This document shows, piece after piece, positions 1 through 56,701 of a stretch of 56,701 nucleotides of DNA (its first letter is position 1; each line of letters opens with the position of its first letter). The translations under genes were made by a program, and so were the position numbers. The DNA is taken from the NCBI GenBank assembly GCA_004124475.1, contig SCKK01000020.1:1-56701 (forward strand). Direction: 5' to 3'. The notes under the pieces were generated by a model, which did no database searches, was not told where the DNA came from, and was given only the letters and a program-made list of their open reading frames with translations. The stretch comes from Fidelibacterota bacterium. Lineage in GTDB: Bacteria > Fidelibacterota > Marinisomatia > Marinisomatales > SCKK01.

Positions 1-84
1 CGTTCTATATACCATCATACCGCGACAAAACTTCTTGAAAAACTAAGAGCCGGGTGTAAAGTAAGAACACAATATCAGCTATAA
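1..84 (+). CDS. Possible C-terminal end of a gene cut by the window edge
   Basis: The first frame is open from base 1 to a TAA at 82-84, giving 27 residues that end in KVRTQYQL. I do not recognise the family. About 20 bases later (around 105-126) comes a stretch, TTTTTGAGGAAGCCCTAAG, that resembles an insertion-sequence terminal repeat. A transposase tail is therefore one possibility, but nothing in the residues proves it. The short length means the frame could also be chance. Confidence 0.2.
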   Translation, partial: RSIYHHTATKLLEKLRAGCKVRTQYQL

Positions 85-185
85 TATGTTGCTAATTTGA
101 AAATATGACTTTTTGAGGAAGCCCTAAGTATAAACAGAAAACATCCTATTGCCATAGAAGCGTACAAAACATCTCTTTTGAACAT
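75..185 (-). CDS. Short ORF with hydrophobic N-terminus, possibly a truncated secreted-protein gene
   Basis: A 36-codon ORF starts at the ATG at 185, behind a strong AAGGAGGA ribosome binding site. It begins MFKRDVLYASMAIGCFLFIL, which looks like a signal peptide or membrane anchor, then stops at TGA 75-77. After about residue 21 the sequence runs into the GGGCTTCCTC stretch that may be an insertion-sequence end. I infer the 5' stub of a gene broken by insertion. Just upstream, at 229-255, is an 8-codon ORF (MKSYLTYK) with a perfect GGAGGTGA site. It could be a leader peptide or another stub. Function unknown. Confidence 0.25.
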   Translation of the reverse strand: MFKRDVLYASMAIGCFLFILRASSKSHIFKLATYYS

Positions 186-490
186 TTTAAAATCCTCCTT
201 ACTCGGATTTTTAGGCTAAATGTTGTTTTTATTTATAAGTAAGATAACTCTTCATTCTCACCTCCTGTCAAGATAAAATTCGGTTCTTCTGCAATTTAGT
301 TGATAGAAATTGAAAAAGAATTTTGTAAAGCTTTTTGAAGATGCTCTTACCAGAGAGAAGAAAAGATTATTGGCACTTTTTATAGAGAAAATCATGATTG
401 ATCAGACTAACGATCAAGCCAAGTTTCTCGTAAGAAAGATTCCTAAAATCAATAACTTAATAGCAGATCATATTTATACAGACAAGAGTG

Positions 491-564
491 TAGCGGTGGA
501 GGGACTCGAACCCACGACACGCGGATTATGATTCCGCTGCTCTAACCAACTGAGCTACACCGCC
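491..564 (-). tRNA. tRNA-Met (CAT anticodon), elongator type
   Basis: Read on the minus strand this is a complete 74-nt cloverleaf. The acceptor stem is GGCGGTG/CACCGCT with a G1:U72 wobble, and the D arm is GCTC-AGTTGGTTA-GAGC. The anticodon stem GCGGA/TCCGC encloses the loop ATCATAA, so the anticodon is CAT, followed by a five-base variable loop. The T loop is TTCGAGT, with a U:U mismatch at the second T-stem pair. Because the first base is paired and the anticodon stem lacks the three G:C pairs of initiators, elongator Met is favoured over fMet. A lysidine-modified tRNA-Ile with a CAT gene is the alternative. CCA is not encoded. It lies 33 bases upstream of the pepA stop codon. Confidence 0.95.
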
Positions 565-597
565 AATAATTCCGTCTCTGGCAGGCGAATTTACTTC

Positions 598-2085
598 CTA
601 AGCTAAGATATTCAAAAGCTCAAGGGATAATCTAACACCCACGCCAGAAGGTCCAGATGGAATGTAGGGTCTATCTTTATCCCACCATGCCGTACCTGCG
701 ATATCCACATGAGCCCAGGGAATATCTCCTGTAAATTCTTTCAGGAAAGCACCTCCTGCAATTGTGCCCGCTTGACGAGCCGAACCTATATTTTTCACAT
801 CAGCGATTTTGCTCTTAATGTCTTTACAGTATTCGTCCCAAAGAGGAAGTTCCCACACCCTTTCACCTGACTTCTCGCCTGCTTCAATTAAAGCTTCTAT
901 CAATTTTCGATCTGTTCCCATCACACCACTGGCTATATGACCCAATGCAACTATAACAGCGCCTGTCAGTGTAGCAAAATTGATCATATACTGGGGATCA
1001 TTGTTTTTCGCAACATAAGCAAGAGCATCTGCAAGAACAAGACGTCCTTCTGCATCGGTGTTCAATATTTCTATGGTTTTTCCATTGTACGCTGTGACAA
1101 TATCTCCCGGTTTTGTTGCATGACCGCCGGGCATATTTTCCGTAGTGGCGATAGCTCCCACAATATTAACATTTGGTTTTAATTCTCCCACTGCTTTAAA
1201 AATACCCAATACTGTAGCAGCGCCACACATGTCATATTTCATTTCATCCATCGCTTTAGATGGTTTGATGGAAATACCTCCGGTATCGAAAGTTATCCCT
1301 TTTCCAATAAACGCTATCGGTTTGTCACCCTTTTCCCCACCCTGGTATTCCAGTAGAATAAATTTGGGTGGTTCATCGGTACCTCTGGCTACAGAAGCAA
1401 AAGCTCCCAAACCCATTTCTGTAAATTCATCCCTTTCGTAGATTTTACATGTCATACCAAACTGGCTGGCAATTTTTTCGGCTTCCGATGCCAGTCTGGA
1501 AGGAGTCATAATATTGCTGGGATGAGATGCAAGATCACGTACAAAACAGACGGCTTCAGCGACGATTCTACCCCTCTCAACTCCATCCCTTCCCGGATTA
1601 TTGATGATACTCACAGAGTCCAAAATTGTCTCATCTTTTTTATCGGTTTTATATTCGAGGAATTTATAAGAACCGAGTACCAATCCTTCAACAAAGGCTT
1701 GAGATACAACTTCATCAGATTCATTTAATGCATCCATTCCAGGAATTTCAGTTACAAATGATTTCCATTTATTATGCTGTGCAGTTTTGACGGCTGTCCC
1801 CCCTGCCTGCCGAAGATTATCCAAACTGAATTCCTCCCGTTTTCCAAGTCCTACTAACATTACTCTCTTTGCCGAACCATCGGGAAATAGTAGACGAGTT
1901 TTTCCCTGTTTTCCGGAAAAATCGCCAGATGATAAACATTTCGAGACAGCTTTCCCAGATGCATCGTCGATATCCAAATTAAAACCGGATAATTTTTCAT
2001 TTTCAAATAAACCCAATACAAGAAGTTCAGGATTAAGCGACTCCCAGGATTGGTTAGATATACCAACGTTTTTTAAATATGCCAT
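598..2085 (-). CDS. pepA: Leucyl aminopeptidase (M17 family)
   Basis: A cytosolic aminopeptidase that releases N-terminal residues from peptides using two metal ions. At 495 residues it has the usual length: an N-terminal macro-like domain (about 1-170) and a C-terminal catalytic domain. The M17 signature NTDAEGRL lies at 342-349. The expected metal and catalytic residues are all visible: K262, D267 (GKGITFDTGG), D285 (KYDMCGA), D344, E346 and R348, each offset by eight from E. coli PepA. The ATG at 2085 follows a plausible AGGGAG-like site (GGGAGTAAAT). The gene stands alone on the minus strand, transcribed away from the glycolate oxidase genes, so 2086-2339 must hold both promoters. No sign of damage. 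Confidence 0.95.
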   Translation of the reverse strand: MAYLKNVGISNQSWESLNPELLVLGLFENEKLSGFNLDIDDASGKAVSKCLSSGDFSGKQGKTRLLFPDGSAKRVMLVGLGKREEFSLDNLRQAGGTAVKTAQHNKWKSFVTEIPGMDALNESDEVVSQAFVEGLVLGSYKFLEYKTDKKDETILDSVSIINNPGRDGVERGRIVAEAVCFVRDLASHPSNIMTPSRLASEAEKIASQFGMTCKIYERDEFTEMGLGAFASVARGTDEPPKFILLEYQGGEKGDKPIAFIGKGITFDTGGISIKPSKAMDEMKYDMCGAATVLGIFKAVGELKPNVNIVGAIATTENMPGGHATKPGDIVTAYNGKTIEILNTDAEGRLVLADALAYVAKNNDPQYMINFATLTGAVIVALGHIASGVMGTDRKLIEALIEAGEKSGERVWELPLWDEYCKDIKSKIADVKNIGSARQAGTIAGGAFLKEFTGDIPWAHVDIAGTAWWDKDRPYIPSGPSGVGVRLSLELLNILA

Positions 2086-2339
2086 ATTTACTCCCTTTTT
2101 CTGGATTTAATTGAAGGGGGTGAAATTATGATAAAAACCGAGAAAAGGAAAGCATCATTGAGTGAATCAATTTATGGGTAAAAATCAGTTATATTGCACA
2201 TATCTGGCAAGATTATCATTCAGTTTTTCCAGAATATCTTTCATTATTTGATTCTCTCTTATGTTATAAAGTTTTCAAAATTTAAAACCTGGTATTGGAA
2301 ATAATACGATAAATTAATTTAACCTCCTTAACTTAGACC

Positions 2340-3779
2340 GTGGCAATTGATTCAATCTTTATCTCCAATTTGCTTTCCCTACTTGGAGAAAATCGCGTAA
2401 TTACTCATCCGGATGAACTCATCGTATTTGAATGTGATGGGCTGACTCTCCACAAACAGATGCCTGATGCCGTGGTCCTCCCCAAATCTACCGAGGAAGT
2501 ATCAGAAATCATTAAACTTTGCCAAACGAATCATACTCCTTTTCTAGCAAGAGGATCCGGTACGGGCTTAAGCGGTGGTGCAATTGCTGTTGAAGGTGGA
2601 GTGATTATTCAAATGTCACTGTTGAACCAAATCCTGAAAATCGACTACGAGGATGAAATTGCAGTCGTTCAACCCGGCGTAATAAATCTTAATTTAACGA
2701 ATGAGACATCACCTGATGGTTACCATTTTGCACCAGACCCCTCAAGCCAAAAAGCATGCACAATCGGAGGAAATGTGGCAGAAAATGCAGGTGGACCACA
2801 TACACTCAAGTATGGTGTCACTGCAAATCATGTAATGGGATTAAAAGTAGTTATGCCTTCCGGAGATATTGTAGAACTTGGAGGAAAAATTGAAGAATTT
2901 TCTGGATATGATTTAGTTGGTTTATTCGTAGGATCAGAAGGAACACTTGGAATAACAACCGAAATTACGGTAAAACTTATCCGAAATCCCGAAGGAGTAA
3001 AGACGTTCCTCGCTACCTATAACACGATCAATGATGCAAGTAATACTGTCTCCAAAATAATCGAATCGGGAATCATCCCAGCAGCAATGGAGTTGATCGA
3101 CAATCTGGTAATACAAGCCGTAGAAAGTCATCTAAAGGCAGGATTTCCAACGAAAGCAGATGCTATTTTACTTATCGAAATCGACGGCGTAAAATCAACT
3201 TTAACTGAGGAAGCAAAAAGAATCGAATCCATTTGCCTCTCCCAGAACGCCGTCAATTTTCAAGAGGCTGAAACAATGGAAGAGCGAAATCTGTTATGGC
3301 GTGGACGAAAAGAGGCGATTGGTGCTTTAGGAAAAGTCACACCGGCATTTTATACAAATGACGGAGTCATTCCCAGATCAAAACTTCCGGAAATACTCGA
3401 ATTTGATTTAGATATAGGAAAACGATATGGACTTGAAATAGCTCATATATGTCATGCTGGAGATGGCAATATTCATCCTATTATATTATATAACCCGGAC
3501 AACAAAAACGAAATTAAACATGCGATTAAAATCTCAGAAGCAATTTTAAAAAAATGCATTGAATTAGGTGGCGCCCTCACCGGAGAACACGGAATCGGAA
3601 CTGAAAAACTTTCTTCTTTCGGTATTATGTATTCTGATAATGACCAGAATCAAATGCTTAGACTAAGAAAAGTTTTTAATCCAACCGATCTTCTTAATCC
3701 GGGAAAAATCTTTCCCGAAGGCGCTAAGTGTGGTGAATCTCGAATAAATCAAACCATAAAAAAGGGGGGTTGGATTTGA
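2340..3779 (+). CDS. glcD: Glycolate oxidase FAD subunit GlcD-like
   Basis: An FAD-linked 2-hydroxyacid oxidase subunit, which in the family oxidises glycolate or D-lactate to the 2-keto acid. The 479 residues follow the family layout. The FAD-binding domain (about 40-220) carries GSGTGLSGGA near 72-81 and GGNVAENAGG in the 140s. The C-terminal FAD-oxidase domain carries CHAGDGNIHP and, near the end, GEHGIG. The start is GTG at 2340 after AACCTCC, a weak site. It overlaps the next gene, with TTGA shared at 3776-3779, and is followed by the GlcF-like gene, giving the full three-subunit enzyme. Substrate cannot be settled from sequence: glycolate, D-lactate and other 2-hydroxyacids are all possible. 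Confidence 0.88.
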   Translation: MAIDSIFISNLLSLLGENRVITHPDELIVFECDGLTLHKQMPDAVVLPKSTEEVSEIIKLCQTNHTPFLARGSGTGLSGGAIAVEGGVIIQMSLLNQILKIDYEDEIAVVQPGVINLNLTNETSPDGYHFAPDPSSQKACTIGGNVAENAGGPHTLKYGVTANHVMGLKVVMPSGDIVELGGKIEEFSGYDLVGLFVGSEGTLGITTEITVKLIRNPEGVKTFLATYNTINDASNTVSKIIESGIIPAAMELIDNLVIQAVESHLKAGFPTKADAILLIEIDGVKSTLTEEAKRIESICLSQNAVNFQEAETMEERNLLWRGRKEAIGALGKVTPAFYTNDGVIPRSKLPEILEFDLDIGKRYGLEIAHICHAGDGNIHPIILYNPDNKNEIKHAIKISEAILKKCIELGGALTGEHGIGTEKLSSFGIMYSDNDQNQMLRLRKVFNPTDLLNPGKIFPEGAKCGESRINQTIKKGGWI

Positions 3780-5056
3780 TTTCTGCAGATCATCTGGAAA
3801 GACAGTTACAAACAATCATAGACGGAAACCGCATCCTTCCACCTCAGCCTTCCATTCCTGTAAAGATCACCGTATTCCCGGAAAACGAACAACAAATTAG
3901 TGAACTCGTCAAATGGGCGACTAAAGATCAAATTACTCTTTTACCCCTCGGTGGTGGAACACATACATTCTCCGGAATAGAAGATTTACACGTGGCTATT
4001 TCCCTGACAAAAATGAATCACCAAATTGAACATGTATCTGAAGATCTGATCGCAACTGTAGCTGCAGGGATGACTTTCAAAGACGTACAGACTGATCTTT
4101 CATCACATGGACAAATGATTCCCCTGGATCAACCCGGAAAACATAACTCAACGATTGGTGGGATGGTCAGTGCTAATGTTTCAGGTCCAAGCCGTCATCG
4201 ATATGGAACCGCTCGGGACTGGGTGATAGAAACCAGACTCATCAATGCAGATGGAAAAGTTGTCAAGTCAGGGGCTAAGGTGGTAAAAAATGTGAGCGGA
4301 TATGATCTCAATAAACTTTATATCGGCGCCAGAGGCACTCTAGGAATACTCACTTATATTTCTTTTAAACTTGCACCCATCCCGAAGTCATCTGTCACTT
4401 TCCGATCCTGTTACAATTCACTGACCGATGCCTTTGCGTTGACCCATCTAATAAGACGGGAATATTTAGACATCGAAAAAATGGTTATAATCAAAGGGAA
4501 ATGGACTCCCGGAAAGACAAAACATTGGTGGTTACTAATAGATCTGGCGGGTACCGAAATTGGAATAGAACCACAAATTAAACACTTATCTAAATTACAT
4601 GATCAGGTAGAAGCAAGACGATGGAACATCACCTCTAAAGAAGACTCTCAACATTTCTGGAACATGGCATGTAATAGAGAAAAATCTGATGATACTATTT
4701 CAAATGAGGATATCTGGGAAGTACGAATGGTTCTGCCAAAAAGGGAGTTACTTCCCTTCCTGGTTGATCTTACTATATCAGATGAAATGAATGTTTCTTT
4801 CAAAATATTTCCTACCAGCGGAATTTGTACAATCGAATTTGTAGGAAAAAAGAGTACAGTCACTAATATATTGAATTTTATTATCAAAGAGGTTAAAGTA
4901 AAAAAGGGGTTGGTTGAGTTTGTAAAAATGCCACCAGATACTAACTTTGAGCGTTGGCCTATACTCCCCCCTTCTTTCCCATGGATTCAAAAAATTAAAA
5001 GGGCATTGGATCCAAATAACATATTTGCACCAGGTACATTTATCGGGGGAATTTAG
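3776..5056 (+). CDS. glcE: Glycolate oxidase FAD-binding subunit GlcE-like
   Basis: The second FAD-binding subunit of the glycolate oxidase complex, about 426 residues. It has the PCMH-type FAD fold (PLGGGTHTFSG near the N-terminus, QPGKHNSTIGGMVSANVSG and SGYDLNKLYIGARGTLGI further on) and ends with the family tail RALDPNNIFAPG. Two TTG codons are possible, at 3770 and 3776. I prefer 3776 because the GGGGGG run at 3764-3769 is then six bases away and the start overlaps the glcD stop as TTGA. The next gene, glcF, begins 222 bases later. That gap (5057-5278) contains a stretch like the dispersed repeat seen near 39.5 kb (TTCCCAAAGGGACTCC). Confidence 0.85.
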   Translation: MISADHLERQLQTIIDGNRILPPQPSIPVKITVFPENEQQISELVKWATKDQITLLPLGGGTHTFSGIEDLHVAISLTKMNHQIEHVSEDLIATVAAGMTFKDVQTDLSSHGQMIPLDQPGKHNSTIGGMVSANVSGPSRHRYGTARDWVIETRLINADGKVVKSGAKVVKNVSGYDLNKLYIGARGTLGILTYISFKLAPIPKSSVTFRSCYNSLTDAFALTHLIRREYLDIEKMVIIKGKWTPGKTKHWWLLIDLAGTEIGIEPQIKHLSKLHDQVEARRWNITSKEDSQHFWNMACNREKSDDTISNEDIWEVRMVLPKRELLPFLVDLTISDEMNVSFKIFPTSGICTIEFVGKKSTVTNILNFIIKEVKVKKGLVEFVKMPPDTNFERWPILPPSFPWIQKIKRALDPNNIFAPGTFIGGI

Positions 5057-5278
5057 AAGGGAAGTATTAAGGAAAAGTGAACACCAGAAAAATGATTACA
5101 ATACAAAATTACATTGATATGCTGGTGTTAATGTGTTTCCCAAAGGGACTCCGTTGGAGCAAGACTAAATGTTTTTGGTATCCCCTCGCAAAAAAACGCA
5201 GACACACTAATAAATGATCACTCAAATACTTAACAACCGTTTAAATAAGGAAACTCCATTCTAGTTTTAATATAGAAA

Positions 5279-6595
5279 ATGTCACATAAACTCTTAATAA
5301 ATCCAATTTACACATCATTCGGAATTAAAGAAAAACATCTGCTTCAGGAGTGTATCCATTGTGGCTTTTGCCTTCCAACCTGCCCCACCTATATTGAGAA
5401 TGGCAAGGAAATGGACTCACCTCGGGGACGTCTCTATCTCATGGAAGCTGCCATGAATGGTGAAATAGATATTTCAGAAAGGTTTTTCGAACATATCGAT
5501 CTCTGTCTGGTCTGCCGAGCCTGTGAGACTGCCTGTCCCTCCGGCGTACAATTTGGCAAACTGATGGAAATCACCAGAGATGTCACACATTCAGTTAGAT
5601 ATAAAAGTTCGGTCAGTAAATTGATTTCCAACTTTATTTTATCAGTTATCATACCTTCACATGGATGGCTTTCCACAATTTTCAAACTTGGATGGCTATA
5701 TCAGAAAACGGGACTTCACTGGGTCACAAAAAATACGTTCATGAAAAATATTCTCCCCGCAAAAATCCGAAACATAAACGAGTCAATACCACCAATACCA
5801 TTCAAAAGATTTGCAAAAAACAATGTACAAACATTTCATGCAATTGGAGAAAAAAAAGGCCGGGTCGCACTTTTCACCGGCTGTGTCATGGACCACCTTT
5901 TCCCCGATGTTCATGCTGCTACAATTCGTATATTGAACTGGAATGGATACGAAGTTGTGATTCCATCAGACCAAACATGTTGTGGAGCCTTGCATGTTCA
6001 TTCCGGAGATGGTAAAACATCAAAACAATTAAGAGACATTAATCTATCCGTATTTTCGGATAGATCCTTCGATATTATCATTTTAAATGCTGCCGGTTGT
6101 GGAGCACATCTAAAGCAATACAAACAAGAAAATAATAAAGATAACCCTACTTATCCCTTTTCAAAAAAAGTGAAGGATTTGACTGAATTCCTTGCAACAG
6201 TCCCTCTTCGTAATCCTGAATTCCCACTATACCTAAAAGTTGTATACGATGAACCCTGCCATTTGATTCACGGGCAAGGTATTTCCGTGGAACCTAAACA
6301 AATAATAAAATCTATTCCAGGGACAACTTTCCTATCTCTGATTGAAAGCGACGCCTGTTGCGGTAGTGCCGGAAGTTATTCTATTACCGAAACGGAAATG
6401 TCTCTAAAAGTACTTGAAAGAAAAATGAACCATATTGCATCCACCGGGGCAGATTGTGTCGTGACTGCGAATCCAGGCTGCCAGATTCAACTCCAATGGG
6501 GTATGAATCGAAAGAATTTATCAATGGAAGTCCTCCACATTGCAGAACTTTTAGACAGAGCCTATCAGAAGAGTAACGGCTATCCCCTTCCCTGA
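5279..6595 (+). CDS. glcF: Glycolate oxidase iron-sulfur subunit GlcF-like
   Basis: The electron-transfer subunit that takes electrons from the flavoprotein subunits. Two 4Fe-4S clusters are indicated by CIHCGFCLPTCP (C25, C28, C31, C35) and CLVCRACETACP (C76, C79, C82, C86). Two cysteine-rich CCG domains follow, with QTCCGALHVHSGD and SDACCGSAGSY, as in GlcF and heterodisulfide-reductase subunit B-like proteins. The length of 438 residues is normal for GlcF. The ATG at 5279 has no strong ribosome binding site. The gene is separated from glcE by 222 bases, so it may have its own promoter. The fused GlcD-GlcF seen in some phyla is not the arrangement here. Confidence 0.88.
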   Translation: MSHKLLINPIYTSFGIKEKHLLQECIHCGFCLPTCPTYIENGKEMDSPRGRLYLMEAAMNGEIDISERFFEHIDLCLVCRACETACPSGVQFGKLMEITRDVTHSVRYKSSVSKLISNFILSVIIPSHGWLSTIFKLGWLYQKTGLHWVTKNTFMKNILPAKIRNINESIPPIPFKRFAKNNVQTFHAIGEKKGRVALFTGCVMDHLFPDVHAATIRILNWNGYEVVIPSDQTCCGALHVHSGDGKTSKQLRDINLSVFSDRSFDIIILNAAGCGAHLKQYKQENNKDNPTYPFSKKVKDLTEFLATVPLRNPEFPLYLKVVYDEPCHLIHGQGISVEPKQIIKSIPGTTFLSLIESDACCGSAGSYSITETEMSLKVLERKMNHIASTGADCVVTANPGCQIQLQWGMNRKNLSMEVLHIAELLDRAYQKSNGYPLP

Positions 6596-6849
6596 TATCA
6601 CTTTCACCCTGACCTGTCAGGTTTGATGACAAAATATTATAACATTCGGCAAGTTTTCCTTAATGTAGATTTCATCGTATTATTGTTAAATGACATAGTA
6701 TCAAATTGAACTAACACTTCATCAACCAATAATCGACTTGAACTATCCAATAAACTTTTCTGTTATTAGGAACTCTTTGTTAAATTCATTCGTTTTTGAC
6801 TCGAAAGATTTAACTTATGCATCTCAGAAAGGTCTAAATAACTATTAAA

Positions 6850-9333
6850 ATGAAAAATGTTCGAATTGTTTTAATTATATTATCTGTGAACTTACTGGCA
6901 CCTGTTTTCCTATCTGGTCAGCGATATTCTCAAAATCAAATTCCCTCTATCGGCATATTAACCGGATCTGTGGTGGATTCGATCTCAAAAAAACCTATTT
7001 CTTACGCCTCAATATCACTGATCCGTATGAGAAATGATGAATTAGTCACAGGTGGTGTAACCGATGAATCAGGACGTTTTGAAATTAAAGAAATTCCTCT
7101 CGGTCGTTACCTTGTATTTATTGAATTCATCGGGTACAAAAAAACCACGATATCTCCTGTAAACCTTTTCCCCGGCAGAGGAGGTGGTATTGAACAGGAT
7201 TTAGGTAAGATTAACTTGCAATTGACCACTATCCAAATGGCGGATGTAGATATAGTGGGCGAACGACCCTTATTTACCCACACCATAGATAAAAAAATAT
7301 TTAATGTTGAAAAGAATACTCTAACTACTGGCGGAACAGCTCTCGATGCCCTTCGACAAATACCAGGCGTGGATGTTGATATGGATGGGAACATCAGCCT
7401 CCGTGGTAATGCCAATGTAAATGTCCTAATCGATGGAAAACCGTCTAGTCTGACTGGTTCAAGCCGGCAGGCGCTCTTAGAGAACATCCTCGCCGATAAT
7501 ATCAGAGATATAGAAGTCATAACAAACCCAAGCGCCAAATATGACCCGGATGGAATGGCGGGTATTATCAACATTGTCCTAAAAGAAAACCGTCTTGCAG
7601 GTCTAAATGGGAATGTATCCATCGGATCCGATTTCAATGACAAGCACAATGGATCGGGACAATTAAACTTCCGGAATGAAAAAGTGAATATTTTCGCAAA
7701 CCTGGGAACCCGCCTGTATATTGGAGATCAGCAAGGAAAGAATCACCGGGAATTCCTAATTAGCCAAGTCTCTTCTATTTTGGATCAAAACACTGTTGGA
7801 GAACGAGAAAGAAATAATATTTTTATCAAGTCCGGAATCGAATTTTTTCCGAATCGTGCAAATACCTTTTCTCTCAATGCTACATATACTGTTGGGGATA
7901 GATCACGGATACGTGATGTTGTTTCAAATCAATCATTAGGTGCATTAGAATCTGAATTTTTACGCACAACGGATAGTGGCAGTGATCGGAAGGGAATGGA
8001 TCTAACATTGTCATACGATCGAAAATTTACGGACCCAAAGCAGAAATTCAGTTTCATGGCTAACCATTCGGTGAATGAAGATGAAAACAATACTGATTAT
8101 GGGATGGAACTTCTTTCAGGAAGTAGTGAATTCGTCGATTTAAATTTCCAAAAAACGGATCGGGATCGAACTAACGGCACAACCAATATCCAGGCAGATT
8201 ATGTCCATCCATTCGGTAACAGATATAAAATTGAAACGGGGTATAAGGGAACGCTCCGTTCCATTGATGACAATTACTGGTCTCAATCAATAAATAATTT
8301 TGGAGAATGGGGCGATGACGATTCCCTGAATAATCATTTTATATATCACGAGAATATTCAAGCTGTTTATACACAGTTTTCTGGTCAGAAGGGACTTTGG
8401 CAATACCAGCTTGGTTCTCGAATAGAACATGTCAATACTGTTTCTGAACTGAAAACAACTGATGAAAAATTTGAAAATCCCTATACAAGCGTTTTTCCCA
8501 GCGGATCCATTTCATACGGGCCACCCAATCTCTTTCAAATTCAGGCAAGTTACAGTCGGAGGATTAACCGGCCTTCATTCCGTAGGCTTAATCCTTTTGC
8601 CAGCTACTCAGACCGACTAAACCTACGGAAAGGAAATCCTTTTCTGAAGCCAGAATACATTGACGTGTTGGAACTGAATATATCCAGGTTTAAACAAGGA
8701 AAGACTATTACAGCCGGAATCTTTTTTCGCCGAACTACGGATAAGATCAGATATCATACTTACGTGCAGGACGATGGTATTTCCGTGACCACGTTTGAAA
8801 ACATCGATAATACTCGAACTTATGGGGCTGAACTAATCCTGTCGGGAGCGCTGGCTCCACAACTTCGAGTGACTTTCAGCGGAAATGTATTCCACGATGA
8901 ATATGATGCTTCCAACATCCTGAATGATTATAATCCTTCATCAACCGGCTTCTCCACACGTATGATGATTATGTGGTCAATTACACCCACGACCGAACTC
9001 TCTGCGTTCAGCTTTTATCGAGGAGCCCGGGACATTCCTATCGGAAGGATCCAGAGTATGTCCTTTTCCAATATATCCATTAAAAAGAAGTTCATAAATA
9101 ATCGATTCAGCATCTCCTTTAGGTTCAATGATCCATTTAATACCATGGGGTTCAGATTCAACGTGTCTGGTGAGGATTGGAAAAAGAAAAGTTCCTGGAA
9201 ATGGGAAAGCCGATATATGACCTTAAATCTCGAATACAATTTCGGGAAGATTGAAGAAAGGAAGTGGAACCAGCGAGAGCGATCGCGAGAGATGAACGGC
9301 GATGACAATATGGATGATTTGGGGGTTGGATAG
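6850..9333 (+). CDS. TonB-dependent outer-membrane receptor, CarboxypepD-reg type
   Basis: An 827-residue outer-membrane protein. Residues 1-24 form a signal peptide ending near FLSGQ. A carboxypeptidase regulatory-like domain follows (about 33-100: GSVVDSISKKPISYASISL through FIGYKK), then a plug domain (about 155-245: ALRQIPGVDVDMDGNISLRG and VLIDGKPSSLTG). The rest is a beta-barrel of the outer-membrane beta-barrel family 3 type seen in Bacteroidota, with a conserved RRINRPSFRRLNPF segment. No SusD-like partner is adjacent, so it need not be a glycan importer. Uptake of a siderophore or peptide, or an outer-membrane assembly role, is equally possible. It stands alone, 254 bases after glcF. 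Confidence 0.88.
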   Translation: MKNVRIVLIILSVNLLAPVFLSGQRYSQNQIPSIGILTGSVVDSISKKPISYASISLIRMRNDELVTGGVTDESGRFEIKEIPLGRYLVFIEFIGYKKTTISPVNLFPGRGGGIEQDLGKINLQLTTIQMADVDIVGERPLFTHTIDKKIFNVEKNTLTTGGTALDALRQIPGVDVDMDGNISLRGNANVNVLIDGKPSSLTGSSRQALLENILADNIRDIEVITNPSAKYDPDGMAGIINIVLKENRLAGLNGNVSIGSDFNDKHNGSGQLNFRNEKVNIFANLGTRLYIGDQQGKNHREFLISQVSSILDQNTVGERERNNIFIKSGIEFFPNRANTFSLNATYTVGDRSRIRDVVSNQSLGALESEFLRTTDSGSDRKGMDLTLSYDRKFTDPKQKFSFMANHSVNEDENNTDYGMELLSGSSEFVDLNFQKTDRDRTNGTTNIQADYVHPFGNRYKIETGYKGTLRSIDDNYWSQSINNFGEWGDDDSLNNHFIYHENIQAVYTQFSGQKGLWQYQLGSRIEHVNTVSELKTTDEKFENPYTSVFPSGSISYGPPNLFQIQASYSRRINRPSFRRLNPFASYSDRLNLRKGNPFLKPEYIDVLELNISRFKQGKTITAGIFFRRTTDKIRYHTYVQDDGISVTTFENIDNTRTYGAELILSGALAPQLRVTFSGNVFHDEYDASNILNDYNPSSTGFSTRMMIMWSITPTTELSAFSFYRGARDIPIGRIQSMSFSNISIKKKFINNRFSISFRFNDPFNTMGFRFNVSGEDWKKKSSWKWESRYMTLNLEYNFGKIEERKWNQRERSREMNGDDNMDDLGVG

Positions 9334-9723
9334 TACAAGAAATAAATGAAAAATTTTTATAATAGTTTTATTCTTAGTTCCTCGTTTGTTATTTGTACCA
9401 GTACCAATTACTAAACTAATAACAAAACAGAAAGATCAGCCTCCTTTTCCAGAAAAATTTTCTGGAAATAATCTCTCATCTCAAAAGCCTACGGACCATC
9501 CTATATTTTTTTATATATGCCAGTTTTAACTATTTAATCGTCGATAGAGGTAAAAATTTAAAAGGATTTCTTTATTATTATATAAGCCTAAAAATCATGA
9601 ATGGCACACTATTTGATCTTTTTTAAGAAGATCAACAAGTTCAATAGGGGTTCTCGATAATTAGTATTGATTGATTAATAATGTCGAACCTCCATTAAAT
9701 CAAATAACAGAAGGAGAATCAAT
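9334..9723. other. Intergenic region with a perfect 11-bp inverted repeat
   Basis: No gene is visible. At 9446-9468 lies a perfect inverted repeat, TTTCCAGAAAA and its complement, around one central A. It has no T-run on either side, so it is more likely a binding site or a stable RNA fold than a terminator. The rest is AT-rich and without recognisable signals. Confidence 0.4.
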
Positions 9724-9891
9724 ATGGGATTCATAGAAGAATCAGATGTTCGCCAAATGTTGAGTGACGAGACTTTGGTAGATGAAAATATCATTGCCCT
9801 CGTCAGCGATCCCGGTGTATTTAAAAAACTTGCGCATGGTATCTTTACGAAAGAAATCGTGTTTATATCTAATAATATTCATGTGATATAA
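9724..9891 (+). CDS. Small hypothetical protein, 55 aa
   Basis: A 55-codon ORF behind a strong AGAAGGAG ribosome binding site, beginning MGFIEESDVRQMLSD and ending TAA at 9889-9891. The N-terminal 45 residues are acidic and predicted helical (DETLVDENIIALVSDPGVF). The last ten (VFISNNIHVI) look unrelated and may mark a truncation. It sits 125 bases upstream of the large T9SS-sorted protein and could be co-transcribed with it. I do not recognise the family. A leader-like or regulatory role is only a guess. Confidence 0.5.
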   Translation: MGFIEESDVRQMLSDETLVDENIIALVSDPGVFKKLAHGIFTKEIVFISNNIHVI

Positions 9892-10016
9892 AACACAGTG
9901 ACTTTTCCACTTTTGATTTACATTTAAGCAATCAAAAAAGGATATGAGCTAATATTTATAGTAAATAACTGCTGAATCATTCCGTCAATAAAAAAATATC
10001 AAAAAGGAGAAATATA

Positions 10017-13000
10017 ATGAATCATGTCAATACATTAAGGTTAGTGGGGAAGTTTTTCTGTGCGACTTTAGCACTGATGATTACTCTAACTTCATTCCCA
10101 GTCGCTGAGAAAATTATCAAAAAAGATAAAAATCCCGCTGAAATTTCAATTAATAACGCCGAACAACTTGCTGTAAAACCGGATGCACAAACCGGTACTG
10201 AGCTTACTTCCTCCGAAGCGCTGGATGTTGAGCTAATCAACGAAATTCGCTTGAAAAAAGACCAGACTACCGACAGGATGGAACGGGCACAGAACCGAAG
10301 GAAGATACAGCAGCGACAGCAGGTGGCTAAGGTGAAGGAGCAGATCCGATCCCGGTCATTTCACAAATCAAGGGATCGGAGGAGAATTCCCGACGTTTCA
10401 AATCCTTTCAAAATAGATGTAAAATCGACACGAGAGAGTAGAACCTCCATGATTTACTCTGACACTATTCTGGAAGGAGTTGCTGATTCGATTTACATCC
10501 TTGTCAATGGAGTTAATGCAGACACCATCACACAAGGCGACGATATCGTGGTCACCATCCACTTTTCTGCAAGCTCTACCGAAGCGGATGTCGGTTTCTG
10601 GCTTGACATGAATGCCAATGGCACTTGGGAGGATACGGATGATTTTGATGTAGACGAAGGCGATCATATCGTGGATAATGATGAAGAGGATGAAAATCCA
10701 GCGGATGGAGTCTACCAGATAACCTTCTACGGGGATGATGAAGAGGGACTCAGCTGGATCTCTAACCTCGGGTTACTGCTAGTGGCAGAAGATGCCGGAG
10801 GTTCGGACGCCGCATTTCTTTATATAGAACCAATAGAAACAGACTACTCCGTCTCCGGGACGGTAACCCCAGCGATGGCCAATATCATGGTCATGGCCTT
10901 CCCCATGCACCGGATGGGACCCGGGATGGACCCAGGCATGGGCGGTGATCCGGAAGATGAACCAGAACCGAGGATAACGATGACCGATACTTCCGGACAC
11001 TATCAGAACTTCCTCCCCGATTCAGGATTCTACGCGATTTTTTCGTTTGATTTTCTTGGTGTCACCGGCGGCTGGATCCCGGACACTACTTACTTCGAAG
11101 TTTTTGTGGATGGTCATCTCACCGGTTTCGACTTCGACTACATCGCCCCTAATGCGTGGATTGAAGGTGTCGTAACCGATGAGGACGGTGATCCCCTTGA
11201 TTCGGTGGTGGTCTGGGCTAATCAAGAAAAAGGTCCAGGCACTTGGACGGAGACGGACTCAACCGGACACTACACTCTTGGGGTACTCGAGGGATACTGG
11301 TGGGTAGGTCTCGATAATGAGGATCTTATTCCTGACTATCTGGTTCCCTGGGATGAATATCCCTTTGTAACCGTAGGTGATACGGTTAATGTAGACTTCA
11401 CGGCTTATGCGACAGATGCAACGATTTCCGGTATTGTTTTCCTGAATGATTTTCCCATTGGCGGTGTCGGGATTGGAGCTGATTGTATATTCGGCTGGAC
11501 TGATGCCTGGTCCGAGTTCAACTCTATTGGCTCATACACTCTCTCTGTAACCAGTGCTGCGGACGACGAAGGAGGATACTTCGTTTTCGCGTGGGATTTA
11601 CCCCAGGATGTCTTTGTTGAAGAATACTACGAAGGGATCCGCTCGGGTTCCATGGGGATCGACTTCTACCTCCATTCCGTCTTTGGAGGTATCGAAGGTA
11701 TCGTACGTGATGCTCAGACTCAAGATCCCATCAGTGATGCCTGGGTAGGCGCCTGGGACGGCGAGAGTTGGTTTGGAACAGGTACCGATCCTGATGGGTT
11801 CTATCACCTGGCGTTACCTAATGGTACATACGAGGTGGACGCAGGAGCAGATAGATACTATCCTCTCTATGTAGGCACAGTCCTGATCAGCGATGATTTC
11901 TTAGTGCTGGATATTTCCCTTGAACCGGTCTCTTTCAACGGTTCGCTATCCGGCTTTGTATACGACTCAGACACTGGTTTGCCTATTGAAGATGCAGATG
12001 TAGATGTAGGAAGCGAGGATTACTGGGATCATACGCACACAGATACCGCCGGTTACTATCACTTCCCCTTACCAAATGGGGAGTATTGGGCTGCAGCATG
12101 GAAAGAAGGCTATGCACCGGATTACACGGATTCGCTGATTGTGATCGCAGACAACGACGTCGTACACAATTTCTTTCTAGCGCCCATCGTCATCGACGCA
12201 GCCATCGAAGGAGTCGTGTTTGATTCCACCACCGGCCAGCCGATCATAGGGGCATTTGTCTCCGCTTACAGCGAGATATTCTTCGCTGAAACTGTCACAG
12301 GCAGTGGAGGTTACTTCTTTTTCGAAGTGCCCAGCAATACTTTCTGGTTAGATGTATTTGCAGAAGGATATGAGCCCGAATTTATCGAACTATTTGTTGC
12401 CACTGAGGAAACGGTTTCGGTAGAAATTGGTCTATTGCCCCGGTTAATCCGTTCGCCTGTTATCACATCCATTAATGATGTTCCAAATGACCAAGGTCGA
12501 CAAGTAAGAATTACCTGGTTGCCTGGAGATCCATCTGACTATGGTATCTGGCAGAAATTTAGTATATGGCGACAGGTACATGATTCAGATCTTCATCTAT
12601 GGGATTTTATCACTGAAATACCTTTCCACGGGTTGGAGGAGTACTCCTATGTTGCACCTACTTTAAATGATTCCAATGCAACAACCGGTCTGACAGATGA
12701 ATTTTGGTCTGTATTCATGGTAACGGCTCATACATTTGATCCGTGGACATTCTTCGATTCAGAACCAGAATGGGGGTATTCCATAGACAACCTGGAGCCA
12801 TCGGAACCTGGAGGGTTACTGGCAAGTGTAAGCACGGCGGAGGTTGTTTTGCAATGGTTGCCAAATCCCGAAGAAGATCTGGATTACTACACCATCTATA
12901 GAGGAACAAACTCAGGATTTGAACCAGCAGAACCATTCTCCCATACCATAGATACGGTGTTTGTGGACTCAGAGATAGAATCGGATGTCACCTATTTCTA

Positions 13001-13379
13001 TGTAGTAACAGCGACCGATTTTAACGGTAATGAGAGCAACTACTCAGTAGAAGTGGGTGGTAGTTTGGGTATCTATGAGATTGGACAAATCCCGACAAGG
13101 TTTGAACTTGCCCAGAACTACCCGAATCCATTTAACCCGTCTACTACGATTCAGTTTGATCTTCCCAATAATGGTACTGTCCTGCTTTCAATCTATAATT
13201 TGTTAGGGAAGGAGATTAATACTGTGGTGAATCGTGAGTTTCAGGCAGGTCGTTACCGGTTTGAATGGGATGGCACCAACAAGGCAGGAAAGTTGGTACC
13301 TAGTGGCGTTTACTTTTACAGAATCTCAGTAGATGGAAACGAATATGTTGAGACCAGAAAAATGATGCTACTCAGATAA
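10017..13379 (+). CDS. Large secreted protein with carboxypeptidase-regulatory-like repeats and T9SS sorting domain
   Basis: A 1120-residue exported protein. A hydrophobic segment at about 13-28 serves as signal peptide. A charged, RQ-rich linker (about 70-130) follows, then an acidic domain near 150-270 (DADxN-like: DMNANGTWEDTDDFD) that may bind calcium. Next are several copies of a carboxypeptidase regulatory-like beta-sandwich, marked by repeats such as GVVTDEDGDPLDSVVVWA, GIVRDAQTQDPISDAWVGA and GFVYDSDTGLPIEDADVDV. A fibronectin-III-like part (about 820-1020) comes before the C-terminal sorting domain FELAQNYPNPFNPSTTIQFD, ending RKMMLLR. Proteins of this build are taken across the outer membrane by the type IX system and anchored or released. 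AAGGAG lies just before the ATG. An intrinsic terminator follows. Confidence 0.85.
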   Translation: MNHVNTLRLVGKFFCATLALMITLTSFPVAEKIIKKDKNPAEISINNAEQLAVKPDAQTGTELTSSEALDVELINEIRLKKDQTTDRMERAQNRRKIQQRQQVAKVKEQIRSRSFHKSRDRRRIPDVSNPFKIDVKSTRESRTSMIYSDTILEGVADSIYILVNGVNADTITQGDDIVVTIHFSASSTEADVGFWLDMNANGTWEDTDDFDVDEGDHIVDNDEEDENPADGVYQITFYGDDEEGLSWISNLGLLLVAEDAGGSDAAFLYIEPIETDYSVSGTVTPAMANIMVMAFPMHRMGPGMDPGMGGDPEDEPEPRITMTDTSGHYQNFLPDSGFYAIFSFDFLGVTGGWIPDTTYFEVFVDGHLTGFDFDYIAPNAWIEGVVTDEDGDPLDSVVVWANQEKGPGTWTETDSTGHYTLGVLEGYWWVGLDNEDLIPDYLVPWDEYPFVTVGDTVNVDFTAYATDATISGIVFLNDFPIGGVGIGADCIFGWTDAWSEFNSIGSYTLSVTSAADDEGGYFVFAWDLPQDVFVEEYYEGIRSGSMGIDFYLHSVFGGIEGIVRDAQTQDPISDAWVGAWDGESWFGTGTDPDGFYHLALPNGTYEVDAGADRYYPLYVGTVLISDDFLVLDISLEPVSFNGSLSGFVYDSDTGLPIEDADVDVGSEDYWDHTHTDTAGYYHFPLPNGEYWAAAWKEGYAPDYTDSLIVIADNDVVHNFFLAPIVIDAAIEGVVFDSTTGQPIIGAFVSAYSEIFFAETVTGSGGYFFFEVPSNTFWLDVFAEGYEPEFIELFVATEETVSVEIGLLPRLIRSPVITSINDVPNDQGRQVRITWLPGDPSDYGIWQKFSIWRQVHDSDLHLWDFITEIPFHGLEEYSYVAPTLNDSNATTGLTDEFWSVFMVTAHTFDPWTFFDSEPEWGYSIDNLEPSEPGGLLASVSTAEVVLQWLPNPEEDLDYYTIYRGTNSGFEPAEPFSHTIDTVFVDSEIESDVTYFYVVTATDFNGNESNYSVEVGGSLGIYEIGQIPTRFELAQNYPNPFNPSTTIQFDLPNNGTVLLSIYNLLGKEINTVVNREFQAGRYRFEWDGTNKAGKLVPSGVYFYRISVDGNEYVETRKMMLLR

Positions 13380-13406
13380 TCTAAGACGTTTATGCTCTCC
13401 CTGATA

Positions 13407-13437
13407 GGTCCCCCGATTCGTCGGGGGACTTTTTTTA
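13407..13437 (+). terminator. Intrinsic terminator of the T9SS-sorted protein gene
   Basis: A perfect 9-bp stem, GTCCCCCGA (13408-13416) with TCGGGGGAC (13421-13429), is closed by a TTCG tetraloop and followed at once by seven T residues. It lies 28 bases after the stop codon. The T-run overlaps the stop codon of the convergent thioesterase gene. No T-run serves the opposite strand, so it acts for plus-strand transcripts. Confidence 0.93.
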
Positions 13438-13824
13438 TTTCCCATGAGGCACTTTCTCCCACCGTCCGTCCTTCCCTTTTTTAACTGCCACCATTGTGAA
13501 CAGTGCTTCACATACTGTCCGAGATTTCCCCAATGGATTTTCTGCAGTGGCTTTAACCTCCACGACAAACGAGGTTACACCAGTTGATACGATGGTTGAT
13601 TCAAAGTTAACCCACTCTCCACCGTAAACCGGCTCTGAAAATACTACCTTATCAACAGCTTTGGTAACACCACCTTCTGCTACTGTTCCCCTTAAAAAAC
13701 GATGAGCGGCTTTCCCTGCGGCAATATCCATCCAAGAAATCATCTTGCCCCCAAACAGGGTACCGATATTGTTTAAATCATTGGGCATGACCAATTGACT
13801 ATATCGAGCAATGATCTTTTCCAT
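13435..13824 (-). CDS. Hotdog-fold acyl-CoA thioesterase (YciA/BACH-like)
   Basis: A 129-residue single hotdog domain that should hydrolyse acyl-CoA thioesters in the cytosol. Family motifs are the N-terminal LVMPNDLNNIGTLFGGKMISWMD, where the N/GG region with an aspartate (D33) supplies the catalytic site, and a central TKAVDKVVFSEPVYGGE strand followed by FVVEVKATAENP. The length matches bacterial YciA-type enzymes. The ATG at 13824 has only a weak upstream site (GGAGTAAT). It is convergent with the T9SS gene, and its stop codon lies within that gene's terminator T-run. Chain-length preference cannot be read from the sequence. Confidence 0.85.
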   Translation of the reverse strand: MEKIIARYSQLVMPNDLNNIGTLFGGKMISWMDIAAGKAAHRFLRGTVAEGGVTKAVDKVVFSEPVYGGEWVNFESTIVSTGVTSFVVEVKATAENPLGKSRTVCEALFTMVAVKKGKDGRWEKVPHGK

Positions 13825-14015
13825 AAAACAATTACTCCAAATATTGATTATTTATTCTGGATTATCCACTGGATCTTGAGATTCACCACCTTCATAGGTT
13901 ACGAAGGTCACAATGGTCTTCCCTGGAAACTCCCACGAAGAGTCCCTGCAGGAAACGACACCTTCCGAAACTTCAGGATGTGTAGTAGTGCCTTAGCCTA
14001 CTCCGTAGCAAGAAA

Positions 14016-14031
14016 TCCCGAAGCTTCGGGA
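14016..14031. repeat. Dispersed palindrome TCCCGAAGCTTCGGGA, copy 1
   Basis: A perfect 16-bp palindrome in the 456-base gap between the thioesterase and HMA genes. The identical 16-mer recurs at 15037-15052. The flanks of the two copies differ, so the palindrome itself is the shared unit. Confidence 0.6.
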
Positions 14032-14100
14032 TATTGGGGTGGCTGATGAATTAATGAGGTTATCATTATCAATTTACAAATCTTATTCTCCTAAAAAAGA

Positions 14101-14171
14101 AGTGAGCCCCGTTTAATTACCCTCGAGAAATTCTATTTTCTCTGAAGAGCACGCCAAAGCTACGGGGCTCA
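14101..14171 (-). ncRNA. Possible small structured RNA closed by a 10-bp helix
   Basis: On the minus strand, TGAGCCCCGT (14171-14162) pairs perfectly with ACGGGGCTCA (14112-14103), enclosing 49 bases. Inside is a second hairpin, GAGAAA with TTTCTC around a 6-base loop. The closing helix is followed by CTTCTTTTTT, so it would also serve as a terminator of the minus-strand transcript. The preceding HMA gene already has its own terminator at 14229-14256, which suggests an independent small RNA or a cis element far upstream of the thioesterase gene. I could not match it to any riboswitch or RNA family from memory. Confidence 0.4.
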
Positions 14172-14228
14172 TGTCTATTTTACTTTCTATTGAATGAAAT
14201 TGTCAATATAGAATTTTACAAATTTTTT

Positions 14229-14256
14229 TAAATAAAAAGGGGGCAATTAGGCCCCC
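14229..14256 (-). terminator. Intrinsic terminator of the HMA-protein gene
   Basis: On the minus strand, GGGGGC pairs with GCCCCC (plus-strand 14239-14244 and 14251-14256) around a 6-base loop and is followed by TTTTTATTT. It begins 24 bases after the stop codon of the HMA gene, which fits its terminator. Confidence 0.85.
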
Positions 14257-14280
14257 ATTTATTCTTATTTTGTGTAGATA

Positions 14281-14673
14281 TTATATTGAACCGGTTTTCT
14301 TTATATTTCCACTACACCCCGATTTACCTGATAAACTGAAACTACACTCATATTTTCCTAAACCCTTTGCATGATCACATTCCTTATGAATACCGCCATT
14401 AAACCCAAGATCGGTAATTGTAGTTGAAATGGTTTCCATATTTACAACCAATGGATCATAGACGATTTCTGCTACACTTTTATCGAAATTAACTTTGGCA
14501 TTTTGGATTCCTTTGAGGTTACTCAGGACGGTTTCAATTTTCTCAACACAATTGTTACAATGCATGCCAGTGATTTTCATTTCCGTAGTTTCAAATCCTT
14601 CCGGTGCATAGGAACCGGCAATCAAGATGACGAGTCCTAAAGCAATTAAAAGGAAAACAGGTGCCTTTTTCAT
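14281..14673 (-). CDS. Membrane-anchored heavy-metal-associated (HMA) domain protein
   Basis: A 130-residue protein with an N-terminal hydrophobic segment (about 5-22) that is either a signal peptide or an anchor, so the rest should face the periplasm. An HMA domain follows (about 30-98), with the metal motif GMHCNNC (C39, C42). Family members bind Cu(I), Zn(II), Hg(II) or similar ions and pass them to transporters. The tail HKECDHAKGLGKYECSFSL...GCSG holds three more cysteines and two histidines, which may form a second metal site. The ATG is preceded by AGGAGG. No copper ATPase or mercury genes are adjacent, so metal and partner are unknown. Confidence 0.8.
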   Translation of the reverse strand: MKKAPVFLLIALGLVILIAGSYAPEGFETTEMKITGMHCNNCVEKIETVLSNLKGIQNAKVNFDKSVAEIVYDPLVVNMETISTTITDLGFNGGIHKECDHAKGLGKYECSFSLSGKSGCSGNIKKTGSI

Positions 14674-15162
14674 AATTCCTCCTAGGTTTTACTATGTCTA
14701 ATATATTTATCTAAAATTAATAGATCAAGTAAACAATTGCACATTTGCACAAATAATTTCTTCAGGGTAGAAATCACAATTAGTCCCGCAAGGATGATTG
14801 GAAATCGTTTTAATAATTCCAAGTTCATTTTCCTAACGTTTTCTTTTGAAAAACTATTAGATAGTGCTCAAGTGTTCGTGTGTTAAGGTGAATTCAAGAC
14901 GGGATAATATAAACACTTTAATACTCAAACACGTGAACACTTAGCCTTATTTTATGTAAACATTTTTTTGATACGCACTACTAGTAGTCCGTTTCGCAAA
15001 TAACATTAAAATGAAGAACGACAGTATTAATGTGTTTCCCGAAGCTTCGGGATTAATGTATTATTGTCCTATCTCGACGGGAAAACCTGAACACTTGAAC
15101 ACCAGAACACTTTAATACAAGAACACTTAAAAACACTGCTTATTGCCATAATATTAAGGAAA
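14674..15162. other. Gene-free region rich in a degenerate short repeat
   Basis: No gene is visible across 489 bases. The segment 14870-15135 is filled with variants of AACACTT and AACACTTTAATAC, in both orientations (for example near 14919, 14937, 15088, 15098 and 15105). It also contains the second copy of the 16-bp palindrome TCCCGAAGCTTCGGGA at 15037-15052, within ATTAATGTGTTTCCC...GGGATTAATG. Similar words occur near 5.1 kb, 39.5 kb and 41.8 kb, so this seems to be a dispersed intergenic repeat family that has piled up here. Confidence 0.5.
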
Positions 15163-16497
15163 CTATATACTAGATCTTAATTTCGCTTCTTTTTTCCCTA
15201 TCTCTTCATCCACAAAATAGAATACTATAGCACCTGAAATAAACAAAATTAAGATTGAGCCAATGCTCCATCGTGAAGCAATCATCCCAATTTCCAAAAT
15301 CTGTTCTTCTGATGGTGATGCAGGTAATAGAGCTCTTTTAACGATTAATCCAACTATTCCCATTAAAGCAGGTCCAATTATCGCTGCGAATTTACCCAAC
15401 ATATTGTAGAACCCATAAAATTCCCCCGATTGATTCTTCGGAATGAGTCGGGAGTAGTAGGAACGACTCAAAGCTTGAATACCTCCCTGGACCAATCCGA
15501 TAACGATTGCCAGTCCATAAAACTCTATTTTACTAGTCATCATCACACCCCACACGGTCACTCCCATATAAATGCCTATGGCCAAAAATATTGCCTTACG
15601 AACTCCCCATTTTTCACCGAGTCGGCTGTATATAATCGCTGCAGGAAATGCAACAAATTGAGTAAGTAATAGAGCAAGAATCAGATCACTATCGTCAAAT
15701 CCAAGTGACAGTCCGTAATCGACAGCCATCTTAATGATTGTGTCTACTCCATCAATGTAAAGCCAATAAGCTAACAAGAATAGCCATACAACTTTATGTT
15801 GTCTGATTTTTCGAAATGTGGAAGATAGTTGCTCAAATCCTTCTTTAAACATGGATATCCATGTGATTTTTTCCTTACTCTTCTCTTCATCAACCCAAAA
15901 AATAACAAATAGTGTAAAAACACCCCACCAGATGGCAACAGAAAGAAAAGAGTAACGAACGGCTTCACTTGCGTCGGCAAGTCCGAACCTTTCCGGCATC
16001 CGGGTCATGAGCACGTTAATTAAAAATAGTAGACCTCCCCCAAGATATCCCATCCCAAAACCGAATCCGGAAACACGGTCAATATTGTCCTCACTTGCCA
16101 CTTGAGTTAGGAGAGCATCGTAAAACACATTACTTCCGGAAAATCCAATAATCCCCATGGCATAAATCAGAATTGCCCATTCCCAGTCTCCTTTTTGAAC
16201 CATAAAAAGGGTTGCTGTCATCAACACACCGAGGTATGCAAAAAATAGGAGGAACTTCTTTTTCGCAGAGCCTTTATCTGCTACCGCTCCCAATACAGGC
16301 GCCATTAACGCTACGACCAAACTCGCAATCGAATTTCCAAAACCCAGACGGGCAGTACTCATATTTATATCAGCTCCATAGCTCCAATACTGTTTAAAAA
16401 AAATGGGGAAAAACCCCGCCATGACGGTTGTAGCAAAGGCTGAATTCGCCCAGTCATACATTGCCCAACCCCAGACATTCTTTTTTTCTTGAGTCAT
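15163..16497 (-). CDS. MFS transporter, UMF1/Atg22-like family
   Basis: A 444-residue inner-membrane protein with about 12 hydrophobic segments. The opening KNVWGWAMYDWANSAFATTV is the family signature of the UMF1 (vacuole effluxer Atg22-like) branch of the major facilitator superfamily. A further family segment is GLVQGGIQALSRSYYSRLIP (about residue 335), followed by EFYGFYNMLGKFAAIIGP. Substrates of bacterial members are not settled; amino acids or peptidoglycan fragments are proposed for some. It lies downstream of the NamZ-symporter pair on the same strand after a 136-base gap with a GC-rich hairpin, so it may or may not belong to that unit. Confidence 0.85.
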   Translation of the reverse strand: MTQEKKNVWGWAMYDWANSAFATTVMAGFFPIFFKQYWSYGADINMSTARLGFGNSIASLVVALMAPVLGAVADKGSAKKKFLLFFAYLGVLMTATLFMVQKGDWEWAILIYAMGIIGFSGSNVFYDALLTQVASEDNIDRVSGFGFGMGYLGGGLLFLINVLMTRMPERFGLADASEAVRYSFLSVAIWWGVFTLFVIFWVDEEKSKEKITWISMFKEGFEQLSSTFRKIRQHKVVWLFLLAYWLYIDGVDTIIKMAVDYGLSLGFDDSDLILALLLTQFVAFPAAIIYSRLGEKWGVRKAIFLAIGIYMGVTVWGVMMTSKIEFYGLAIVIGLVQGGIQALSRSYYSRLIPKNQSGEFYGFYNMLGKFAAIIGPALMGIVGLIVKRALLPASPSEEQILEIGMIASRWSIGSILILFISGAIVFYFVDEEIGKKEAKLRSSI

Positions 16498-16559
16498 ATT
16501 CTTGAACTCGCTATGCTACGCTTTGTCCCGACACGTTGGGAGAAGGATGGAATATTGCC

Positions 16560-16590
16560 TGCCTGTCGTACCGACAGGACAGACAGGGAA
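16560..16590. repeat. GC-rich palindromic element of the CCTGCC/CCTGTCG family
   Basis: A 7-bp stem, CCTGTCG (16562-16568) with CGACAGG (16572-16578), is followed by ACAGACAGGG. It is one of several GC-rich palindromes scattered through this AT-rich window (compare 33852-33887, 41750-41780, 43087-43122, 51927-51955 and 55789-55812). It is intergenic here. Confidence 0.5.
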
Positions 16591-16633
16591 CGATGGAACA
16601 CTGGGTTTATAATTATTAGCCTGTCTAAGAGAA

Positions 16634-17932
16634 TCATCGGTAGAGCAAATACTTTTCTCTGAATTGACTGAATTTGATAATATCATGAGTCCATGTGGCG
16701 GTTAATTTTAACGGATTTCTCTCTTGAGCTAAAAAGATTCGTAAATAGTCGTGACCGAATATTTGATCGATGTAATTGTTTCTTACCCACTGGAATTGAT
16801 GAGGATAGAGACGGGTTGTAACAGATAAAATGGTAATTGCCAAGGTCAAAGGAGAGAAATCTTTCGAGTTTGTGACTTCAATTTTTACACCCTCACATTG
16901 TTCACCTTTGTAACGGAGATAGGAGTTAAAAATAGAGGTTGAATCAGGGATAAACTCAATTTTTTTGAATGTGACTCCAGTTAGATTATACTGATGTAAG
17001 CTTTTCATCAGAACCTCGCTATCTACCCAAGGAGCACCGATAATTTGATAGGGGAAACCCGTACCCAATCCATAAGAAAGATTTGTTCCCTCCAAAAGTC
17101 CCATTCCCAATGCAAGATGCAAAACCATCAAATTATCGATATCCGGGGCTGGATTTACCCACGGAAATCCCGTATCATCCATTAACATACTTCGACGCCA
17201 ATTAGCCATGGGAATAATAGTCAAATCGACGGTGAATCCTTGACGAATCCATCCTGTTTCATTGATCAGGAGACAATATTCCCCGATTGTCAGACCGTGG
17301 CGTATTGGAACGAGATGATATCCGATAAAAGATTGATACTTCGGTCTCACAGTAGGACCTTCAATCACAACACCTCCTAGAGGATTAGGTCTGTCTAAAA
17401 CAATTACGGGAATGTCATACAGGGAAGCAACCTCCATTACTTTTGTGACAGTAGTAATAAAACTGAAGTACCTGATCCCAGGATCCTGAAGATCGATAAG
17501 AATCAAGTCCAAATCCTGTATGTCATCCTTTTCCGGTTTAAATTTTTCTCCCCACAAACTTTTCACAGGAATACCAAACGCCAGATCGTTCTCCTCTTTT
17601 GAGTAGTGGATATGTTCACTTTCCTGAGCAAAAAGTCCAAATTCCGGTGTATAAATAAGTGTTACTGTAACTTTATTTTTATATTGATTTAACAAATCCA
17701 AAAGATGAATTCCCTTTGTGTTTACCGCAGTTTGATTGGTCAATACGGCAATCTTACGATCAGATAAAGGCTCAAAGTCCATCTCCTCTAAAATATCGAG
17801 ACCCGTGAGAACACCGGGATAAAAATCCAGATCAGGAAGTTGTAAAATACGAGTATGTTCAAACTCAACCGCAAATAAGAAATTGCTAACAAACAGTATT
17901 ACGTTAATTATATGAATAATATAAAGTTTCAC
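16634..17932 (-). CDS. namZ: Exo-beta-N-acetylmuramidase NamZ-like (DUF1343)
   Basis: A 432-residue exported glycosidase. Its family removes terminal N-acetylmuramic acid from the non-reducing end of peptidoglycan chains. Residues 1-21 form a signal peptide. Family segments are IAVLTNQTAVN (about 63-73), LILIDLQDPGIRYFSFITT (about 140-158), VLDRPNPLGGVVIEGP (about 178-193) and VPIRHGLTIGEY (about 208-219). Length is normal. It follows the symporter gene by seven bases, so the two are co-transcribed, and it lies in the same region as the NagZ-like fusion and the sugar kinase. That fits stepwise breakdown and uptake of cell-wall sugars. Function by homology is well supported; the exact substrate here is inferred. 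Confidence 0.85.
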   Translation of the reverse strand: MKLYIIHIINVILFVSNFLFAVEFEHTRILQLPDLDFYPGVLTGLDILEEMDFEPLSDRKIAVLTNQTAVNTKGIHLLDLLNQYKNKVTVTLIYTPEFGLFAQESEHIHYSKEENDLAFGIPVKSLWGEKFKPEKDDIQDLDLILIDLQDPGIRYFSFITTVTKVMEVASLYDIPVIVLDRPNPLGGVVIEGPTVRPKYQSFIGYHLVPIRHGLTIGEYCLLINETGWIRQGFTVDLTIIPMANWRRSMLMDDTGFPWVNPAPDIDNLMVLHLALGMGLLEGTNLSYGLGTGFPYQIIGAPWVDSEVLMKSLHQYNLTGVTFKKIEFIPDSTSIFNSYLRYKGEQCEGVKIEVTNSKDFSPLTLAITILSVTTRLYPHQFQWVRNNYIDQIFGHDYLRIFLAQERNPLKLTATWTHDIIKFSQFREKYLLYR

Positions 17933-17939
17933 ATTAATT

Positions 17940-19358
17940 CTATTTCACCCAATACCATTCCCAAGCAAAAGATATCGAAACCATGGTAAGGATACCAATA
18001 GGAGTAAACCAAGGCCATGCAATTTGAGAAAAGGAAACAACAAAAGTCATAACAAAAAGAGACGAGACAAATCCTGTCATGACACTTTGAGGGGAGAATT
18101 GTTTTTTTAATCTTCCCAAAGTGAAAAGACCAAGTAACCCGCCATAAGTAAAGGAAGCGATAGCAAGCCCCACTTCCACTAACGGACTTTGAGTATCGGT
18201 AAATAAAGATGCTACTACTATCAATACCAAAGCCCAAAAAACAGACAATAATCTCGACATTTTAAGATTGTATTTTTCCGGATTTGATACCTTGATCCAA
18301 TCGATTAAAGTAGAAGATGCAAGCGCATTAATAGAAGAACTCAACGTAGACATGGCAGCTGAAAAAATGCCGGCCACAATAAATCCTGTCAGTCCTGCGG
18401 GGAGATTATCAATTATAAATTGAGAAAAAACTTCATTGGCATTCATCTCCTTACCTTCAAAGAATACCCAAATTCCAATCCCAAGAATCAAGAAAATCGC
18501 AAACTGCACCAAAGCAAGTAAACCACTACCAATCAACGCTTTTTGACCTGATTTAATATCTCGACAAGCCATCAATCTTTGCACCATCAAATGATCCGTT
18601 CCGTGAGATGCCATGGAGAGGAACATCCCTCCCAATATTGCGGTCACGAATTGATAAGGGTGTCTGAATATCCCAATAAATCCATCACCCATTGAAAAAT
18701 GGAATACGGATAGTTTCCCTTCTGCAGAAGCTATTGCAAAGATAGAAGCCCAGCCTCCATCAACCAGGTTATGCAATATAAAATAGGTTGCACCTGCTCC
18801 CAAAAGATAAATGCCGAACTGGACAGTATCCGCCCAAATCACCGACCGGATTCCCCCGATCAAAGTATAGATCAACGTAAAAAATCCAATAACACCAATA
18901 GAAACAGGGAATGACCATCCTGTAATGAGATGTAATGGAATTGCTGTCATAAAAAGACGCACTCCATCAGCTAATATCCTGGTCCCCATAAAGATCAACG
19001 AAGAAAATCTTTGAATATCCTTCCCCCACCGGTTTCGAATAAATTCATAAGTAGACTCAATTCCTTCATCGAAATAATAAGGGAGTAAAAAGCGAGCCAC
19101 TACCCATCTACCAATGATGTATCCAAGAGCAAGCTGGAGAAAACCCAGATCCGTTTTATATGCCAGACCTGGTATGGATAAAAATGTGAGTACCGAGGTC
19201 TCAGTAGCCACGACAGAGAGCATAACCATCCACCAGGGCAGGGTTCTATCCGCCAGGAAGAAACTTTTCGCAGAGGTCTGCTTACCCCCTGCCCAAACAG
19301 CAATTCCTGTTACAATTACCAGATATCCAAACAGAACTATGTAGTCAAGTTGCTCCAA
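17940..19358 (-). CDS. Sodium:solute symporter (SSS family)
   Basis: A 472-residue inner-membrane transporter with 13 or so hydrophobic segments. It opens with LDYIVLFGYLVIVTGIAVWAG and has the SSS features KSFFLADRTLPWWMVMLSVVATETSVLTFL and the GGIRSVIWADTVQFGIYLLG segment (about 168-187). The family couples sodium entry to uptake of sugars, amino acids or carboxylates. Tight linkage to namZ (seven bases) suggests the cargo is a sugar released from peptidoglycan, perhaps N-acetylmuramic acid, as SSS-type carriers often sit in such clusters. The ATG follows GAGGAGG. The substrate is inference from context only. Confidence 0.85.
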   Translation of the reverse strand: MEQLDYIVLFGYLVIVTGIAVWAGGKQTSAKSFFLADRTLPWWMVMLSVVATETSVLTFLSIPGLAYKTDLGFLQLALGYIIGRWVVARFLLPYYFDEGIESTYEFIRNRWGKDIQRFSSLIFMGTRILADGVRLFMTAIPLHLITGWSFPVSIGVIGFFTLIYTLIGGIRSVIWADTVQFGIYLLGAGATYFILHNLVDGGWASIFAIASAEGKLSVFHFSMGDGFIGIFRHPYQFVTAILGGMFLSMASHGTDHLMVQRLMACRDIKSGQKALIGSGLLALVQFAIFLILGIGIWVFFEGKEMNANEVFSQFIIDNLPAGLTGFIVAGIFSAAMSTLSSSINALASSTLIDWIKVSNPEKYNLKMSRLLSVFWALVLIVVASLFTDTQSPLVEVGLAIASFTYGGLLGLFTLGRLKKQFSPQSVMTGFVSSLFVMTFVVSFSQIAWPWFTPIGILTMVSISFAWEWYWVK

Positions 19359-19394
19359 ATATTATTCCTCCTCAAATTCAATTAGTTTTGTATT

Positions 19395-19445
19395 TCAATC
19401 CGTCAACTGACGGATTGAGCAGAACAGGCCGGAAGTTTGTTTTAC
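19395..19445. repeat. REP-type hairpin pair, left of the RAYT gene
   Basis: The first hairpin is TCAATCCGTCA with its complement at 19395-19418. The second, at 19420-19445, is a decayed version of the AACAAACTG/CAGTTTGTT hairpin (it reads AACAGGCCGGAAGTTTGTT). It ends just before the transposase stop codon. The same two-hairpin unit lies on the other side of the gene and after the GH3 fusion gene. Confidence 0.75.
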
Positions 19446-19453
19446 TAATTTGA

Positions 19454-20095
19454 TTATTTTTCGATCCAATAATAAGGCCAATCATGATAATCTTTTACCA
19501 ATCCTGCCCTCACAGGATTATTCAATATGTATGCTAAAATACGATTGTACTCATCTAAATCCCTTACATAATGGTCGTAACTTTCATGTTGCCAGAATTG
19601 ACCCCTCCTATCCAAAATCTTATTTGCTTCATTTGCAGTATAACTTTTATGTGTATGCATAATCTCTGATAACGAGTAAACTTCTTCTTTAATCTTAAAT
19701 ACCGGTTTGAGGATAGTATGTACATGATTTGACATTATCAGACAACATTTTAAAGAGTATTTATATCCATTATTATATAGATAATTGTCGATTATCATCT
19801 TAGCAACAACATCATTACTAAGCCATTGTGGTCCTTCGTGATAACTATCTAAAAATTCATCTTCTAAATTAAAAAGTACTTTATTGCATTTTTCTTTGAA
19901 TCCGTTTTTCTTGTGTTGTGACAAAGCTCGCAATTTTTTATCAAACTGTTTTCTTTGGTTAATTAATATTTCTTGGATTGATTTCGGTAGGCTAAATGCA
20001 AGCCTGTAGGTTATAAAAATAATTGCTCCTTTGGGTTGAATATGAGGAAGGTTTCGACGATAATAAAATTGATAACGGTATTGATTAGTACTCAT
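19454..20095 (-). CDS. REP-associated tyrosine transposase (RAYT, IS200-like fold)
   Basis: A 213-residue Y1-type single-strand transposase. The HUH metal motif is NHVHTI (N-H-V-H, about 123-128), and the catalytic tyrosine is in QHESYDHYVRD (about 169-179). The family tail YILNNPVRAGLVKDYHDWPYYW is present. RAYTs nick and move short hairpin sequences (REPs) and are usually single-copy and not bounded by inverted repeats. Here the gene is flanked on both sides by the same REP hairpin pair, and the pair recurs at 23448-23498. It lies in a minus-strand run between the symporter and the T9SS repeat protein, with no cargo. The ORF is intact. Confidence 0.9.
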   Translation of the reverse strand: MSTNQYRYQFYYRRNLPHIQPKGAIIFITYRLAFSLPKSIQEILINQRKQFDKKLRALSQHKKNGFKEKCNKVLFNLEDEFLDSYHEGPQWLSNDVVAKMIIDNYLYNNGYKYSLKCCLIMSNHVHTILKPVFKIKEEVYSLSEIMHTHKSYTANEANKILDRRGQFWQHESYDHYVRDLDEYNRILAYILNNPVRAGLVKDYHDWPYYWIEK

Positions 20096-20105
20096 GATTA
20101 TCGTA

Positions 20106-20147
20106 GCTCAATCTGCCAGATTGAGCAGAACAAACTGGCAGTTTGTT
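20106..20147. repeat. REP-type hairpin pair, right of the RAYT gene
   Basis: Hairpin one is GCTCAATCTG with its complement (20106-20126). Hairpin two is AACAAACTG with its complement (20129-20147). The unit is followed by CCAATTTGATTACAAT, then by a 126-bp copy of the 3' end of the GH3/serine-hydrolase gene. The same order of parts occurs at 23442-23636, where the gene is intact. Confidence 0.8.
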
Positions 20148-20161
20148 TTACCAATTTGATT

Positions 20162-20309
20162 ACAATATTTTTTCGTTCTCAAGTATAGAAGGCATCACCG
20201 CATTATGGAAATCACGCCGAACCTGATTCATGCCTCCTCGCTTCCGAGTTGGATGAACCCGATTGGTAAGTAGAATAATGGCAATCCATTTCTATTTGGG
20301 AGAGTGAAG
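20162..20309 (-). pseudogene. 3'-end fragment of a serine-hydrolase gene, copy A4
   Basis: The segment 20162-20287 matches 23511-23636, the 3' end of the GH3/serine-hydrolase gene, at 122 of 126 positions by eye. It encodes IAIILLTNRVHPTRKRGGMN and onward to EKIL-stop. Upstream, a further 22 bases are shared with copy A3, including a TAG stop in the same place (CCCAAATAGAAATGG), so this is not a functional reading frame. It begins immediately after the stop codon of the T9SS repeat protein. Confidence 0.75.
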
Positions 20310-20310
20310 G

Positions 20311-21777
20311 TCATTTGAGCAACACCATCTTACGAGTCTGGCTGAAGTTTTCACTCACCATCTTCACAAAATAAATGCCTGAAGGAACCTTGTTCGCATT
20401 CCATTGGACTGAGTGAATTCCTGCATCCATGTGCTGGTTCAGTATCGTTTCAACGTTCCTTGCCATAACATCATACACGGTTAAAGTAACCAATCCACTT
20501 GTAGGCAAAGAAAACTCTATAGTTGTAGTAGGGTTGAAAGGGTTGGGGTAGTTTTGAGCAATCCAAAATCTTATTGGATAGTGAGACGTATGTTCCTCTT
20601 CAATGCCAACTTCTCCTGCATTTCCTAAACTATCCGTCTTAATCAAATAAACATCCGCATTTCCCGCTCCAAAACTTGAAATTCTTCCAGTGATAATATA
20701 CCCACCATCCTCAGTTTGTTGAACTGAATTACCTTCGTCCCAACCACCACTTCCACCAAATGTTTTTGTCCATAAAGTATCACCATTGGTATCAGTTTTA
20801 ACTAAATAAACATCCGCATCTCCTGCTCCAAAACTTCCCGATAACCCTGCAATAATATATCCACCATCATCAGTCTGCTTAACTGAATTACCAACGTCGG
20901 CACTTGTTCCGCCATATGTTTTCGTCCATAAAGTATCGCCATTGGTATCGGTTTTGACTAAATAAACATCAGAGTTTCCTGCTCCAAAACTGGACGTGCT
21001 TCCTGTGATAATATATCCACCATCGTCAGTTTGCTGAACTGAATGGCCTTCGTCTAAACTTGTTCCCCCAAAAGTTTTCGTCCATAAGGTATCCCCATTG
21101 GTATCGGTTTTGACTAAATAAACGTCCGAACCTCCTGCTCCAAAACTATGCGTATACCCTGTAATGATATACCCACCATCATCCGTTTGCTGAACTGAAT
21201 GGCCCCTTTCAGAACTTGTTCCCCCAAAAGTTTTTGTCCATAAAGTATCCCCATTGGTATCGATTTTAATTAAATAAACATCCCTTTCCCCTGCTCCAAA
21301 ACTTCCCGTACCCCCTCCAATAATATATCCACCATCATCAGTTTGCTGGACTGAATTGCTCCAGTCATCATTTGCTCCGCCAAACGTTTTCGTCCATAAA
21401 GTATCACCGATGACATCGGTTTTGACTAAATAAACATCGCTACTTCCCGCCCCAAAACTATCCGTCCATCCTGTGATAATATACCCGCCATCAGTTTGCT
21501 GAACTGAACGCCCTGTTTCAGTCTCCGTTCCACCATAGGTTTTTGTCCATAGAGTATCACCATTGGCATCAGTTTTGACTAAATAAAGATGATTGCTTCC
21601 TGCTCCAAAACTTAAAGTTGTTCCCGTGATAATATACCCGCCATCATCAGTTTGCTGAACTGAATTGCCCCAGTCGCCACTTGTTCCGCCATAGGTTTTT
21701 TCAAACGTAATGACTTGTGCTCTGCTCTGAATGATTTGAAGGAAAATAATTGCGAAAATCAAGTTTAGTTTTTTCAT
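20311..21777 (-). CDS. Secreted repeat protein with T9SS sorting domain
   Basis: A 488-residue exported protein. After a signal peptide (1-20, cut after SRAQ) come about seven copies of a roughly 52-residue repeat built on SVQQTDDGGYIITGxTxSFGAG and DVYLVKTDTNGDTLWTKTFGG. Such repeats normally fold as beta-propeller blades. The C-terminus (about 405-488) is a type IX sorting domain with FWIAQNYPNPFNPTTTIEFS and the tail TRKMVLLK, so it should be exported to the cell surface. The blades are very alike, which points to recent expansion. The ATG follows AAGGAGG. Ligand unknown. It is embedded in a zone of repeated gene 3' ends and may be a recently acquired cassette. Confidence 0.85.
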   Translation of the reverse strand: MKKLNLIFAIIFLQIIQSRAQVITFEKTYGGTSGDWGNSVQQTDDGGYIITGTTLSFGAGSNHLYLVKTDANGDTLWTKTYGGTETETGRSVQQTDGGYIITGWTDSFGAGSSDVYLVKTDVIGDTLWTKTFGGANDDWSNSVQQTDDGGYIIGGGTGSFGAGERDVYLIKIDTNGDTLWTKTFGGTSSERGHSVQQTDDGGYIITGYTHSFGAGGSDVYLVKTDTNGDTLWTKTFGGTSLDEGHSVQQTDDGGYIITGSTSSFGAGNSDVYLVKTDTNGDTLWTKTYGGTSADVGNSVKQTDDGGYIIAGLSGSFGAGDADVYLVKTDTNGDTLWTKTFGGSGGWDEGNSVQQTEDGGYIITGRISSFGAGNADVYLIKTDSLGNAGEVGIEEEHTSHYPIRFWIAQNYPNPFNPTTTIEFSLPTSGLVTLTVYDVMARNVETILNQHMDAGIHSVQWNANKVPSGIYFVKMVSENFSQTRKMVLLK

Positions 21778-21845
21778 TTCTTGCCTCCTTACAGATTCAA
21801 CTTCCCAGTTTTAAGTCACTCCATAATCCTAAAAGTTTTAACTCT

Positions 21846-21993
21846 ACAATATTTTTTCGATCTCTAGTATAGAACGCATCACCGCATTATGGAAATCACG
21901 CCGAACCTGATTCATACCTCCTCGCTTTCGAGTTGGGTGAACTCGATTGGAAAGTAGAATAATAGCAATCCATTTCTATTTCGGAGGGTGGGA
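21846..21993 (-). pseudogene. 3'-end fragment of a serine-hydrolase gene, copy A3
   Basis: The segment 21846-21971 matches the 3' end of the GH3/serine-hydrolase gene at about 116 of 126 positions. The peptide is kept (IAIILLSNRVHPTRKRGGMN...EIEKIL-stop), so most changes are silent or conservative. The 22 bases before it contain the same in-frame TAG as copy A4. It starts one base after the stop codon of the TonB-domain lipoprotein. Confidence 0.75.
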
Positions 21994-21994
21994 G

Positions 21995-22720
21995 TTATCT
22001 CAGGCGAAAGTTTATAGGGATGGAAATCCACATTGCCACGAGTTCACCTTCAATTTGTGCAGCCCGAAAACGGGTTCGTTTCACCGCTTCAGTAGCAGCA
22101 TCGTCAAGGAGAGGATGAGTTCCTTTCAATACACGGGTAGCAACAACCTTTCCTTTTATATTAACAAGAGAATGTATTACAACTGTACCTTCTAAGCCCG
22201 CTTTCTGTGCCCTCCAGGGATACATGATATTCCTTTGAATTGCTCCGTATCCGCCAATAGGAACTGGGAATGCAATAGGAATTTCTCTTTTAGGAATTTC
22301 TTTTTCTTGTAATACTCGTAAATCTGATATTGTTAAAACTATAGGACTCTTTGTTTGGAAGAAACCCCTAAACACCACATGGATTTCTACCCACACTCCC
22401 AAAGAATAACCACCTTGTCTTGCGGGTTTCCAAGAGGTTTTCCTGATGGCTTCTATAGCTGCTTTAACCAAACCAGTATTGGGTAATCCCTGCACAACTT
22501 CAGTCTCAGTCACGGTTCCTGATTTATCTATGAAGGCTTTAATAATTACTTCTCCTTCAGTTCCTGATTCTTGAGCTTCTTTTGGTTTTACAATGTTATT
22601 GTAAATGGCGACATATCCGCCAATGGGTTGTGGGGATTCAGATTGTGGAGAAGGTGGTTGAGGAGGTGTTGTCGAACACGCTACGAAAATGGATACAACG
22701 ATTACAAATAACCTCTTCAT
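21995..22720 (-). CDS. Lipoprotein with two TonB C-terminal-like domains
   Basis: About 241 residues. I chose the ATG at 22720 because GGGGGAT precedes it; the longer frame begins with a TTG at 22732. The N-terminus KRLFVIVVSIFVAC is a lipoprotein signal with the modified cysteine in VAC, then a proline-rich linker (TTPPQPPSPQSESPQ). Two TonB-C-type domains follow. One has GEVIIKAFIDKSGTVTETEVVQGLPNTGLVKAAIEAIRKTSWKPA, with the second carrying GTVVIHSLVNIKGKVVATRVLKG and DAATEAVKRTRFRAA. Such proteins normally pass energy to outer-membrane receptors, yet this one is lipid-anchored with no membrane helix, so its role is uncertain. It ends right where fragment A3 begins. Confidence 0.75.
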   Translation of the reverse strand: MKRLFVIVVSIFVACSTTPPQPPSPQSESPQPIGGYVAIYNNIVKPKEAQESGTEGEVIIKAFIDKSGTVTETEVVQGLPNTGLVKAAIEAIRKTSWKPARQGGYSLGVWVEIHVVFRGFFQTKSPIVLTISDLRVLQEKEIPKREIPIAFPVPIGGYGAIQRNIMYPWRAQKAGLEGTVVIHSLVNIKGKVVATRVLKGTHPLLDDAATEAVKRTRFRAAQIEGELVAMWISIPINFRLR

Positions 22721-22732
22721 ATTATCCCCCAA

Positions 22733-23357
22733 TTTGATTAATAAAGTTTGGTTTATTTTAATAAAACTAAATTAGAAAATCCGTCTAAATACTCTGTATA
22801 GAAGTTAATCGTTCAATCAGATATAATCAATTAGTAGTAGTGAAGTGTAATTAGTTCATCAGGACTTTATTTGGGATGGTTAGGCGTTCGCATATCATCG
22901 TTTCATTACAGACAACGATATAATATCCTTCGCAGGCGATAAAAGTGTCTGAAATCAACTAAATTCGCTCTCTTTGATGAAACCCCTGATGCCTTAATCT
23001 CATTTCACCTGTCCTCCGATTATACAACCAAAACTTTATCATTATTTCAGGTTTCTTCCCTTTTTCCACCCTTGCCAAAATCGATGCTTCTGCTTTCATA
23101 GGATTTGAAAAATATTCTTACAATGTGTGCGGGCTTTAAATCAGGAATGCCCACCCCCGCATCGGTTTTTCACTGGAGAAAAAATTAGTTGAAAAACATA
23201 ATGTAGTTTTGAATATAGTTAGATGTATTGGCTGACCCCATCCACAATCTAGTGGACAGGGTTAGCCATTTTCTTTGGCAGGATGGTCACATAATGGTCA
23301 CAGAACTTCGTAAGTTGTTGATTCTTATTACAGTAGAACAAACCGGCAGTTTGTTCT
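22733..23357. other. Gene-free region with an imperfect hairpin and a short integrase-tail-like frame
   Basis: No convincing gene. At 23230-23268 an imperfect inverted repeat (GGCTGACCCCATCCAC and GTGGACAGGGTTAGCC) could be a terminator or a mobile-element end. Overlapping it on the minus strand is a roughly 23-codon frame ending CDHYVTILPKKMANPVH-stop, which might be the tail of a lost recombinase or may be chance. At 23336-23358 there is a degenerate copy of the AACAAAC/GTTTGTT hairpin, leading into fragment A2. Confidence 0.4.
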
Positions 23358-23427
23358 ACAATATTTTTTCATTCTCAAGTATAGAACGCATCACCGCATT
23401 ATAGAAATCACGCCGAACCCGATTCAT
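23358..23427 (-). pseudogene. 3'-end fragment of the serine-hydrolase gene, copy A2 (70 bp)
   Basis: Seventy bases match 23511-23580 with three differences, then the match breaks off at GATTCAT. It is preceded on the plus strand by a REP hairpin (23336-23358) and followed by the complete REP pair that sits after the intact gene. It is therefore a truncated repeat of the hairpin plus gene-end block placed directly beside the original. Confidence 0.75.
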
Positions 23428-23447
23428 TCCATTTCATTCTCATCGTA

Positions 23448-23498
23448 GCTCAATCCGTCAACTGACGGATTGAGCAGAACAAACTGCCAGTTTGTTCT
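23448..23498. repeat. REP-type hairpin pair after the GH3/serine-hydrolase gene
   Basis: This is the best-preserved copy. The first hairpin has a 13-bp arm, GCTCAATCCGTCA (23448-23460) with its complement at 23463-23475. The second has an 11-bp arm, AGAACAAACTG (23476-23486) with its complement at 23488-23498. Eleven bases later comes the stop codon of the fusion gene. Its core word TCCGTCA-TGACGGA also appears upstream of both guaB copies. Confidence 0.85.
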
Positions 23499-23508
23499 AC
23501 AAATTTGA

Positions 23509-26334
23509 TTACAATATTTTTTCGTTCTCAAGTATAGAACGCATCACCGCATTATGGAAATCACGCCGAACCTGATTCATGCCTCCTCGCTTACGAGTTG
23601 GATAAACCCGATTAGTAAGTAGAATAATGGCAATCCGTTGATTCGGATCAATCCACATAGAAGTACCTGTAAACCCTGTGTGTCCAAAGCTGCCGGGTGT
23701 AAAATATTCTCCGGCGACACTCCCATGTGGTGAAGGTGTATCCCATCCAAGTGTCCGTTCACTCTCAGGAGGTAATTCTTGCCGTAGAGTGAAATTTGCC
23801 ACGGTGGATCGTTTAAAGTATCGTCGTCCTCCATAAAAACCATTGTTTATCATCATGTCGGCATATTGCGCCAAGTTTGTTGCATTTGAAAATAACCCGG
23901 CATGTCCTGCCACTCCCCCCAATTGCCAAGCACGTTCATCATGTACGACACCTCTGACAAGTCCTCTGTGATATACAATATCTATTTCGGTTGGAGCAAT
24001 CTGAGGCAATAAAGAAACATCCGGATTAAACATCGTATTGTTCATATTTAAAGGACGAAAAATATAACTTGAAGCCAATTGGTTAAGGGATTGTCCCGTT
24101 ACTTTTCGAATAATTTCTGAAAGTAAAATGAGTCCCAAATCGCTGTAGATATATTTTTCTCCAGGGGTTGCCGTCAGATTAGAGTGAATTATTTTATTGA
24201 TAATTTGAGACTCCGTGGTTCCAAGCTCAAATGTAAAAAATGGTGCCAGTCCAGACGAATGAGTTAAAAGATGTCGAATTGTTACTTTGTCCTTATCCTT
24301 TCCGGTAAATGCAGGGAAAAAGTCCGAGATTGGCTCGTTTAATGGAAGTTTTTTCGTTTCTACTAACTTCATCACCACGGGTGTAGTAGCAACCACTTTG
24401 GTTAACGAAGCCAGATCGTAAATCGTATTTTCTTGAATTTTCGGCGAATTTTGATCATACGTTTGATGCCCCACTTGAAATGACCACAATATTTCCCCCT
24501 CTTTCGTGACCATCACTTGTGCTCCGGGAAATATCGAATCCCGGATGGCAGAATTGAGAACTTCAATAGCATCTGAAAAACCGATCTGTTCTTTTGAAAA
24601 TGGAAGGGATTGTTGCTTAGATCGGACAACACCATCCCCTCGTTTAAGTCTCGGACTGAGACTCACTGGGAGTCTCCCAGTTATGGATGCAGTTCCAAAA
24701 AGGGCATCTGCCATCGCGTATTGGGAAATAGAACCATATCCGTATCCACACAGATACGTTCCAATTCCATCTACATCAGTCACATAAGGGCTTCCAAAGG
24801 AAATGACGGCGGTTGGAATTCCTGTATTCTGTAATTCCGAGATTAACTTACGATGGGATTTATCAATTGTGACAGTACCAACATTCATCCTTACCTGGAT
24901 GAAAAGCGTTACTAAGATAAAATCACTTTTTTTTACAAGGGTTACAATATTTTCAATTTCAGAAGTAGAAAGATGTTGATAGTAAAACGAAGTCTCAACA
25001 TTGCCATGAATCCGGTTAACAAGGGATTTAATCGTGCTTGAATACGGATACATTGCATCTCTAGTGGCAAGGATTATATGAGACATCTTTTTACTTTTTC
25101 CCACTGGAATAGGTATTAAACCTTTCTCATCTTTCACGAGGGTGATGGATTTCCTGGCAATCTCAGAAGCTACTGACGTATGTTCACTTATCCCGATAAT
25201 CTCTCGAGCATTTTCAAGAGAGACATATCGATTTTCCCACAGTCCCAATTCACGTTTCATAGATAGTATTCTGCGGACAGATTCATCTATCCTTCCCCGT
25301 GAAATCCGACCCCTGTTCACTGCATTGACAACCTCGGCAATAGCTTTTTCCACATCCATAGGTAGTAAAACCCAATCTGAACCCGATTCGATGGCACGAA
25401 TTGCCGCTTCCCCTGCCCAAAAGGCTTCCGTTATTCCTCCCATTTCCAAGGCATCTGTAACAATGACCCCTTCGAAACCCAGCGTTTCTCTTAATAGCTT
25501 CTGGGTTAAGGTTGGTGAAAGTGTTGCAGGTTTTCCTGTGATATCGAGGGCGGGTACCGAAATATGACCAACCATGATCATGTTAACACCTGAGTTAATT
25601 GCTGATATAAATGGAGCAAGGTCAACATTTTCAAATTCATCTTTTTCAATAGTAATCACGGGAAGAGTGGTGTGAGAATCCGTACCGGTATTTCCATGAC
25701 CGGGAAAATGTTTGGCAGTTGCGATTAAACCGTTGTCTTGAGCTCCTTTGATAAATTCTACACCAAATTTGGATACAATTACCGGAGAATCCCCAAACGA
25801 ACGGAAATTGATAATAGGGTTATCAGGGTTGCTGTTCACATCCATAACAGGGGCAAAGGTCACATGAACACCCACAGCTCTCGCTTCCTTCGCGGTAATC
25901 ATCCCCTGTTTATAAGCTAATTCAGGGGAATTTGTGGCCGCTAATGCCATGTTAGAGGGAAACAACGTCGCCCCTTCAAGTTGTTGACCTACCCCACGTT
26001 CATAATCAGCAGCCACTAAAAGAGGTATTTCGGCTAATTTTTGAAGCTCGTTAAAATTTTCAATGGTGCCATGAATATTCCCAAAAAATGGAATAATCCC
26101 ACCAACTCCCTCTTCTTCAACCAGTCGTTTAATTTGTTGATAAGAGTAGGAAGAATTATTATAAAACCCTCCCGTATACCTGACAATAAACATTTGTGCC
26201 ACTTTTTGTTTTAAAGAAAGTCGCTCCATTAATCGTAAAGGATCAGGGGGTACCTCTACCAATGGTTGGATTGGAGCACAACCCACTATCAATAGCAAAC
26301 CAAAGGTTACTTTTTTCATCATCCATTTATTCAT
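23509..26334 (-). CDS. Fused GH3 beta-N-acetylhexosaminidase (NagZ-like) and class C beta-lactamase-like serine hydrolase
   Basis: A 941-residue lipoprotein (lipobox LLIVGC, C19), probably in the periplasm or outer membrane. Residues about 30-370 form a GH3 domain with the NagZ acid/base motif KHFPGHGNTGTDSH (D219, H221) and the nucleophile D294 in VTDALEMGG. A GH3 C-terminal domain fills about 390-570. Residues about 585-941 form a penicillin-binding/beta-lactamase class C fold with S643-LTK, Y730-SD and HTG at 885-887, so all three catalytic motifs are recognisable. The GH3 part should remove N-acetylglucosamine from wall fragments; the second half could be an amidase, esterase or D,D-peptidase. 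It is the last gene of an overlapping operon, sharing 8 bases with alr. Its last ~42 codons recur three times downstream. Confidence 0.9.
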   Translation of the reverse strand: MNKWMMKKVTFGLLLIVGCAPIQPLVEVPPDPLRLMERLSLKQKVAQMFIVRYTGGFYNNSSYSYQQIKRLVEEEGVGGIIPFFGNIHGTIENFNELQKLAEIPLLVAADYERGVGQQLEGATLFPSNMALAATNSPELAYKQGMITAKEARAVGVHVTFAPVMDVNSNPDNPIINFRSFGDSPVIVSKFGVEFIKGAQDNGLIATAKHFPGHGNTGTDSHTTLPVITIEKDEFENVDLAPFISAINSGVNMIMVGHISVPALDITGKPATLSPTLTQKLLRETLGFEGVIVTDALEMGGITEAFWAGEAAIRAIESGSDWVLLPMDVEKAIAEVVNAVNRGRISRGRIDESVRRILSMKRELGLWENRYVSLENAREIIGISEHTSVASEIARKSITLVKDEKGLIPIPVGKSKKMSHIILATRDAMYPYSSTIKSLVNRIHGNVETSFYYQHLSTSEIENIVTLVKKSDFILVTLFIQVRMNVGTVTIDKSHRKLISELQNTGIPTAVISFGSPYVTDVDGIGTYLCGYGYGSISQYAMADALFGTASITGRLPVSLSPRLKRGDGVVRSKQQSLPFSKEQIGFSDAIEVLNSAIRDSIFPGAQVMVTKEGEILWSFQVGHQTYDQNSPKIQENTIYDLASLTKVVATTPVVMKLVETKKLPLNEPISDFFPAFTGKDKDKVTIRHLLTHSSGLAPFFTFELGTTESQIINKIIHSNLTATPGEKYIYSDLGLILLSEIIRKVTGQSLNQLASSYIFRPLNMNNTMFNPDVSLLPQIAPTEIDIVYHRGLVRGVVHDERAWQLGGVAGHAGLFSNATNLAQYADMMINNGFYGGRRYFKRSTVANFTLRQELPPESERTLGWDTPSPHGSVAGEYFTPGSFGHTGFTGTSMWIDPNQRIAIILLTNRVYPTRKRGGMNQVRRDFHNAVMRSILENEKIL

Positions 26335-27436
26335 TCACATATACCCTTTTGGTTCTTCCACCGATAGCAGTCATCAATACATATGTTGTTAGATCTACAT
26401 CCAAAGCGACATCTTCAATTCGAATTCGATTTTCACCATTGTCTCCAAAAAACAAAACTTCATCCCCTATTTTCGGCATATCACTCTCAAAATTTACCAT
26501 GAATTGATCCATGCAGACGCGGCCAGCTATTTTGTATTCTTTTCCTCTGTATCCTACGTATCCATGTTTGTACCAATTACGAGGGAATCCATCGGCGAAT
26601 CCTGTTTGAATGACGCCAATATTGGCATCTCTCTCAGGGGCATACACAGACCCATAGCTGACAGGAGTACCTGCTTTTACCCGCCTCATTAAGACGATGG
26701 GTCCTTTGAAATTCATAACCGGCTCCACTTTGATACATTCTGTGGTCTCATCTGAGGGGTAAGCTCCGTACATCAGCATGCCTACCCGAACCATATTGAA
26801 ATAAGAATTGGGGTGATTCAATACACCACCACTGTTGGCAATATGGTAATATTTTATCGGAAGGTTCAATTTTTTACTCATTGTCACAACTTCGTTAAAC
26901 CGTTGGATCTGTAGTTCAGTATATGCAGGATCACCCTCATCTGAAGTGGCAAAATGGGTATAAATTCCTTCGAGATTAATTCCGTTAATGGTTATTATCT
27001 TACCAAGGAGACCATATAATTTTTCGAAATCCACCCCAAGACGGGTCATCCCCGTATCAACTTTTAAATGTACTTTTGGGCACTTCCCGGTTTTATGCGA
27101 AAATTCCGTCAGATATGCAATATCATCCTTGTGAGCAATATTGAGTGTAATATTAAGATCAACTGCCGAGGAAAGGATATCCGTAGTCATCCGACAAAAA
27201 ATCAGGATGTCACCATCAATCCCATTCTCACGAAGTTCTACTGCCTCATCAAACGTGAATACCGCAAAGAATTTTACTCCCTCCTGTTGAAGTGATTTCG
27301 CCACAGGAATTGCTCCATGCCCATATCCATTTGCCTTCACAACAGGCATCACCACAGCATCCCCTACATGTTGTTGAATTTTACGATAGTTTCGTATTAA
27401 CCGGTCGAGATGAATTTCTGCGATAGGACTAAACAA
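26327..27436 (-). CDS. alr: Alanine racemase
   Basis: A PLP enzyme converting L- to D-alanine for peptidoglycan. The 369 residues include the PLP lysine K34 in VVKANGYGHGAIPVAKSL, the substrate segment KVDTGMTRLG (about 126-135) and the C-terminal domain with VSYGSVYAPERDANIGVI and GRVCMDQFMV. Start and stop overlap both neighbours (7-8 bases with the kinase and with the GH3 fusion), so translation is coupled. Sitting among wall-salvage genes, it could either feed D-alanine to wall synthesis or help use D-alanine released from muropeptides. Confidence 0.93.
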   Translation of the reverse strand: MFSPIAEIHLDRLIRNYRKIQQHVGDAVVMPVVKANGYGHGAIPVAKSLQQEGVKFFAVFTFDEAVELRENGIDGDILIFCRMTTDILSSAVDLNITLNIAHKDDIAYLTEFSHKTGKCPKVHLKVDTGMTRLGVDFEKLYGLLGKIITINGINLEGIYTHFATSDEGDPAYTELQIQRFNEVVTMSKKLNLPIKYYHIANSGGVLNHPNSYFNMVRVGMLMYGAYPSDETTECIKVEPVMNFKGPIVLMRRVKAGTPVSYGSVYAPERDANIGVIQTGFADGFPRNWYKHGYVGYRGKEYKIAGRVCMDQFMVNFESDMPKIGDEVLFFGDNGENRIRIEDVALDVDLTTYVLMTAIGGRTKRVYVNE

Positions 27437-28394
27437 TCTCTACAACTAATTTAGAAAAGTTATCCAACTGAATAGGGTAAGAAGCAATTGCTAAACCTCC
27501 ATAAACGGAGGGAAATTGAGGTAAAACCCATTCCATTTCAGGGAAATCATACAATAAATGGTCTTCAATGAGATTGCGGTAATAGTTTGATTTTACAATG
27601 ACAGACCCACTTATTCCTACCAGTAGTTTTTCTTCCGTTATACCCATTTTCTCGGTCAATTCCAGGATGAGATCTGCTAAACATTCTGCTCCTTGCATCA
27701 CTGTCTGATTAACAAAAAAATTGCTGTCTTCCGCTGCCTTTAAAATGATCGGAGTTAAACCTGCCAAAGTTGAGATATTTTTCTCGCTCATAGAAAGGAT
27801 TCTTAGCATACCTTCAAAATCAGGTGCACCTACATGGGCGACGAATTCATCCCGAATCGACACGACTTCTTCATCTGTTGATTGCTCATTGGTGATGAGT
27901 TGGGTAATTACAGATTTTCCCAGGCAGTAACCACTTCCTTCGTCGCCAATATTATATCCAAATCCACCAGCCCGATAGAACGTACCCTCTTCATCGATAC
28001 CCACAGCGATTGAACCCGTTCCCACAATGAGTGTTATTCCGGAGGCTTTACCCCAAATCCCATGATGAGCTAATTGAGCATCGCTTATTAGATGGATAGA
28101 ACTTTGAGGAAAGATCTTATTTAATGCTTTTTCAATTTGTTTTCTGTACGCAGTCCGACTAATTCCTGCCAACCCGATAACACAGTCTTCAACATCTTCT
28201 GGTAGGACCCCTCCCTTTTCAATTAATGTTTTCACTATTGAAGTGATGGTGGCTACTCCTTGCTCCCGATATATATTTGGATTTGAACCTTCCCTGCTCA
28301 GCATCACCCCACTCAACTTGTCTCTATCTAATACCAGCCCATCCGTTTTCGTTCCCCCTGCATCAATGGAAAGAATACAATGTCTATTTGCCAT
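27429..28394 (-). CDS. BadF/BadG-type N-acetylhexosamine kinase (NagK/MurK-like)
   Basis: A 321-residue ASKHA-fold kinase. The phosphate-1 motif is ILSIDAGGTKTDGLVLD (about 7-23), the phosphate-2 region is TLIVGTGSIAVGI (about 116-128), and the family segment AGGFGYNIGDEGSGYCLGK follows. Relatives phosphorylate N-acetylglucosamine or N-acetylmuramic acid using ATP. In this operon, next to a NagZ-like enzyme and near NamZ, the natural role is trapping wall-derived amino sugars inside the cell. No MurQ etherase is in the window, so I cannot say which of the two sugars it takes. It overlaps its neighbours by 11 and 8 bases. Confidence 0.82.
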   Translation of the reverse strand: MANRHCILSIDAGGTKTDGLVLDRDKLSGVMLSREGSNPNIYREQGVATITSIVKTLIEKGGVLPEDVEDCVIGLAGISRTAYRKQIEKALNKIFPQSSIHLISDAQLAHHGIWGKASGITLIVGTGSIAVGIDEEGTFYRAGGFGYNIGDEGSGYCLGKSVITQLITNEQSTDEEVVSIRDEFVAHVGAPDFEGMLRILSMSEKNISTLAGLTPIILKAAEDSNFFVNQTVMQGAECLADLILELTEKMGITEEKLLVGISGSVIVKSNYYRNLIEDHLLYDFPEMEWVLPQFPSVYGGLAIASYPIQLDNFSKLVVEIV

Positions 28395-28842
28395 ATTTCT
28401 GTAGGAGGAATATTTTTAAATCGTCAAAGTCGTCGAATTCCTGGGTAGTGCACCCTAATATCCATGAACTCACTTCCGATTTTGCCATACCCATAACTGT
28501 ATAGACAGGTATTTTGTGATAATATGCCGTGGTGACTTCCCCATGGGTACCCGCTCCTTTTAACACACCTTTGTCCCAATAACAGATAATATAATCAATT
28601 TCATTTATCAAATTTTGTAAGTCGTGGTCAATGAGTTTTCTTATCGTTTGTTTAAATTTCGGGTAATCAGTTATCCGCCATGCCCGGAAGTTTTCCCGCT
28701 CTTTATTTGACAAAGGTTCGGCGGTCACCGGATTGAATACTTTATGTCCCAGTCTATTCTTCAACCATTTAGATATTTCATTTCGCCAGCTACTTCCTCC
28801 GTCCGTAGCATGTTCAATAGCCCCAGAAAGATAAGCCCTCAT
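28384..28842 (-). CDS. Nucleoside 2-deoxyribosyltransferase-like protein
   Basis: A 152-residue small Rossmann-like protein. It opens with RAYLSGAIEHATDGGSSWR and has the later glutamate-bearing segment GAGTHGEVTTAYYHKIPVYTV, typical of the nucleoside 2-deoxyribosyltransferase/DUF4406 group. The aspartate-tyrosine region DYIICYWDKGVLKGAG is also present. Classical members swap bases on deoxyribosides, while others cleave nucleotides. Its place inside a wall-salvage operon, with 4- and 11-base overlaps, is unexpected and no link is obvious. The fold call is fairly safe; the reaction is not. Confidence 0.65.
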   Translation of the reverse strand: MRAYLSGAIEHATDGGSSWRNEISKWLKNRLGHKVFNPVTAEPLSNKERENFRAWRITDYPKFKQTIRKLIDHDLQNLINEIDYIICYWDKGVLKGAGTHGEVTTAYYHKIPVYTVMGMAKSEVSSWILGCTTQEFDDFDDLKIFLLQKYGK

Positions 28843-29594
28843 CCTAAAATATTTTTTTTAAAAAGGGCGGAATTTACGAAAAGCCAAAAGACAGAAATTA
28901 CAAGAGGAACCAGGCCTGTAATCCACAATATATCACCGGTTAGAAATACTTTTCTACCCCCCTCCCCCAATAATGTAGTGGGAAGATAAGAAAAAATATT
29001 TGAGATAGATTGGGTGAAATTGTGATAAGGTATAATCCAGCCGGATGTAAAAATAAGGAGAAGAGAAATTCCTAAAATCCATGCAGCATTCGATATGGAT
29101 CTTTTTGATAACAAGAGAATGGTCAGGAATAAATTGATACAAAAAAATCCCAGTATGACACAAAAAATTAACAAACCAATAAAGTATAATATATTTAGTT
29201 TTATTCCGGTGATTAGAAAAAGGATAAATCCCGCCACAATTGTTTTTACAATAATTTCCGGGAAAAGGCTTAATACGATACATGTAACGAGTGATAAATG
29301 TGAATGAGGTGTAGAAGCAACTATGTTAGCTAATCCTTGGAAATTTTCCCTATGGCTGAAATCATTGAAAATTGAAACGGTTGAAGCAATTAGAATAACC
29401 ACAAATAAAATACCCGGTATGATCCATGCTCGAAATAAATGTCCTTGAATGGTTGTACCGAATAGGTGTTCGATTCCCAGTCCAAATGATAAATAACAAA
29501 AGATCGGAATCAGAAATATCATGGCAATTTCACCAAACCATTGCCGTCGAAGCAACCAAAACCGGCGGCGAATGAAAATAGGAAGAATATTCAA
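28839..29594 (-). CDS. ABC-2 type transporter permease
   Basis: A 251-residue inner-membrane protein with six hydrophobic segments and the ABC-2 layout. There is an early helix (GEIAMIFLIPIFCYLSFGLGI), then a central pair, and a late SGWIIPYHNFTQSISNIFSYLPTTLLGEGGRKVFL stretch like the conserved motif near helix 5. It overlaps the ATPase gene by four bases upstream and the deoxyribosyltransferase-like gene by four downstream. Together with the ATPase it forms a simple exporter of unknown substrate, possibly an envelope component given the operon. Confidence 0.8.
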   Translation of the reverse strand: MNILPIFIRRRFWLLRRQWFGEIAMIFLIPIFCYLSFGLGIEHLFGTTIQGHLFRAWIIPGILFVVILIASTVSIFNDFSHRENFQGLANIVASTPHSHLSLVTCIVLSLFPEIIVKTIVAGFILFLITGIKLNILYFIGLLIFCVILGFFCINLFLTILLLSKRSISNAAWILGISLLLIFTSGWIIPYHNFTQSISNIFSYLPTTLLGEGGRKVFLTGDILWITGLVPLVISVFWLFVNSALFKKNILG

Positions 29595-30514
29595 CTTTCA
29601 AACCTTTCCGTCGATGTCATTATTAATGTCTCCAAACTCACTTTTTCAGAACGATGATCGACAAGATTACTTTGGATAGCTATTTTCATTACATCAAATA
29701 GAACTCTTCTGTTTCTGCCATAGAAATCAAATATCTCCCCAATTTTTTTGGGATTTACGATTGTAGAAATTTTGCATAATTGAGTAAACACATCTTCTGT
29801 CAATTGCTCAAAATGGATTTGAAAGTGATGCAGTTCGCCACTGTTCTCAAGTAATTTATCCAAACTCCCATCCAAAACTACTTTCCCTTGATGAAGAATG
29901 GCAATTCGATCATGGACTTTCTCAGCTTCTTCAATCGACTGGGTGGTGTACACCACAGTTTTTTCTCCTCTCACACTATGTAAGTAGTCCCATACAATAT
30001 GGCGTGATGGGATATCAAGCGACGTTGTCGGTTCGTCCAATAATAAAATTGGTGGATCATGAAGAAGACTTCTAACGAAAAGAATCCTTTTCAGATGTCC
30101 ATAGGAAAGCTCATGGGGTAAATGATCTAATAATTCCCTAATGTGAAATGTTTTAGCGTATTTTCTTACCTGGGATCGAATAATCTCCTTTTTAAGACCA
30201 AATAAACTTGCTGAAAAATAGAAATTTTCTCTAACAGACAAGTGTGGATCAAGGTTAAAATTCTGAGGCATATATCCGATAAGTCGCTTCGTCTCTTTTT
30301 GACGAAGTTGGTTATCTTCACCATGGATAAATACGCTGCCATATTCAGGTTTCAAAATCCCTGCAATCACTTTAAGGAGAGTGCTCTTTCCAGCGCCGTT
30401 CGGACCCACCACAGATAAAATGGTACCCCGTTCAATTCCAAAAGACAACCCTGCCAAGACTGCCTGGCTGTTTATTACTTTCCCTACTTTTTTTAGTGAG
30501 ATAGAGGCTTCCAC
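29591..30514 (-). CDS. ABC transporter ATP-binding protein
   Basis: A 307-residue ATPase subunit of an ABC-2 exporter. Walker A is GPNGAGKST (37-45), the Q-loop lies in IGYMPQNFNLDPHLSVREN and Walker B is ILLLDEPTTSLD. The signature motif is unusual, LSYGH instead of LSGGQ. A C-terminal extension (about 220-307) follows. It is the first gene of the six-gene overlapping operon and must carry the operon promoter within the 30-base gap to the four-helix-bundle gene, or further upstream of it. The cargo cannot be read from sequence. Confidence 0.88.
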   Translation of the reverse strand: MEASISLKKVGKVINSQAVLAGLSFGIERGTILSVVGPNGAGKSTLLKVIAGILKPEYGSVFIHGEDNQLRQKETKRLIGYMPQNFNLDPHLSVRENFYFSASLFGLKKEIIRSQVRKYAKTFHIRELLDHLPHELSYGHLKRILFVRSLLHDPPILLLDEPTTSLDIPSRHIVWDYLHSVRGEKTVVYTTQSIEEAEKVHDRIAILHQGKVVLDGSLDKLLENSGELHHFQIHFEQLTEDVFTQLCKISTIVNPKKIGEIFDFYGRNRRVLFDVMKIAIQSNLVDHRSEKVSLETLIMTSTERFES

Positions 30515-30544
30515 CTGATATTTTCTATTGAATATTTTCGATTT

Positions 30545-30898
30545 TCAATTGTTCTTCCTTGCTGTCTTTCTGGAAGAAATAAAAATAGCTATTAACTCAT
30601 TCGCCTCTTTAAGTAATGGATAAATTTTTTCTTTACCCATCAATTTTTCCCTTATTATGAAATCAAGCCAAAAGCAGGACTCATCGGATTCCTCCACAAC
30701 AATACCCAATTTATGAATAAAACTAGGCTTTGATTGAGCAACACACGCAGCTCGATAATTTGCAGCAACAGAGGTACCACAGCGAATAAGTTGTTTTTGG
30801 ATATGTTTTCCGAGAACTGAATCAGGTAGAGCAAAAGCCAATTTAACACACCTATGAGCGAATTCTTCTGTTCTTTTCTTTAACTGTTCCTCATCCAT
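30545..30898 (-). CDS. Four-helix-bundle protein (23S rRNA intervening-sequence type)
   Basis: A 117-residue helical protein of the S23/IVP family, recognised by LIRCGTSVAANYRAACVAQSKPSFIHKLGIVVEESDESCFWLDFI. The family was first found inside intervening sequences of 23S rRNA but is common as a free-standing gene of unknown role. The gene is bracketed by AATTGTTC (30548-30555) and GAACAATT (30943-30950), plus AT-rich stretches with TTTTCTATT and TTCGATT words on both sides. This is consistent with past movement as a small unit. It lies between polA and the ABC operon on the same strand. Confidence 0.88.
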   Translation of the reverse strand: MDEEQLKKRTEEFAHRCVKLAFALPDSVLGKHIQKQLIRCGTSVAANYRAACVAQSKPSFIHKLGIVVEESDESCFWLDFIIREKLMGKEKIYPLLKEANELIAIFISSRKTARKNN

Positions 30899-30952
30899 TT
30901 TTGTGATAAGTAATATTCAATCGAAAATAGAAAATCAAAAATGAACAATTCT

Positions 30953-33685
30953 TCAGTGGGCTTCAAACCAGGAATTTCCAACACCTGAGTCAACAATAAT
31001 CGGGATATCCAGTGGGAGCGCCTTTTCCATCGTTACCACTACCATTTTCTGTACCTCATCCAATTCATCTTCAGGCACTTCAAATAGAAGTTCATCATGA
31101 ATTTGGAGAATCATTTTGGTTTTTAGATTTTCTTTTTTCAATGTGTTGTGAATGGTAATCATGGCTAATTTTATCATTTCCGCTGCAGTTCCCTGAATTG
31201 GCATATTGATTGCTGCCCGTTCTGCTGCTGTGCGAACTCTATGATTGGTATTATCTATATCATAACAATAACGACGCCTACCTAACATTGTTGAAACATA
31301 TTTCTCATTTCTAGCTTGTTCAAGGGTATTGGTGATAAAGTTATTTATTCCGGAATACCGTTCAAAATAGGATTTAATAATCTGTTTGGCTTCGTTTATT
31401 GGAATGTCCAATTCCTGAGAAATTCTAAATGGCCCCGCTCCATACATAACGCCAAAGTTCACTACTTTAGCAGTTCTTCTCATTTCGGGTAATACATTTT
31501 CACGGGGTACTCCATAGATTAGACTCGCCGTGTGGCTATGAATATCTTCTCCGGCTAAAAATGCCTGTTTTAGAGTGTTATCCCCGCTGAGATGGGCCAT
31601 GATACGGAGTTCGATTTGTGAATAGTCTGCAGAAAAAATAACCCACCCCGCTTTTTGAGGACGGAAAGCTTTCCTGATTTCACGACCTTCTTCCTTGCGG
31701 ATTGGGATATTTTGGAAATTAGGGTTACTGCTCGAGAGGCGCCCTGTCGCTGCCACGGTTTGGTTAAAGGAGGAGTGAATCCTGCCTGTTTCGGGATGTA
31801 TTAGTTTTGGGATAGCGTCAACATAAGTTGATTTTAGTTTATGAAATTTCCGGTATTCTAATACTTTTTCTGGGAGGGGATGCTGATGTCTCAAAAACTC
31901 CAATACATTAACATCGGTGGATCGCTTCCTGATCTTTGGGAGTGACAACATATCAAAAAGGATTACACCAAGCTGTTTAGGAGAATTAATATTAAAATCT
32001 GTCCCTGCCAATTCATGAATCTCGCTTGTAAAAATCTGGAGTTTACTTTCCATCCATATAGAGAGATTTCCCATCATGTGTTTATCTACATAGACCCCAT
32101 TTTTTTCCATTTGTACCAAAACAGGAATTAGAGGAACCTCGACTTGTTCCATAAAATCAAGGAGGTGATTCGATTTAAGTTCCTTTTTTAAAATAGGTGT
32201 TAGTTGCAGGGCTACATCTGCATCCTCAACGGCATAAAAGGTGACCTTCTCGAAGGAAACATCAGCCATGGAGATTTGGTTCTTCCCTTTGCCTATTAAA
32301 TCGGTAATGGGTTGCATTCTGTATTGAAGGTGCTCCAAACTAAGATGATCCAACTTGTACGATCTCACATCGGGTTTCAGGAGATGAGCGGCAATCATTG
32401 TGTCAAACACGATACCTTGAATATCAATTCCGTAATTCTTCAGGATTAAAGCGTCGTATTTAATATTTTGTCCACACTTCCGAATTTCGGGAGTTTCCAA
32501 CACTTGTTTTAAAGATTGTAAAACAGTTTCGATATCTTTTGCCGTGGTCGAAAATAGTTCCGTCTTCTTTTCAGAAAATTGTATTGGTATATACCAACCT
32601 TTATGAGGTTCTATAGAAAAACTGAATCCAACGATTTTTGCCATCATGGGATCTGTACTTGTGGATTCAATATCGAAAGAAAAAAGGTCTGCTTTTTGGA
32701 GAGATTTGACCAATTTTTTAAGTTTAGAAGGGGAATCGATGCAGTGATATTCCTTTTCTACAGTTGGCTTCGTAATCTCAGGCTCTATACCTGACTGAAA
32801 TGCCTGTAATTGACTTTGAAGACTGAAGAACTCAAGTTCCCGGAAAATCTCACTCATCTCATCAAAGTTGAACGATTTCATCTTCAATTCATCAATAGTC
32901 ACATCCAAAGGTAGATCAGTTTTGATTGTTACAAGCTCTTTAGATAATTTTGCCATTTCACGCCCACTGAGTAATCCTTCCCGAGCTCGTTTATTTTTCA
33001 CCTCTCCCGCATGAGCAAGGATATTTTCAAGAGAACCATATTCCTTAAGAAGTTTTTTTGCGGTTACTTCTCCCACGCCAGTCACCCCAGGTACATTATC
33101 GGACTTATCACCCATAAGCCCCAATAAGTCAACAATTTGCTCAGGTGAAACAGACCACTTTTCTTTTACCTTATCCCGATTATAGATGATTACCTGAGCA
33201 TTCTGTCGACCTGGTGTATACACAAAGATGTTATCATTCACCAGTTGCATAAAATCTTTATCTCCACTTACTATATAAGTCTCCATCCCTGATTCTGCTG
33301 CTTGTATTGCAATCGCACCAATGACGTCATCAGCTTCATATCCTGCCATTTCAAACCGCGGGATATTCATAGCATCAACCAGGCGCCACAGATCCGGGAG
33401 TTGTGCCCGGAGTTCGTCTGGCATTTTTTCCCGAGTCGCTTTATACTCAGGGTACATCTCATGGCGAAAGGTTTTTTCTTTGGTATCAAAGACAATAGCC
33501 AAATAGTCCGGGTTTTCATCCCGATACAGCTTAAACATGGAATTGATAAAGCCAAAGAGGGCGCTGGTATGCCGACCGTCCGATGTAATCAGTGGGTTTC
33601 GAAACATAGCGAAATGAGCTCGATACACCATGGCATACCCATCAATGAGGAAAAGGCGTTTGCGGTTGTTTACATCGGCTCCCAT
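30953..33685 (-). CDS. polA: DNA polymerase I
   Basis: A 910-residue repair and Okazaki-fragment polymerase with all three domains. The 5'-3' exonuclease occupies about 9-295 (LFLIDGYAMVYRAHFA, GYEADDVIGA, VSGDKDF, MGDKSDNVPGVTGVGEVTA). The 3'-5' proofreading domain (about 312-500) keeps its key acids: FDIES gives D338 and E340, QNIKYD the second and YAVEDAD the third. The polymerase domain (about 510-910) has DYSQIELR, RRTAKVVNFGVMYG and QIHDELLFEVP. The proofreading site is degenerate in many polA lineages, so its retention is worth noting. The ATG at 33685 starts MGADVNNRK. Confidence 0.97.
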   Translation of the reverse strand: MGADVNNRKRLFLIDGYAMVYRAHFAMFRNPLITSDGRHTSALFGFINSMFKLYRDENPDYLAIVFDTKEKTFRHEMYPEYKATREKMPDELRAQLPDLWRLVDAMNIPRFEMAGYEADDVIGAIAIQAAESGMETYIVSGDKDFMQLVNDNIFVYTPGRQNAQVIIYNRDKVKEKWSVSPEQIVDLLGLMGDKSDNVPGVTGVGEVTAKKLLKEYGSLENILAHAGEVKNKRAREGLLSGREMAKLSKELVTIKTDLPLDVTIDELKMKSFNFDEMSEIFRELEFFSLQSQLQAFQSGIEPEITKPTVEKEYHCIDSPSKLKKLVKSLQKADLFSFDIESTSTDPMMAKIVGFSFSIEPHKGWYIPIQFSEKKTELFSTTAKDIETVLQSLKQVLETPEIRKCGQNIKYDALILKNYGIDIQGIVFDTMIAAHLLKPDVRSYKLDHLSLEHLQYRMQPITDLIGKGKNQISMADVSFEKVTFYAVEDADVALQLTPILKKELKSNHLLDFMEQVEVPLIPVLVQMEKNGVYVDKHMMGNLSIWMESKLQIFTSEIHELAGTDFNINSPKQLGVILFDMLSLPKIRKRSTDVNVLEFLRHQHPLPEKVLEYRKFHKLKSTYVDAIPKLIHPETGRIHSSFNQTVAATGRLSSSNPNFQNIPIRKEEGREIRKAFRPQKAGWVIFSADYSQIELRIMAHLSGDNTLKQAFLAGEDIHSHTASLIYGVPRENVLPEMRRTAKVVNFGVMYGAGPFRISQELDIPINEAKQIIKSYFERYSGINNFITNTLEQARNEKYVSTMLGRRRYCYDIDNTNHRVRTAAERAAINMPIQGTAAEMIKLAMITIHNTLKKENLKTKMILQIHDELLFEVPEDELDEVQKMVVVTMEKALPLDIPIIVDSGVGNSWFEAH

Positions 33686-34098
33686 GGAGTGGAAGTTACA
33701 TTCCTAATGAAAGAAGCTCAAACGACAAAATAAAAATCAATCGTCAAATTTAGTTTGCAGATTGTTTTGTAATTCCATAACATTACCTGTAAGTTTTTAA
33801 AATTCCGTTAGAAACATATTGATTTAATATAATGTCAATAAATCATCAATCCCTGCCCGCCGGCCCGTCCGCCGGAGGGCGGGCAGGCAGGCGTATTCCA
33901 ATTACAATATATCTATAGATGTATTTATTTTCCAGTCTATCCTACCCGATCCGCCAGCGTTCGACTGAGCTCACGCCGAAGTCTGGCGGACAGGGCGGGA
34001 AGGGTGATATGAGTCAAAATATTTCATTTATTGACAGTGTTAGAAACCAAACAAAACTCAATTAACATTAAAAAAAACTACTATGTAGAAATATTTTT
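33686..34098. repeat. Gene-free boundary region with two GC-rich inverted repeats
   Basis: No gene is visible in 413 bases between polA and the DGQHR gene. At 33852-33887 a 10-bp stem CCTGCCCGCC pairs with GGCGGGCAGG, with an inner GGC/GCC stem. At 33951-33989 CCGCCAG pairs with CTGGCGG. Both are strongly GC-rich inside AT-rich flanks and belong to the scattered palindrome family. They mark the edge of the accessory region that follows. Confidence 0.6.
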
Positions 34099-36449
34099 AT
34101 GAAAAACCCTATTTACCAAGGTCAACTGCTCTTAGGAAAAGATTTAGAAATAGAGTACAAAAAACGGAAACGAGATTATGAAGAAAAACGAATAATGCAC
34201 GGATCCCCAATTCCTAAAGGATGGCATGTAACTGAACTAAAAAGTTATATTAAACTTAAAAGAAAACTGCCATTAAGTAGAATTTTTGAAAACGACGTAT
34301 GGTGTTTATTTTATGAATTAGGAATGTATCAAATTTCCTCATCAAATTTTCAGATAAGACTTTCTTCTAAAGATCGAAAGGAAATAGATGTGTTAGCAAT
34401 TGATGAAGATGTCGTATTTATTGTTGAATGTAAAACTAAGAAGAAAATTGGTGAAAAGGACAACTTAAAGACTGAAATAAGGAAATTGCATTCAGACAAG
34501 AGTGAAATATCAAAAGTACTTTGGAATATATTGGGAAAAAAACTAAAGCCTATATTTGTAATTGCAACTTACAATATCTTATGGCGGGAATATCAAAGAG
34601 AGGTTGCTAATAGGAAAAGAATTCACATATTTGATGAATATGATGTTATGGCAATAAGAGACCTTTCAAAATTAGCAGGAAATGCTGCTAAGTATCAGCT
34701 TTACAGTGAAATATTTTATGGTGAAAAAATTCATAAGTTTGAAGTCCAAGTACCAGCTATTGAATCAATTATGCAAGGTAAAACTTATTATACTTTCAAT
34801 ATGTTACCTGAACATCTCTTAAAAATAGCATTTGTGCATAAAAGAAGGAAATCATCAATACCATTCCAAGAGCTATCCGATAGTTACCAGAGAATCTTAA
34901 ACTCAAAAAGAGTAAAGGATATTAATTTATTTATCATTGACGGTGGATTTTTCCCCGGTAACATAATAATTAATTTTCAGCACAATCTTAAAGTTATTTC
35001 TATAGGAGGTAAGCCTGAATTCTCTAAGAATGTTATTGGAAAAACAAGACCAGTAATTATTACGCTACCACCATACTATGGCTCAGCTTGGATAATTGAT
35101 GGACAACATAGACTTTACGGATATTCAGATTCTGAATCACGAACAAAAGATACTATTCCTGTAGTAGCATTCGTAAAAGAAAAAATCAGGCAGAGATTTT
35201 CTTTAACATAAATGTTAATCAAAAACCCATTGATAAAAACCTATTATGGGATCTCTATGAAGATTTATACCAAGATTCTATTGATCCTAAAGAATTGTAT
35301 CTACAAGCAGTTTCCAAATTAGCTAAAAAATTAAACTCTTCAAAAAAAGGTCCATTCGAAAATAAAATCTCAATTCCTTATTTAGGAAATGAAGGTACAA
35401 TAGATTTAAAAACTATTTGTAATGCCTTAAATCGTAATCGTTTGATATATAAAGACGAAGGACATTTATTTTTTGAAGATTATGACCAAACAATCAAAAT
35501 TGCTTGCGAAAGGATTAATGATTATTTTGATTTATTTTCAAAATATTTAAATGATCTTTGGACTAAAGGTGTTGATGGATTTTTATTATCAACAGCAGGC
35601 ATCGGTGTTCTTTTTGCAATGTATAGTGATTTATTAATTAACCTTACAGTCTCAGAAAGAAAATCACAAAAAAAACATTTTGAATTTTGGCACGATATGA
35701 TGTTACCTGTAATTGAACATCTGGAAGTACAAAATGACGAAACATTAAGAAATTATATTAAGGCAAGTGTCGGCCGAGCACAATCTACTGATCTACAAGT
35801 AACATTTACAGATCTAATTGTTAAGAGTAAAAGAAGTGGAACATTCAATTCACCATTTTGGAAAAAGTATCAAGAAAACAGACTAATTAAAGAAGAAACA
35901 TCATTTCTAGATTTACTAGACAGGGAAGAAGGAATAACACTGGATTTCAAAGGTTCTTTTAAGTTAGATGTAAATAATCTCATAAAAGGAAATGGTAAGA
36001 CAATAATAAAACCCAATATAGCTAGAGACGGAGTTATTAAAGTAATATCATCCTTCTTAAACACTAAGGGTGGTGATGTTATACTAGGATTAATAGAAAA
36101 ACAATTTTATCCAGAGGTTGAAAGGGATAACCTTGATTTTGTTTCACACAATGATTTTTATTTATTGGGTATTGAAGAAGAAATAAAAACAACAAAAAAT
36201 ATGACAAAAGAGAGATATCAAAATGATTTGATTCAATCCTTTGATAGCCATTTTGATTGCAAATATCCCTATAATATCACCTTCCATCCATATAAGGGTG
36301 TCACTCTATGTAGAGTAAGTGTTGATAGTCTACCTCCAAACGAAGATTGTTATATAGATGGCAAAATATTTTATGGACGTCGTGGTGCGAAATCAGATCC
36401 ACTAGTTGGTAGAGAAATACAATTACACAAATCAAAATATAGTGGGTGA
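34099..36449 (+). pseudogene. Nuclease-like + DGQHR + AlbA/Schlafen-like fusion, broken by a frameshift
   Basis: Two frames (34099-35211 and about 35186-36449) join into one protein of about 783 residues if one A is added to the A6 run at 35180-35185. The text then reads on as QAEIFFNINVNQKPIDKNLL, the usual continuation after a DGQHR motif. The N-terminal part has EID (95-97) and VECKTK (E110, K112), a PD-(D/E)xK nuclease pattern. The centre has WIIDGQHRLYGYS (DGQHR at 334-338) as in DndB-like proteins. The C-terminus has GITLDFKGSFK and ISSFLNTKGGDVILG, an AlbA_2/Schlafen-like domain. These domain types occur in phosphorothioation and other defence loci. Very AT-rich compared with neighbours. 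It may be a pseudogene, a slippage-expressed gene or a sequencing error. Confidence 0.7.
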
Positions 36450-36764
36450 ATTTTGTTGGCTTTCTAACCCAAATTAGAGTTAACATGAAAAGTCTAGCGA
36501 TGAATTTCGAGTTTGGGGAATCAACAAATGCAAAGTACAAAAAGGAAACTTGAGTGAGAAGGATTTTAACGCACCTCTTCTTATCCGTTGGGCAGTATAA
36601 ATAAGGGCTCAAGTCTTGACTCTTGCTCATTCCACGGCAGGGAATATGATCAAAGGCACCAGGGGACTTAATCCACTGGTCCTGCTAACGCTTGAGCCAA
36701 TCCAGCCGATACGGTCAAGCAGCAGTCAGGACCTTACCCCTTGTGCGGTATTACGAGGCAAGTC
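36450..36764. other. Transition region between the AT-rich and GC-rich foreign genes
   Basis: No gene is visible. Base composition switches here from about one-third to well over half GC. GGCTCAAG (36606-36613) and CTTGAGCC (36691-36698) form a perfect 8-bp inverted repeat 77 bases apart. CCGTTGGGCAG near 36587 fits the GTTRRRY core of integron attachment sites, but I see no matching left half. The ribosome binding site GAGG for the next gene lies at its end. Confidence 0.35.
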
Positions 36765-38646
36765 ATGTCCAATCAACTCCTAAACCCGCTGTCCGAGGCT
36801 GAGTGCCCGAAGTCTGGGCTCACGGTCAACTGCTTGTCCATAGACATGATCGGCTCGACGAAGAAGACCATAGCCTTTCCCACATCTAAGATTGATCGCT
36901 TCAACCGATCCCTCGTGCAGCAGATTGAGCCCCACCTGAAAAACCTGGACCTGGATAAGGAGCTGTTGAAGTTCACGGGCGATGGCTGGCTCCTGATTAC
37001 GCCCCACTCGAAATGCATTCCGCAACTGTGCTGTCTCGCGCTCATCCAGAGGCACTGCTTCCAGAAGGAGATGGCAACTAAGTGTGACATCCCAGAGAAC
37101 AAAATACCGTCTTTGCGCATCGCATTGTGCCAGGGCCGCGATATTGAGGTCAAGCTGCCCGATGGTAGGCAGGATTGGGTCGGCGATAGTGCCCGTCGCG
37201 CCAAGCGCGCCGAGCAACATTGCTTTACGAACGCGAGCGAGATACTCATCCAGGACGCTATTGTCAATGCATTGTCACTAAACCGAGACTTCAATTTCAT
37301 CCCTGCCGACATCGAGGTGCGACCGGACTACGAAAAGCACAAGAAGGAGGAAGCAATCGAATTGTACACACTCCAGAGCATCAACGTGGAAGCTGTCGCC
37401 GATGCGGACGCCTCGCCTTACTACGTTTACACGCTCAAGGCCATTGGCGATGCGCAAGCACAGGCAACAGCCGAGAAGGCAGGCGAACAGATACTCAAAC
37501 AGGCAGCGGCAATGCACGATGATAAACCCCTCCGGGTCAAACGTGTGCTGTTGCCGCGTTTGGATCGCCTCGCTGCCGCCACCGGAGACCTTTCCTTCGT
37601 CGGACGAATGACACAGCGTAGGCTCCATTACGGATTCAGTCCCAGCGCCATCCCGTACAACATATGCATCCGTGACTCTTCCACTTTCCCGCAGGCAGTT
37701 GACTGGTTCGAACGGATGCGCCAAGACGGCATCGACCCCGACGTGGTCACATACTCCACGCTCGTCAGCAAGGCCGAAGACTACGCGACCGCCAAGGACT
37801 GGTTCGAACGAATACGCCAAGACGGCATCGACCCCAACGTGGTCACATACTCCACGCTCGTCAGCAAGGCCGAAGACTACGCGACCGCCAAGGACTGGTT
37901 CGAGCGGATGCGCCAAGACGGCATCGACCCCAACGTGGTCACATACTCCACGCTCGTCAGCAAGGCCGAAGACTACGCGACCGCTAAGGACTGGTTCGAA
38001 CGGATGCGGCAAGACGGCATCGACCCCAACGAGGCAACATACCCCACCCCCGTCACCAAAGCCCAAGGCCACGCAACCGCCAAGGACTTTGTCGAATGGG
38101 CGCCGGCAAGACGGCATCGACCCCAACGTGGTCACATACTCCACGCTCGTCAGCAAGGCCGAAGACTACGCGACCGCTAAGGACTGGTTCGAACGGATGC
38201 GGCAAGACGGTATCGACCCCAACGAGAAAACAACCAGCGCACTGTTTGCCAAAGATCTGTCTACGGTAACCGCCGAGGAACTGCTGAATTGGTACTGGTC
38301 ACAGGGTTATGGACGCGGTGAGCCATTACAGGCAGCCATACGTTCGCATCGGACGGCACGGCGGGTTGACGAGGCGTTCCGAATTGCGCTGCATTATCCG
38401 TATCTCCAAGCCGCGCAGAGGCTCTTCCGTGATTTCCCTGTGCAGATCAGGAGCTACTTGATGTGCGTGCTCACAGATCAGCCCAATCATCCCGACGTGC
38501 ATTACGCGCTGAGCGTGGTGCTCATGGAGGGGGGCGAGAACACCGAAGCGGAAACGCATCTTCGAGCGGCATTAGAAACTGCCACCCAGGAGAAGAGAAA
38601 ACATGATATCGAGGCGCGGCTGCGCAGGCTCAACTGCCAGCAATAG
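36765..38646 (+). CDS. Class III nucleotidyl cyclase-like domain fused to pentatricopeptide-like repeats (frameshifted)
   Basis: I start at the ATG at 36765, with GAGG seven bases upstream, not at the earlier TTG at 36741. Residues about 20-225 look like a class III cyclase domain. NCLSIDMIGSTKK gives the first metal aspartate (D27) and LLKFTGDGWLL the second (D73), with a later WVGDSARRAKRAEQ segment where the usual Asn is replaced. From about residue 313 come 32-residue repeats of the type VVTYSTLVSKAEDYATAKDWFERMRQDGIDPN, matching pentatricopeptide (PPR) repeats but three residues shorter. A single extra base near 38098-38104 shifts the frame in the fifth repeat. The true tail (LFAKDLSTVTAEELLNWYW... 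LRRLNCQQ) continues to 38646. GC-rich and foreign to its surroundings. Confidence 0.65.
37701..38240 (+). repeat. 96-bp tandem repeat array encoding PPR-like units
   Basis: Units start at 37701, 37797, 37893, 37989, 38085 and 38182. Each is 96 bases except the fifth (97, carrying the frameshift); the sixth is partial. The first three are almost identical at the DNA level; the fourth and fifth carry the divergent segments around 38026-38110. This indicates very recent expansion and some gene conversion. Confidence 0.93.
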
Positions 38647-38876
38647 CTCTCTTTACCATTCACCATGCAACGCGCGGAGCATACCGTCCGAAGAACCCAC
38701 TACTTCAGCAGCTGGGGTTATTTGAAAACAAGCAACCGGCGTTTTGACACAGGCAATGCCATCGGGTCATTAGGCCCAAAAATACGCTGAAGCCGACCGC
38801 ATATCCTGGTGCGATTTTAGGCGGTGACGTTTCGCGGTGGCTTAGCTGTAACGTTAGCTGCCAAGAAAATTGACGA
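38647..38876. other. Spacer ending in an attC-like right half-site
   Basis: No gene is visible in 230 bases. The end, GGTGGCTTAGCTGTAACGTTAG (38837-38857), resembles the right half of integron cassette attachment sites (a GCTTAGCT-type inner site followed by AACGTTAG), and the HEPN gene starts 20 bases later. I cannot find a matching left half, so it may be a remnant only. Confidence 0.35.
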
Positions 38877-39452
38877 ATGAGTATGCCACTGCCACTGGAT
38901 GAGCGTATAGAGCTAGCCGCGCAGTTGATCAAGCGAGCAAGGATTTTCTATGACGTCTGGTGGTTCTATGAAGGTACAGGCACGCGACCCCGGATACTGG
39001 ATACTATGAATCGATACTCCGAGTTTTTCCGATTCGATACCCACGCGCATTTTGTCTCGATGGTGGTCCATCTTGCGGGGTTATTCGAGACTCGTAGCGA
39101 CACAATAAACTTCACTGCGCTCGTCGACGAATTGGATACTTCCGGATTGTTTCCACCAGAAGACCTAGGGCAAGCACAGGACGTAATCAAAGAAATTCAA
39201 AATTTACCTTCAAAGCTTGCTATCCTGCGAAGTAACTTGTTCGCGCATCGGAGCGCTTCACTCTCATACAAGGAGGCATTCCGAAAAGCGGATGTTACTC
39301 CAAACCAACTGCGTGATTTAACTGTAGCCGGACTTCGTATCGCTAATATTCTTTTACATGCGCGTGGTCTTCCAGAGCAGCATTTCCACGAGTTATCACG
39401 TAAGGACGCAGAGAGGCTACTACATGATTTGGCACAGACGAAAGGCACCTAA
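38877..39452 (+). CDS. HEPN-domain, AbiU2-like protein
   Basis: A 191-residue all-helical protein. The segment LAILRSNLFAHRSASLSYKEAF (about 117-138) contains R-x5-H, the catalytic pattern of HEPN ribonucleases, in the setting seen in AbiU2-like proteins. Such proteins are tied to phage defence or to toxin-antitoxin behaviour through RNA cleavage. An alternative start two codons later (second Met) is possible. No nucleotidyltransferase antitoxin is adjacent, so it is an orphan here. Its flanks resemble integron cassette ends, and its composition is closer to the GC-rich cyclase gene than to the host, which suggests transfer. Confidence 0.6.
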   Translation: MSMPLPLDERIELAAQLIKRARIFYDVWWFYEGTGTRPRILDTMNRYSEFFRFDTHAHFVSMVVHLAGLFETRSDTINFTALVDELDTSGLFPPEDLGQAQDVIKEIQNLPSKLAILRSNLFAHRSASLSYKEAFRKADVTPNQLRDLTVAGLRIANILLHARGLPEQHFHELSRKDAERLLHDLAQTKGT

Positions 39453-39510
39453 CCCATCGCTCCACCGGAGTCCTCCAAGGGAGTCCCTCCGGGACCTTTG
39501 AGAAACACTC
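39448..39510. repeat. attC-like left half-site next to a dispersed repeat
   Basis: CCTAACCCATCGCTCCACC (39448-39466) includes the HEPN stop codon and looks like the left half of a cassette attC site. It runs into GGGAGTCCCTCCGGGACCTTTG (39479-39500) and GAAACACTCTAAAACATTAAC. Their reverse complement matches the word pattern near 5128-5160 (GTGTTTCCCAAAGGGACTCC). The boundary between foreign cassette and host repeat therefore lies near 39470. Confidence 0.4.
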
Positions 39511-39561
39511 TAAAACATTAACACATCGGTCTTACATTGCAATGCCGGTATAAAACGATTA

Positions 39562-40707
39562 TTATAGAACATCTTTCCCACTATAGTTCGGGGCATTTTT
39601 TATCATTTTGATATCATGAGGATGATTCTCGATTTTCCCAGACGCTGTAACCCGAATAAATTCTGTGATCGTCTGCATTTCTTGTATATTGTGTGCCCCG
39701 CAATATCCCATAGCCGCCCGTAAGCCACCGATCAGTTGATATAAAGTGTCAGCAAGTCGACCTTGATAAGGAACAGCGCCTTCTATTCCCTCAGGCACCA
39801 GTTTTTTCATGGTATCTTTTTCTTGAAAATAACGGTCGGCGCTCTGCTCCCACATTGGACCTATGGACCCCATTCCCCGGTAAGATTTATAAGGTTTACC
39901 GTCAAGTGTTATCAATTTTCCCGGACTTTCATCAAGTCCCGCAAGAAGCCGCCCAAGCATCACACATCCCGCTCCCGCAGCGATAGATTTGGCAATATCT
40001 CCGGAGTAACGAAGACCCCCATCTGAAATCACTGGAATGCCACTCTCCATTGCTACCAGAGCGCAATCAATGACTGCTGTTAATTGAGGCACGCCGATTC
40101 CTGCAACGATTCGAGTAGTGCAGCTTGCACCGGATCCAATACCAACCTTAATTGCGTTCACACCCGTTTCGATGAGAGCTGCAGCGCCTTCTCTGGTTGC
40201 AACGTTCCCGGCGATTAATTGTGCAGATGAAAAAGCCAATCGAACCTTTTTTACTGTCTCTAAGACACCTTTGGAATGACCATGAGCAGAGTCCAGGACA
40301 AGCACATCAGCCCCAGCCTCCAAAAGAGCCGCAGACCTCTCTAATACATCTTCCGTGACACCAATCGCTACACCTACTCTCAGTTTGTTCTTCTTATTAA
40401 CAACTGCATTCGGAAAAGATTCTGTATCGACTTCTTCTTTTTTTACGAGAATTACTTGATCTGCTTGCTGTTCAATGGTCATATTTTTATGAAGGATTCC
40501 CATTCCTCCTTCTTTGGCAAGGGCTATAGCCATTTCGGATTGCGTCACCGTATCCATGGCAGCACTGATGATGGGAATTCTTAGCTGGATTTCTCTTGTA
40601 AGATTTGTGGAGACATCGACTTCTATTGGCAACACGTCCGATGCCTTTGGAATTAATAGAACATCGTCAAATGTTAACCCTTCCCTATAAGACTGCGTCT
40701 TTTTCAT
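39562..40707 (-). CDS. guaB: IMP dehydrogenase, CBS-less, copy 1
   Basis: Catalyses IMP to XMP with NAD, the committed step to GMP. At 381 residues it is about 110 short of the usual enzyme because the two CBS domains are replaced by a short linker (about 90-112, after [20 protein letters not shown]). The catalytic cysteine is C196 in [13 protein letters not shown] (the usual form is GPGSICTTR). The flap dyad R292-Y293 in DRYFQ and the tail GMGSIGPM and [14 protein letters not shown] are present. It is about 95% identical to copy 2 at 41847-42992. This copy has N184 and K264 where copy 2 has the more usual D and E, so it may be the drifting one. The ATG has only a weak upstream site. Confidence 0.88.
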
Positions 40708-40758
40708 AACCTTTCACCTGAAAATAGCTTGGAGCAGGGAGCGGGGAGAATTGTCCCG

Positions 40759-40774
40759 TCCGTCAGCTGACGGA
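40759..40774. repeat. REP-core palindrome upstream of guaB copy 1
   Basis: TCCGTCAGCTGACGGA is a perfect 16-bp palindrome 52 bases upstream of guaB copy 1. The same core with one changed pair lies at 43044-43059 upstream of copy 2 and inside the RAYT-linked hairpins at 19400 and 23456. It was probably a REP unit present before guaB was duplicated. Confidence 0.7.
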
Positions 40775-40991
40775 TCCCTTTGACTCGTAGGGTCTCTCCA
40801 TAGGAGTCTGTGACCTTTTGAAGAGGAATTAAACGAAGGTGAGTAACCATTTCATACGTTCAGATGGAAGGATTTCGGGGCAGGTGACTTTGTTAGAAGA
40901 CAACAATACAATGTATAACCAATATCGGTGATTCATTGCTTTCATGTGACCTAATTATAGTCCATATTTAGTCGTATTTATTGGAGGAAAT

Positions 40992-41276
40992 ATGAAACCA
41001 AGTGAATCAATCAGACCAATCAGTTACCTTAAAGCACATGCTGCTGAAGTAATCAGGGATATTGCCAAAAATCACAAAACAATTGTAATTACACAAAATG
41101 GTATAGCAAAGGTCATTGTCCAGGATGTACGCGAATATGAACGCACACAGGAAACTATTGCCCTGTTAAAAATACTCGCGAAAAGTTCTCAAAGTATCAA
41201 AAAAGGGAAATTTAAACCTATTGAACAATCGTTTAAAGACTTAAATAACAGGATTGATACATACAAACAATCTTGA
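40992..41276 (+). CDS. Phd/YefM-type antitoxin
   Basis: A 94-residue antitoxin. The N-terminal Phd/YefM fold is seen in IRPISYLKAHAAEVIRDIAKNHKTIVITQNGIAKVIVQDVREYE (about 7-50), which binds DNA as a dimer. The C-terminal lysine-rich tail should wrap the toxin. A strong GGAGG lies seven bases before the ATG. Its stop codon overlaps the toxin start as TTGA, as usual for coupled pairs that repress their own promoter. It lies between the two guaB copies on the opposite strand. Confidence 0.9.
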   Translation: MKPSESIRPISYLKAHAAEVIRDIAKNHKTIVITQNGIAKVIVQDVREYERTQETIALLKILAKSSQSIKKGKFKPIEQSFKDLNNRIDTYKQS

Positions 41277-41596
41277 AATTCAAAGTACATCTTCTATCTG
41301 ATGCTGAAGAAGATTTGTTTGATATCTACCGTTATGTAGCTTCTAATGACTCTGAATCAAAAGCGATGAGGCTCATTCAAAAGTCTGAAAAACTTTGTTA
41401 TAGTTTAGAGGAATTACCAAATCGTGGACACGTTCCACCCGAATTAGAGGAAATTGGAATATTTGATTATTTAGAAATTCACTATAAACCCTATCGAATC
41501 ATTTATCAAATCATAGAAAACAGTGTCTTTATCCATTGTATTTTAGACGGTCGTAGAGATATGGAAGAAATATTGTACCGAAGATTTATACGTTAA
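41273..41596 (+). CDS. RelE/ParE-family toxin
   Basis: A 107-residue toxin with the RelE/ParE fold. It opens KFKVHLLSDAEEDLFDIYRYVASNDSES, has LPNRGHVPPELEEIGIFDYLEIHYKPYRIIYQI in the middle and ends with the VFIHCILDGRRDMEEILYRRFIR strand and helix. RelE members cut mRNA on the ribosome and ParE members poison gyrase; this sequence fits either. The start is TTG at 41273, overlapping the antitoxin stop by four bases. With the antitoxin it is the only gene content unique to the space between the duplicated guaB units. Confidence 0.88.
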   Translation: MKFKVHLLSDAEEDLFDIYRYVASNDSESKAMRLIQKSEKLCYSLEELPNRGHVPPELEEIGIFDYLEIHYKPYRIIYQIIENSVFIHCILDGRRDMEEILYRRFIR

Positions 41597-41846
41597 TATA
41601 GTTGCCTTCTAATAGCGGATGCAGCTCACGTAGCCTTTTCAGAAGCAACATCAGAAATTTTCAAAACTTGTGACGATAAGTTATTGAAAAAGTGTAGAAA
41701 AATTGTAACTATTCAGGCTGAAGCAAAGGCACCCCGACACTGCGTGAACCTACCCGTCCGGCAGGCGAGCGGGGCAGGCACTTTAATACATAAGCACGTA
41801 AGAAATTAACACATTAGCCCATTGCAATGCCGTTATAAAACGATTA
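41597..41846. repeat. Gene-free spacer with a GC-rich palindromic element
   Basis: No gene is visible. Near 41750-41780 is a GC-rich element (ACCCGTCCGGCAGGCGAGCG) of the scattered CCTGCC-type family, followed by CTTTAATACATAAGCACG and ATTAACACATT words like those near 15.1 kb. From about 41800 the sequence matches the segment after guaB copy 1. Confidence 0.5.
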
Positions 41847-42992
41847 TCATAGTACGTCTTTCTCCCTATAATTAGGGGCATTTTTTATCATTTTGATATC
41901 ATGAGGATGATTTTCGATCTTCCCGGATGCTGTAACCCGAATAAATTCTGTGATCGTCTGCATTTCTTGTATATTGTGCGCCCCACAATATCCCATTGCC
42001 GCCCGTAAGCCACCGATCAGTTGATATAAAGTGTCAGTAAGTCGACCTTGATAAGGTACAGCGCCTTCAATTCCTTCAGGTACCAGTTTTTTCTTAGTAT
42101 CTTTTTCTTGAAAATAACGGTCGGCGCTCTGCTCCCACATAGGACCTATGGACCCCATTCCCCGGTAAGATTTATAGGGTTTACCGTCAAGTGTTATCAA
42201 TTCTCCCGGACTTTCATCAAGTCCCGCAAGAAGCCGCCCGAGCATTACACATCCCGCTCCCGCAGCGATTGATTTGGCAATATCTCCTGAGTAGCGAAGT
42301 CCTCCATCAGAAATTACTGGAATGCCACTCTCCATTGCTACGAGAGCGCAATCAATGACTGCCGTTAATTGAGGCACGCCGATTCCTGCAACAATTCGTG
42401 TAGTGCAGCTTGCGCCTGACCCAATACCAACTTTAATTGCGTCCACACCCGTTTCGATGAGAGCCGCAGCGCCTTCTCCGGTTGCAACGTTCCCCGCGAT
42501 TAATTGTGCAGATGAAAAAGCCAATCGAACTTTTTTTACTGCTTCTAAGACACCTTTGGAATGACCATGAGCAGAGTCCAGGATAAGCACATCAGCTCCA
42601 GCCTCCAAAAGAGCCGCAGATCTCTCTAATACATCTTCCGTGACACCAATCGCTACACCTACTCTTAGTTTGTTCTTCTCATCAACAACTGCATTCGGAT
42701 AAGATTCAGTATCGACTTCTTCTTTTTTTACGAGAATTACTTGATCCGCTTGCTGTTCAATGGTCATGTTTTTATGAAGGATTCCTATCCCTCCTTCTTT
42801 GGCAAGGGCTATTGCCATTTCGGATTGTGTCACCGTATCCATGGCAGCGCTGATGATGGGAATTCTTAGTTGGATTTCTCGTGTAAGATTTGTGGATACA
42901 TCGACTTCTATTGGCAACACATCCGATGCCTTGGGAATTATTAGAACATCATCAAATGTTAACCCTTCCCTATAAGACTGCGACTTTTTCAT
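41847..42992 (-). CDS. guaB: IMP dehydrogenase, CBS-less, copy 2
   Basis: The second of two 381-residue IMP dehydrogenase genes, with the same CBS-less build, C196 in GSGASCTTR and R292-Y293. Compared with copy 1 it differs at about 18 residues, including S4, I18, I69, Y99, D104-E105, I137, A151, G172, D184, E264, K300 and T319. D184 and E264 are the residues more often seen in the family, so this is the better candidate for the working enzyme. Upstream and downstream flanks are also shared with copy 1. It is followed on the plus side by histidine ammonia-lyase after 152 bases. Confidence 0.88.
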
Positions 42993-43043
42993 AACCTTTC
43001 ACTTGGCAATACCTTGGAGCAGGAAGCGGGGAGAATTGTCCCG

Positions 43044-43059
43044 TCCGTCAACTGACGGA
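43044..43059. repeat. REP-core palindrome upstream of guaB copy 2
   Basis: TCCGTCAACTGACGGA lies 52 bases upstream of the guaB copy 2 start, in the same position as the palindrome before copy 1. The duplicated block extends at least to here; the match ends just after, where a GC-rich CCTGCCTGTCCGTC element (43087-43122) begins. Confidence 0.7.
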
Positions 43060-43144
43060 TAGCCAACACTCTTTTCCTTTGCCTTCGCCTGCCTGTCCGT
43101 CGTAACGGTAGTGTAGACGGGCAACTTAGCCTGAATAGTTACCT

Positions 43145-44665
43145 TTAAAATAACTTGACCACCCGTTCTACCGCTTGTACCAACCTTCTCCCTTTAACCA
43201 AATCTACAGCCTGTTCGATTTCATGGGTAAGTATCCTATCATTTTTTACAAACTTAATATAACGTCGAATATAGTTTCGTGCGATTTTAGTCCCGATACC
43301 GGGTTTTAGCGGTTTATGTAAGTCCAATGCATGGCATGAGGCAATAAGTTCAATTGCCAGTATGAATTCCACATTTTCCAATATCTTTAACAATTTCCTC
43401 CCTGCCCATGTTGACATGCTTACGAAGTCTTCTTTTCCTGCTGATGTAGTCAAGGAATCCACTGATGCAGGATGGGACAAGGATTTGTTCTCAGACACCA
43501 ATGACGCTGCAGTTACCTGTAACATCATATAACCGGACTCTATTCCGGGTGTTCCAGCTAAAAATATCGGGATATTATCACCAATTCCTTCCATCATTCG
43601 AGCAATTCGCCGCTCAGAAACAGCTCCCATTTCAGAAGCAGCAATGGATAACGTATCCGAGGCTTGTGCGATTACTTCGGCATGAAAATGCCCGGATGTA
43701 ACCACTTCACCTGTATCCGGAAGTATTAAAGGATTATCACTTACACTATTGATTTCATTTTCTATGATTCTCTTCGCTCCGGTAAACAGTTCCCGCGAAG
43801 CACCGTGGATGTGGGGAATGCACCGGAAACTATAAGGGTCCTGAACATGATCACAATCTATGTGGGAAGCAACAATTTCACTTTTTGCCAGTAATTTCCA
43901 TACATTAGTCGCCGATTGCAGCTGACCGGGGTGTTTTTTCAGTCTATGGATTTTTGGACGAAAAACAAGACTAGAAAAAAGACACGATTCAACGGACATC
44001 GCCCCAATGATATCGGCTACCTTCAAAATATTCTGTAATCTCAATAATCCGCAAATAGCAAGAGCAGTTGATACCTGAGTTCCGTTCACGAGACTCAGGC
44101 CTTCTTTTTGTTGGAGGACAATAGGTTCCAGACCTGCCTCCTTTAATGCCACAATACTCGGAAAAATACGATCACTGAAATGTACTTCCCCCTCTCCAAT
44201 GAGCGTTAATGCCATATGAGCGAGAGGCGCTAAATCACCACTGGCACCCACAGATCCCTTGGATGGTATTATTGGCAAAATATCATGATTAATTAAATCC
44301 CGAAGAATTTGTACGACTTCCCACCTGATTCCACTGTAACCATGACAAAAATTGATGAGTTTTAATATTAATATAAATCGTGTAATGCCAGTCTCGAATG
44401 GATTTCCAACTCCTGTTGCATGACTTCGAACAAGGTTAAGTTGAAGTTGTATACGATCTTCTTTGGGTATCCGGTATCTACTCAATGCGCCAAATCCGGT
44501 ATTCAAGCCATAAATCGTTTCGTCCGAATCGATTAATTTTGTTAACAAGTTATGACAGTGTACTATTTTTAATTTTACTTCACTTGTTACTTGAAGTTTG
44601 CCACGCTTCTCTATGAATGGTTGAAAATCATCTATTGTATAAGATTGTCCGTGTATTTTCAGCAC
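43145..44665 (-). CDS. hutH: Histidine ammonia-lyase
   Basis: Removes ammonia from histidine to give urocanate. The 506 residues carry the MIO-forming Ala-Ser-Gly at 141-143 in GSVGASGDLAPLAHM. YGLNTGFG (about 52-59), SHATGVG (81-87) and the HAL-type segment ENKSLSHPASVDSLTTSAGKEDFVSMS also match. That last segment separates HAL from Phe or Tyr lyases, although K-E-D-F replaces the usual Q-E-D-H. No other hut genes are in the window. The ATG has no strong ribosome binding site. An aromatic-acid lyase with changed specificity cannot be excluded because of the altered QEDH motif. Confidence 0.88.
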   Translation of the reverse strand: MLKIHGQSYTIDDFQPFIEKRGKLQVTSEVKLKIVHCHNLLTKLIDSDETIYGLNTGFGALSRYRIPKEDRIQLQLNLVRSHATGVGNPFETGITRFILILKLINFCHGYSGIRWEVVQILRDLINHDILPIIPSKGSVGASGDLAPLAHMALTLIGEGEVHFSDRIFPSIVALKEAGLEPIVLQQKEGLSLVNGTQVSTALAICGLLRLQNILKVADIIGAMSVESCLFSSLVFRPKIHRLKKHPGQLQSATNVWKLLAKSEIVASHIDCDHVQDPYSFRCIPHIHGASRELFTGAKRIIENEINSVSDNPLILPDTGEVVTSGHFHAEVIAQASDTLSIAASEMGAVSERRIARMMEGIGDNIPIFLAGTPGIESGYMMLQVTAASLVSENKSLSHPASVDSLTTSAGKEDFVSMSTWAGRKLLKILENVEFILAIELIASCHALDLHKPLKPGIGTKIARNYIRRYIKFVKNDRILTHEIEQAVDLVKGRRLVQAVERVVKLF

Positions 44666-44776
44666 GAGATGTTCATAAAATTATTAGAGATTTTAATGTT
44701 GGACAAGCCATTTACATAACAAATAATCATATACGTAACTATTCAAACGAATTGGTTTCTATGGAAATGAAATTCT

Positions 44777-47617
44777 TTAGGGCAATGAAATAAATATCTC
44801 TTCGACCGATTTAAATATTTTCATCGGGACTGGAATAGCTTCCTGGAAGGCATATCCATATCGCTTATTTACAACACGATGATCTAAATTTACGAATATC
44901 CCTTCGTCGCGCATACTCCGGATTAAACGCCCAAAACCTTGTTTTAATTTAATGGCTGTCTCGGGAACAGCATATTCCATGAAGGAATTTTTTCCTTCAG
45001 CGGATAATTTTTCTCCATAGGCTGCTACGATAGGTTCACTTGGGACATCAAATGGTAACTTCGTGATAACGAGAATTTCAAGTAGCTCTCTTGGTAAGTC
45101 CACACCTTCCCAGAACGAATTTGTTCCCAATAGTATACCTCCGGTTGATTCTCTAAATCCATCAAGAAGGGAAGATCGTGAGGTGGCTCCTAATTGAGGG
45201 AAAATACTCAATTTTCGTAATAGCCCCCTATTCACAATTTCTTCGTAAGTTTTCTCCAATAGAACTCGAGCAGTAAAAAGTATCATCATACGCTTATTCA
45301 TATTATTATGTAAATATTCAATCAAATCTGCAATTACAAAATAGAATTGATTGGAATTAGGACCGACACTTCCACCATATTGGAAATATCGACACTGTTC
45401 TGCATACAAGAATGGACTCGGGAAATTGCCTGTAATGACTGACTTTTCGTGGTAATCGGCTAACCCGACTCTATTTCTATAATAATCAAACTTCTGCCCG
45501 ATTGAAAGTGTTGCTGAGGTTAATACAACAGATTCCAATGTATTAAACAGTTGTTCGGATAGGTTTACTCCAATATCTATTGGAGTACAATTCAGTGATA
45601 GAATTAATTCACTTTTTTTGAAATACCCTTCATACCAATATACCCAGTCTTCCTTTTCATCGAGAGCTGCATTGGTGAGAACCTGGAAACTTTCCGACAA
45701 GATTTCTAAGGTGCTATCCAGGAATAAAACCATCTCCTCTACAACCTGTTTAGACTCTACTTCTCGAACCAACTTACCAAAGGTTTTAATTTGAGAAATG
45801 CAAGAAAACATTGCTTTGGACAAGTTATCCAAATAAGGAGATAAATGTTCGAATTCTTCATAAAAAGTCTGATACCTGACTTTTTGGACATAGTGTACCT
45901 TCTCCTTAAAAAATCCCCCTTTTATATCGGTCATTGTCTTAAAAAATATCTCACATGAGTTCAATACGTTTTCAATATTCTCATTCAAACGGTCGAAATG
46001 GTGAACTATTTCTGAGTTCTTTTGACCCAATACAGTGACATGCCGTTTAAACTTAGTCCCCATTCGGGTCTTTGGATTCAACATCCGCAATGCATCTCTT
46101 ATAGACTGGTAGCTTACAGATGATTGAAAATGGTTATAACCGACTTTGACAAGGTTATGCGCCTCATCGATGATTACGCGTTTAAATTCAGGGAGGATGC
46201 CAGGATTCGAAAGCTCTGATAACAGCAGGGAGTGATTAACCACAATAATATCTGCCTTGTGACAAGCTTTCCTCAACGGACCGATAAAACATCCCTGATG
46301 TTGATTACAAACCTGTTGAGTACAAAACCCCTTATCACTATCAATCATTGATTTTAACCGGGGGATTTGTCGATTTAAAAATCCCGGGCATTCCGATATA
46401 TTCCCCGTCTTCGTAAATCTAAGCCAGACAATAATGGGCAAAATACTTAATGCTTCTCGAGATGACAGTAGATTTCTTGCATCTTCTATAATCCAATTAA
46501 GACGTGTTTTACAAAGGTAGTTCCTCCTCCCTTTCATCATCACTGCTTTAAAAGAAATGTCAAGAGCGTCCGCTATCAGGGGGAGCTCACGATAAAACAG
46601 CTGGTCCTGAAGATGTTTGGTGTGGCATGATATGATGGTAGGACCTTCTTTTCCTTCTAACCCGGACTTTAATGCAGGAAATAGGTATGCCACTGATTTT
46701 CCTAATCCGGTACCTGCCTCCAATAAGCCGATGGATTTATCTGTGAATAGCTTTAGTATCATTTCCGAATATTTGATTTGAGTCGGTCTCTCTTCAAAGG
46801 GTGATTCTATTCTTTCATTTTTCCTCATTAATTGATCCAAATGACCACCCTTTCCGAATACTTTCATAGCCTTGTCCGGAAACGAAGAATTTCGTCCCTT
46901 AAAATCCACAACATTGGATTTAAGCTTTTTGGGTATTGAAGAAACTAATAGTCCCTTATTAAGAAACTGTTTCTCTGAATAGATATTTGCGAGATTTATG
47001 AACAATTCTTTCGTAGGAATGGAGAAGTCTTTTATCACAGAGAGCATTTTTTGAATGGTTTCAAGTGGATATGAAGCAGCTTCAGTAACCAACTGAACAA
47101 ATATTTTCCCCACATTAACCGTATCTGCTTTCGCTCGATGAGCATCCTCCCCGGATAATCCAAAAAATTCGGAAACGGTCTTTAGCCTGTGATTTGATAA
47201 GAAAAATAAAAAAGTTTGAGCTAACAATAACGTATCATAACAGGTATTTTCAACTGTCTGGGATTCGTATAAGTAAGTCGACTTTAAATTTTCTAAAAAG
47301 GTGTAATCAAATTCAATATTATGAGCGACGAGGGGATAATTACCTATAAAACTTACCAATTCTTTAACTACCTGCTCCTCATTGGGAGCATCGCTCACCA
47401 TCTTGTTCGTGATGTTTGTCAAGTTGGTAATATTGGAAGGGATGAGAATACCCGGGTTGACCAGTGTAGAATATGAATCTACGTTGACGCCATCTTCAAA
47501 CCGAACTGCCGCACATTCAATTATTTTATCACGAGAAAAATCAAGCCCAGTTGTTTCGAAATCAATTGCAACAAAAGTTTTAAGATCTAATAAGCGAAGG
47601 AGCTCAGGTAGGTCCAT
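44777..47617 (-). CDS. dinG: DnaQ-type exonuclease fused to DinG-family helicase
   Basis: A 946-residue fusion. Residues about 14-175 are a DEDD 3'-5' exonuclease: VAIDFETTGLD (D19, E21), HNIEFDYTFL and HRAKADTVNVG. Residues about 275-946 are an XPD/DinG-like superfamily 2 helicase: LLEAGTGLGKSVAYLFP, VIIDEAHNL, SATLSIG and the late QGFGRLIRSMRDEG. Cysteines around 355-460 (CKTRLNW, CPGF, CTQQVCNQHQGC, KACHKADI) fit a 4Fe-4S cluster. It should unwind branched or R-loop DNA. The start codon shares one base with the stop of the flavoprotein gene (TAATG), so it is the last gene of that operon. Confidence 0.9.
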   Translation of the reverse strand: MDLPELLRLLDLKTFVAIDFETTGLDFSRDKIIECAAVRFEDGVNVDSYSTLVNPGILIPSNITNLTNITNKMVSDAPNEEQVVKELVSFIGNYPLVAHNIEFDYTFLENLKSTYLYESQTVENTCYDTLLLAQTFLFFLSNHRLKTVSEFFGLSGEDAHRAKADTVNVGKIFVQLVTEAASYPLETIQKMLSVIKDFSIPTKELFINLANIYSEKQFLNKGLLVSSIPKKLKSNVVDFKGRNSSFPDKAMKVFGKGGHLDQLMRKNERIESPFEERPTQIKYSEMILKLFTDKSIGLLEAGTGLGKSVAYLFPALKSGLEGKEGPTIISCHTKHLQDQLFYRELPLIADALDISFKAVMMKGRRNYLCKTRLNWIIEDARNLLSSREALSILPIIVWLRFTKTGNISECPGFLNRQIPRLKSMIDSDKGFCTQQVCNQHQGCFIGPLRKACHKADIIVVNHSLLLSELSNPGILPEFKRVIIDEAHNLVKVGYNHFQSSVSYQSIRDALRMLNPKTRMGTKFKRHVTVLGQKNSEIVHHFDRLNENIENVLNSCEIFFKTMTDIKGGFFKEKVHYVQKVRYQTFYEEFEHLSPYLDNLSKAMFSCISQIKTFGKLVREVESKQVVEEMVLFLDSTLEILSESFQVLTNAALDEKEDWVYWYEGYFKKSELILSLNCTPIDIGVNLSEQLFNTLESVVLTSATLSIGQKFDYYRNRVGLADYHEKSVITGNFPSPFLYAEQCRYFQYGGSVGPNSNQFYFVIADLIEYLHNNMNKRMMILFTARVLLEKTYEEIVNRGLLRKLSIFPQLGATSRSSLLDGFRESTGGILLGTNSFWEGVDLPRELLEILVITKLPFDVPSEPIVAAYGEKLSAEGKNSFMEYAVPETAIKLKQGFGRLIRSMRDEGIFVNLDHRVVNKRYGYAFQEAIPVPMKIFKSVEEIFISLP

Positions 47618-48798
47618 TAAAGTCCTGCAAATACCTTCATGACATCATAAAGGAGTTTAGGTTTTTTATAGACAGCTTTTAAAAATACTTTGGTAATAGT
47701 TCTCTCTTCTTCCGGGATTTTTGCAACCGATTCTGCAATTCCATCAAGGTCTTCATCGGTTAGTTTATCAATTGTATTTCTAATACTATAAAACCTTTCG
47801 TGATTTTTTCCGCCAATCTTATGCCATTTTTTTTCATATTGGGAAAGGAACTTTTCACTCACATTTCCTTTTTTTATCGCATCTGCTGCAGTCTGGCCTG
47901 CCAACATGCCTCCCCGCATCCCAGGAATAATGCCCCCTCCCGTCATGGGATTCACCATGTGAGCTGCATCTCCTGCCAACATTAGTCCGTTCGCAACAAT
48001 CTTTTTCAAAGTCTTATCGCATGGGACTCCACCCGCAAACGTACTTACTACAGATGCATTGGGGAATTTTTCCTGAAGAAATTCATCTAAATACCTCATG
48101 GCTGATTTTCCTTTGCTGTACTTCCCGGAAATACCCAGACCAATATTTGCTGAGTGTGGCCCTTTGGGAAATATCCATACATAGCCACCGGGGGCTCTTT
48201 TTCGGGACAGATAGAAGTCAAAACGATGTTCATCCACATCAATGCCGGTCACTGTTTTTTGGATTGCTGATTCCATATCTTTCATTTTCAATTGAGTCCG
48301 GAGACCTGCCCACCGCCCCACACGACTTTCCACCCCATCGGCACCTATTACAATTTTTGAACTTATCTCAAAGTCTTCACCAAAATATTGACCCTTAACA
48401 CCTTTTACATAATCACCGTCAAACAAAAGTCCGGAAACATATGCTTTGGTTACAATAGTCGCCCCTTCTTGTGCAGCATATTGCGCGAGATCATAATCAA
48501 ATATACGCCGATCGAGGATATACCCTTTTGCTTTCATATCGAACTCAATCTCATGTCCGCTGGGAGAAACCAGCTGAATCCGGGTAATCGTTGACTTAAT
48601 CCACCGTGGGTCAGGTTCCACAAATATCCGCAACCCTTCATCACTGACTGCTTCCCCGCATCGTACCGGAACCCCAATATCCCGATCCTTTTCAAGCAGG
48701 ACTACTCTGGCGCCGTTCAGAGCAACATATTGGGCTGCAGTGGATCCCGCTGGACCACCTCCAACCACTATGACATCATACTTCTGCTGTCTCCACAT
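47617..48798 (-). CDS. Geranylgeranyl reductase-family flavoprotein
   Basis: About 393 residues. I prefer the ATG at 48798, nine bases after GAGG; a TTG at 48804 is the alternative. The FAD-binding motif VIVVGGGPAGSTAAQYVALNGARVVLLEKD is at the N-terminus, with the family segments PVRCGEAVS, PGGYVWIFPKGPHSANIGLG and the second FAD motif GLMLAGDAAHMVNPMTGGG. The family saturates isoprenoid chains in lipids, chlorophyll or menaquinone. The adjacent ferredoxin, whose gene overlaps this one, is the likely electron donor. The neighbouring UbiA-like membrane protein suggests menaquinone or another prenyl lipid as substrate; that is inference. Confidence 0.88.
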   Translation of the reverse strand: MWRQQKYDVIVVGGGPAGSTAAQYVALNGARVVLLEKDRDIGVPVRCGEAVSDEGLRIFVEPDPRWIKSTITRIQLVSPSGHEIEFDMKAKGYILDRRIFDYDLAQYAAQEGATIVTKAYVSGLLFDGDYVKGVKGQYFGEDFEISSKIVIGADGVESRVGRWAGLRTQLKMKDMESAIQKTVTGIDVDEHRFDFYLSRKRAPGGYVWIFPKGPHSANIGLGISGKYSKGKSAMRYLDEFLQEKFPNASVVSTFAGGVPCDKTLKKIVANGLMLAGDAAHMVNPMTGGGIIPGMRGGMLAGQTAADAIKKGNVSEKFLSQYEKKWHKIGGKNHERFYSIRNTIDKLTDEDLDGIAESVAKIPEEERTITKVFLKAVYKKPKLLYDVMKVFAGL

Positions 48799-48961
48799 GC
48801 TCAAAAACCTCTATAGGACAAATATATTCGCATAGCCTGCAATCTATGCAGATATCGTGGATAATTTCGATTTCTGCTTCCCTTAATTCAATACAGTCTA
48901 CAGGACAAATGCCTACGCAACATCCACAAAAATCACATTTATTGGGTTTAATCTCAATCAT
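48776..48961 (-). CDS. 2x[4Fe-4S] ferredoxin
   Basis: A 61-residue ferredoxin with two cluster motifs, CDFCGCCVGICP and CIDCRLCEYICP. It overlaps the flavoprotein gene downstream by about 23 bases and the membrane-protein gene upstream by four (ATGA), so all three are translated together. It is probably the electron donor of the geranylgeranyl-reductase-like enzyme. The C-terminal tail EVFEHVETAEV is short and acidic. Confidence 0.93.
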   Translation of the reverse strand: MIEIKPNKCDFCGCCVGICPVDCIELREAEIEIIHDICIDCRLCEYICPIEVFEHVETAEV

Positions 48962-49941
48962 TGATGGGTAGAAAAAGTTGGATAGACAACCTGATAACGG
49001 AAATAGTAATAAAACCGGCAGAAATGAAATAGCATAAGAAGAGGTAGTAAAAACCAGGGGTACCTAACCACTATGAATATGGCAAGAATTAAAATAGGGT
49101 AATAATTCGTGCGATCTAAATGATCCATCCTCGGTTTTATTAACAGTACCAGAAAAAAAGGCAAAGAAATGATAGCAGACGTACTGATCACAGGATCGCC
49201 AAACCAATACCCGAGGAAAACAGCAATAATGATAAACACAGTCCCCAGTATTCCAGGAGCGCCAATATGAGAATACGGTATTTTTTGATCCGGGGTTGTT
49301 TCATTTGTTACCGTTGATGTCCGCAAGGATGCAATCAAACCGATTGCCGAATACCCCAATCCATACGGTATTGAATATTTTAAGCCGGAAAACAGAGAAC
49401 CACCGGCATAATTCCAACCAAACATAAACAGACAAATTCCTAACGCTACGTACAACAAAGCGCCTTTGCTCAGGGATATCTTTTCATCTGATCTCCCTAG
49501 ATGAAGACTTCCTTTAAATAAAAAATAAATTCCCAATGCCCAAATCAACGATAATACCGGGTATATTGACGTGTTCTGAAATGAAACAACTCCACTGATG
49601 ATAAAAACAAGTAGAAAGCCAATTGAAGTTATTATTTTTCGGTCAAATTTTAAAAGACTAATTGGGACTTCATCTCCACTATTATTTTTCGTTATTAAAG
49701 ACGCTATAATCAGAAGTGTCAACCCTAAGAAAAATAAAACACCTGTCCCATCAATGTTAGGAAGCCAAATCAGATTTGGTGTTTTCACCCCTTCGGCGGC
49801 ACTAACCCCTGCAACTGACATGATCCAGACAGGGAAAAATATAACAGGTTTTATCTGAAAGAATGAATCCAACTGTTTGACCTTCTCCCTCAATCGGTGA
49901 TAAAGTGGTGTATCCGGTCGTATCAACCTTGTAATATACAT
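48958..49941 (-). CDS. Polytopic membrane protein, possibly UbiA-like prenyltransferase
   Basis: A 327-residue protein with eight or nine hydrophobic segments. The overall size, and the ending RYPWFLLPLLMLFHFCRFYYYFRYQVVYPTF, recall UbiA-family members in lipoquinone pathways. The usual first aspartate motif (NDxxDxxxD) is not clear: ITKNNSGDEVPISLLKFDRK is the nearest candidate, and PRMDHLD could be the second. Its stop overlaps the ferredoxin start by four bases, which links it to a prenyl-reducing pair. If it is not a prenyltransferase it is an unknown partner of that pair. Confidence 0.45.
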   Translation of the reverse strand: MYITRLIRPDTPLYHRLREKVKQLDSFFQIKPVIFFPVWIMSVAGVSAAEGVKTPNLIWLPNIDGTGVLFFLGLTLLIIASLITKNNSGDEVPISLLKFDRKIITSIGFLLVFIISGVVSFQNTSIYPVLSLIWALGIYFLFKGSLHLGRSDEKISLSKGALLYVALGICLFMFGWNYAGGSLFSGLKYSIPYGLGYSAIGLIASLRTSTVTNETTPDQKIPYSHIGAPGILGTVFIIIAVFLGYWFGDPVISTSAIISLPFFLVLLIKPRMDHLDRTNYYPILILAIFIVVRYPWFLLPLLMLFHFCRFYYYFRYQVVYPTFSTHQ

Positions 49942-49956
49942 AAAGTTAAAGGAATA

Positions 49957-51339
49957 TTAACCAATCAATGGCGATCCAGTGAAAACCTCAACAATCTCAT
50001 TTGCTATTATAAAGAAAACAACCACGATTGCAATAGAAAATAATACTTTTACAACAATATCAGGCAAGCCCTTCCCTTTTTGTCCTTCCCTGATTTCTTC
50101 GAGGAATTTGGGGATTCCCCACCGGTATAAAACAAAAATCGCCGTCAGCATTCCACCTATAGGAAGCATGTATTTTGATGACGCATAATCGAGAAAATTA
50201 AAAAAACTGATGTTAAATACAGTAGAAAAATCAGTAAATCCACCTAAAGAAAGTGAACAAAAGACTCCTACAATTCCTATTATCGAACCAAAAACATATG
50301 TCGCTCTTGATCTGCTCCACCCTTTTTGATCAATGAAATAAGCTGTCACAACTTCCAGGATCGAGATGGCAGACGTCAATGCTGCCAGAAATAAAAGGAA
50401 GAAAAAGAGAGTCCCCCATAAGTGACCACCTGGCATCTGAGGAAAAATAGTAGGTAAAATCGTAAAAATAAGTCCGGGTCCTTCTCCAGGATCTGCCCCT
50501 AAAGCAAATACGGTGGTAAAGATTACCACCCCTGCCATCAAAGCGATGATCGTATCAATAACAAGAATAAGAATACCTGAAGTAACGAGGTTTTGATCCT
50601 TTCCCAGATAACTGCCATAGGTAATCATCGTACCCATGCCTAAGCTGAGGGTAAAGAAAGCGTGACCCAACGCCAGCACAACACTGGAGGCAGTCAGATC
50701 GCTGAATTTGGGAAGAAATAAGAATTTTACCCCTTCCATTCCACCGGGAAGAGTGATACCACGAACCATAAGTATAACAAGAAGCACAAGGATCATGGGC
50801 ATCATCACTTTGCTCCACCGCTCGATTCCTCCCTTTACGCCGTTAACAATAATCCAGATACACAATCCCATAAAAATCAAATGCCAGAAAATGGGGTTCC
50901 ACGCATTGGACACAAATGAGTTGAAGGCATCGCTGGCAATATCAGGATTTCCTGCAAAGGATTCAAACCCAGTTGTCAACGCAAGAAAAGTATACCTTAA
51001 TGTCCATCCCCCTACTACGCTGTAGAAGGATAAGATAACAAACGCTGACGCCACTCCCAAAAACCCAACATATTTCCACCACGATTTTTGTGCCAATTTC
51101 TCAAAGGCACCCACAGGGCTGAGTTGGGTTTTTCTGCCAATAACAAATTCCCCGATGAGAATAGGAAGACCCACCACAGCAATACAGAGGAGGTATATCA
51201 TTGTAAACGCCGCTCCTCCATTGGAACCCGCCATATGCGGATATTTCCAGATATTTCCAAGTCCCACAGCAGACCCGGAAGCTGCCAAAATAAATCCAAA
51301 TCTTGACCCCCAATGTTCGCGCTTTTCAACCACATTCAT
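49957..51339 (-). CDS. Sodium-dependent transporter, NSS (neurotransmitter:sodium symporter) family
   Basis: A 460-residue inner-membrane symporter with 11-12 helices, of the LeuT fold. The signature first helix is REHWGSRFGFILAASGSAVG followed by LGNIWKYPHMAGSNGGAAF, and helix 6-7 shows FFTLSLGMGTMITYGSY. Bacterial members import amino acids with sodium. It overlaps the DUF5683 gene by four bases (ATGA) and precedes the membrane-protein gene by 15 bases, so it is part of the operon, though no functional tie to prenyl lipids is evident. Confidence 0.92.
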   Translation of the reverse strand: MNVVEKREHWGSRFGFILAASGSAVGLGNIWKYPHMAGSNGGAAFTMIYLLCIAVVGLPILIGEFVIGRKTQLSPVGAFEKLAQKSWWKYVGFLGVASAFVILSFYSVVGGWTLRYTFLALTTGFESFAGNPDIASDAFNSFVSNAWNPIFWHLIFMGLCIWIIVNGVKGGIERWSKVMMPMILVLLVILMVRGITLPGGMEGVKFLFLPKFSDLTASSVVLALGHAFFTLSLGMGTMITYGSYLGKDQNLVTSGILILVIDTIIALMAGVVIFTTVFALGADPGEGPGLIFTILPTIFPQMPGGHLWGTLFFFLLFLAALTSAISILEVVTAYFIDQKGWSRSRATYVFGSIIGIVGVFCSLSLGGFTDFSTVFNISFFNFLDYASSKYMLPIGGMLTAIFVLYRWGIPKFLEEIREGQKGKGLPDIVVKVLFSIAIVVVFFIIANEIVEVFTGSPLIG

Positions 51340-51854
51340 CTCCTTAACAGCTCAGATTTGTTTTGATCTTTATCAGTTACTATAGGTAGTTCATCAAAAT
51401 CATCATTCTCAAAGGCAGCCAGATGACTGTCTACCATCGCATCTATAAGACCGTAAATATAAACAAATCCTACCCACCAAGCGAATTTATTTCGCCTTTC
51501 CCGGTATCTGCTCCGATTAACTGTGGTGTCTGTATTAAGATAAAGGTTACGGTTCAGAATGAAATTATAAGCGGAATAGACTCCTGCAGACATAATCAAA
51601 ATTGCCTTCAAATATTTTCCGTTGTACACCTGACCGCCACCGGGGATTAATGAGTAAAGGACTGCTTTCGAAGGTAATTTTTCTACCTGAGCTTCGGTAG
51701 TATCTCTCTGTGTAATTCCGACAGTATGGAAAATTAGCAATCCAATGAGTAGCCATTTTTTCCTTTGTAAATACCTTTGCCACAAGGACACAAAGACAAG
51801 AAAAAATATTTTTTCACCATCCTTTGTCCCGAAACTACGAGATGAGTGTTTCAT
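51336..51854 (-). CDS. DUF5683-domain membrane protein
   Basis: Up to 172 residues. The conserved part begins near SKAVLYSLIPGGGQVYNGKYLKAILIM and ends around RRNKFAWWVGFVYIYGLIDAMVDSHLAAF, a DUF5683 pattern common in the FCB group: one or two membrane helices of unknown function. The first 30 or so codons of the longest frame read through CACAAAGAC-type spacer sequence and are unlikely to be coding. A start around WLLIGLLIFHTVGITQ, which is a signal-peptide-like stretch, is more credible, but no clear start codon with a ribosome binding site stands out. Confidence 0.65.
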   Translation of the reverse strand: MKHSSRSFGTKDGEKIFFLVFVSLWQRYLQRKKWLLIGLLIFHTVGITQRDTTEAQVEKLPSKAVLYSLIPGGGQVYNGKYLKAILIMSAGVYSAYNFILNRNLYLNTDTTVNRSRYRERRNKFAWWVGFVYIYGLIDAMVDSHLAAFENDDFDELPIVTDKDQNKSELLRR

Positions 51855-52227
51855 TCAGTAGTAAAGTCCCTCAGCATTCGAGTCAGTGTTTATTACTTAT
51901 CGCAGAGTTCACCTGGATATTGAGCGCCTGCCTGTTCGGCGCACGCAGACAAGGATTGAGTTAAACTACGTAAAACTATCCCGCGCTTTTATCTGCTCAA
52001 TCAGCGTTTTCATTTTAACCTTCCACGATTTCAATTTCTGCCGGGGTCGGGCCGTAGAGTTTATACACCATCCGGCCAACCCCGTTGGAATCTGATGTTC
52101 TACCACATCGCATGCAGCAAAGGCGAGTTATTTCAGACGTGGTCAATTTGCTTTTCGAATCTATAATTTGCCTGCGAGCGGTCTCTCTCAGGCAGACCAT
52201 AAATTGTTTGGAAAAGTTTGGCAGTTC
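51855..52227 (-). pseudogene. Relics of a restriction-modification gene 3' end
   Basis: On the minus strand, a frame ending at 52015 reads VGRMVYKLYGPTPAEIEIVEG-stop, the tail typical of N6-adenine DNA methylases and Eco57I-like restriction enzymes. The upstream part of that frame (to 52200) does not look like a methylase, so only the tail survives. A 15-codon ORF (MKTLIEQIKARDSFT, 51966-52013) begins three bases after it, probably the stub of the next gene of the lost locus. The region 51927-51955 also holds a GC-rich CCTGCCTGTTCGGCGCACGC element. Confidence 0.5.
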
Positions 52228-52395
52228 TCAAGACTGCCTCCACTCCCTGGCAAATTTGTTTAACTTTACGACGATTTCTATTTTCTTTTCAAAAGGTAAT
52301 TTGGCTTGTTCTTTACGAAACGCTTCTTTTGCTTTAAACAGTCTTTGCCTGTATTTTTCTACTTCTTTTTCGTTTTTGGCAACGATCTTCTTCAT
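52228..52395 (-). CDS. Small charged protein paired with the nucleotidyltransferase, 55 aa
   Basis: The ATG at 52395 overlaps the TGA of the nucleotidyltransferase gene (ATGA), and the ORF ends with TGA at 52228-52230. The product is lysine/glutamate-rich and should be a single long helix or coiled coil (KNEKEVEKYRQRLFKAKEAF, then RKEQAKLPFEKKIEIVVKLN). Short helical partners of this kind often accompany AbiEii-like nucleotidyltransferases. It may be the antitoxin, or a complex partner. I do not recognise a named family. Confidence 0.65.
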   Translation of the reverse strand: MKKIVAKNEKEVEKYRQRLFKAKEAFRKEQAKLPFEKKIEIVVKLNKFAREWRQS

Positions 52396-52892
52396 CGCAC
52401 ACCGTTAAAATTTTCAAATTTTTCCTTTAAACCGTATCTCAGTAAAATTTCAGTTAACAGCTTCATGTCTATTTTTGTTTGCTCCATAAGTTTAGCAATT
52501 TTTTCCCTGTCTTTCAGCCGAAACACACTAAGAGAAATCGCGATCAAGTATTCCGGCCGTAAAATATTTACTTTGATATTCTTGTACTTCACAGCAACAG
52601 CATGCTGAACGGATTCTTTTTCCAGAGCCGTTGATGCGGGTATAAATTGTATGGGCGTTTCGTCTATCAGAATATATTCTTTATGCGTCTTGTACCCTTT
52701 CTTAGTTAAAAAATCATAGAAGGGTGTTAGTATGTGTATACCTTTTTCCTCAGGTGGAATAAAAAATATGTCCACATCATAGGTGGCAAAAGGTTCCGTA
52801 TAGTAGATGGTGGCAATTGCATCTCCAATGGCATACTCTACAAGAACCCCATCCTTGTGCAACCTGCTAATGACTTTCAATGCTTTATCCAT
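52392..52892 (-). CDS. Nucleotidyltransferase-fold protein (AbiEii/DUF6036-like)
   Basis: A 166-residue protein of the DNA polymerase beta-like nucleotidyltransferase fold. The active-site strand VLVEYAIGDAIATIYYTEPF leads to TYDVDIFF (D39, D41), which fits the G-x-x-A ... D-x-D pattern. The later segment VKYKNIKVNILRPEYLIAISL and the RLKDREKIAKLMEQTKIDMKLL helix match small AbiEii-like proteins. Such proteins act as toxins or antitoxins by nucleotidylating RNA or proteins. The ATG follows a GGAGGAG site that lies inside the end of a methylase relic (52898-53000), so the pair once followed a restriction-modification gene. Confidence 0.72.
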   Translation of the reverse strand: MDKALKVISRLHKDGVLVEYAIGDAIATIYYTEPFATYDVDIFFIPPEEKGIHILTPFYDFLTKKGYKTHKEYILIDETPIQFIPASTALEKESVQHAVAVKYKNIKVNILRPEYLIAISLSVFRLKDREKIAKLMEQTKIDMKLLTEILLRYGLKEKFENFNGVR

Positions 52893-52897
52893 TCTTT

Positions 52898-53000
52898 TTA
52901 CTCCTCCCTACTATCTTCCCCTTCCACAATTTTGATTTCTTCCGGGGTGAGGTTGTAGAGTTTGTAAACAAGCTAGTCGATCTCTGCTTCAAAGATACTG
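52898..53000 (-). pseudogene. 3'-end relic of a DNA methylase/restriction gene
   Basis: The minus-strand frame reads KIDLSIFEAEID-stop-LVYKLYNLTPEEIKIVEG... and ends at a TAA at 52898-52900. LVYKLYNLTPEEIKIVEG is the characteristic C-terminus of N6 DNA methylases and related restriction enzymes. The in-frame TAG stands where relatives usually have an Arg codon, so this is a decayed relic. It lies between gajB and the nucleotidyltransferase gene. Confidence 0.6.
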
Positions 53001-53037
53001 AGGTCGATTTTTTTTATTTTATGGTTTTGCAATGAAT

Positions 53038-54807
53038 TCACGAATATTTTAACCTATTTTCCCAACATAATTTATCTTCTTCACTTGGTACAGCCATTAC
53101 CAATAATTTTCTTGGACGGGTGATACCTACATACACTATCCTCAATTCCTCATTATCAGTAGTTACCTTGCCTTCTTCTAACAAAGTCTTATATTTTTTT
53201 CCTACACCTTTCTTTTTTAAAAATAATAATACAGCTTCAAATGTTTCACCTTTTACTGAATGAACTGTGCCCAGTCTATAATTTTTTCTAAATAGTTCTT
53301 TTTTTATTGTTGCAAAAAGTGCTTCTATAGTGAGCCCTGCATTTTCGCTTTTTACATCAAATTTAATTGAGATGTCATTCCCACTAAAACTTGCTTTTGC
53401 TTCTTTCACCCAATCATCTAATTTAATTTTCGTATCGGGAAGTTGTTTATAAATCTTATAAACTTCTAACCTGTGTTGCACAAATCCCGTTTTATCAATT
53501 CTTTCTTTTATATCACTAATTAGGCAATAATTTTTATTTTCAAATGCCTTTACTACAGCTTTTTCAATAATTTTAAATCCTTCTTTAAACTTTTTATTAT
53601 CACAAAAATATTTTCCTTGAACAAAATCTTTAGTTAATCTATCGTTAATTTTCCAAGGTGAGGTATTACTTGTTCTTTCTTTTTTAATATTATCAATTAA
53701 GAAAACAAAATCTCTACTTCTATATACAATTGCCACGTTTTCATTACCAACACTTATTCCATGGCCTTTGCAAAGGTTTAGAAAATGATCTATGGTTTTT
53801 TTTATTGAACCATATAATTTTTGATCAAAAACAATAATTTCAGGAACAAAACTGAAGTTTTTAACACCATCAGAAATAGCTTCAGAAGTATTATTTAAAG
53901 AAGACAGATTATAAGTGAAATTACAGATATTCTGAGAGCTTCTTCTGTTCTCATTTAATTTAATTGAGTTATTTTTCCAATCAGAATACTTTTCTTCGAA
54001 TAATTCCGGTTTGGCGTCATTCCATTCAAATATAGCTTGATCCGGATCGCCTACCAACATTATTTCTTTTAACCCATTTTCAATTAATAAATCAATAATT
54101 CGCATTTGAATTTCAGATGTATCCTGAGCTTCATCTATTATTAATTCAGGAAATCTGAAAACAAGTGCTTCTGCAATTTTGGGATATTTTTCAAGAATTT
54201 TCATTGCAAAATAATTTCCGTCTGCTTGATTAGAATAGCCCTCTTTAAATAAATATCCTTTTGATTGTTTTATGTTGTTTTCATGTCCGGTGCCAAAAAT
54301 ATTTATATTACCAAAAAAACTTTCAAAAGTATCAGATATCTTTAAAAGATTATCTTTTATATCAAAACTAAATTTATCAAAACAAGAATTATATGCCTGA
54401 TAACCACGTCTTTGTGGATAAAACCAACTCCCATGCGGTTCGCCAACCAAAACAGGTCTGTTTTTGCAACCCATTACTTTATGACCAAAGGGTAGAAAAA
54501 TATATTGATTCACAAAACTGTCAATCGTTCCAAGAAAATGGGGATAACCAAAAGAATATTTAAGATTGAATTCATTCTCCAACATATTTTTAATTTCTTG
54601 CCAGGCAACATTTGTAAAAGACAGCGCAGCTATACCTTGATGTGGATGCACCCAATTTTCAACTTTCCAAGTTAATCTTGCGGCGACCGAATATGTTTTA
54701 CCACTGCCAGGACAAGCACGAACGACGAATTTATCTTTCTTTTTAAAAACTATTTCTTGTTGTTTTTTCGAAAGAGTATTTTTTAATATTTTTTCTAATT
54801 TACTCAC
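53038..54807 (-). CDS. gajB: UvrD-like helicase, Gabija protein GajB
   Basis: A 589-residue superfamily 1A helicase. Motif I is ACPGSGKTYS (about 32-41) after a Q-motif (LSKKQQEIVF). Motif II is LIIDEAQDTSE, motif III is VGDPDQAIFEWNDA, motif V is VHSVKGETFEAVLL and motif VI is IVYVGITRPRKLLVMAVP. The size and the position directly after an OLD-family TOPRIM nuclease gene, overlapping it by eight bases, make it GajB of the Gabija anti-phage system, in which GajA cuts DNA and GajB supplies helicase/NTPase activity. This gene is intact, though its partner is disrupted. Confidence 0.85.
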   Translation of the reverse strand: MSKLEKILKNTLSKKQQEIVFKKKDKFVVRACPGSGKTYSVAARLTWKVENWVHPHQGIAALSFTNVAWQEIKNMLENEFNLKYSFGYPHFLGTIDSFVNQYIFLPFGHKVMGCKNRPVLVGEPHGSWFYPQRRGYQAYNSCFDKFSFDIKDNLLKISDTFESFFGNINIFGTGHENNIKQSKGYLFKEGYSNQADGNYFAMKILEKYPKIAEALVFRFPELIIDEAQDTSEIQMRIIDLLIENGLKEIMLVGDPDQAIFEWNDAKPELFEEKYSDWKNNSIKLNENRRSSQNICNFTYNLSSLNNTSEAISDGVKNFSFVPEIIVFDQKLYGSIKKTIDHFLNLCKGHGISVGNENVAIVYRSRDFVFLIDNIKKERTSNTSPWKINDRLTKDFVQGKYFCDNKKFKEGFKIIEKAVVKAFENKNYCLISDIKERIDKTGFVQHRLEVYKIYKQLPDTKIKLDDWVKEAKASFSGNDISIKFDVKSENAGLTIEALFATIKKELFRKNYRLGTVHSVKGETFEAVLLFLKKKGVGKKYKTLLEEGKVTTDNEELRIVYVGITRPRKLLVMAVPSEEDKLCWENRLKYS

Positions 54808-55775
54808 CTTTAACCACCCATTTTATCGCATCTTTAATATAATCCGGTACTTCAAATTTATTTATTACATTAATATCCTCATCTAATTTTATGGCAAGGC
54901 GATGTGCTAATTCGGATTTATCTTTGAAGTCTTTTAGTTTTTCGATTAAAAACATTGCTCTTTCTTTTTTAGAATTTTGGTTGAATTCTGTCCTTGAATG
55001 CATTTCTCTATAAATTTCCAAAATAATATCTTCATTCTTTCCTGCAATAAAAAGTTCATATTCAAAAGTAATTTCACCTAAATAAACTTTTAAATTCCCT
55101 CCTTCAAATTTTTCTGCTTTTTTTGCTCGAGAAGAAATTTCTTCAGTTTCTTTTTTTCTATCATCATCAGTAATAATTGCGCATTTGATAGCTAATCGTT
55201 TATCTTTGTCTTTAGAATTATAAAGTTTTGCAAAATGTTCAAATGCCACGCCATTAATATTAATTATTTCTATACCCGCCTTTTCAATATCATATTCTTT
55301 ACCTATTATTCTTGAAAACACCGGCATGAGAAGCGCTTCTGATATTCCTTCAACAAGTATTGTCCCATTTGAAAAGAAAAGTTGTGATTTAGTTACATCC
55401 AAAAATTTTGCCAGATATTTTCTGTTTTTTTCATTTAATTCTGATTCTCTGAGAGATAAAGAGCAAATTTTTCTTTGTTGATTCTGCAATATTATCAACG
55501 AATTTAAATCGACTTTAGCCGTGATAGTAGGTGAATGTGAAGTTAAAAAAATTTGAATTCCTTTTTTATTAAGTGTGTTCAAATAATTAAAAAAAATATT
55601 TTGCAACTGGGGATGTAAATGAGCCTCCGGTTCTTCTATGAGAAGTGAATAATATGCTTCAGGTTCTACATATTTTTTTTTATTTGTTAAATCGCCAAGA
55701 ACAATGGCAATATAGAGTAAGTTATTGTAGCCAAGTCCATTTTGAGATATTTGTAAATATTTTTGTTTGCTGGAT
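54800..55775 (-). pseudogene. gajA: gajA remnant: OLD-family ATPase/TOPRIM nuclease cut by IS30
   Basis: About 325 C-terminal residues of a GajA-like protein. Present are NGLGYNNLLYIAIVLGDL, the ABC-type Walker B region LLIEEPEAHLHPQLQ, the H-loop IFLTSHSPTI, and the TOPRIM acids in ILVEGISEALLMPVF and CAIITDDDRKKE. Missing is the N-terminal half with Walker A: at about 55775 the frame passes into the IS30 transposase gene, and the codons before it (MGSKRLIRYFSGNFQ) come from the insertion. GajA is about 580 residues, so roughly 250 are lost or lie beyond the element. The system is probably inactive unless the element is precisely lost. Confidence 0.8.
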
Positions 55776-56701
55776 TCAAGTAGTAAGTGCCTGCCTTGTC
55801 GGCAGACAGGCAACATTTGAAAGTTCCCCGAAAAATACCTGATTAGGCGTTTTGAACCCAAGACATTTTCTCGGACGGTTATTTAGCTTTTTAATAACTC
55901 TGATTATTTCATCATCTGTGATGGTTCTAAAGTCTCTGTTTTTGGGGAAGTATTGTCTGATGAGCCCATTGGTGTTTTCGTTTGTGCCTCTTTCCCAGGC
56001 AGAATACGCATGAGCAAAATAAAAGTCAGCACTAAGATGATCAGCAATAGTCTCATGACCGGATAACTCTTTCCCATTATCCGACGTCAACGTAAGGACG
56101 TTATCCTTGATTGGATTAAGCAATTTAGTCACAGCATCGGTTACCTCGTCTTTTGTTTTCCTTTCAACTTTGTAGATCAGAGACAGCCTGGATTTACGTT
56201 CTGTCAAAGAGACCAGAGCCTGTTTATGACCTTTACCGATAATGGTATCCGCCTCCCAATCGCCAATTCTACTTCGCTCTTCTACCACAATAGGACGCTC
56301 ATCAATACTGACTCTGTTTTTGATACTTCCCCGTCGGTCATGAGCCCCATAACGCTTCTTCCTTTTCTTCCGACACCTTAAATGAAGATGCAAAGAACCA
56401 CCAGCCTGTTTGTCTTTAAGAATGTACCTGTAAATCCATTCATGACTTACAGACATGGTCATGTTTTCCTTCATCCAGCTATGTATCTGTTCAGGAGACC
56501 ATTCCTTTTGTATCAAACGCTCAATAAAAGCCCAGGTACTTCCATCGATATGTGGTCTGATTTTACCTTGTCGTTGATCTAGCGCCTTGGCATGAGCCTG
56601 TTTATGTCGATAGCCGCGTTGGCCACGGTTCCGCTTCACTTCTCGGCTAATTGTCGATTTATGGACGCCAATCACTTCAGCAATTTCTGATTGATTATGA
56701 C
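55776..56701 (-). mobile_element. IS30-family transposase, runs off the window
   Basis: The frame is open through the window end: the codons before the GTG at 56675 continue as HNQSEIAEVIGVHKSTISRE, the IS30 helix-turn-helix, so at least 308 residues are seen and the N-terminus is outside. The DDE acids are in GDWEADTIIGKG, LTSDNGKEL and GTNENTNGLIRQYFPK. The usual tail TPNQVFFGELSNVA...LTT-stop is interrupted by seven residues (CLPTRQA) encoded by a palindrome. The element's right end lies near 55775, with a candidate terminal repeat around TTCAAGTAGTAAGTG overlapping the gene end. It disrupts gajA. Confidence 0.9.
55789..55812. repeat. GC-rich palindromic element within the IS30 transposase gene
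   Basis: The stretch GCCTGCCTTGTCGGCAGACAGGC-type element (GCCTG at one end, CAGGC at the other, with GCC/GGC inside) lies inside the last codons of the transposase. Taking out 21 bases would restore NVALTT-stop. It belongs to the same scattered family as 16560-16590 and 51927-51955. Confidence 0.6.

Follow-up and report, generated by a model that had tools for sequence, protein, structure and literature searches.

A cyclase-type domain joined to short pentatricopeptide-type repeats on an integron cassette

Pentatricopeptide repeats (PPR) have their usual home in plant and mitochondrial RNA-binding proteins and are scarce in bacteria. Fusions of cyclases to TPR repeats exist among the bacterial members of class III. 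In plants, PPR and cyclase activity have been proposed to reside in one polypeptide, an adenylyl cyclase centre having been reported inside proteins of the PPR-AC type, where it forms a short motif within the PPR protein and not a separate class III domain. Class III enzymes that lack the transition-state Asn are known, among them Rv1900c, which is active despite its loss; mycobacterial DUF2652 proteins also lack the residue, and nearly all DUF2652 members are single-domain proteins (PMC4886424). Avs5 proteins with PPR-type C-terminal repeats serve as phage sensors, and proteins are the presumed ligands of these repeats (PMC12931631).

In the literature searched, neither a cyclase-PPR fusion, of which the first-pass annotation likewise knew no example, nor a PPR-bearing integron cassette was found. 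The gene described here combines the two and lies in a window of 56,701 nucleotides, the whole stretch of DNA analysed, from a Fidelibacterota bacterium (contig SCKK01000020.1, assembly GCA_004124475.1). The features of the locus are as follows.

34099-36449, + strand: preceding AT-rich genes for DGQHR/DndB-like and Schlafen AlbA_2 proteins (TIGR03187 8.8e-23; PF04326 4.5e-6)
36463-36593, + strand: attC-like site of the preceding DGQHR and Schlafen/AlbA cassette, R' GTTGGGC at 36587-36593 (aligns with sites L031 and L076)
36588-38853, + strand: integron cassette with the cyclase-PPR gene, bounded by G^TTGGGC and the 3' attC cut site (start of homology with the relative L007; flanking attC-like sites)
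36765-38180, + strand: open reading frame of 471 aa encoding the cyclase-like domain, linker and PPR units (ORF listing; Pfam PPR_2 1.4e-26)
36834-37385, + strand: divergent, putative nucleotidyl cyclase-type domain of class III, from about residue 24 to 207 (motif test; hhalign; identity with L007)
37386-37700, + strand: linker, predicted helical (AlphaFold2 model m1bd022d0400c, helices 205-304)
37701-38224, + strand: six 96-bp units giving 32-residue PPR-type repeats, unit 5 degenerate (TRF, Foldseek, profile search, AlphaFold2)
38224-38646, + strand: C-terminal tail with a TPR_19-like segment, in a frame different from the gene start (TPR_19 3.3e-5, just under cut-off)
38774-38859, + strand: 3' attC of the cyclase-PPR cassette, with R'' GCCCAAA, L''/L' arms matching 8/8, one extrahelical base and R' GTTAGCT (revised attC scan)
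38877-39452, + strand: next cassette, AbiU2-type HEPN protein (PF18734 HEPN_AbiU2 3.3e-17)

Reading frame, repeats and N-terminal domain

The cyclase motifs and the repeats lie in one gene, as had been proposed at first pass: SIDMIGSTK, FTGDGW and WVGDSARRAKRA all fall within the frame that starts at ATG 36765, codes to 38177 and stops at 38178-38180. The tandem array (37701-38224; TRF score 843) has units starting at 37701, 37797, 37893, 37989, about 38085 and 38182, so that the earlier count of at least five repeats becomes six, the fifth (about 38085-38181) being degenerate and out of frame. The frame break falls inside this unit, at about 38085-38110; beyond it the sixth unit and the tail, which runs to 38646, are read in a different frame from the gene start.

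By profile and structural matches, the repeats are PPR of a short, 32-residue kind. Over the first frame, the Pfam models PPR_2, PPR_3 and PPR_1 gave E-values of 1.4e-26, 1.3e-20 and 1.8e-14, and PPR models exceeded their cut-offs widely (PF13041, 92.8 bits against 30; PF13812, 73.7 against 25; TIGR00756, 45.3 against 20); no Pfam TPR model matched that frame at E=1. NCBIfam also places the repeats with PPR (4.4e-12), and a PDB profile search with the gene and its relative is led by designed P-type cPPR/dPPR proteins and maize PPR10, aligned at about 32 residues per unit here to 35 there. The earlier assignment to PPR, and not to TPR or Sel1, thus stands on the agreement of Pfam, NCBIfam and the PDB search. 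In the AlphaFold2 model the units are predicted as helical hairpins, with pLDDT of 82-95 over most of the in-frame repeats, and Foldseek retrieves designed PPRs as the best matches to the repeat model (cPPR at 1e-8). Because every unit has 32 residues, as opposed to the 35 of the helix-turn-helix PPR unit, the repeats are classed as PPR-type and the protein not as a canonical PPR protein. At the code positions, the regular units of the window copy carry S6 N1', a combination read as A in the published PPR code (PMC3420917).

The N-terminal domain is very probably of the cyclase type. Five of the six canonical positions are present, namely the metal-binding D27 and D73, the base-selecting pair K69/D137 and the arginine R148; the position of the ribose (transition-state) Asn is occupied by R144, a replacement already recognized at first pass, and all six residues are identical in the relative. 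K69 falls in the Lys column (K three before GD) and D137 in the Asp column (D three before the second GD) of the cyclases of the phylum, whose adenine-selecting columns are exemplified by one such protein (L036; KIKTIGD, YDLWGDAVNIASR), and the K/D pair accordingly looks adenylate-type. A class III pattern that does not require the Asn (D..G[FSYH][ST], GD, R[IVM][GA] and G[D..]....A.[RK], with spacings) occurs in both copies and in none of 1.6 million shuffles, a count that somewhat overstates certainty because the pattern was composed after the sequence had been seen. Among the 324 ORFs run against it, the pattern matched known cyclases and this gene only, with a recall of 12 of 34 true cyclases. 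In hhalign the whole domain is colinear with the cyclases of the phylum over 170 columns, but the score is weak, and 2 of 500 shuffled profiles equalled it over 21 columns or fewer; a global profile score lies 3-4 standard deviations above shuffles and is equalled by a few unrelated proteins.

The first-pass assignment to class III therefore holds for the order and spacing of the motifs but not at the level of family profiles: Pfam returned zero families at E<=10 for the domain alone, for which reason it is named cyclase-type and is not filed as a class III member. Searching the PDB with the domain gave chance matches only. Structure prediction, which had been proposed as a check, modelled the PPR repeats well but yielded no confident model of the cyclase part from the two-sequence alignment (pLDDT about 20-35). 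Catalytic activity of the domain is judged about as likely as not.

Cassette, relative and genomic setting

The feature is an integron cassette carrying a single gene, with a GTTRRRY boundary, a 3' attC and integron integrase matches in the genome. Homology with the relative starts at the GTTGGGC boundary (window 36587), and BLAST extends it five bases beyond. The upstream attC-like site aligns end to end with positions 13376-13511 of another locus of the same genome (L031; CCGTTGGGC in the window, CCGTTAGGC in L031), and also with positions 2557-2680 of a locus in a same-genus genome (L076, genome G070). The L031 site, which scored 1.4e-6 in nhmmer before it entered the model, has an integron integrase match some 1.6 kb away. 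At the 3' end, the bottom-strand fold of the window attC shows the arms at an ordinary total energy (z 0.03), and its counterpart in the relative (3836-3897) folds with z -3.0 and has R'' GCCCAAC, which is the expected inverse of the GTTGGGC at the start of the cassette itself. These sites escaped a strict attC scan, in which R'' and R' of the integrated site had to match, although no match is to be expected once a cassette has inserted beside another. The revised scan found sites across the whole window no more numerous than in shuffles, so the attC assignment rests on position, shared boundaries and the match to the L031 and L076 sites. Directly upstream of the cassette boundary in the relative's contig (1768-1834) stands a perfect hairpin with a 28-bp stem (z -11.4), which may be a terminator or else the attC of a cassette that lacks a gene.

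The relative (L007) is a 4,885-base contig binned as Pyrinomonadaceae, and its taxonomic bin is soft because the contig is short and of low coverage (cov 0.996). As the sole close homologue found, it answers the homologue check proposed at first pass: it carries the same cyclase-PPR fusion and the same tail among different neighbours, is 78% identical to the window copy across the N-terminal 282 residues and has four repeat units to the window's six. Within a copy the units are 96-98% identical; exceptions are the final unit in both copies and, in the window copy, the diverged fourth and fifth units. In the relative an in-frame stop follows soon after the repeats; the interruptions thus differ between the copies, yet each cuts off the conserved C-terminal tail. 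Both keep the cyclase domain and three or more repeats open, and residues 1-305 can be read through in each. The conserved tail and the interruption of both copies had gone unnoticed at first pass, as had the cassette setting and the K69/D137 pair. Between the copies dN/dS is 0.46 for the cyclase domain, 0.61 for the linker and 0.44 for the tail, from which it follows that the whole protein was constrained for most of the time since they split.

Among the other 244 genomes in the phylum of the window, the same-genus one included, the gene had no match apart from a weak, spurious one (L009, genome G205), which belongs to an unrelated, peptidase-like ORF; the other 395 genomes of the relative's phylum gave no match either. 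The rarity of PPR in bacteria, asserted at first pass, is borne out in these two phyla, where PPR repeats exceed the cut-off in 2 of 244 and 1 of 396 genomes, respectively. Sequence searches with the N-terminal domain gave no matches in plasmids, phages or IMG/VR. The single repeat match in IMG/VR (L066, 35 residues) was taken as chance, no sizeable + strand ORF being listed there. A match in the Rahnella aquatilis plasmid pMEM40-2 (L010, CP036489, 1399-3609) is a 736-aa plant-type protein of 35-residue PPRs, probably from plant DNA in the assembly.

The AbiU2-HEPN cassette begins 23 bp ahead of the ATG of its gene. At 39463, adjoining guaB, sequence in common with the same-genus genome sets in again as host flank. 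GC3 is 0.73 in the cyclase-PPR gene against 0.17-0.22 in the preceding DGQHR and AlbA_2 genes, which makes different sources for the cassette units probable. The 3.15-Mb genome is unusually integron-rich: six integron integrase matches exceed the TIGR02249 cut-off (contigs C57, C71, C54, C50, C65 and C13), four of them near full length and those on C65 and C13 partial, with many further fragments. None lies on the window's own contig by the same model. A T9SS sorting domain points to the FCB group. The gene for IMP dehydrogenase, guaB, occurs twice in the window (39562-40707 and 41847-42992; proteins 96% identical), with a short two-gene unit between the copies (about 40992-41597) that is toxin-antitoxin-like by eye; the same-genus genome has one copy at that place.

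Possible functions

The reading tentatively preferred here, at somewhat less than an even chance, is that of a mobile single-gene sensor whose adenylate-cyclase-like domain, divergent and possibly weak, is under the control of the PPR-type solenoid. The solenoid would most likely be the input: on ligand binding, the cyclase domain would change in dimerisation or geometry and then make cAMP or another cyclic nucleotide at a low rate. A protein would be an equally or more likely ligand than RNA, given that a STAND-like NTPase of the same order shares these repeats and those of Avs5 are thought to bind proteins. As the cassette carries no receptor, reading the signal would fall to cyclic-nucleotide receptors of the host; the host encodes cNMP-binding proteins as well as ordinary cyclases, so a cAMP-type signal could be read. 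Such a protein would sense and catalyse and might act in stress or phage defence, a defence role being one that the neighbouring genes, and they only, suggest. Counting against this sensor-cyclase are the missing Pfam cyclase match, the weak hhalign and global profile scores, the lack of a usable AlphaFold2 model of the cyclase, the absent transition-state Asn, the interruption of both copies before the tail, the want of a conserved effector neighbour and the soft bin of the relative. Some of the same evidence bears on an alternative judged rather unlikely, namely that a functional cyclase-PPR ancestor is being lost in both copies and gives no useful product now. The frame break in window unit 5 and the stop just past the repeats of the relative would fit such decay, as would the divergence of window unit 4 and of the window attC; the dN/dS of 0.44-0.46 for the tail and cyclase domain argues against it, as does the open frame that each copy retains in the cyclase domain and in three or more repeats. 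It is similarly unlikely that the fold is kept as a dimerisation or nucleotide-binding switch that makes no cyclic nucleotide, repeat binding being the output. Although the loss of the ribose Asn and the poor profile scores would be consistent with this, five of the six catalytic positions are kept in both copies, and class III enzymes such as Rv1900c remain active when the Asn is the one residue lost (PMC4886424).

A regulator whose repeats bind an A-rich single strand, either controlling mRNA or triggering the cyclase, is doubtful; RNA sensing was among the possibilities raised at first pass. Its best matches are RNA-binding P-type PPRs and the code residues of the regular units read A (PMC3420917), but there are just three to four regular in-frame units, each three residues short of the 35-residue motif, and the same repeats occur on the STAND-like NTPase, while those of Avs5 are described as binders of protein ligands (PMC12931631). 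The more elaborate version, an RNA-triggered cyclase spread by integrons that would recognize A-rich or invader RNA and switch on second-messenger synthesis, and in which recombination between near-identical 96-bp units would alter both the number of repeats and their code residues, is improbable. Equally improbable is an anti-phage cyclase of the Pycsar type with its receptor encoded elsewhere, for which the defence-like neighbours (AbiU2 HEPN, DGQHR and Schlafen AlbA_2) and the class III motifs common to Pycsar cyclases (PMC11224242) could be cited. The likeness to Pycsar drawn at first pass is not established: PADLOC gave no Pycsar match, no TIR or TM receptor gene stands beside the window copy and no effector partner or other neighbour is shared by the two copies; moreover, genes that adjoin in a cassette array may be functionally unrelated, and the K/D pair looks adenylate-type. 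Since neither copy is interrupted in the cyclase part or in several of its repeats, the sensor-cyclase reading is directly testable.

Comparison with known systems

The fusion is real, unusual and, as far as the searches show, new, though its parts are of known kinds. Two copies of one cassette in genomes that are, as binned, distantly related mean that such a sensor-cyclase can move between lineages. The protein resembles class III cyclase domains (PF00211 Guanylate_cyc) in its ordered D..GST, K..GD, RI. and D..GD....A.R motifs at standard spacing, and differs from them in falling below all Pfam thresholds, in the change of Asn to Arg and in the attached PPR-type repeats. The DUF2652 cyclase-like proteins are remote class III relatives that, like this domain, keep the metal-binding Asp and the Arg (PMC4886424); the protein described here is, in contrast, multi-domain, and its N-terminal domain has no Pfam match to any family.

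With the Avs5 (nSTAND3) protein PaAvs5-3, it shares the plan of a signalling protein in bacteria whose C-terminal part is a PPR-type solenoid, the sensor in Avs5 and most likely in the window protein, Avs5 having a Sir2 effector and a STAND NTPase where the window protein has its cyclase domain (PMC12931631). A further parallel in the repeats comes from a genome of the same order (G033), which encodes a STAND-like P-loop NTPase fused to the same 32-residue PPR repeats; its gene is split over two contig ends, inside the repeats (L067 6099-7406 and L068 2-883). Repeat length and consensus are as in the window protein and a helical tail is present, whereas an N-terminal membrane (hydrophobic) helix and the P-loop NTPase stand in place of the cyclase domain. 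Taken together with this NTPase, the cyclase-PPR protein suggests a bacterial class of short-PPR solenoid sensors mounted on different signalling domains.
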